From IMG/VR virus record IMGVR_UViG_3300001344_000016, positions 1-27,854 of that record: DNA of 27,854 bases. One strand, given 5' to 3'. Of this stretch, positions 1 through 27,854 are shown piece by piece. The DNA is from a virus. The number at the start of each line of letters is the position of its first letter. Position 1 is the stretch's first letter. Below the pieces are notes generated by a model. It was not told the origin of the DNA. It ran no database searches and was given only the letters and a program-made list of their open reading frames with translations. The position numbers were made by a program, and so were the translations under genes.

Positions 1-1377
1 ATCGTTTGCAAACCCAAGAGCTTGACGTGATGCACTAGCGGCATCAATTGCGTCCTGCAACTCAAGCTTAAATTCTTGGGACGACATGCGTTCTGAAGTC
101 TTGAAATCAAACTTATTGCCCTGAAGGACTAAATCGTGAGCTTCCGCTAAACGCGCTTCTTTCGCTTCCAGTTCTTTCCGAAGCCTAATTTGAGACTCGG
201 TATTCGCTCCTTCAAGATTAGCTAGTGTCTCGCGACTCTCCCTCAAATCCTTTGCCAAACGTAGAGCATATCCTTGTTCTGTTTCGCCTTTTTCGCGTTG
301 GAAAGAAAACTTATTGCTTTGCAACAATAATTCTTGAGCGTATTCTGCGGCTTTTTCTACTGATTTGCTTTCTGCTAAAGTAGCCGCCGCAGCGGCATCT
401 ATTCCTGCTTGTGTTTCTATCCCCAATTTAGTCTGAGAAGACTGCAACGCCGCCATATCTAACTGGCGTCTTTCTGCGTCTTGCCCTTGTTTAAATTTCA
501 GTAATTCGCCAGACCGTGCGCCAATATTACCCAGCACAGGTTGAGCTACCTCTGCCAAGCGTTCCGCAGGGCTCATTTGGCGATCCCCGGGCGTAGCAAA
601 AGCCAACGCCCCTTGCGCAATATCAAATAACATTTGAGCTTGCGTCATCTTTTTCTGTTCGTCATAGGCCGCTTGTTGGTCACCAACACCTATTAGCTGG
701 TTATAAAGAGCTTTATCTTGTTGAAAAAGCTCTAAGGCGCGTGGGTCGGGGGCACCGGCGACACGATTCTCGTTTTCAGGTGCAAAATATTGAACCGCGC
801 CGCCTTGACTAAAATTTACTGGAACGGGAGCCTCCTCGGCACCCATATTTACCGTGGACATTATGCCCCCGGCCATATCCCCTTGTACGGGAGTATCCAT
901 TACTTCGGGAGCCAAACTCCCTATCCCTTCGTCCATCGCGGCCATCTGCATGACGGGTTGAACTAAGGTTAGAACTGAATCCGGAGTGCTTTGAGCGTCT
1001 TCTTCGCCAACCACCCCTGCCAGTTCCACTCGTCGCTCTTGCAGGGGCGCTTGATCCCCTCGAATGGCGTTAATTACACCTTCATAATCTTCGTTTTCTG
1101 CCGCTTCGTCGATGCCTCCGAATTGGCCCGCAACTTGCCCTAGCATCTGTTCCAAAACAGCTGGATCGACGCCCGCTTGAGCGCCCATTGCTTCGGCTTC
1201 GCCCATGCTTCCCACTTCCGGCGGAGGCATTCCCACCATCCCCATTTGTGGAACTGCGGCAAGGTCCACCGCTTGTTCTGGCGCGGGGGGCATCATTGGA
1301 GAACCTCCCGCCTGCATCTGCCGCACTTGTCCACCATTAGCAAACATTTGTCGGCTCATTACGCCTCTATCCATCAT
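1..1377 (-). CDS. Large glycine/methionine- and coiled-coil-rich virion protein, partial (3' end beyond left edge)
   Basis: The frame is open for 459 codons from ATG at 1377 to the left edge, so the C-terminus is missing. The start overlaps the TGA of the upstream gene by 4 bp (ATGA), which supports translational coupling. The N-terminal third is rich in Met, Gly, Pro and Gln and carries two similar patches, FANGGQVRQM near residue 12 and FSQGGAVQYFAP about 190 residues later. From about residue 270 it becomes charged and Ala/Glu/Gln-rich, typical of long helices or coiled coil. A motif N-K-F-x-F appears twice there (LLQSNKFSFQ, LQGNKFDFK). I do not recognise a named domain. Its place at the end of the tail module, after two other low-complexity proteins, suggests an internal or ejected virion protein. 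That role is inference; that it is coding is well supported by the long open frame and the coupling. Confidence 0.8.
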   Translation of the reverse strand, partial: MMDRGVMSRQMFANGGQVRQMQAGGSPMMPPAPEQAVDLAAVPQMGMVGMPPPEVGSMGEAEAMGAQAGVDPAVLEQMLGQVAGQFGGIDEAAENEDYEGVINAIRGDQAPLQERRVELAGVVGEEDAQSTPDSVLTLVQPVMQMAAMDEGIGSLAPEVMDTPVQGDMAGGIMSTVNMGAEEAPVPVNFSQGGAVQYFAPENENRVAGAPDPRALELFQQDKALYNQLIGVGDQQAAYDEQKKMTQAQMLFDIAQGALAFATPGDRQMSPAERLAEVAQPVLGNIGARSGELLKFKQGQDAERRQLDMAALQSSQTKLGIETQAGIDAAAAATLAESKSVEKAAEYAQELLLQSNKFSFQREKGETEQGYALRLAKDLRESRETLANLEGANTESQIRLRKELEAKEARLAEAHDLVLQGNKFDFKTSERMSSQEFKLELQDAIDAASASRQALGFAND

Positions 1378-2987
1378 CCGAATAACCCCGCTCTTTGTGC
1401 GCCTGCCGCTGCCGACAGACCTGCTACGCCCAGTCCCAAAATACTTTGGGCGGGCGATACTGAAGGTGCCGTAGTTGCCGAAATACTTTGTTGAGACGAC
1501 GGAGCGCCTTTATAAATATCTGACAAGAAAGATACCCGTTGATATGGTTCATATGCTTTCTGTAATTCTGTTTGCCGGTTAGCTTCTAGTTCCGCTTGAT
1601 TTTGCGCTTGGAACTGTTTGCCAACATCGAATAAGAAACCAGTTTCTTTTTGACCCATGTTTTGACCCAGCTCACCGAGAGACGCTTGACGTAATCCAAG
1701 ATTACCAAGCGCGTCACCCTGTGCCAAGCCCAATTGTCCGTATTGTGCCCCAAGGCCACCAATGCCTTCGCCCATTCGGCCTCGCAACTCTGCCCCTTGT
1801 AGGCCCAAACCGCCCGCCGCTTGTGCGCCCTGCATACCCATAGTTGCCTGAGATTGGCCAAGCTGACCTTGCTGCGAGGCCATCTGACCTGCAAATTGCT
1901 CCGCAGATAGGCCTTGCTGACCTGCCGCTGTTTGTGCCGATAGACCAAGTTGTCCCAACTGACCCGCTTGCTGCGCCGCCAGTTGTTCTGCGGATAATCC
2001 TAGAGCGCCTGCCGCTTGTGCTGCTTGCGTTCCAGCTTGTGCGCCTTGTGCGCCAAGTGAACCCGTAAGCTGTGCCGCTTGCTGACCTCGGCCCTGTTGG
2101 GCTTCGTATGCTGCTTGTGCCCGTTGCGCTGCGCTTTCAAAGCCCGCTTGACGCATTCCTGCGGCAGTCCGGCCTTGCTGTTCCAACACGTTTCTTGCCA
2201 TTTCGGCTTCTTGAACACCTTGGCGTGATCCGCCAAAGGCCCCTGCGCCAACCGCTTGTGCCCGTTGACCTTGGGCCGCGATATCACCTTGACGCTGTAT
2301 GTCTGATAGAGCCTGTTGAACAGCCGCATCTTCGTACTGGTTCATAAATGCGCCGGTAGAAGTCGGGTCAAATGCCTCTGTTGTTCCGCTTAAAGCGGCA
2401 ATACCTTGTTGCGCAGATTGCGTTCCTAAAGCTCCGGCTTGTTGTAACGCCGTGGCAGCATCACCCGTAATCCCACGAGCGCCTTGAACCGCTTGATTGC
2501 TCCGGTCTAAAGCTGCTTCATACGCGCCAATACCACCGGCCCCAGATTGTTGAGCCGCTAATCTTGCGTTATCCGCCGCTGTTCTAAGACCCATAGAGGC
2601 GGCATCGGTAGCAACCTGTCCGGCTCCGATAGCATTTGTAATACCGGCTTGTGCTGCGCGTATCTGTTCCGGTACGGCATCGGCCCCGGATCGCATGTAG
2701 TTAGCGGCTTCTGTTTGGTAGGGCTGCGCCCCAGCCATAACACCACCAATAGAGGTTTGCGCATCTCCTAACGTGTAACCCGCCTGATCTAAGAAAGGTT
2801 GATAACCACCTATGCCCGCTTCTGCGAGTTCTCCGGCTCGAATCTGTAGGTCGCTCATCTCCGCAACCATTTGCGGAGGTATTGTTACGCCTTGGTCAGC
2901 TAGAGCTTTTGCAGATTTAAGAAGCCCAATTTTGTAGGCTTCAATATCCGGGGCTTCGCGGACTATTTGTTCTGTCGTTGTGACCAT
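1374..2987 (-). CDS. Gln/Ala/Gly-rich repetitive virion protein, probable internal/ejection protein
   Basis: 537 aa. The start overlaps the stop of the preceding 629-aa gene by 1 bp (TAATG), and the end overlaps the next gene by 4 bp. The first 100 residues are fairly ordinary. Residues of roughly 110 to 460 are dominated by Ala, Gln and Gly, with degenerate repeats such as GLSAEQLAAQQAGQLGQLG and GLSAEQFAGQMASQQG. The segment lacks Cys and Trp and would form long helices or an extended fibre. The C-terminus ends in a Gly/Ala-rich hydrophobic stretch (LGLGVAGLSAAAGAQ). No enzyme motif is visible. Podoviruses encode several large helical proteins at the end of the tail module that are ejected with the DNA, and this fits that position and composition. 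A tail-fibre or adhesin role is possible. The product is confidently coding but its function is inferred from context. Confidence 0.8.
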   Translation of the reverse strand: MVTTTEQIVREAPDIEAYKIGLLKSAKALADQGVTIPPQMVAEMSDLQIRAGELAEAGIGGYQPFLDQAGYTLGDAQTSIGGVMAGAQPYQTEAANYMRSGADAVPEQIRAAQAGITNAIGAGQVATDAASMGLRTAADNARLAAQQSGAGGIGAYEAALDRSNQAVQGARGITGDAATALQQAGALGTQSAQQGIAALSGTTEAFDPTSTGAFMNQYEDAAVQQALSDIQRQGDIAAQGQRAQAVGAGAFGGSRQGVQEAEMARNVLEQQGRTAAGMRQAGFESAAQRAQAAYEAQQGRGQQAAQLTGSLGAQGAQAGTQAAQAAGALGLSAEQLAAQQAGQLGQLGLSAQTAAGQQGLSAEQFAGQMASQQGQLGQSQATMGMQGAQAAGGLGLQGAELRGRMGEGIGGLGAQYGQLGLAQGDALGNLGLRQASLGELGQNMGQKETGFLFDVGKQFQAQNQAELEANRQTELQKAYEPYQRVSFLSDIYKGAPSSQQSISATTAPSVSPAQSILGLGVAGLSAAAGAQRAGLFG

Positions 2988-4876
2988 TACGCTGTCGCCC
3001 TTCCTCGGTTCTCAAGGTTACGCATAACCGAGTACATGTTCTTTATGCCCTCGTTCATGTTGCCGTTACCAAGGCCTTTGACCGCATCAGTGGTCATAAC
3101 AAATTCCCCGGGCATTAACATGGCACGAACGCTGTCCTGATTAGGAATGCCCTCTTCTGGCATGATTCCACCATTCCTACGAGGGAATACTTGACCACCA
3201 TCAGCCAAAGTTTGCCCCACAAAAGGTCTGGCAAACGGACCTTCTGGTACGCTTCCCTGCAAAAAATAAGCACTTGGGTCAAGGGCCGCGGTCTGTTGTA
3301 AGGAATTCACGGGAGGCTGATAGGTGCTTTGGGCAGAAAAGAGCCGATACGGTGGATCAGCGGGGTCAAAAACACCAACTTGGGCCGGTGGGCGATAAAG
3401 TTGAGCAGCCTCCTTCTCTCGGCGGGACTCAGCTTCCTCTCTAGTAATATATTCTCCAGTTTTAGCGTCTAAAACTCTATCCCCAATGTCCGCAATCATA
3501 TACGAAGAGGGGTCATCTTCCACTATATCAGTACCCGTAATAACGTTTCCATCTTCGTCGCGATCAACAACGCCTGCGGGCTCCGGATCACCCACCTTAA
3601 AGCCGCCCGCCGCGGCTACACCAGCTGTTCCGAGCAATGCTGCGGGGCCGTATGTGCGCATAAGGCCTGCACCTAGCTGACCCGCAGCTTCGTTTGCCGC
3701 GGTCCTTTGCAATCCGGTGGCGGTTGCATTTGTAAGCCCCTGCGCGGTAAGGAAATCATTGGCTCCCGGAGCGGCCGCATTTGGCATAAACGCATTTTTC
3801 AGGCCTTCCCCAATGCTAACGCCGTCGTTTGGAGTAAACACTTGTTTAATGCTTTCGGTAAAGCCCGGGGGCTTGTAAGTATTAATATTGTCTATTGCTT
3901 GTTGTTTGATCTTGTCTATTGCTTGTTGTTTGATCTGATCCGCGGTCAACGCTACGCCGTCCGCGGCCACGTTGGTTGCGCCAGCTACTGCATCCGTGCC
4001 CACGTTGGTTGCGCCAGCTCCCGTATCAGCGCCCGCAATTTGTTGCGAAGCCAACGCTGGGTCTAAGGCTATATCTGCACCGGCAAAAGCCGTACCACCC
4101 GGCGCTGTTGGACCAGCCCTCATGTTGGCAAAAGAAGCGCCCGAGAAATCACCTGTTAGCGCTTTTCCGATTCCGGACATACCGGCAGACACGTTACCAA
4201 AAGCCGCAGCGTTTCTTACGCCCGTCATAAAGCCGTTACCGCTCATCATGCTACCAGCACCGGCGGTCAAACCGCCCATCGCGCCACCTATTAGGGCTGA
4301 TTTAAGAGCATCTTTTATATTACCGCCGTTAATCAACGTTGCAATACCTGATCCGAGGGCCGCGCCGTAAATAGGCCCAAGAAACATGGTGCCTACAATG
4401 GGTAGTACAATGGGAGCAATCTTCTTGACCACTTTAACTACGCCTTTGACGACCTTTTTAACACCTTTAAAAACCTTCTTAAAAAACTTTTTAAAGAAAA
4501 ACTCTGCCGCGCCAGTGTCTGGGTTAATGCTGTTTGCCTCGGAGCCAACAATGTAGCGTTCCGGGTCTTCCACGCCTTGCTGTTCTAGGAACGCAAAGAT
4601 CGTTTCTTTCATTTCAGGGTTTTCTTCGATGAATGCTGCGGGAATAATTAATTCTCCCGTCTGCACGTGAGCTATCGTATCATCGCCCTCACGGCCCATG
4701 GCCGCCATCTTTTTAGTTATGGCCGTAAATTGAGCAATCCCCTCATCGCCAAACTCTTCTGTTCCGTCGTCATCCGGGCCGTAAACCTCCTCCGCGTCTT
4801 CATCAGACATCACAAAGTCAGCAATACCGCCCTCAGGAACTTCCATTGCATCGATTTTTTTTGCAGTTTCTGCCAT
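2987..4876 (-). CDS. Probable ejection/membrane-active virion protein with cationic amphipathic helix
   Basis: 629 aa, coupled to both neighbours by 1-bp overlaps. An acidic N-terminus is followed by a block around residues 68-125 (HVQTGELIIPAAFIEENPE ... RYIVGSEANSINP) that I have seen in marine podovirus proteins of unassigned role. Residues 126-153 form a strongly cationic amphipathic segment (FFKKVFKGVKKVVKGVVK within it), followed directly by a hydrophobic, glycine-rich stretch (154-183) and more Gly/Ala-rich sequence, which is compatible with membrane insertion. The middle holds two perfect DNA duplications (see repeats). The C-terminus carries MLMPGEFVMTTDAVKGLG, a short motif common at the ends of phage tail-associated proteins. 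Candidate role: a virion protein released on infection that helps DNA cross the envelope. This is inference from composition and place; no enzymatic domain is visible. Confidence 0.8.
   Translation of the reverse strand: MAETAKKIDAMEVPEGGIADFVMSDEDAEEVYGPDDDGTEEFGDEGIAQFTAITKKMAAMGREGDDTIAHVQTGELIIPAAFIEENPEMKETIFAFLEQQGVEDPERYIVGSEANSINPDTGAAEFFFKKFFKKVFKGVKKVVKGVVKVVKKIAPIVLPIVGTMFLGPIYGAALGSGIATLINGGNIKDALKSALIGGAMGGLTAGAGSMMSGNGFMTGVRNAAAFGNVSAGMSGIGKALTGDFSGASFANMRAGPTAPGGTAFAGADIALDPALASQQIAGADTGAGATNVGTDAVAGATNVAADGVALTADQIKQQAIDKIKQQAIDNINTYKPPGFTESIKQVFTPNDGVSIGEGLKNAFMPNAAAPGANDFLTAQGLTNATATGLQRTAANEAAGQLGAGLMRTYGPAALLGTAGVAAAGGFKVGDPEPAGVVDRDEDGNVITGTDIVEDDPSSYMIADIGDRVLDAKTGEYITREEAESRREKEAAQLYRPPAQVGVFDPADPPYRLFSAQSTYQPPVNSLQQTAALDPSAYFLQGSVPEGPFARPFVGQTLADGGQVFPRRNGGIMPEEGIPNQDSVRAMLMPGEFVMTTDAVKGLGNGNMNEGIKNMYSVMRNLENRGRATA
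3888..3935 (-). repeat. Perfect 24-bp tandem duplication inside the 629-aa gene
   Basis: Units 3888-3911 and 3912-3935 are identical over 24 bp and in frame. They give the protein repeat IKQQAIDKIKQQAIDNI. The absence of any base difference suggests a recent slippage event. Confidence 0.9.
3967..4019 (-). repeat. 20-bp direct repeat, 33-bp period, inside the 629-aa gene
   Basis: Identical 20-bp copies at 3967-3986 and 4000-4019, offset by 33 bp, give an 11-residue protein period around the motif GATNV. It lies about 30 bp from the 24-bp duplication, so this linker of the protein appears prone to expansion. Confidence 0.85.
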
Positions 4877-5109
4877 TATCCCGCTCCACCTGTGATACTG
4901 TCAGGCATAGTTACCTGAATTATTGTACTTCTATTTTCTTCTCCGGTCCATGACGAACCGCAATTAGGACAATTCCCGTCTGGATAAGAAGCAATTTCTT
5001 CAGGGGTATCCACCTCATTACTACATGTAACACATCTTACCACCTCTCGGCTAGTGGCAGGTCGCCATCTTGAGCCGTCGGCCATTGTAATCACTGTTTC
5101 AGCCGTCAT
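4876..5109 (-). CDS. Small zinc-ribbon protein
   Basis: 77 aa. Four cysteines form two CxxC knuckles, C26-x2-C29 and C47-x2-C50, separated by 17 residues (RCVTCS ... GNCPNCGSSW). This is the pattern of a rubredoxin-like zinc ribbon, so one bound metal ion is expected. The gene overlaps the preceding gene by 4 bp (ATGA) and the following one by 1 bp, so it belongs to the tail operon. Phage zinc ribbons occur both in tail or assembly accessory proteins and in regulators; the position between tail genes favours an assembly role. I cannot assign a specific family. The ends are well fixed by the overlaps. Confidence 0.8.
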   Translation of the reverse strand: MTAETVITMADGSRWRPATSREVVRCVTCSNEVDTPEEIASYPDGNCPNCGSSWTGEENRSTIIQVTMPDSITGGAG

Positions 5110-5402
5110 GTTATTGTTACCGTGACACTACCCACGGCCCCCGTTGCTGTTGAACCTCGCAAATAGGGTTTATTTGCAACAGTAATACGAAGCTCGTCGC
5201 CATACTGAAACACGCCCCCCAGAGGTAGGTTATAGTTGTCTGTCTGCAAATTAGGCAGAGTTAAGGCCGAGGCCTGCCAAGGTCCCGGATTATTTATTTG
5301 ACCCAAAAACACAGAAAAGGCCCGAACCACTTCCATCTGGTAAGCAGGATCGTAGCCTGTTGGAGCTACTGGGAAGAAAGGAAGTACAAGGCCTCTACTC
5401 AT
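5106..5402 (-). CDS. Small tail-module structural protein ending in a GSVTVT motif
   Basis: 98 aa from ATG at 5402, which overlaps the stop of the 641-aa gene as ATGA. An in-frame ATG at 5450 would add 16 residues but would overlap the upstream gene by 52 bp, so I prefer the coupled start. The protein is rich in aromatic residues and Pro, with no membrane segment. Its C-terminus, STATGAVGSVTVTIT, matches the repeat unit of the 257-aa protein at 10775-11548 and resembles the end of the 100-aa protein at 12678-12980. No domain recognised; likely a virion or assembly component by position. Confidence 0.75.
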   Translation of the reverse strand: MSRGLVLPFFPVAPTGYDPAYQMEVVRAFSVFLGQINNPGPWQASALTLPNLQTDNYNLPLGGVFQYGDELRITVANKPYLRGSTATGAVGSVTVTIT

Positions 5403-7324
5403 CGGCGTCCATCCGGTCTTACGTCTATCCGAGGCGTACCCAAACGCCACCCCACACCTGTGTCATCGGAGGCTATTTTAAACGCAAAAGACCTACCACG
5501 AAGGCGCAGATTAACTTGGTTTGTAAATTGTTCGATAGGAACAGTAGCCGTGCGGGCCACATTACTTGTGGTCACAGTGCTGTAATTTGCGCCCGGAAAG
5601 TTGCGGGTTTCAAAGGTAAAATCAACCACCGGAGAAGCCGACGTGGACGTTGAGAACGTAACATCAGGAATCATTTTACTTAAAAAAACAAAGTTATCTC
5701 CAGAGCCCATAGCCATCTGACTACTTTCTATATAGGCGTTGATTGCAGCGGGTGGGTTCGCACTGCCGTCATCAACCCCAAACTCATGGTAGTACAAATA
5801 TCCGTCAGTAGACGCAGATATAGGATACTGCGCAATGCCTCGGTCAATCCACGCTGTTCTCGACATTTGACCATAATACCAAACTTTTTCTTCGTAGTTA
5901 AAAACTACGTACCGATTCACAACACTTGAATCAGCTGATGGATAAAACCACCAAATTTCCGAATAAGACGAGTTAATAGCCGCCGTAACCTTTTCTTGCT
6001 GCTGCGTGTTAAAGTCCTCAAACACATACGCCCGCACAGAGCATGGAAGCTTTTGAACACCCCCGCCGTACATGTAAAACTCTTCAGCACCCATCCAAAA
6101 CACCATGTCGTCCACCGCAACGGCAGACAAAGGACTGGCAATTGTAATATTTTCAGAAATAAGATTGATGCCGAAAGTAAACGGTGGCCCTAAATACTGC
6201 ATCGCGTGAAGTGATTTATCCGTAAACACCAAGATTTGTTGACGTGTTTCGAGGGCCGTGATTATCTCAGAACCTGTGCCGATTCGTAGATCACCCGCCG
6301 TGTTGGTTGCTTGAGCGGACCACGTAAGAGGGTTCTCTTGGTCTGAAAACCGTATTAAAAGAGGGTCTTGGACCCCGATATTTGTCTGGGAATCACACCC
6401 AAACACAATAACATGCCGATCCCGGTCCGAAATCATGACCTGCTTTGCAATGGTGGGCGTAGTCGAGTCTGCACCTGCAAGTTGAGACAGCTCTACTGCC
6501 GGTGCAAAAGGGGCTGAACTGGTGGATTTGTCCCAGTAGTAAATACCACCGTTACGAACGTTAATAATTAGGTCTTCACCAAAGTTGTCGTGGCTCCAAA
6601 TGCGAAGCGTGTCCCCAACCGCAGTCAAAGAACTACCCGATCCCCACGTTCCGCGAGACCATATACCTGCACCCCAGCCTGTCCCAACTACGGTGGTGTT
6701 TAAACCAACAGTAATTTGATAGGTGCCCACGACGCTAGCGCCGCCGTTGCCTGTGTCTGATCCGTTTGCTATTACCAGCGTAGGGGAATACTGTCCGTCA
6801 ATGGTGATTTCACTAATCGTAGCCACTTCGCGGGCTTTAATTTCGTAAGTATTATTACTTACCACATTAAAAACTTGGTATTCTTGGTTTAAAACAGCCG
6901 CGGTTACATTTCCGCCTAAAGTCGCGGCACCCGAAAACGTAACAAAATCGTTGTTGGACGCTCCATGGTCTGCATCGGTTACCGTTATCACGGAAGAACT
7001 ATTTGTCGCGGAAAATGTAACATCCCCCGCGGCAGTTGTTGTACGAGTAGGGGTAACATCATTATACCCTCCGCCCTCGTTTATATAATATTTAAGATGT
7101 GTTCCGACGCCTAAATAACTGGTGCCATCTAACGCAACAAAAGGCTTGAGTGCCCGACATGTGCCTAAAAAGCTTGTGCCGGAATACTTTTCCCATCCTC
7201 CTATTTTTTCAGGAGTGCCGAAACGAAAGCGCACCATGTCACAATCAAACCAACCTCCTTCGTTGGTGTAGGAGGTGATTTCCCTGTTTACGCCGGGACG
7301 AAACTGTAACTTGGTAAACGCCAT
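5399..7324 (-). CDS. Probable tail nozzle/stabilisation protein (beta-rich)
   Basis: 641 aa. The N-terminus (FRPGVNREITSYTNEGGWFD, then DMVRFRFGTPEKIGGWEKYSG) is the opening typical of large podovirus tail proteins that cap the portal-adaptor channel, such as the P22 gp10-like and SU10-type nozzle proteins. The rest is predicted beta-rich, with repeated YxxW/GG turns (EIWWFYPSADSS, KVWYYGQMSRTAW) consistent with a propeller-like body, and no membrane segment or catalytic motif. It lies downstream of the two adaptors and the fibre and is coupled to the next gene by ATGA. The assignment to the nozzle rests on length, N-terminal pattern and gene order. A structural virion protein is certain enough; the exact position in the tail is inference. 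Confidence 0.7.
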   Translation of the reverse strand: MAFTKLQFRPGVNREITSYTNEGGWFDCDMVRFRFGTPEKIGGWEKYSGTSFLGTCRALKPFVALDGTSYLGVGTHLKYYINEGGGYNDVTPTRTTTAAGDVTFSATNSSSVITVTDADHGASNNDFVTFSGAATLGGNVTAAVLNQEYQVFNVVSNNTYEIKAREVATISEITIDGQYSPTLVIANGSDTGNGGASVVGTYQITVGLNTTVVGTGWGAGIWSRGTWGSGSSLTAVGDTLRIWSHDNFGEDLIINVRNGGIYYWDKSTSSAPFAPAVELSQLAGADSTTPTIAKQVMISDRDRHVIVFGCDSQTNIGVQDPLLIRFSDQENPLTWSAQATNTAGDLRIGTGSEIITALETRQQILVFTDKSLHAMQYLGPPFTFGINLISENITIASPLSAVAVDDMVFWMGAEEFYMYGGGVQKLPCSVRAYVFEDFNTQQQEKVTAAINSSYSEIWWFYPSADSSVVNRYVVFNYEEKVWYYGQMSRTAWIDRGIAQYPISASTDGYLYYHEFGVDDGSANPPAAINAYIESSQMAMGSGDNFVFLSKMIPDVTFSTSTSASPVVDFTFETRNFPGANYSTVTTSNVARTATVPIEQFTNQVNLRLRGRSFAFKIASDDTGVGWRLGTPRIDVRPDGRR

Positions 7325-7337
7325 TTCATTACCTTAT

Positions 7338-7571
7338 CTATTCCGCAGCTTCTTGAGCGGCCTCTTCAACTTCAGCCTCAAGTGATGTAGCCAGCATCTT
7401 TATAAAGGCTTGCTTTCCAACATGCAATTGATCCAGATTAAATTGAGCCGACCCTGCCTTACGGTCAAGGTCTTTGATATGATTTATCATTACCTTTTGC
7501 TGATCTGTCAGTTGATCTTCAGTATATTCAATATCGTCAATCGTAATGGTGTTTGTTTGTTTCTCAGCCAT
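7338..7571 (-). CDS. Small acidic protein, DUF6447-like by eye
   Basis: 77 aa, acidic, with no Cys and no membrane segment. It starts with a short beta-like stretch (TITIDDIEYTEDQLTDQQ) followed by predicted helices (KVMINHIKDLDRKAGSAQFNLDQL ...). This resembles the small DUF6447-type proteins often found beside phage tail genes (ID-x-x-x-Y-x-x-x-x-L-T/S, then a helix), but I assign it only from memory of the pattern. It lies 13 bp upstream of the nozzle candidate and 16 bp after the 102-aa gene. It could be a tail assembly accessory protein; function unknown. Confidence 0.75.
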   Translation of the reverse strand: MAEKQTNTITIDDIEYTEDQLTDQQKVMINHIKDLDRKAGSAQFNLDQLHVGKQAFIKMLATSLEAEVEEAAQEAAE

Positions 7572-7587
7572 TGTGATCTCCTTTCGT

Positions 7588-7896
7588 TTATGCAGCCCAA
7601 GGGTTTCCAGAGGCTTCGGTTGGGTTAATTTGTTTGTCGATATCAGCAGCGATAGCCGCCTCAGTGTCAGTCTGTGATACGTTCTCCCAGACCCATGCTT
7701 GAGCCTGTGCCTCAGTTACATCAGCGTATGCAATGAAGTCACTGTCGGACGGATCGTAAGTTAAACCTACACTACCGTAATTTGACGCTGAGTGTTCACC
7801 ATCGACGCCTGTGCAGCGCCAGTGAATTACGTTGATGCCACCTGTAGCGATATCACGCTCACAAGTTTGGATAGTCCAAGTGTATGTTACAGCCAT
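7588..7896 (-). CDS. Conserved-looking small protein next to the tail fibre
   Basis: 102 aa. The N-terminus MAVTYTWTIQTCERD and the aromatic core (INVIHWRCTG ... VWENV) resemble small proteins encoded next to fibres in marine and cyanophage-like genomes. It is probably a beta-strand-rich fold followed by a helix. There is no signal peptide or catalytic motif. It starts only 3 bp after the stop of the 954-aa fibre gene and is read in the same direction, so it could be a fibre-assembly or fibre-tip partner. That role is a guess from location; the gene call itself is solid. Confidence 0.75.
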   Translation of the reverse strand: MAVTYTWTIQTCERDIATGGINVIHWRCTGVDGEHSASNYGSVGLTYDPSDSDFIAYADVTEAQAQAWVWENVSQTDTEAAIAADIDKQINPTEASGNPWAA

Positions 7897-7899
7897 TGT

Positions 7900-10764
7900 T
7901 TAGGCTCCTTCTAGTGTTGTTACCCTAGCTTTAAGGGCTGTGATTTCTGTAATTGCTTCTTGCAGTGCAGAAGTTAGAAGCGCTACTAGATTACTTTCCG
8001 CAATACCAAGAAAATCCTCTGTAATCGCTTCGGTAACGACGTTTCCATCTTCATCTTTTTCCGCTGGTGTTACAACACAGGTGTTTGATTTAACGATAGA
8101 CCCGAGATACGGCTTGTCAGTCAATACTTGCTCAACCTCTTGTGCAATAAAGCCGATTTGCGTGTTCTCAGTGTCAAAGTCGTGAACTGAATGAGGCATC
8201 CAATCGAAGTGGACGGGGTTCAATGCAGAAACCAAGTCTAAAGCGCCAGTTATGGGCGTTACGTTTTCCTTATACCGCCCGTCTGATGTGGCAATAGTTG
8301 AACTTGTCGCAAAAATCTGGCTGTTGACTTGCAACTTATATGAACCGTTGCTGTTAAGATAACCAATCAGTACAAAACCGTTGCTGTCGGTAATCATACG
8401 ATGTGCGTTAGCGGTAGCGTCATAGGCCATATAGAACTTACCATCTCCGACGCCTTGAGTGTATGTTCTGCTTGTCGCACTTTGACCAGAGCCACTAATA
8501 TGTAGGACTCCATAGCCAGACGTTCCTGTTCCACCCGATATTTCCATCTGCCGACCTTGACCAACAGTACCCCAAGCAGTGCTGTGCGGTGTCGTTGTTC
8601 CGAGGCCTAAATCTCCACCACTAGTGAGGCGCATAGCTTCTGCTGTTGAACCGCTGTTTCTTGTGTAAAAGGCAAGTTCTCCAGAGTTAGAACCATTCGA
8701 CAAGCCATAAATTTGACCAAACACTCGATTAGTTGAACCACTATCTAGTCCTTGAAACTGAATGTATGGCCCAGTGCCAGCAGAATATGCACTTGTATCA
8801 CGCAATGTGATAACGGGTGTGTCGCTTTCTAAATGCAACAAAGAAGCGGGCGAACTCGTCCCAATCCCAACGTTACCGCTGCTGTCGATACGCATACGTT
8901 CTGCGTTATTTACACGAAAGTCCATTTCGTTAACATTATGGGCATATCTTATTCTACCCATAACAGGAGAACCGCCACTTGTCCCATCTGCAAAAGCTAT
9001 AGCACCTTGTGAAGTCGTTCCTGTAGCAATAGTTATGCCACCGCTTGCTGAATTAGAAATAACAAGGTCATCAATGCTTGAATTATAAGAGCTAGGGGAA
9101 GTCGTTCCAATTCCAACATTGCCGCTGCTGTCGATGCGTAAACGCTCCGTGTTGTTAGTCATTAAAGCTAACGCAGAGCCAGAAGTTCCACCAAACATAC
9201 CAACGGCTTCACTACCTACACCAGTGTGCTTAATGCCAAGAGTATAGTAAGTAGCATCGCTGAACAAAGCAGCAACATTTCCTGCTCCAGAAGCAACAGC
9301 TAATTTACCGCCAGTGCTGTTAAAGGTACTAGGCGAACTCGTCCCAATTCCAACATTGCCGCTGCTGTCTATGCGCATACGTTCTGAGCCGTCTACCTTA
9401 AACGAAATATTAGTGTCGGACTTTTCATTATCTCTGTCGGCATCAAAGATTAAATCGCCACCCGCACCCGAAATTTGACACTCTGGAGTTCCAGAAGCAT
9501 CGCTGTCCGTCAGTCTGATTATAGGTGAGGCACTTTCCAAATCGAGCAAAACAGTAGGCGAAGTCGTGCCAATCCCCACCAATCCCGCTGATGTGATCCG
9601 CATACGCTCCGAACTGTTAGTGGTGAAGTTAATCGCCCTTGAACCAACAGCAGACAGCGCAAACGTATTAGAGTCAAAAGCGAACATTTCACCAATCAGA
9701 TTACCGCCGAGCTCAATGTCAATGATGCCGCCATTGGTTGCGTGATTAAGCGTTAATGCCGTATAGCCAGAGTAGGCGTTGGGGGTGCTTGTGCCAATAC
9801 CAACGTTTCCTGAGTTGTCCAAAGTCATTTGAGTTGTTGAACCGCTACCAAACTTTAAGTAACTACCACTACCAGCATTACCTGTATCGTAACCTTCAAT
9901 AAACTTTTGACCAGAGTTGCCAAATTGTATGCGACCTTTACCGCTTGTAGAACCATAGTTATCAAATTGTGTAGTACCATCCACAGTCAGCCCATCAGCC
10001 GTCACAGTGCCAGTTACGTTTACGCCTGTGCTGGTGGTGGCGAGTTTTTCAGCACCATTATGGTAGAGTTTAGAGTAATCGCCATCACGGAAAACAGCTA
10101 ATGCCTTATCCCTAGCAGCATTCCAGAGTGTAATTTGAGTTGATGATTGCAATTCAAGATTGCCAGTACCCGCATCTTGGATAACACTTTTAGACCCATC
10201 ATGGTAAATCTGTAGGTCAGACCCAGCGCCGAAGATGGCTTTGTCGTTGTCACCGAATGTAGCGTTTCCACCAATAGCAAGATTGCCAGCAACATTTAAA
10301 CCATCAAAGTGAGCGTTGTTAAATACGTTCGCAGCAACTGCGCCAGTTCCTGCGCCATTAAAGAACACAACCGCAGTCGTCCCCGCTGGAACTTCATAGT
10401 CATTGCTTGCGTTATACGTGCCTTGGAACAGCAAAATGCTGCGCGAACCAGACAGGTTGTTACGCACATAGATAATCTTTTCAGCATCATTTGGAGTAAG
10501 CTGCACGTACACCGTGCCGCCAATATCCCCGCCATCCCCAAAAATAACTAATCGATTGCGCCCGTTAGAAGCTGCGCCATCGCTAACTGGAAGTGTGTTT
10601 GGGGAACCTGTCGATCCCGTGGCACTTAACGTTACGGAAACTTGTCCGTCAAGAGAAGTGTCCAACAACTCAAAGTTTGTGTTTGTTGTATCGCCCCATG
10701 TACCAGACTGTTCGCCTGTGCCAATGAGTTCGATACCGTTGTTTAATGTGTATGTACTAGGCAT
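7900..10764 (-). CDS. Tail fibre/spike with C-terminal S74 intramolecular chaperone
   Basis: 954 aa. The N-terminus (residues 1-130) begins NNGIELIGTGEQSGTWGDTTN, typical of podovirus or myovirus fibres at the virion-attachment end. The shaft, about residues 310-720, contains at least five copies of a motif like ERMRIDSSGNVGIGTSSP, spaced about 75-83 residues apart. The C-terminal 128 residues are a Peptidase_S74 chaperone: SDGRYKENV at about residue 827, GFIAQEVEQV, and a terminal coiled coil. Known members trimerise the fibre and then cut themselves off at a Ser near the start of this domain; S827 is the matching residue here. The protein would be the host-recognition fibre. Receptor specificity cannot be read from sequence. 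Its neighbours on both sides are probable fibre or tail components. Confidence 0.92.
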   Translation of the reverse strand: MPSTYTLNNGIELIGTGEQSGTWGDTTNTNFELLDTSLDGQVSVTLSATGSTGSPNTLPVSDGAASNGRNRLVIFGDGGDIGGTVYVQLTPNDAEKIIYVRNNLSGSRSILLFQGTYNASNDYEVPAGTTAVVFFNGAGTGAVAANVFNNAHFDGLNVAGNLAIGGNATFGDNDKAIFGAGSDLQIYHDGSKSVIQDAGTGNLELQSSTQITLWNAARDKALAVFRDGDYSKLYHNGAEKLATTSTGVNVTGTVTADGLTVDGTTQFDNYGSTSGKGRIQFGNSGQKFIEGYDTGNAGSGSYLKFGSGSTTQMTLDNSGNVGIGTSTPNAYSGYTALTLNHATNGGIIDIELGGNLIGEMFAFDSNTFALSAVGSRAINFTTNSSERMRITSAGLVGIGTTSPTVLLDLESASPIIRLTDSDASGTPECQISGAGGDLIFDADRDNEKSDTNISFKVDGSERMRIDSSGNVGIGTSSPSTFNSTGGKLAVASGAGNVAALFSDATYYTLGIKHTGVGSEAVGMFGGTSGSALALMTNNTERLRIDSSGNVGIGTTSPSSYNSSIDDLVISNSASGGITIATGTTSQGAIAFADGTSGGSPVMGRIRYAHNVNEMDFRVNNAERMRIDSSGNVGIGTSSPASLLHLESDTPVITLRDTSAYSAGTGPYIQFQGLDSGSTNRVFGQIYGLSNGSNSGELAFYTRNSGSTAEAMRLTSGGDLGLGTTTPHSTAWGTVGQGRQMEISGGTGTSGYGVLHISGSGQSATSRTYTQGVGDGKFYMAYDATANAHRMITDSNGFVLIGYLNSNGSYKLQVNSQIFATSSTIATSDGRYKENVTPITGALDLVSALNPVHFDWMPHSVHDFDTENTQIGFIAQEVEQVLTDKPYLGSIVKSNTCVVTPAEKDEDGNVVTEAITEDFLGIAESNLVALLTSALQEAITEITALKARVTTLEGA
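8852..9830 (-). repeat. Five spaced degenerate repeats in the fibre shaft
   Basis: Copies lie near 8852-8903, 9098-9150, 9334-9387, 9559-9612 and 9786-9830, spaced about 225-250 bp. Each encodes a variant of MRIDSSGNVGIGT. The three copies at 8852-9387 are most alike in DNA, so they may recombine with one another and alter shaft length. Confidence 0.85.
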
Positions 10765-10774
10765 TTTTATATCC

Positions 10775-11548
10775 TTACGCTGCTATCCGCGTCCAATTGG
10801 CGTCTTGAGATGGTGTTTCCTCCGACCACGCAGGCGATTGACTTGGGGTTTCATTAGTATAACCCGGATTTTGATCCGGGACAATGTTTCCGTAAACTAA
10901 CACGCCGGAAACAAAACCAGTGGCCGAAACACCGATTACGTTGACATCTACGGCGAGTTGAGCTTCGGCTACTCCCACTTGACCCAATGCAGGATTCGGG
11001 GCCGTTACGGGAACCGTGACAAAAATGCCGACTTCTACAGAGCCTACGCCGCCAGTGGCTGCAAGCCCTGTGGGTAAAACGTCCGCAGCGGCAGTAACTG
11101 TGACCGATCCTACCGCTGTCGTAGCTTCTAACCCCGTAACCGGAGTTATTGCATCAGCCGTAACGGTGACCGAGCCAACTTGACCCGCGCCCGCAACACC
11201 TGTTGCGTTTACTACCGCTGTACCCGTTGCGGTAACTGCGCCGGGAGAACCCGTAGCGGCAAGCCCCGACACGTTGATAATAACGCCGGTGCCTTCAATT
11301 ACCGTAACAGCGCCCGGAGAACCTGTAGCCGAAACGCCCGTGACGCCCGTATTGGCATCCGCAGTGACAAGAACGGAGCCTACCGAGCCCGCCGCCTGTA
11401 ACCCGGTAACCGGAACATTGGCTTCCGCAATAACAGTAACAGACCCCGGAGAGCCTGTAGCCGAAACGCCCGTGACCGTGACCGGAATAGCCGCGCCCCA
11501 CGGTCCTTCAGACCATGAACCTCGTCCCCATCCCGTAATCGCTGCCAT
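10775..11548 (-). CDS. 22-residue-repeat structural protein (fibre/appendage)
   Basis: 257 aa. After a Gly/Trp-rich head (GWGRGSWSEGPWG), residues 26-222 are about nine tandem repeats of near 22 residues with the pattern TG-(V/L)-x-A-x-G-x-x-G-(S/A)-V-x-V-x-A. Short Gly turns alternate with hydrophobic strands, as in a beta-solenoid or stacked beta-sandwich fibre. The tail has two short repeats, NETPSQSPAW and EETPSQDANW, each ending in Trp. There is no signal peptide or enzyme motif. It sits 10 bp before the main fibre gene, so it is likely an appendage, fibre adaptor or decoration protein. Function is inferred from repeat architecture and position. I see no named domain with certainty. Confidence 0.8.
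   Translation of the reverse strand: MAAITGWGRGSWSEGPWGAAIPVTVTGVSATGSPGSVTVIAEANVPVTGLQAAGSVGSVLVTADANTGVTGVSATGSPGAVTVIEGTGVIINVSGLAATGSPGAVTATGTAVVNATGVAGAGQVGSVTVTADAITPVTGLEATTAVGSVTVTAAADVLPTGLAATGGVGSVEVGIFVTVPVTAPNPALGQVGVAEAQLAVDVNVIGVSATGFVSGVLVYGNIVPDQNPGYTNETPSQSPAWSEETPSQDANWTRIAA
10883..11473 (-). repeat. About nine tandem coding repeats of ~66 bp
   Basis: In-frame repeats of 22 residues (two of them 23-24) with strong protein conservation but diverged DNA. This implies selection on the protein repeat rather than a recent amplification. Confidence 0.8.
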
Positions 11549-11561
11549 CGGATTTTACCCC

Positions 11562-11996
11562 TTACGCAATGCGTATGATGGCGTTACTTGCGTCTGCCGT
11601 TGGGAAAACAACTGTAAAGTCGCCATTTGTAGAAGTTTTGTCAGACCCAAAGTCCAAAACCACAACAGCCGGATTTCCTGCGGCGGAATCGTTATAAATC
11701 AACGCACCACGTGCCGTGATCGTGGAAGACGACCACGTAGTGTCTGCGAAATCAGTGAAAGCTGTCGTTCCAGACGTTGTTGGATCAACTCGTGTCAGAG
11801 TGTTTCCTCCCGCACTATAACCGGTCCCGGATACCTCATTAGTCGCGGTATAAGCGGTAGTAGAGGCATCAAAAGATGCACTGTTTGTGTAGAGAGCGAT
11901 CTTAAAAGTGTCGCCTCCGGAGTTTTTAAAGTTATGCACGGCCTCAAGAATTTCTTTCTTGAAGCTTGTACACATGAAATTTCCTGAAAAGGCCAT
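11562..11996 (-). CDS. Small beta-rich structural protein
   Basis: 144 aa. A short N-terminal helix (CTSFKKEILEAVHNF) is followed by Thr/Ser/Ala-rich beta-strand sequence with alternating hydrophobics, ending NAIIRIA. Small proteins beginning CTSFKxEIL occur beside tail genes in many marine phages and are usually listed as structural. Two starts are possible. ATG at 11996 has AAGGAG 8 nt upstream; ATG at 11975 (MCTSFKK) has AGGA 6 nt upstream, so the N-terminal seven residues are uncertain. It lies between the SU10-like adaptor and the repeat protein. It may be a virion decoration or tail component. No catalytic features. Confidence 0.8.
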   Translation of the reverse strand: MAFSGNFMCTSFKKEILEAVHNFKNSGGDTFKIALYTNSASFDASTTAYTATNEVSGTGYSAGGNTLTRVDPTTSGTTAFTDFADTTWSSSTITARGALIYNDSAAGNPAVVVLDFGSDKTSTNGDFTVVFPTADASNAIIRIA

Positions 11997-12030
11997 GCCT
12001 ATGTCTCCTTATGTGTTACAAGTTCAGATT

Positions 12031-12681
12031 TCATTGTTTCGGCCTAATTAACATGCCGGTCCGATATTCATCGGTGACTTCTTTGGATTCGCCAAACATT
12101 TTCATGCCGCTAATGGCTTCTGTAAACCTTTTTTCGTACATAGCCATAACGTCCGCTTCGCCCTTCATAAATATATAGGCCTCCATCAAAGTTCCATAAA
12201 GCAGCGCCATTTCAGCATTTTCACTTAACCATGTCGTGGCGCTATCGGCACCCGCCGTTAAACTTGCGGGGCGGTAGAAGTAATGCAATTCAACAGAATA
12301 TGCACTGTTAGGGGTAGGCCCTAAAATAAAGTTATCCACGTCAAAAACCGCGTAATAACGAGGATTTCCCGTAGTCGTAGCATCGGGATTAAACGATTGA
12401 ACAAAATCAACGTCTTTAAAGTCTAAAAACACGTGATCCCCGTCTGAATCTACAAAAGACAGGGCAAAAGGAGCCAAATAATCGCTGGGACAAGCTAAAT
12501 ACTTGTTTGAGGCCGTCATTCCGCCACTTACGTTCTTTTTAAACAAGCTCAACTGAACGTTTTTGAGGATACGCTCTTCTGCTTGGCGTATGAAAACCGG
12601 CAAATTGGTTACAAAGGTCGTTTCATCGTTCTCTGTGTAGTCCTGAACGGCTTGTTTTAGCTGTGCATATGTAAAACTCAT
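12031..12681 (-). CDS. Head-tail adaptor, SU10-adaptor-like
   Basis: 216 aa. The layout is helix (FTYAQLKQAVQDYTEN), FIRQAEERILKNVQL, a beta region (DYLAPFALSFVDSDGDHVFLDF...), then C-terminal helices with MALLYGTLMEAYIFMKGE and YEKRFTEAI. I recognise this as the phage adaptor family that docks beneath the portal ring in SU10-type and related podoviruses. The start overlaps the stop of the 100-aa gene by 4 bp (ATGA). With the gp4-like gene 300 bp upstream it gives two successive connector proteins, as expected for a short tail whose channel is extended stepwise. The family match is from memory of its pattern, not a search. Confidence 0.8.
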   Translation of the reverse strand: MSFTYAQLKQAVQDYTENDETTFVTNLPVFIRQAEERILKNVQLSLFKKNVSGGMTASNKYLACPSDYLAPFALSFVDSDGDHVFLDFKDVDFVQSFNPDATTTGNPRYYAVFDVDNFILGPTPNSAYSVELHYFYRPASLTAGADSATTWLSENAEMALLYGTLMEAYIFMKGEADVMAMYEKRFTEAISGMKMFGESKEVTDEYRTGMLIRPKQ

Positions 12682-12980
12682 GTTACCACCGTCACTGTTC
12701 CAACCTGACCAAACCCTGTGGCGGGCCGAAGATTAGGGTTTTCTACTAAAGGGACGCCAACATATACATCCATTGGTTCTACTCGGTCCGGCCGAGCATT
12801 TTGCAAGGCTTCTGGGTCCACAACCTTACGGAAAGGGCCCAATTGAGGCTGTTTCGGTTCAAATTCGTCCGGTCCAACCAGCAACCCGTTCCATTCTTTA
12901 CGCATAAGCACGTACCGATACCGTTGCCCGGATCGATCAGAAATAGCGTATGAATTTTTACCGGATGCAAATTTAGACAT
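12678..12980 (-). CDS. Small conserved connector-region protein
   Basis: 100 aa, sandwiched between two adaptor genes and coupled to both (1-bp TAATG upstream, 4-bp ATGA downstream). The N-terminus (KNSYAISDRSGQRYRYVLMRKEWNG) is a basic, aromatic-rich fold with the pattern of a small strand-rich protein. A Pro-rich linker and the C-terminus ATGFGQVGTVTVVT follow. That tail resembles the 22-residue repeat of the 257-aa protein and the end of the 98-aa protein. The first 45 residues resemble small marine-phage proteins that start with a DRSG-x-R/K-Y motif. Structural or assembly function by position; specific role unknown. Confidence 0.8.
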   Translation of the reverse strand: MSKFASGKNSYAISDRSGQRYRYVLMRKEWNGLLVGPDEFEPKQPQLGPFRKVVDPEALQNARPDRVEPMDVYVGVPLVENPNLRPATGFGQVGTVTVVT

Positions 12981-13648
12981 TATCCCACCCTGTAATATTC
13001 GTACTTAGGTACGACGTTGAAAGAAGACCGATCCCGGTCTTCCGTTGCGGCACGATCAAACTCTTCTTCGTAAACAGCTTTAAGCATTTGTATGCGGTTT
13101 GGGGCGCGTTTTAAGGCAATATAGTAAGCCAGACCCGCCGCCAAACAGGGGTAAAACCGAAACGGCATGTCCATTGTGTTCGTGTAAATGTCCGCATCAT
13201 CCATGCGGGTAAGCGCATCGTAATAAACAACATCCGTATTATTGTCTGGAACAGGCCAGAGTTTTAAAACGGGTGTTATTTGTCGATCTAAGAAGAACTG
13301 ATTAACACGCCCTTGCGTTGTTTTGTTGGGGATTGTTAAAAAGCCGTCTCGACTCAAACGTTCCAGAGAATAGTCCGTCCCATCGCGTTTAACTACAACA
13401 GACAGAATATCGATAACATCCTTGCCTAAATCGTAGTCTCCATCGCCCACGGCCATTGTTACGGTGCGCTGCTTGATAGTCCACTGATTCAAGCCCCGGT
13501 TGGCCCAGTCGGCAAGCATAAGATTTAACGACCTTTTGGCCGTTTTAAGGTCGTAACCAGTACGAACCTCTAATCCGCAACGCTCAAACGCTTCTTCAAC
13601 GTAGTCCGCTACATCCAATTCAAAGTCTTTGCTTCCCGAAAGGGTCAT
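12980..13648 (-). CDS. Head-completion / tail accessory protein, P22 gp4-like
   Basis: 222 aa. The N-terminal helical pattern (VADYVEEAFERCGLEVR..DLKTAKRSLNLMLADWANRGLNQWT) is that of P22 gp4-type connectors: an early helix, then about 30 residues later a helix ending xLNxMLxxW. A beta-rich middle and a helical C-terminus (LAAGLAYYIALKRAP ... YEEEFDRAATEDRDR) complete the fold. P22 gp4 binds under the portal after packaging, stabilises the packaged DNA and forms the platform for the tail. The start is 1 nt after the TAA of the 47-aa repeat gene. The match is by pattern and by place just upstream of a second adaptor; confidence in a connector role is high, in gp4 kinship moderate. Confidence 0.8.
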   Translation of the reverse strand: MTLSGSKDFELDVADYVEEAFERCGLEVRTGYDLKTAKRSLNLMLADWANRGLNQWTIKQRTVTMAVGDGDYDLGKDVIDILSVVVKRDGTDYSLERLSRDGFLTIPNKTTQGRVNQFFLDRQITPVLKLWPVPDNNTDVVYYDALTRMDDADIYTNTMDMPFRFYPCLAAGLAYYIALKRAPNRIQMLKAVYEEEFDRAATEDRDRSSFNVVPKYEYYRVG

Positions 13649-13792
13649 TTACTTCTTCCTAACCATACCGCCGCCGCGCATTTTCTTAACCATGCCGCCT
13701 TTGCGCATTTTCTTAACCATGCCGCCGCCGCGCATTTTCTTAACCATACCACCGCCACGCATTTTCTTCGTCTTACGAGGTTTCATCGCCAT
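13649..13792 (-). CDS. 47-aa basic repeat protein (MRGGGMVKK repeats)
   Basis: A small gene with a good Shine-Dalgarno (AGGAG, 8 nt before ATG at 13792). It overlaps the upstream gene by 20 bp and stops 1 nt before the gp4-like start. After MAMKPRKTKK it consists of four consecutive 9-residue units of the form MR(G/K)GGMVKK, the last ending MVRKK. The product is highly basic (no Asp or Glu), with Met and Gly making up much of the rest. It could bind DNA or RNA or a virion surface, but no family is recognised. Spacing, Shine-Dalgarno and in-frame repeats support expression. The repeat could instead be a short recombination-prone spacer, so moderate confidence. Confidence 0.7.
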   Translation of the reverse strand: MAMKPRKTKKMRGGGMVKKMRGGGMVKKMRKGGMVKKMRGGGMVRKK

Positions 13793-14345
13793 TTTTCAGT
13801 CTCCTGTAAAGTTTTTTACGTTTAGCATATATTTCGAGCGCATTATACTCGGGGTCATAAATACCATAATAACCCTTTTTGTCCAACTTGTCTGCCGATT
13901 CTTGTAGTTTAGACAGTCTCTGAACAAAAATCATAGCATATGGAGTTTCCGTTTCAGCCTCAAACTCTACGTCGTCTACAAAATCATTTTGGTCGTCGTC
14001 GGGATGAAAACCCATTAACCATATGTCTTTATCAATGAAAGCACCGGTAGCAATGAAATCATTTAAATCGTCTAAATACTCATGAAAAGCTTCCGGGGGT
14101 TTGTCGTTGGCCAAGTCAACTAAAATAGCCAAATCAAACTTATCGTCATATCGGGACACACAAGAATATAAGGATTGATAGTTCTCTTCATGCTTAAAAA
14201 CAATGGCCACCTTTTCATCGGCCCACGCCTGCCGAGCGTATGGGCAAGGAGGAACGCCGTTAAAATGCGGGCTTGGAACTTCCAAAACCTCTTCTGACCA
14301 GCGCATTATTTCTGTTTTTATGGATTTTTCTAAGGTAGCCGTCAT
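13773..14345 (-). CDS. Conserved hypothetical, distantly DUF1415-like
   Basis: 190 aa from ATG at 14345, which overlaps the stop of the upstream gene (ATGA). An upstream in-frame ATG at 14402 would overlap that gene by about 60 bp and is less likely. Visible blocks: MRWSEEVLEVPSPHFNGVPP, then CPYARQAW, DLNDFIATGAF, a FHPDDD block, then a basic C-terminus (AKRKKLYRRLKN). The order W...P-x-x-x-(N)-x-x-PCPYAR, then D-x-N-D-F, then F-H-P, resembles my memory of the bacterial DUF1415 family (GLNLCPFA ... DFNDFL ... FHP). That is only a pattern parallel. Similar proteins occur in marine phages. Function unknown; position among small basic structural genes gives no strong clue. Confidence 0.75.
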   Translation of the reverse strand: MTATLEKSIKTEIMRWSEEVLEVPSPHFNGVPPCPYARQAWADEKVAIVFKHEENYQSLYSCVSRYDDKFDLAILVDLANDKPPEAFHEYLDDLNDFIATGAFIDKDIWLMGFHPDDDQNDFVDDVEFEAETETPYAMIFVQRLSKLQESADKLDKKGYYGIYDPEYNALEIYAKRKKLYRRLKNGDETS

Positions 14346-14719
14346 GATTGCGTCACCGAACCGCTGGTTCTTTTGCGCCTTTCGCTCATAATTGCTCCAC
14401 AACCACGAGCAACGGCCGTTCCCGGTACGGATTTACCGTTAAACTTGCGTTTGGGTTTAGTAACTTCACCCCCCAAGGCCATTCGTGTCACTTTCGCCGC
14501 CTTAGTGTTTGAAACAACCTGCTTGCCCTTAGAGCCTGCTTTCTTCTTTTTACGTGCAGTTGCAGCCCGCTCAGACTTACTAAGACTTTGAGCTTTAGAG
14601 CGAGGTAAACACCGATCAGGGTTCTTTTTATCTTTAGAAGTACCGCATTTGCCCGCGATATTACCTTGGCTATCAATCCTAACCCAATCTTCATCTACCC
14701 AATCCTTTAAATCGCCCAT
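14342..14719 (-). CDS. Small very basic protein with WVDEDWVRI / LPRSKAQSLSK block
   Basis: 125 aa. The N-terminus (DWVDEDWVRIDSQGNIAGKC then DRCLPRSKAQSLSKSERAAT) matches my memory of a small family common in cyanophages and large algal viruses: W-V-x-E-x-W-V-x-I, paired Cys, then P-(R/K)-S-K-A-x-S. A Lys-rich linker leads to a second part with ALGGEVTKPKRKFNG (residues 81-95) and ARGCGAIMSERRK (104-116). The latter motif recurs in the 70-aa protein at 22607-22819. The gene starts by a 1-bp TAATG overlap. A nucleic-acid-binding or virion-associated role is plausible from charge, not shown. Confidence 0.8.
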   Translation of the reverse strand: MGDLKDWVDEDWVRIDSQGNIAGKCGTSKDKKNPDRCLPRSKAQSLSKSERAATARKKKKAGSKGKQVVSNTKAAKVTRMALGGEVTKPKRKFNGKSVPGTAVARGCGAIMSERRKRTSGSVTQS

Positions 14720-14913
14720 TACTTGCCCTTCCTCTTTCCGCCCTTAGATTTTTTGGCATAGTTAGGGTCTTTACAATATTTAGAGGCGGCAAGATTGGCA
14801 TATGCAGAAGGGTACGTGTCAAAAGTGCGTTGAGCCCAAGCTTTACCTTCGGGACATATTTTACTGCCTTTGCTTTTAGACGACGCTTTTTTTGACTTTT
14901 TTGAATAAGCCAT
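14719..14913 (-). CDS. Small basic protein with CPEGKAW...YPSAYAN motif (DUF6321-like)
   Basis: 64 aa, Lys/Ser-rich. The core CPEGKAWAQRTF, then YPSAYANLAASKYCKD, is a signature I associate with a small family of unknown function (DUF6321 or a near relative) found in cyanophages and other marine phages. Two Cys (at the motif start and in YCKD) may pair. Basic tails surround the core (KKSKKASSKSKGSK, AKKSKGGKRKGK). It starts 4 bp after the preceding gene ends and ends by a 1-bp overlap with the 125-aa gene. It could be a DNA-binding, head-associated protein. The family name is from memory. Confidence 0.8.
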   Translation of the reverse strand: MAYSKKSKKASSKSKGSKICPEGKAWAQRTFDTYPSAYANLAASKYCKDPNYAKKSKGGKRKGK

Positions 14914-14917
14914 GTGT

Positions 14918-15100
14918 TCACCCCATCAATTTACCAACAAAAGGCGCAATTAAAATCAGGACTGCCAAGCCCCAAAGCTTCAAATCAAAAGCTTTTAAAG
15001 CACTCTTGTTTTCAGACAACTTCTCTTCAATTCGTTGATACCGTAAATTGCACTCTGCTTCGTGCTTTTCTAATTTACCCAACACTTCTAGTATCTTCAT
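14918..15100 (-). CDS. Small coiled-coil membrane protein, XhlA/holin-accessory-like
   Basis: 60 aa. ATG at 15100 is preceded by AAGGA 4 nt away. A charged coiled-coil helix (residues 6-38, with LEKHEAECNLRYQRIEEKL) leads to one C-terminal transmembrane segment (WGLAVLILIAPFVGKL, 43-58). This matches haemolysin XhlA-type phage proteins, which act with holins at the membrane. A longer frame to 15337 exists but its N-terminal part is a shadow of the overlapping 94-aa gene, so I keep the short form. It sits among structural genes, more than 5 kb from the lysis cassette. Role probable, not proven. Confidence 0.75.
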   Translation of the reverse strand: MKILEVLGKLEKHEAECNLRYQRIEEKLSENKSALKAFDLKLWGLAVLILIAPFVGKLMG

Positions 15101-15107
15101 CTCTTCC

Positions 15108-15392
15108 TTACCACGCTTTGCAAGACCAGTATCGGGCGCTAAACTTGTCTTTTGCGGTGTCACAAGAGTGTCTGGCGCGGAAACTTTTTCTGTTTTTAGG
15201 TTGATCTTTTTTGATAGCCATTTTGGGGTCCCCGAAGCGTACCAGCTTAATTTCGGACCCTTTTTTTGCAAGGACAGCACTTTTTTTTGTTTTGCCCGGG
15301 GTCCTTTTTGGTTTGTTAAATCCGGCAAAAGTTTCACCCCTATATTTTATTCGACCCGACGGGGTTTTTGTTACATCTTTTGTTGTTGCCAT
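15108..15392 (-). CDS. Small basic protein with C-terminal RHSC...ARYWSCKAW motif
   Basis: 94 aa, very basic. An N-terminal Lys/Thr-rich stretch is followed by VRFGDPKMAIKKDQPKNRKS, then FRARHSCDTAKD and ARYWSCKAW, where two Cys flank a turn. I recall the C-terminal block from many marine phage and uncultured virus genomes; it is conserved but uncharacterised. The two Cys and Arg/Trp content could suit a metal site or nucleic-acid binding. The gene starts 11 bp after the stop of the 89-aa gene and ends 7 bp before the XhlA-like start. Coding confidence is high, function unknown. Confidence 0.8.
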   Translation of the reverse strand: MATTKDVTKTPSGRIKYRGETFAGFNKPKRTPGKTKKSAVLAKKGSEIKLVRFGDPKMAIKKDQPKNRKSFRARHSCDTAKDKFSARYWSCKAW

Positions 15393-15403
15393 GATCCCTC
15401 ACT

Positions 15404-15673
15404 TTAGTTGTAAAAGACTGTCACATTGGTGACATTCGTAAGCACCGCAAAACAACCATCCGCAAAAACCATTCCCTCGTCAGGTAGGTAAACATTGTCA
15501 TCAGTGTCGTTTGCAAACGCTAACGTCAACTGGGTGGTTCCGGAATTATCTTTATTTTTCAAAACTAAGGAAGGGCTGCTGCCGCATTGGTAGTGAATAG
15601 CTTTAATTCGAGCCCGTCCGGCAAAGACCGTGCCAGAAGCAGTTAAGTAGGTGGCCTTTACATCGGACGCCAT
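15404..15673 (-). CDS. Small beta-rich structural protein, paralogue B
   Basis: 89 aa. Same layout as the preceding 90-aa protein: SDV(K/R)A, an R-A-R-I-K motif, an acidic loop, then P-D-E-G and a terminal T-x-V-T-V-F-Y. Cys occurs once each in the middle and C-terminal half. No membrane segment or signal. Two tandem diverged copies just after a structural gene suggest small virion proteins, for example decoration or fibre-base proteins. The copies are read as an operon with a gap of 11 bp. Confidence 0.8.
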   Translation of the reverse strand: MASDVKATYLTASGTVFAGRARIKAIHYQCGSSPSLVLKNKDNSGTTQLTLAFANDTDDNVYLPDEGMVFADGCFAVLTNVTNVTVFYN

Positions 15674-15684
15674 AGTAGTCTCCT

Positions 15685-15957
15685 TTAGCTATAAAACACC
15701 GTTACCGACGTACAGGCGGTAAAAGTGGCTATGTAAATGTCAGAAACGCGAATACCCTCATCTGGAATGTTAACGGAATGAGTGTCGGAAGCGTCTAAGT
15801 CCATATCCAAAACAGTGGTGCCGCCGTTCCCGTCTGAAATAGTCAGACGAGGTGTTCCGGTGGTTGTTTTAATTTGAACCTGACGTATACGCGCAGGACC
15901 AACACCGGCTGAACCGGTGCCTGTCAAACGTTTTGCTCTTACATCAGAACCTGCCAT
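15685..15957 (-). CDS. Small beta-rich structural protein, paralogue A
   Basis: 90 aa, paralogous to the next gene. Matching blocks are SDVRAKRLTGTGS, GPARIRQVQI, a DGNGGTTVLDMDLDASD loop, IPDEGI and a C-terminal CTSVTVFYS. Strongly beta-strand in pattern, without catalytic motif. It lies 14 bp after the 154-aa structural gene. Likely a virion protein of unknown place. The family is not one I can name. Confidence 0.8.
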   Translation of the reverse strand: MAGSDVRAKRLTGTGSAGVGPARIRQVQIKTTTGTPRLTISDGNGGTTVLDMDLDASDTHSVNIPDEGIRVSDIYIATFTACTSVTVFYS

Positions 15958-15971
15958 GCTAACCTCCTAGC

Positions 15972-16436
15972 TTAAAGGTCAATAGCCTGCTGGTACAAAA
16001 CAGTAAAACGAATTGTTCCGGCGTTAGTAGCGCCCGTAGTGGTTACAGTAAGACGTTTTTCAGTGCCAACGTCTGCCCAAACCAATGCTCCACCAGCTTC
16101 AGTAGTTGGGTATTTACGACCCGCACCAGAAGCTACCGTGATGGAAAAAGCGTTTAGGAAAGTAGCGTTACCGCCAACAGTGTCACCGATGCTCAGTACG
16201 CAAGTTGCGTTTGCAACAGCGACGGGAACGTCAATAACAATGTCAATAATTTGTGATGCAGCCGGAATTACGATATCCGTAACAGTGGCTGTTTGAGCGC
16301 CGCCCGCGGTACTAAAATCAGTGGTTTGAGCCATAACGACTTGACCAGTGTTTTTAATGTCTTTACCGAGCGTTGTACCCGTAGTAGTTGAAATGGTGCC
16401 AGCTTTGATTGGCCCAGAAAAAGTGGTGGTAGCCAT
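15972..16436 (-). CDS. Structural protein (MATTTFSGPI family)
   Basis: 154 aa from ATG at 16436, with AAGGGG 9 nt upstream. A longer frame from 16481 adds 15 residues with no good ribosome site and enters an inverted repeat, so I use 16436. The start MATTTFSGPIKAGTISTTTG is one I recognise from cyanophage- and pelagiphage-type structural proteins. Residues 40 to 154 are alternating strand-like and Gly/Thr/Ala-rich, ending TIRFTVLYQQAIDL. It is the first gene after the capsid terminator and begins a new segment of the late region. Probable capsid-associated or tail-related structural protein. Confidence 0.8.
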   Translation of the reverse strand: MATTTFSGPIKAGTISTTTGTTLGKDIKNTGQVVMAQTTDFSTAGGAQTATVTDIVIPAASQIIDIVIDVPVAVANATCVLSIGDTVGGNATFLNAFSITVASGAGRKYPTTEAGGALVWADVGTEKRLTVTTTGATNAGTIRFTVLYQQAIDL

Positions 16437-16539
16437 TTTATAGTACCCCTTGCATAAGGTTTTGCTTTGCAGTCTATGCAACGTCAGGTGGGCAGGGGCC
16501 TGTCTACAAAGCTAATATGTTATACCCTAAAAAAGTATA
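16437..16539 (-). promoter_or_regulatory. Leader region of the second structural segment with a weak promoter candidate
   Basis: The region follows the capsid terminator and precedes the 154-aa gene. A TATAAC hexamer lies on the minus strand, with a weak TTTTGT 17 nt upstream of it. Closer to the gene, an inverted repeat TTGCATA (16450-16456) / TATGCAA (16475-16481) with an 18-nt loop could be an operator or RNA hairpin in the leader. This would restart transcription after the terminator. Both are suggestive only. Confidence 0.35.
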
Positions 16540-16583
16540 AAACAAAAAGTAACAAAAAGAAAGGGGCCTCTTTCGAAGCCCCT
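16540..16583 (-). terminator. Rho-independent terminator after the major capsid gene
   Basis: On the minus strand, AGGGGC (complement of 16578-16583) pairs with GCCCCT (16562-16567) across a 10-nt loop. A T-rich tract (TTTCTTTTTG, then more T runs) follows. A second hairpin with arms ACAGAA/TTCTGT and a 5-nt loop spans 16593-16609, between the capsid stop and this terminator. It fits partial termination after a highly expressed capsid gene. Confidence 0.75.
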
Positions 16584-16611
16584 CCCTACAAGACAGAATG
16601 AGGTTCTGTTC

Positions 16612-17523
16612 TTATGCTGCGCCGGGTGTACCGTACACGCTACGCCAATCGGATACACCGAAAGAATAACGCTCACGCGCTTTAAAGCGCATGTTGCCCG
16701 TATCAAAATCCCCTTCCATTGCCGTTTTAATCGGCGAACGGTTGAAGTATTTGAAGCCGTTAGGCGCATCAGTTTTAATGAAGAATGCGTCTGAGTCTGT
16801 CAGGAAGTGGTTAACCACGGCTCCGTCTGGAATCATACCCATGTTTTTCATCGCATTGTTGTCGTTGTCGGCAGTGCCAGAACGTAGATTGGAGTTCAGT
16901 ACCCGCTCTGCAATGAATTGCAGTTCTTTCGGAATAATCAACTTCATACCACGAACAGCGATCTTCAGACCCCGTTCATCGGTCAAACCAGCAATGTCGA
17001 TCAACATCTGTTCCAACGAAGTCTCGTTGAGGTCGGCAGCAACTGCCAAGACGTTAGTCTGGTTACCAGAAAGTGATGGGTGAGACGCTGAACAAAGTGC
17101 TGCACCGTCGCCAATCGCAGAAGCACCCGCCGTGAACGCATTGTTCAGGATAGCAGCTGCTTTGATTTGCTTTGTCTGAGCCATAGAACGGGCCAGAGCT
17201 TTAGTGTAGCGCGATGCCAGACGATCATAGAGGTTATCTTCGATAGCCTCCTCAGTGATCGAAAACGCCAACGCAATGGTTTCGTGAGTGTAACGAGCGG
17301 TATATGTTTCCTGCGCATCGTCATAAGTGAGGGCACCGCCCTCGCTTTTAACAGGTGCTGTGGAGAAACCACCGAGCATAACTTCCTCTTCGAATGCTCG
17401 GTCTGAGCTTTCTTCTTCGAAGATTTCACCATGCTCATTTTCGTAACGATTGTATTCAAGGCCGAACAAGGCATTAAGGCCGGGTTCTAGCTCTTTCGCT
17501 AATTGTGCGCGAGAAATAGCCAT
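16612..17523 (-). CDS. Major capsid protein (HK97-type fold)
   Basis: 303 aa. Features typical of phage major head subunits: N-terminal ELEPGLNALFGLEYNRYENEHGEIFEEESSDRA region without a delta domain, then ITEEAIEDNLYDRLASRYTKALARSMAQTKQIKAAAILNN, a middle segment KLIIPKELQFIAERVLNS, NHFLTDSDAFFIKTDAPNG, and a C-terminal MRFKARERYSFGVSDWRSVYG. The pattern resembles Mu gpT-like and related HK97-fold capsid proteins. It has the best ribosome site in the window, AAGGAGG 9 nt before ATG at 17523, which suits a highly expressed protein, and a terminator follows it. Upstream neighbours are scaffold and decoration candidates. Self-assembly into the head shell is the expected role. Confidence 0.9.
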   Translation of the reverse strand: MAISRAQLAKELEPGLNALFGLEYNRYENEHGEIFEEESSDRAFEEEVMLGGFSTAPVKSEGGALTYDDAQETYTARYTHETIALAFSITEEAIEDNLYDRLASRYTKALARSMAQTKQIKAAAILNNAFTAGASAIGDGAALCSASHPSLSGNQTNVLAVAADLNETSLEQMLIDIAGLTDERGLKIAVRGMKLIIPKELQFIAERVLNSNLRSGTADNDNNAMKNMGMIPDGAVVNHFLTDSDAFFIKTDAPNGFKYFNRSPIKTAMEGDFDTGNMRFKARERYSFGVSDWRSVYGTPGAA

Positions 17524-17537
17524 TAATTAAGCCCTCC

Positions 17538-18188
17538 TTATAAGCCCGTTGATGTCGCAGTAGTCTGCGAATCAAAACGGCTGGTTGGTGCATTATAATG
17601 AGCGTTTAGACGGACAATTAACGGGATACCAGCGGCTGCATAGTCACTGTTTCCTGCGTCATCCATTATGCCCACAATACGCAACGGCAAAGTAGCTGTT
17701 ACAGCGATTGTGGAAACGCCCAAAGCGGAATTGGAACTACCAGTGTCGGTAGAACCGGTGCGGGCAGATGTACCCAACGACGCGTTTGCAAATACATGCG
17801 CGAGAGCCGTTGCACGGTCAGTCAAAGTCGCGTCAGACGCTACTTTAAACAACTGATTTGGGTTGTCTGCTACAAACGCCTTTACAGGGTGGTTTGTATC
17901 AACGCTTACTGAACCGGAACCGGGCCAGTAATTAATGAAGACTGGTTTCTTTGAAACTGAGTCCACATACTCTACGCCCATCAGGACACCTAACGCTTGC
18001 GTAGTACCACCATTAGTAGCACCAGCTTGATCAATAACACCCGCAGCCGTAGGGACGCAGATAGAATATTGAAAGATAGCATTAGTGTTGTTGGAAGCGA
18101 TTTCATACTGGGTTACACCAGTAGTATTAGCCGCAGCGCCAACTAGCCCGATAGGACGAAGACCATAGGCAGTATTAGAATTTGCCAT
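17538..18188 (-). CDS. Probable head decoration/structural protein
   Basis: 216 aa, directly upstream of the capsid gene. Sequence starts MANSNTAYGLRPIGLVGAAAN and contains an Asn/Thr/Ala/Gly-rich beta pattern with QALGVLMGVEYVDSVSK and PVFINYWPGSG around residues 65-92, and GIPLIVRLNAHYN near the C-terminus. I recall similar proteins as virion-associated in marine phages, placed between scaffold and capsid. No membrane segment or enzyme motif. It is likely to stabilise or decorate the capsid. The role is from position and pattern. Confidence 0.75.
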   Translation of the reverse strand: MANSNTAYGLRPIGLVGAAANTTGVTQYEIASNNTNAIFQYSICVPTAAGVIDQAGATNGGTTQALGVLMGVEYVDSVSKKPVFINYWPGSGSVSVDTNHPVKAFVADNPNQLFKVASDATLTDRATALAHVFANASLGTSARTGSTDTGSSNSALGVSTIAVTATLPLRIVGIMDDAGNSDYAAAGIPLIVRLNAHYNAPTSRFDSQTTATSTGL

Positions 18189-18214
18189 AAGATTTCACTC
18201 CTATTGAGGTAGCC

Positions 18215-18703
18215 CTATTTCTTGGGGCCACCGAAGGTTACACGAGATTGACGATCAGGTTTACTGATTGTCATGGTTGAATGTGCATTCTCACGCATCA
18301 TATCGTGATCCACAGCTTGCATTTGATCCATATTTCGCTTGTTGAAATAGTCGGTTCGTTCTGCAATTGTTTCGTCCGGAATCCGAGCGAGAAGCAATCC
18401 GCCAACTCCAAACACACCTTCATGTTTACCTGATTCGACAACGGGGGACTCAAAGTCGGGGTATTCATCCTTACGAACAAGTTCCCAACCTTCCCTCATT
18501 TTAGCACTGATGTTCTTTGTATCATCAAAACCACGCGTTTCGGCGCGTATCCAACGATGCTTGAAGCCATCAGGGGCAGGTGGTGCGTCTAGCATAGACG
18601 GTGGGGCCCACGGCTTACGAGCAGCCTGTTTGTCCCGGGTTTGGTTAGCGCGAGAAGTACGGTTAATTGCCGAGCCACCATTTTGGTTGTTTTGGTCAGT
18701 CAT
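18215..18703 (-). CDS. Conserved hypothetical protein of the head module
   Basis: 162 aa, basic and Asn/Arg/Lys-rich in the first 35 residues (probably disordered), then an aromatic folded part: PDGFKHRWIRAETRGFDDTKNI, MREGWELVRKDEYPDF, and GLLLARIPDETIAERTDYFN, finishing VTFGGPKK. I have seen this W-I-R-A-E/x ... GWE-x-V-x-K order in many marine phages just after the scaffold, without an assigned function. It lies 4 bp after the scaffold gene and 26 bp before the decoration candidate. A head-assembly role is likely by position. Confidence 0.75.
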   Translation of the reverse strand: MTDQNNQNGGSAINRTSRANQTRDKQAARKPWAPPSMLDAPPAPDGFKHRWIRAETRGFDDTKNISAKMREGWELVRKDEYPDFESPVVESGKHEGVFGVGGLLLARIPDETIAERTDYFNKRNMDQMQAVDHDMMRENAHSTMTISKPDRQSRVTFGGPKK

Positions 18704-18707
18704 TTTC

Positions 18708-19547
18708 TTACTCCTTCACGTATTTCGCATATTCTTCTAGCGGCACACCCAATTTTTTCGCTATTGCGACTTGGCTCGGGGTGAGACGAACCTTTCTCCC
18801 AGTGCGCCCAGATGGTGTTCTTGATGCGCCAACAACCGTTTGAGCGGGACGTTTGTTCGCGGTATTTCCGGCATTTACGAACTTACTCGAAATGCGCCGG
18901 TCAAGTTCATTATAGTAGTCATCGCTTGTCGGGTCAAACCCTTCGTCTTCAACGAGCTTTTTATGTATACCAAACGCAGCGTAGGTCATGGCCTCATCTT
19001 GGCCAAACCAGCTATTTTTCATGGCCCAAGTCTCCGCTTTGGGGTCTGGGCGCTTTGGCGCTTGGGCAGGCATGGGTTGTTGTGCCTGATGCTGTGCGGC
19101 CGCCTGTTGTTGTTGATAGGCCCGCTCTTGTTGCGCTTTAGCTTGACTTGCACGATCCTGTTGTATGGCTAATTTTGTAAGGTTACGTTGAGCCTCAACA
19201 AGCGCCTTGCTGTCACCTATTTCACTTGCACGTGCAAGCTCGTTCTCAGCTTGTTCCATTTGAGTGTTAACGCGGTTGGTATATTCGTTAACATAATTCG
19301 TGTCCATGCTGGAAATGCGCTGCTTTAGGCCGTGAGCCTCCGTTTGAACGGCTTGAGCGTATTTTATTGCTTCTTGCTCGCGGCGCTCGGCTTCACGCAT
19401 TTTCTTTGTTAAGCGGTCAATCCGTTTTTGAGTGGACGTTTCAGCTTTCGCAAACTGATCCTCAGAGGCTTCATTAACCACCTCAACTTCGGTTTCTTCG
19501 TTTGCACCAACGTCTAACTCGACTTGGTTTTCATCATTATCAGCCAT
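18708..19547 (-). CDS. Head scaffolding protein
   Basis: 279 aa. Acidic start (residues 1-35), then a long charged coiled-coil helix (RIDRLTKKMREAERREQEAIKY and on to about residue 150), a Gln/Ala/Pro linker (QQQQAAAQHQAQQPMPAQAPK), and a C-terminal basic helix with LTPSQVAIAKKLGVPLEEYAKYVKE. This is the plan of phage scaffold proteins that line the prohead interior and bind the capsid through a C-terminal basic helix. No protease domain is visible in it. It sits 13 bp after the GroES-like gene and upstream of capsid genes. Strong by architecture and place. Confidence 0.85.
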   Translation of the reverse strand: MADNDENQVELDVGANEETEVEVVNEASEDQFAKAETSTQKRIDRLTKKMREAERREQEAIKYAQAVQTEAHGLKQRISSMDTNYVNEYTNRVNTQMEQAENELARASEIGDSKALVEAQRNLTKLAIQQDRASQAKAQQERAYQQQQAAAQHQAQQPMPAQAPKRPDPKAETWAMKNSWFGQDEAMTYAAFGIHKKLVEDEGFDPTSDDYYNELDRRISSKFVNAGNTANKRPAQTVVGASRTPSGRTGRKVRLTPSQVAIAKKLGVPLEEYAKYVKE

Positions 19548-19559
19548 ATTTTACCTCGT

Positions 19560-20045
19560 TTACAAATGCTGTATATCTTCAGGGTCCAAAATAGTCGCAA
19601 GTATCTCGTCATCATTGAGAATACGAACTTCTCCCCCATCGATCTGAAGGCGCGAACCAGCATAACGGGCAAATAATACCCACTGCTTTTCCGCGCACCA
19701 CGGGCCGTCAGGAAATTTATCTCGGTCTTTGTAGGCAAGAGGACCGACTTTTAGGACGTAGCCGACCTGCGTGGATATCTGACTTTTCTCTTGGACTTCG
19801 CTGGGTATAAAAATACCTCCGGCAGTCTTAGCCCTGCCTTGATAAGGCAAGATGAGAACACGCCATCCAGTTGGGGCGGGCATTCTTTCCAGAAGGCTTG
19901 CGTCTAAAGCCTCTGGATTTAAACGGGGATTTTCGACGTAAGCATCCGCAAGACTAGGTTTTTCCTTGTCTTCGGAAGTTTTTGCTATAGCGGCTACACC
20001 CTCGGCGGCGGCCGACAAATCAATTTTTGCTGACTGTTCAGTCAT
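19560..20045 (-). CDS. GroES-like (Cpn10) co-chaperonin
   Basis: 161 aa. Residues 60-152 match the Cpn10 fold: PTGWRVLILPYQGRAKTAGG, IFIPSEVQEK, a TQVGYVLKVGPLAY strand, then WVLFARYAGSRLQIDGGEVR and ILNDDEILATI. The mobile-loop element GGIFIPSE around residues 76-83 corresponds to the GroEL-binding GGIVL part of GroES. A 55-residue disordered, Ala/Glu-rich N-terminal extension is extra compared with bacterial GroES (about 97 aa). The ribosome site is AGGAG 7 nt before the ATG, and the gene overlaps the preceding gene by 8 bp. Placed immediately before scaffold and capsid, it likely replaces host GroES in capsid folding, as T4 gp31 does. Cellular partner: the host GroEL in the cytoplasm. Confidence 0.88.
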   Translation of the reverse strand: MTEQSAKIDLSAAAEGVAAIAKTSEDKEKPSLADAYVENPRLNPEALDASLLERMPAPTGWRVLILPYQGRAKTAGGIFIPSEVQEKSQISTQVGYVLKVGPLAYKDRDKFPDGPWCAEKQWVLFARYAGSRLQIDGGEVRILNDDEILATILDPEDIQHL

Positions 20046-20235
20046 TGGATTGCTCCTGTTTATCTAGCAGGCCCTTGAGTTCCTGTTCCACGTGATTTAG
20101 GCACTCCATGTTGCCCATAAGCTCACGATACTGCTCCATTGACTTGACGTTTCCATAAATCATCAAATCCGTAACCCCTTGCCGTCTTTCTCTCAAGATA
20201 CGAAAGACCGCCTCGGCCACATAAATTTCATCCAT
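20038..20235 (-). CDS. Small protein before the co-chaperonin
   Basis: 65 aa from ATG at 20235, which has GAGG 5-6 nt upstream; a GTG at 20241 would add two residues. Mostly helical: DEIYVAEAVFRILRERRQG, then VTDLMIYGNVKSMEQYRELMGN and HVEQELKGLLDK. No Cys pattern or membrane segment. It is the first gene after the palindrome-rich control region and overlaps the GroES-like gene by 8 bp, so it may be the leader gene of the head operon. I recall similar small proteins in marine phages but with no function. Confidence 0.75.
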   Translation of the reverse strand: MDEIYVAEAVFRILRERRQGVTDLMIYGNVKSMEQYRELMGNMECLNHVEQELKGLLDKQEQSND

Positions 20236-20338
20236 TCCCACCTCGCATATTATCGAACATTGTTCGATATAATCCTAGCACAACTTATATGAGATATGCT
20301 AGGACTATCTGTAATTTTATGCGACTTAGCTAAAAGGC
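20236..20338 (-). promoter_or_regulatory. Control region with two operators and promoter candidate upstream of the head genes
   Basis: This gap separates the endolysin gene from the head module. It has a 19-bp perfect palindrome, TATCGAACA-T-TGTTCGATA (20251-20269), and an inverted repeat TCCTAGCA (20273-20280) / TGCTAGGA (20297-20304) with a 16-nt loop. Between and upstream of them on the minus strand, TTACAG and CATATA with 17 nt between fit a sigma70-type promoter. The palindromes would overlap or follow it, so a repressor could control head genes here. Confidence 0.55.
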
Positions 20339-20794
20339 TTAAAGTATAAGCTCGAAATGGGGCCCATCGATAAAGGGCCGCCTTCCTTGAGACCTACGAA
20401 GATCGACGTATGAGTTCATAGCATCTTCCATTGTACCGTCCCAATTTCGTATATCGCCAACGCTCCAAGCAGCGCCCCACTTTACAGCAACGCCAGCCAT
20501 GTCAGCACCTTCCTTCATAGCATCAGCTAGATCATCGTAAAGGTTAAGCTCCCAAGAGCCACGACCATTGATGTAGGCCATAAGGTCAACAGCATGACCC
20601 GTCAAATGTTTCGACTTCATGGTTTGGCTCGCGCCTTTGGCAACCAATTCTTTCTGCTGTTCAAGGGTACGCATACCTTGGATAACACCAAAGTCTGTTT
20701 TCGTTGCAGTGATCGCGTGTTTGACAACAGTAACTAGACGTTCGTCCACACCCTCGAGTCGGTCAAGGCTACGTCGTGATAATTTATAACTCAT
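20339..20794 (-). CDS. Peptidase M15 family endolysin (L-alanyl-D-glutamate/D-Ala-type)
   Basis: 151 aa. The Zn-binding pattern S61-x-H63-x2-G66-x-A68-x-D70 is present in SKHLTGHAVDL, and the second part H146 in GPHFEL. The VKWGAAW stretch (residues 104-110) matches the KWG-x-x-W before the second motif in this family. The fold is that of peptidase_M15_4 (VanY-like) used by phages to cut the peptide stem of peptidoglycan. No signal peptide is visible, so release through the holin upstream is expected. It is the last gene of the lysis cassette and starts 2 bp after the preceding gene. Zinc ligands visible: H63, D70, H146. Confidence 0.9.
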   Translation of the reverse strand: MSYKLSRRSLDRLEGVDERLVTVVKHAITATKTDFGVIQGMRTLEQQKELVAKGASQTMKSKHLTGHAVDLMAYINGRGSWELNLYDDLADAMKEGADMAGVAVKWGAAWSVGDIRNWDGTMEDAMNSYVDLRRSQGRRPFIDGPHFELIL

Positions 20795-20796
20795 TT

Positions 20797-21138
20797 CTAT
20801 TTACCCTTCATGTTCATCATACCGTTGTGATCTCGGTTGATATATTTTAGATCATTTTCAAGCAGCGCTATCCGTTGTTTGATCGAATTGATCTGACTGA
20901 TACTCATCATCATGCCGGATAGATCATCCCAGATGTCCTCAATCTCCCCGGCGTTAGATTTCACATCGCGCTTGAGATTAACGTTGTCTTCGATAGCCAT
21001 GCGTGATCCAAGCTGGCTCACCGTTTCTTCTAGACTGGTAATTGTTGCCGCCTGTTGTGAAACCCACCAGACGCCACCAGCAAGCTGCATTCCCATTGCT
21101 GCCACTAATGCTATTGGTAGTTTTAGATTTTCCATCAC
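20797..21138 (-). CDS. Coiled-coil membrane protein of the lysis cassette (spanin-like?)
   Basis: 113 aa. A transmembrane segment lies at residues 6-25 (LPIALVAAMGMQLAGGVWWV), then a coiled-coil helix (SLEETVSQLGSRM ... ISQINSIKQRIALLENDLKY). This is the layout of an inner-membrane spanin or XhlA-like accessory: a short inside end, one membrane segment, a long periplasmic coil. No overlapping small lipoprotein gene was found in another frame, so a two-component Rz/Rz1 spanin is not shown. The gene overlaps the holin by 4 bp. Lysis role probable, exact class uncertain. Confidence 0.7.
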   Translation of the reverse strand: MMENLKLPIALVAAMGMQLAGGVWWVSQQAATITSLEETVSQLGSRMAIEDNVNLKRDVKSNAGEIEDIWDDLSGMMMSISQINSIKQRIALLENDLKYINRDHNGMMNMKGK

Positions 21139-21521
21139 CGGCCTCTTTTAAACAAAGCGGTTGCTCCACGAACACCGAAACTTGCGCTAATCGCCAAACC
21201 TAAACTATAAAAATACCAGTCCGGCGCTTTGTTAAGCTGCTCAAACCCACGATCAACCCAGCCTTCAGCACCGGGAATCCAGCAAAGCACCAGCGGGATT
21301 GACAGAATTATTACAAACCATTCGTCTTTCCAGCTTGATTTTGCACCCTCTGCCATGATGCGTTCCCAATCGGCAACGCTTGTCTCCTTTGACATCAGTA
21401 TCTGAGCCTTGGCCTTGGCCTCGGTTAGCTTTAACTCTGCATTCGCGGCGTTTTTATCCGCTTTGCCTTGCAGCCAGCTTCCCGCTAAATTAGCGACTGG
21501 ACCGATCAGTGCTTGTATCAT
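21135..21521 (-). CDS. Holin, GTA-type 3TM family
   Basis: 128 aa. N-terminal amphipathic or membrane helix (LIGPVANLAGSWLQ, 5-18), an Ala/Lys-rich helix, then the block KSSWKDEWFVIILSIPLVLC (61-80) and a second membrane segment WYFYSLGLAISASFGV (102-117). The central SSWKDEW-(F/Y)-V-x-x-x-x-x-P-x-x-L-x-x-x-P block is the signature I associate with PF11351, the 3TM holin used by gene-transfer agents and many phages. The next gene is a coiled-coil membrane protein and then the M15 endolysin, a consistent lysis order. Couples by 4-bp overlaps to both sides. Confidence 0.85.
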   Translation of the reverse strand: MIQALIGPVANLAGSWLQGKADKNAANAELKLTEAKAKAQILMSKETSVADWERIMAEGAKSSWKDEWFVIILSIPLVLCWIPGAEGWVDRGFEQLNKAPDWYFYSLGLAISASFGVRGATALFKRGR

Positions 21522-21823
21522 TTTTTAGCCTCCATCGCATTGAAGCCAAAGTATGCCGCAGCAATTCCGCTGGCTCCTATGACATACACCGCAGCTATAT
21601 CTGCAAGGAGCTTCGCAGCGGCGTCATACCCCGTCATAGAAGCTAATAGGATGACCGCTGGGTACATTATCATACCAGACAAGGCAAACCACGTCATGCG
21701 TCTCTGTGCGTCTCTCTTGGCGTCCGCATCTTCCATGCGTAGCCGACGATCTTCCATCATCAACTCACGCTCATCCGCGTCGATCTTGCCGTTTGAGTTG
21801 AGGTCGTACTGTTCTTTTACCAT
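21518..21823 (-). CDS. EF-hand membrane protein of the lysis cassette
   Basis: 101 aa. The N-terminus DLNSNGKIDADE (residues 7-18) is a complete EF-hand Ca2+-binding loop: D7, N9, N11, G12, I14, D15, E18. A charged helix follows (LMMEDRRLRMEDADAKRDAQRR), then two hydrophobic segments (44-63 WFALSGMIMYPAVILLASMT and about 70-93) with a small-residue-rich turn. This suggests a cytoplasmic calcium-responsive head and two membrane spans. Position just before the holin suggests a holin partner or a lysis timer. Dockerin/EF-hand patterns can be structural rather than regulatory, so the Ca2+ role is inference. Confidence 0.75.
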   Translation of the reverse strand: MVKEQYDLNSNGKIDADERELMMEDRRLRMEDADAKRDAQRRMTWFALSGMIMYPAVILLASMTGYDAAAKLLADIAAVYVIGASGIAAAYFGFNAMEAKK

Positions 21824-21926
21824 CTAAGAAATACTCCGCTGCACGTTTATCTCGGGTGATTATAACAACTTTTCCTGATTTGTCATATACAACATATTTT
21901 CCGTGTTTATTCTGATGTAACCTCAA
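21771..21926 (-). CDS. Possible small basic protein (TTG start), overlapping frame
   Basis: In a different frame there is a 51-aa reading frame from TTG at 21926: LRLHQNKHGKYVVYDKSGK, VVIITRDKRAAEYFLDGK, then a basic tail. Alternating strand-like V/I and K/D/G turns resemble a real fold and not a random shadow. It overlaps the 54-aa gene by 20 bp and the EF-hand gene by 53 bp, and no ATG or strong ribosome site exists. The genes on either side would otherwise leave 83 bp unexplained. Moderate to low confidence. Confidence 0.35.
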   Translation of the reverse strand: MRLHQNKHGKYVVYDKSGKVVIITRDKRAAEYFLDGKRTVRPQLKRQDRRG

Positions 21927-22071
21927 AACAATAAACCGCTATTGTGCTACTCGTAACCAACACTTTGGCATCATCCAAAGACATCTGACATTCCTCACTT
22001 GTGCGAAACTGACCTAGCTCATAATGTTCGAGAGTTCCATTCGTAAACATAAACCAAACTAAAATCCACAT
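21907..22071 (-). CDS. Small protein with N-terminal hydrophobic segment
   Basis: 54 aa. ATG at 22071 overlaps the upstream stop (TAATG), an arrangement seen elsewhere in this operon. The N-terminus MWILVWFMFTNG is hydrophobic, then EHYELGQFRTSEECQMSL and VTSSTIAVYCFEVTSE, with two Cys about 20 residues apart that could pair. The pattern resembles small secreted or membrane-anchored phage proteins near lysis genes. Function unknown; too short to place in a family. The overlap and protein-like composition support it. Confidence 0.6.
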   Translation of the reverse strand: MWILVWFMFTNGTLEHYELGQFRTSEECQMSLDDAKVLVTSSTIAVYCFEVTSE

Positions 22072-22550
22072 TAGTAATTCCCGTTACGTTCGTTATACAG
22101 ATACAATACAAATATTAGTGAGACTATCCCACCGAGTAGAAGCAGACCGATAATGATTGTGTTGAGGCAATTATCGATAAACTCTTGTTTTTTATAAACT
22201 AGGTCTCTTTGTATTTTTCTCTGCTCTGCTTCCATTCTGAGAATTTCCTCCCAAGCGCTGGGTCCATAAGTCCAACTGATGTGATTTTTCAATTCCTCAC
22301 GCATCTCCTTGGCCTTTTGCTTATGCGCCCAAAGCTCAATCGCGTCAGTTTCGGTGTTCGAAAACATCTTGTAGGCCGGAGGTTTAAGCGCACGTTGCTC
22401 AAGGTAATCAAGGTCTGACAGTGCTTTTGACCACTGACCCACAGTGCCAGCCATGCCGCTGATATCACGACCGACATCGATAGCCTTCTTGATCCCCTGA
22501 TAGCTGGCACTAATTGTTGCCATTATTGTGATTGGGTCCACGCCGAACAT
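22071..22550 (-). CDS. Coiled-coil protein with C-terminal membrane anchor
   Basis: 159 aa. Starts MFGVDPITIMATISASYQGIKKA; a GTG four codons in could also serve, with AGGGG spaced 9 nt before it, so the exact start is uncertain by three residues. The middle is charged and helical (EELKNHISWTYGP, ILRMEAEQRKIQRDLVYKK), followed by one membrane segment (TIIIGLLLLGGIVSLIFVLYLY, about 130-152) and a short polar tail. Similar proteins in marine phages often sit just after the portal and before lysis genes. A membrane-bound assembly or lysis-linked role is possible. No motif gives an activity. Confidence 0.75.
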   Translation of the reverse strand: MFGVDPITIMATISASYQGIKKAIDVGRDISGMAGTVGQWSKALSDLDYLEQRALKPPAYKMFSNTETDAIELWAHKQKAKEMREELKNHISWTYGPSAWEEILRMEAEQRKIQRDLVYKKQEFIDNCLNTIIIGLLLLGGIVSLIFVLYLYNERNGNY

Positions 22551-22606
22551 CCCCTATTGCCCAGAGGTAATGTAGCACAAATAAATATTACAATTCAAAA
22601 AGTTAT
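22551..22606 (-). promoter_or_regulatory. Weak promoter candidate before the membrane/lysis genes
   Basis: The minus strand has TTGAAT (complement of 22593-22598) and TACATT (complement of 22569-22574) 18 nt apart, with TGC directly before the second element, as in an extended -10 promoter. A short hairpin GTTA-CTAAA-TAAC followed by TTTTTG overlaps the end of the preceding gene and could attenuate readthrough. Both are weak signals. Confidence 0.3.
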
Positions 22607-22819
22607 TTAGTAACCCATAAAAGACTTGCCTTTTACGGCTGCACCACAGCCCCTAGCCATCATTTTTCGAGGCTTGTTGGCAAAGTCTTTTAGGCCGCCC
22701 GCTACAGGTGCAGGAGCCGTTTTTCCATAAGGAATGCGACCCTGACCTTTAATATCTGCGTAACTTACGGCCTTCGGAGGATTACTCGGAGCAGAGCCGT
22801 TTACTTTTACTTTAGCCAT
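22607..22819 (-). CDS. 70-aa basic protein with ARGCGA motif, after portal
   Basis: ATG at 22819 starts 1 bp after the portal stop, with AGGA 7 nt upstream. A longer frame reaching back to 23101 lies within the portal gene and is a shadow. Sequence MAKVKVNGSAPSNPPKAVSY, then ADIKGQGRIPYGKTAPAP, and the end MMARGCGAAVKGKSFMGY. ARGCGA also occurs in the 125-aa protein at 14342-14719. It is basic, Gly/Pro-rich and probably small and extended. I know related short proteins after portals in marine phages, without function. Confidence 0.75.
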   Translation of the reverse strand: MAKVKVNGSAPSNPPKAVSYADIKGQGRIPYGKTAPAPVAGGLKDFANKPRKMMARGCGAAVKGKSFMGY

Positions 22820-22820
22820 T

Positions 22821-25274
22821 TTACTGTCCTCGCTGTTTGAGCATTTCACGCTCCATGGCGGACTGAATACGTGCCGCCGTCTGTTGTTCTTGAGATTGTA
22901 GCCGTTGTTGGAACTGTTGTCCACGCATTTGCTGGTTCTGTGCATCCAACTCCAGTTTGGCTTGATCGATCTGCGTATCCGCTTGATCCGCCGCAGCCTT
23001 CTGCTGCAACTCTTGCTGTTTAAGCTGAACAAGAGGATCAGGTGCGCCTGCCCCGGATAATTGACCGGACAACTCTTTAAGCTGTTGCAAGCCTTCGGCA
23101 ATAAACTGAGCCGTCATCTGTTCGACCTCAAGCATTTGCTCCTCGTCCGCAGGCTGACCACCCTGTTGCTGAACTTGCTGCAAATACGCAACCGCCGCTT
23201 GCTCGCGGGCCGCGATCCGAACATGCTCCATAACGTGCTTTTGTAAAGACATCGCAAGCATCGGATTTCCACTCACCATAGGAGTAGATCCAAAAATCAA
23301 ATGCGCCGTAATATGAGCCTGATGGTTCTGACCCTCAAAAGCTTTTAAAGGTAACATGTCTAAGGCGTTTATGTTTTCTTGGGCGGGATCAAGGGGCTCC
23401 TCAGTGTCCGCAGGAACAGACTTCAGTAGCCGATCTACGTCAGTGACCCCCAACGCTTCATACATATCGCTGAACACTTCGTGCATGTTGTGTAACTCAG
23501 GGGCTTGAGAAGCTAACTGCAATTTAGTCTGCGCCAACATGATGCGTTGGGACTGACTAAACACATTGGGATTGCTGACCGGTATAACGTCCACCCGACC
23601 ATCAAAGTCCTCGCGCATGATTGTTTCGTCACCGCCCGGTACAGAGTAAGGATATTCCTGCGGTAAACTTTCAGACATGACACGAGCCAAAATCTTAAAC
23701 TCTTGACGCATTGCGTAGTGCAAACGCTTGTGTACAGCACTCATGACACGCGAGCCTTGCTCCATCATTGCCATAGTTGTGCCAACAGCCGCTTGCTGAT
23801 TGCCGTCCCCAACCTTTAAATCAGTGATCGTTGCGAAACGCTGACCAGCTTGAACCACAAACCCTAACAACTGAAACAGCGTCTGGTCCGGACCCTTGAA
23901 AGGCAACGGCATTAGGCTGTCACGAATAGCCCCTCCGGGAGCGTCCACGTCGCGGAACTCACCGGGCTGCAACGGGTCATCATCATCCCTGATCCGTAGT
24001 CCGCGGGCCTTGAAGCCTGCTGGAAGATTGGACAACGTACCGGCATCAATTAACTGTCGCAGTGCCGAAGTGGCAGTTCGTGACAAACCGCCAATAGTGT
24101 GGATCAAACCTAAACCATAAAAACCGAAACCCGGTAAAAACTTGTAATGCGTAAAGTATTGTATCTTCTTTTTAAGCGTATCTTCCTCGTCCCAGTTCCG
24201 ACGAACCGCCAAAACCTGACCATTATCCATAGAAAGCGTCACAATATAAGGGACCCGGATGCCCGTAGGCTCCCCATCATCGTCCATCTCCTCATAACCC
24301 TCAAGGTCTAAATCAACGTGACACTCCAAAATCGTGCAATCATAATCAATCGATCCCGGCTCTACGCCGTCAATCCGATCTATCTCCCCTTCAACGCCAG
24401 TAACCTCACGCTGGGAGGGAATAACATCCACATCATCCAAATAAACGCCAGCAATCTGCCGCTTGCGCAAATCATTTAACGACATGCGTACAACTTGGGT
24501 TATATTAGGACATGTTTCGAGGTCCGCGGTCTCATATGGAACAACCAAGTTCTCCGCAGGAACAAATTTGCTGACCGCACGACCCATCGCTTCGTCGTAA
24601 TACGTCTTCTTAAACGTAGAACCCGCCAGCGGTAAATAAAACAACATCTGATCCATGTCTGGGGTGTAATCCTCCATGACATTCGTGATGTAATAATTCA
24701 TAAATTGACGCACACGCTGCGATTGAGCAGCCTTGGCCCGCGTCTCTTGGCCCATAACAACAGTTCGAACAGGACCGCTTGAAGGTAAAAGCTCGTTAAA
24801 AGCCTGTGCCTGAAATTGTGTTGCCGCCTCTGCAAGCAAAGGATGTGTCACGCCAGAGGACCCGCGGAAAGGTTGCGTCCGCTCCTCGTAATTAAATCCC
24901 AAAAGCTCCAAACCGCTTGAATACGCGTCTTCCCAGTCCTGACGACTGGCCTTGTTCGCATCATACTCGCCCAACAATTCGCTCGCTACGCGCTGTAGCT
25001 CACGGTCCGGCATCTCTTCTGCCAAGTTGGCATAAAAATCATCGTCAACGCCACGCTGGTCTTGAGGCTCAAAGTCAATCTCAACCCCACCATCGTCCGT
25101 TTCACTAATCTCAATCTCTCCGACGTTCTCAGCGTCAACCATCGCTAATACATTGTTCTGAGAATCGGGAAGCTCAATCTCAAGCTCCGCCTTTAAATCG
25201 TCCTCATCAAGCTGGGACGGAACATTCCGGTCCATTAAACTGCTTGAATACCCATTTACTTCTTCTTCTGCCAT
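22821..25274 (-). CDS. Portal protein, P22-like
   Basis: 817 aa. Acidic N-terminal region of about 85 residues, then the portal core with LLGEYDANKASRQDWEDAYS, FNYEERTQPFRGSSGVTHPL, and the long wing/stem region including YFTHYKFLPGFGFYGLGLIH, TSALRQLIDAGTLSNLPAG and GTTMAMMEQGSRVMSAVHKR. The last 100 or so residues are Gln-rich helical coil, as in the barrel of P22-like portals. Twelve copies would form the ring through which terminase pumps DNA. The ribosome site is GGAGAG 6 nt before ATG at 25274. Length and these motifs suit the larger portals of P22/SU10-type podoviruses; family kinship is by pattern, the portal role is strong. Confidence 0.9.
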   Translation of the reverse strand: MAEEEVNGYSSSLMDRNVPSQLDEDDLKAELEIELPDSQNNVLAMVDAENVGEIEISETDDGGVEIDFEPQDQRGVDDDFYANLAEEMPDRELQRVASELLGEYDANKASRQDWEDAYSSGLELLGFNYEERTQPFRGSSGVTHPLLAEAATQFQAQAFNELLPSSGPVRTVVMGQETRAKAAQSQRVRQFMNYYITNVMEDYTPDMDQMLFYLPLAGSTFKKTYYDEAMGRAVSKFVPAENLVVPYETADLETCPNITQVVRMSLNDLRKRQIAGVYLDDVDVIPSQREVTGVEGEIDRIDGVEPGSIDYDCTILECHVDLDLEGYEEMDDDGEPTGIRVPYIVTLSMDNGQVLAVRRNWDEEDTLKKKIQYFTHYKFLPGFGFYGLGLIHTIGGLSRTATSALRQLIDAGTLSNLPAGFKARGLRIRDDDDPLQPGEFRDVDAPGGAIRDSLMPLPFKGPDQTLFQLLGFVVQAGQRFATITDLKVGDGNQQAAVGTTMAMMEQGSRVMSAVHKRLHYAMRQEFKILARVMSESLPQEYPYSVPGGDETIMREDFDGRVDVIPVSNPNVFSQSQRIMLAQTKLQLASQAPELHNMHEVFSDMYEALGVTDVDRLLKSVPADTEEPLDPAQENINALDMLPLKAFEGQNHQAHITAHLIFGSTPMVSGNPMLAMSLQKHVMEHVRIAAREQAAVAYLQQVQQQGGQPADEEQMLEVEQMTAQFIAEGLQQLKELSGQLSGAGAPDPLVQLKQQELQQKAAADQADTQIDQAKLELDAQNQQMRGQQFQQRLQSQEQQTAARIQSAMEREMLKQRGQ

Positions 25275-25291
25275 GTAACTCTCCGAGTTTA

Positions 25292-26029
25292 TTAGGGCGC
25301 GGGCGTCATACGATCCTCTTCCGTGCGGCCTAGTATCCTATCTAACTGTTTAAATATATTTTCGTCAACCATCTTGGTAAGCTCTTCAACCGTTGCGGCC
25401 ATACCAGCCCTTTTGAAAATCTGTTGACCGATAGCGTTGTGACGCTGATCTCTCAGAGCCTCCCGACCAGACAAAAGGTCCCCCGGCCCGCTCAAAGATG
25501 GCGGCAAAAATCGGTTCATAAAGTTGTCAAAATTCTCAGGTTCCTCCGAACCTTCTTTCTGTTGCCTCAGCTGCACGACGGGTAGACGCCCCTCGACAGG
25601 CTCGGGCACCCTAGCCCCCTCGTCAAAAACGCTCGAATACTCGTATTCTTCAATTAATTCAGGGCTAGGTTCACGAATGCCGTCCGTTACACTCTCACCA
25701 CGAATTTTATCCATGATAAGGGACCCTAGACCCTTTTCTTCTAAAAGTTGTATGGCGTCCTCGCCAAAAGCTTCCCCTGTAGGTGATTTTCGAAGATCAA
25801 GCTCAGGATTAAAATCAGGATCATCGTAATAACGTAAATCACCATCGCCCTGTAAAATAGAGGTATCACCAACTGGCGCACGTAATCGACCAAACTGTGG
25901 CCGGGGACTTTGTGCGCCGGGAGCCGTGCTGCGTAACGTGTCATCCAAATACATAGGGCTGCCGCCCTCTTCGAAGTACATCACGTCATCAAAGCCGCCC
26001 GCCCCGAGATTTACCGCAGTCCCATACAT
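25292..26029 (-). CDS. Unknown acidic 245-aa protein between terminase and portal
   Basis: 245 aa, Glu/Asp/Pro/Gly/Leu-rich with few aromatics. N-terminus MYGTAVNLGAGGFDDVMYF followed by EEGGSPMYLDDTLRS, PRPQFGRLRAPVGDTSIL and a Pro/Glu middle, then a helical C-terminus (FKRAGMAATVEELTKMVDEN, IFKQLDRILGRTEEDR). No membrane or metal motif seen. It lies 15 bp after TerL and 17 bp before portal, where some phages have a portal-associated or head-assembly factor. It does not look like a small terminase (no N-terminal HTH recognised). Function unknown; a head-assembly partner is likely by position. Confidence 0.7.
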   Translation of the reverse strand: MYGTAVNLGAGGFDDVMYFEEGGSPMYLDDTLRSTAPGAQSPRPQFGRLRAPVGDTSILQGDGDLRYYDDPDFNPELDLRKSPTGEAFGEDAIQLLEEKGLGSLIMDKIRGESVTDGIREPSPELIEEYEYSSVFDEGARVPEPVEGRLPVVQLRQQKEGSEEPENFDNFMNRFLPPSLSGPGDLLSGREALRDQRHNAIGQQIFKRAGMAATVEELTKMVDENIFKQLDRILGRTEEDRMTPAP

Positions 26030-26044
26030 CTAGCTGCCTTTCTC

Positions 26045-27508
26045 CTAGTAATACATTTGCACTCTAGCAGAGTTTTCTTCATCTTCCCAGTCATCTGTTG
26101 GTAATTGTACAAAATTACCTTGTCTATAGCGCATAAGGGCCTGTGTCATACTATCTACCAAGTCATCATGCTCCCCATTCGGGAACGCCGCAACCTCTTC
26201 AATTAACTCCTCCGCCCACATCTCGTCCGGAGCCCAAACCATACCAGCCTCAAACAAAGGCGCTATACTATGCGCCCGAGTTACCTTGTCATTACCACGA
26301 CTTGGCGTAAAATTCACCACCGGAATGCCCATGTTCCGCAACTCCTGCGTCAAAGGCAAACCACTTGCCTTCGCCTCAATAATTACAGTGTCAGGTTCCC
26401 AAAACTGATAACTTTCCAAAGCCTCCCCCTTTAACTCCGGAAAATCCCAACGCCCCTTCTTAACATCCAACAAAATTAAATTAGGCCCCGAACCACCCTC
26501 ATTTGGATAAAATACACCCCACGTCGTAATCGCAGAATAATCCGCAGTTTCGCGCTTAGAAAAAGCAGTATCATAACTTTGTATCACATATTCTAGCTGG
26601 GGGACCCGCTCCTGATCCCAAACGCGCCACCACTCGCGCTTAATAATCGCATTCTCCTCGCCCGTAGGATTCTGCTGATACTGCGCATTCCACTTGCTCG
26701 GAGGAATAGACGACTTAACCGCGGTCAAATCCTCCAAACTCCAATACTCCGGCCAACAAGAAGTCCCGTCCTCAAAAATAGCAGGTAACTCAACAACCTC
26801 CCATTGATCCGCAGACCCGTCCTTCGCTTGTGCCCGCAACAACTGTCCCGTCATATCCTTCTCAGACCACCTAGTCTGAACCAGAACTATGCTACCTCCC
26901 GGCTGTAAACGCTGTCGAGGACCACCCGTATACCAATCCCAAGCATCGTCAAAACCAGTGTTGCTCATCGCAGTCTGCTCCGAGTGCGGATCGTCAATAA
27001 TAATTAAATCACCACCACGACCCGCTAAATTCGAACCAACACCAACCGCGTAATACATCCCTCCACTGCTCGTGTCCCACCGACCAGAGGCCTTACTGTC
27101 CGAAGCCAAGTTCACACCCGGAAATACATCCTTGAAATCATCGCTCTCAATCAAGTTCTTCGTCTTACGGCCAAAGTTAACCGCCAACTCAGTCGTGTGT
27201 GTCGCCTGAATGATCTTCATTTTCGGATTACGGCCCATCATCCAAGCAGGAAACAAATAAGATGCAAACTCACTCTTCGTGTGCCGCGGTGCCATGTTGA
27301 TGATTAAACGCTTTAGGTCACCATTTGCGACCCTTTCCAACTTTTCGGCAATGATCCTATGATGACGGCCCGCGATAAAGTCAGGCCAAACAGTTTTAAC
27401 AAAAACTAAAAAATTATTTTGGCACTCTTCATTCTTCATGATCTGCGCCAAGCGCAACTCAAGCTTAAGCTTTTTGTCTTCTAACATGGAGTTTTGGGCT
27501 ACATTCAC
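26045..27508 (-). CDS. terL: Terminase large subunit
   Basis: 487 aa. ATPase half: a Walker-A-like PRHTKS (residues 74-79), Walker B LIIIDDP (168-174) and the SIVLVQTRWSEKDMTG (206-221) motif typical of this terminase group. Nuclease half: D313 in YDTAF, E378 in IIEAK and the HDD at 448-450 provide the RNase H-fold acidic metal site. It packages concatemeric DNA into the prohead through the portal, cutting at genome ends. The start used is GTG at 27508; ATG at 27487 is the alternative, with no clear ribosome site for either. No small terminase gene is recognised within the window. It is the first gene after the promoter and parS site. Confidence 0.95.
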   Translation of the reverse strand: MNVAQNSMLEDKKLKLELRLAQIMKNEECQNNFLVFVKTVWPDFIAGRHHRIIAEKLERVANGDLKRLIINMAPRHTKSEFASYLFPAWMMGRNPKMKIIQATHTTELAVNFGRKTKNLIESDDFKDVFPGVNLASDSKASGRWDTSSGGMYYAVGVGSNLAGRGGDLIIIDDPHSEQTAMSNTGFDDAWDWYTGGPRQRLQPGGSIVLVQTRWSEKDMTGQLLRAQAKDGSADQWEVVELPAIFEDGTSCWPEYWSLEDLTAVKSSIPPSKWNAQYQQNPTGEENAIIKREWWRVWDQERVPQLEYVIQSYDTAFSKRETADYSAITTWGVFYPNEGGSGPNLILLDVKKGRWDFPELKGEALESYQFWEPDTVIIEAKASGLPLTQELRNMGIPVVNFTPSRGNDKVTRAHSIAPLFEAGMVWAPDEMWAEELIEEVAAFPNGEHDDLVDSMTQALMRYRQGNFVQLPTDDWEDEENSARVQMYY

Positions 27509-27609
27509 GGGGGACCCTATCTAACTTTTGGTACGCAGTTCACGGCCAATGTTTCACGTGAAACATATGCGATATTAAGGGCTATTATAGGACAGTTAAG
27601 TCTCGTTGG
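27509..27609 (-). promoter_or_regulatory. Sigma70-type promoter for the terminase/late operon
   Basis: On the minus strand TTTCCA (complement of 27607-27612) and a perfect TATAAT (complement of 27584-27589) stand 17 nt apart. The predicted start of transcription is near 27577, and the parS site (27550-27565) falls just downstream of it, before the TerL start. The leader to GTG at 27508 is about 70 nt. Strength of the -10 box supports a host-RNA-polymerase promoter. Confidence 0.7.
27550..27565. other. parS centromere-like site (ParB-binding consensus)
   Basis: The 16 bases TGTTTCACGTGAAACA are a perfect palindrome and identical to the consensus parS bound by chromosomal ParB (Spo0J) in most bacteria. 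The palindrome extends by one pair on each side (27549-27566) to 18 bp. It is 41 bp upstream of the TerL start and just inside the transcribed leader of its promoter. No ParA or ParB gene is in the window, so an orphan site is indicated. What binds it here is inference. Confidence 0.9.
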
Positions 27610-27612
27610 AAA

Positions 27613-27771
27613 TAACTAATGATTATTTGTGAGAAACATGGCCCTAGCTCTCGGTACGCAGACCCTGATATGTCGATTCTGGTGCGGGATTTTGGCGCGA
27701 AAACCGTGGATTTTGCCCCGATATCCGGGGGACCCGGGCGAATTGCCGGGGATCGTGGGCCGCGGTCCGGG
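27613..27771. other. Non-coding GC-rich region with hairpins, beyond the promoter
   Basis: No gene with support on either strand; a short plus-strand frame here (70 codons) is made of the repeat and looks non-coding. From about 27670 the base composition becomes very GC-rich, unlike the rest. A hairpin CCCCG-ATATC-CGGGG lies at 27716-27730. The 9-mer GGTACGCAG at 27530-27538 recurs at 27653-27661, and GGGGGACCC at 27509-27517 recurs within the GC-rich part. It looks like a genome-end, packaging or origin-type region. Confidence 0.5.
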
Positions 27772-27854
27772 GGCCAGCTGCTCGCCGGAAGTTGGTGAAA
27801 AGGTGGCCAGCTGCTCGCCGGAAGTTGGGAAAAGTTGGTGAAAAGGTGGCCAGC
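27772..27854. repeat. Tandem repeat at the right edge (33-bp unit)
   Basis: Unit 1 is 27772-27804 (33 bp), beginning GGCCAGCTGCTCGCCGGAAG. Unit 2, 27805-27847, is the same sequence with a 10-bp insertion (43 bp). A third unit begins at 27848 and is cut by the window edge. The array may continue; it could be iteron-like, a packaging-site repeat, or an assembly end. Confidence 0.85.

Follow-up and report, generated by a model that had tools for sequence, protein, structure and literature searches.

A chromosomal-type parS site is conserved near the terminase gene in several phage families and is probably a loading site for host ParB

The genome of Bacillus phage phi29 (EU771092) has four TGTTTCACGTGGAACA sites, and the effect of the host protein Spo0J on this phage is said to have been tied by Meijer to parS sites on its DNA. 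In the account of Meijer 2005 given in PMC9437464 host Spo0J steers the phi29 genome into the spores, and entrapment of phi29 in spores is also described in PMC9429907. For chromosomal sites, TGTTCCACGTGGAACA (the TCC form) is the sequence of parS2 and parS3 of P. aeruginosa, and parAB in combination with parS2 confers stability on an unstable plasmid (PMC4368675). The consensus parS was preferred over the Noc site by 17 tested ParB proteins from diverse bacteria (PMC7383237).

The site that we discuss is in the window, by which we mean the whole 27,854-nt stretch of viral DNA that was analysed. It is a perfect 16-bp palindrome, TGTTTCACGTGAAACA, at 27550..27565 (no strand assigned), which fits the chromosomal-type pattern TGTTYCACGTGRAACA, is a recognition sequence of host ParB/Spo0J and is conserved in relatives. 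It is the single perfect copy in the window, with no second match even at up to 3 mismatches, and since shuffled versions of the window give just 0.14 matches at that threshold the perfect match is far beyond chance. The earlier note on this DNA had claimed a perfect chromosomal parS beyond chance, in a non-coding region before the terminase gene, and both parts of the claim hold, as the site is in a non-coding stretch 41 nt upstream of the start codon of terL. This gene, for the large terminase subunit, is on the minus strand at 26045..27508 (487 aa; PHROG 38, E 5.6e-112) and starts with GTG in the window and with ATG in close relatives.

Family A is a set of 80 IMG/VR contigs retrieved by TerL alone, blind to parS. 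Counting the window, 68 of the 79 contigs with a scorable leader have a match to the pattern within 300 nt upstream of terL, mostly at 43-108 nt, as looked for in the earlier note, and on the family A tree the presence or absence of the leader site needs 3 state changes. The nearest relative (L122) is a separate contig with TerL 100% identical and parS at the same offset. The right end of the contig, 289 nt beyond the site, falls in G+C-rich non-coding direct repeats (27704..27854, no strand assigned) upstream of the terL leader, and one might suspect that bacterial DNA was fused to a phage contig there, or that the site is due to chance. We regard the likelihood of either as negligible. The leader sites in this set, which was chosen blind to parS, show that the site is not an accident or misassembly of a single contig, and the misassembled bacterial right end that the earlier note had held in reserve is ruled out by the identical site and flanks in many separate contigs. 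Chance is ruled out by the shuffles, by scrambled-palindrome searches and by control palindromes with counts close to zero.

Many family A leaders have two sites 23-25 bp apart, one with TTC/GAA and one with TCC/GGA, in either order. The change from TTC..GAA to TCC..GGA is symmetric and preserves the palindrome, and is thus compensatory. When 34 distinct leaders are aligned, with the parS pattern itself as anchor, the site is fixed except for Y/R and the flanking columns mostly have 0.1-0.8 bits. The outer T..A, which was left free in the test, is present in 96 of 96 family A sites, and also in 63 of 63 and 100 of 101 sites in families C and D, which are described below. Leader parS is absent from 11 of the 79 close relatives, and the leaders without it retain the rest of the leader. 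In L177 and L190 the leader site is gone and TGTTCCACGTGGAACA is found in the coding frame of a gene 2.9 kb downstream. On sequence comparison the window parS is a real, selected site, and the selection and palindrome-preserving variation seen in its relatives are as for a chromosomal-type parS.

With regard to the rest of the leader, a promoter-like TTTCCA-17-TATAAT is predicted on the minus strand at 27584..27612, just upstream of parS, and a terL transcript started there would carry parS in its 5' leader. There was 1 promoter-like match in the terL leader against 0.4 expected, and the AT-rich block around it is conserved among leaders. The element AGGGTCCCCC, at 27509..27518 on the minus strand, is directly before the terL start codon, and as the palindrome-like AGGGNCCCC(T/C) it is kept in family A leaders (L122-L200), also in those without parS. 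We also observed that 32 of the 80 related contigs terminate within 1 kb upstream of terL, a possible sign of repeats, of a packaging site or of the end of the genome, and repeats can explain it. GC skew, looked at for a replication origin, tracks gene strand and was uninformative.

The earlier note had stated that no ParB or ParA gene accompanies the site and had pointed to the missing part of the genome as a place to look. There are no parA or parB genes in the window, which is a genome fragment, and neither ParB_N nor HTH_ParB nor ParA (AAA_31) was found in seven long relatives (31-56 kb) and four reference phages, which cover more of the genome. PF02195 and PF13614 have no match in the same 11, which thus do not belong with the phage-plasmids that carry ParABS. 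ParB_N is absent from 24 further long contigs of families B-D, and among 50 other parS-bearing viral contigs only 3 have a ParB_N match. As several of the relative records are fragments this is not complete proof of absence, although some contigs, at 52-62 kb, come close in length to the reference phages (57-61 kb).

Families B, C and D come from three further TerL searches of 80 contigs each, in which retrieval again ignored parS. The TerL queries were taken from parS-bearing contigs and the fractions are therefore no unbiased census, with parS in 9 of 80 contigs in family B (which is of low G+C), 49 of 80 in C and 38 of 80 in D. For 300 control palindromes of the same composition the average in these families was 0 to 0.01. 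The site is thus widespread in several phage families and is not the curiosity of one phage that the earlier note had made of it. Given the 11 family A relatives and the many members of B-D that have no site in the available sequence, parS must be dispensable or host-dependent.

In whole-record scans the parS sites are near terL with few exceptions, and cluster within about 5 kb of it. Family D has 100 sites in 38 contigs, as arrays of 2-5 that are usually 0.3-1.9 kb upstream of terL, with terS on the far side where this was checked. In family C parS lies in frame within a large gene with a transglycosylase domain, at a distance of about 1.9-2.0 kb downstream from the terL start. Near-zero synonymous variation in sequences chosen by the pattern is partly circular, and the fair version is a peptide-first search, in which the V[SP]R[EG]T peptides of long family C frames are encoded by exactly the parS codons in 55 of 58 cases. 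This argues that selection acts on the DNA, and the intragenic copies of family C and the displaced copies of L177 and L190 argue that parS acts as a DNA site with a role beyond that of a terL operator. At L055 (4730), L414 and other family C loci the gene with the in-frame parS is very large and just after terL, with the codons fixed.

The identical 16-mer is present in 100 of 142 alphaproteobacterial genomes, with 0 for a reversed-pattern control, and most of the genomes sampled have 1-3 exact parS sites. Alphaproteobacteria were taken as a candidate host class on the ground that a single contig from a related phage is binned with a Maricaulis MAG. Assignment of a host from MAG contigs was tried and found to be unreliable, as there are three such contigs only and they are from different phyla.

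Searches of virus and plasmid collections extend the distribution further. In IMG/VR there are at least 120 contigs with parS and at least 120 with the TCC form, against 5 for a scrambled palindrome. A double-parS query of INPHARED gave 272 phage records, not all with exact 16-mers, and the scrambled palindrome gave 0. The INPHARED matches are mainly phages of Microbacterium, Listeria, Bacillus, Arthrobacter and Gordonia, and none of 60 records sampled evenly along the ranking is a phage of Escherichia, Klebsiella or Salmonella, genera not known to have a chromosomal ParB. Some short 'Listeria phage' records, with accessions beginning OR846 or OR848, have several parS matches and may be host chromosome contigs. 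In many isolate phages of Gram-positive hosts (Gordonia, Microbacterium, Lactobacillus and Arthrobacter) there are parS-like sites that are sometimes inside genes annotated as HTH DNA-binding, and a 6.2-kb inovirus-like genome (L598, PQ006097.1) has six perfect parS sites (704, 740, 3041, 3583, 4380 and 5921) and no annotated parB. A marine example from a laboratory host is DSS3P8, which infects Ruegeria pomeroyi DSS-3 and has a perfect parS at position 841. Among PLSDB plasmids parS is in only 23 records. We found no published report of parS in these phages in the open-access literature.

The comparisons establish a real site that is selected at the DNA level, is a palindrome with compensatory change, lies near terL and is an orphan. 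From its sequence we think that the 16-mer is probably a functional orphan parS of chromosomal type, on which host ParB would be loaded in a phage that has no ParA or ParB, and most likely the phage in this way borrows a chromosome-segregation protein of its host. That host ParB would bind the phage parS is the part of which we are most confident, and it is very probable. In the mechanism that we propose, host ParB would bind the palindrome, close as a CTP clamp and slide onto the adjoining phage DNA, as in known ParB biochemistry, and the phage genome would gain a partition complex on which ParA, polar anchors and SMC of the host could act. Of the possible uses the likeliest, on the model of phi29 and Spo0J in sporulating Bacillus, is that the unintegrated genome of a virulent phage would be positioned and co-segregated with the host chromosome during delayed lysis in a slow or starved aquatic cell. 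The role in segregation or positioning is tentative, somewhat short of an even chance in our judgement, and a point against segregation alone is that it would not call for clustering near terL. Sequence by itself does not discriminate between plasmid-like segregation, positioning, condensation and titration.

Other explanations have been considered, and some draw on the same observations. Host ParB bound at parS could repress terL and the late genes until it is diluted by phage replication, for which it can be said that the promoter-like sequence ends 18 nt upstream of parS, that in almost every family A leader parS separates the AT-rich promoter block from the start codon, and that P. aeruginosa ParB represses promoters beside parS3 and parS4 (PMC5521831). 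However the family C site is inside a gene well downstream of the terL start, the family D arrays are mostly some distance upstream, the L177 and L190 site is in another gene, and leaders that have lost parS are otherwise intact. We consider an operator role unlikely, and we set aside a pure terL operator as a general explanation, since it is weakened by the sites that are intragenic, 2-5 kb off or 2 kb downstream of the terL start. The proposal in the earlier note that an orphan site recruits host ParB is thus sustained by the conservation, the compensatory changes, the lack of phage ParAB, the presence of the 16-mer in the host class sampled and the precedent of phi29, while its option of an operator is weakened, as a pure terL operator, by the displaced sites. 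There is a similarly small likelihood that parS aids packaging or condensation, with ParB and SMC loaded between terS and terL to organise concatemers and promote the initiation of packaging. The nearness to terL leaves room for this. Wherever a profile was used to check for terS, the family A and D sites are between terS and terL, as is the one-mismatch site of the pelagiphage HTVC027P, and ParB-parS recruits SMC in several bacteria (PMC7022226), but the sites of family C are downstream of terL, and phi29 and an inovirus carry sites with no such terminase arrangement.

Position also bears on the suggestion that the sites are decoys, by which multiplying phage genomes would titrate ParB away from the host, so that its segregation or SMC loading is disturbed. 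With 1-5 strong sites per phage genome, against the 1-3 exact sites of most host-class genomes sampled, the phage sites would reach a majority as the phage replicates, and some titration of ParB would follow anyway from phage genome copy number. However sites meant for titration could be anywhere in the genome, yet these keep to the terL region, and many genomes have one site only, and we doubt that this is what the sites are for. It is highly improbable that the palindrome merely resembles parS and is bound by some other host or phage protein. Most of the phage genes are unannotated and ParB binding is here deduced from the DNA, which leaves some room for another binder, but known parS sites are matched at each of the 16 positions and in the Y/R change that is tolerated, no HTH_ParB-like protein was found in the phages examined, and unrelated phages carry the same site.

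Loading of host ParB on an orphan parS suggests that phages with no integrase or partition genes can use the centromere system of the host. This, if true, would explain in concrete mechanistic terms how carrier states and delayed lysis arise among aquatic bacteria that grow slowly, and a role in packaging or condensation would instead add a new use to those of ParB. The 16-mer is also a simple genome marker for finding such phages. It is possible, though we put it forward tentatively, that orphan host-type centromeres are a general strategy of virulent phages, many of them unrelated and some from abundant podovirus-like families of aquatic habitats, in which host ParB, with ParA or SMC, would act near the packaging genes in carrier-state inheritance or in organisation of concatemers, and of which entrapment of phi29 in spores would be a special case.

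With regard to known systems, the chromosomal parS sites of Caulobacter, Bacillus and P. aeruginosa have the same 16 bp and, like the phage sites, come in groups of a few within about 1-2 kb, whereas the phage sites are without parAB, beside terL or inside genes, and not near oriC. The phage-plasmids P1 and N15 and mycobacteriophage RedRock likewise have a phage-borne centromere, but encode their own ParA and ParB with their own parS, in contrast to the host-type site, with no parAB found, of the phages discussed here. The likeness is greater with phi29, which is virulent, has no annotated ParB and has several host-type parS sites, some inside or at the ends of genes; a host-type parS on the phage genome, and no phage ParB in the long relatives, are what we find also. 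The orphan parS of phi29 type was thus known already, and what is new is its presence in podovirus-like phages from marine and other aquatic sources, its unusual placement and its breadth. Our phages differ from phi29 in belonging to another phage group with other hosts (marine and probably proteobacterial) and in having the site linked to terL, and the phi29 context is not directly transferable, since spore formation is not known in the likely marine host. The HTVC023P-type pelagiphages (HTVC027P and HTVC023P) are relatives by TerL, which is 55-64% identical, and share core genes (GroES, portal and capsid) and a similar gene order with GroES. In the window the phage-encoded GroES co-chaperonin is at 19560-20045 in the structural gene region, as in phages of this type. 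HTVC027P (L201, 16412), a cultured Pelagibacter phage, has CGTTTCACGTGAAACA, with one mismatch, in the terS-terL intergenic region, whereas the window phage, at 48% G+C against 35% in the HTVC023P type, has a perfect site, and has it in the terL leader.
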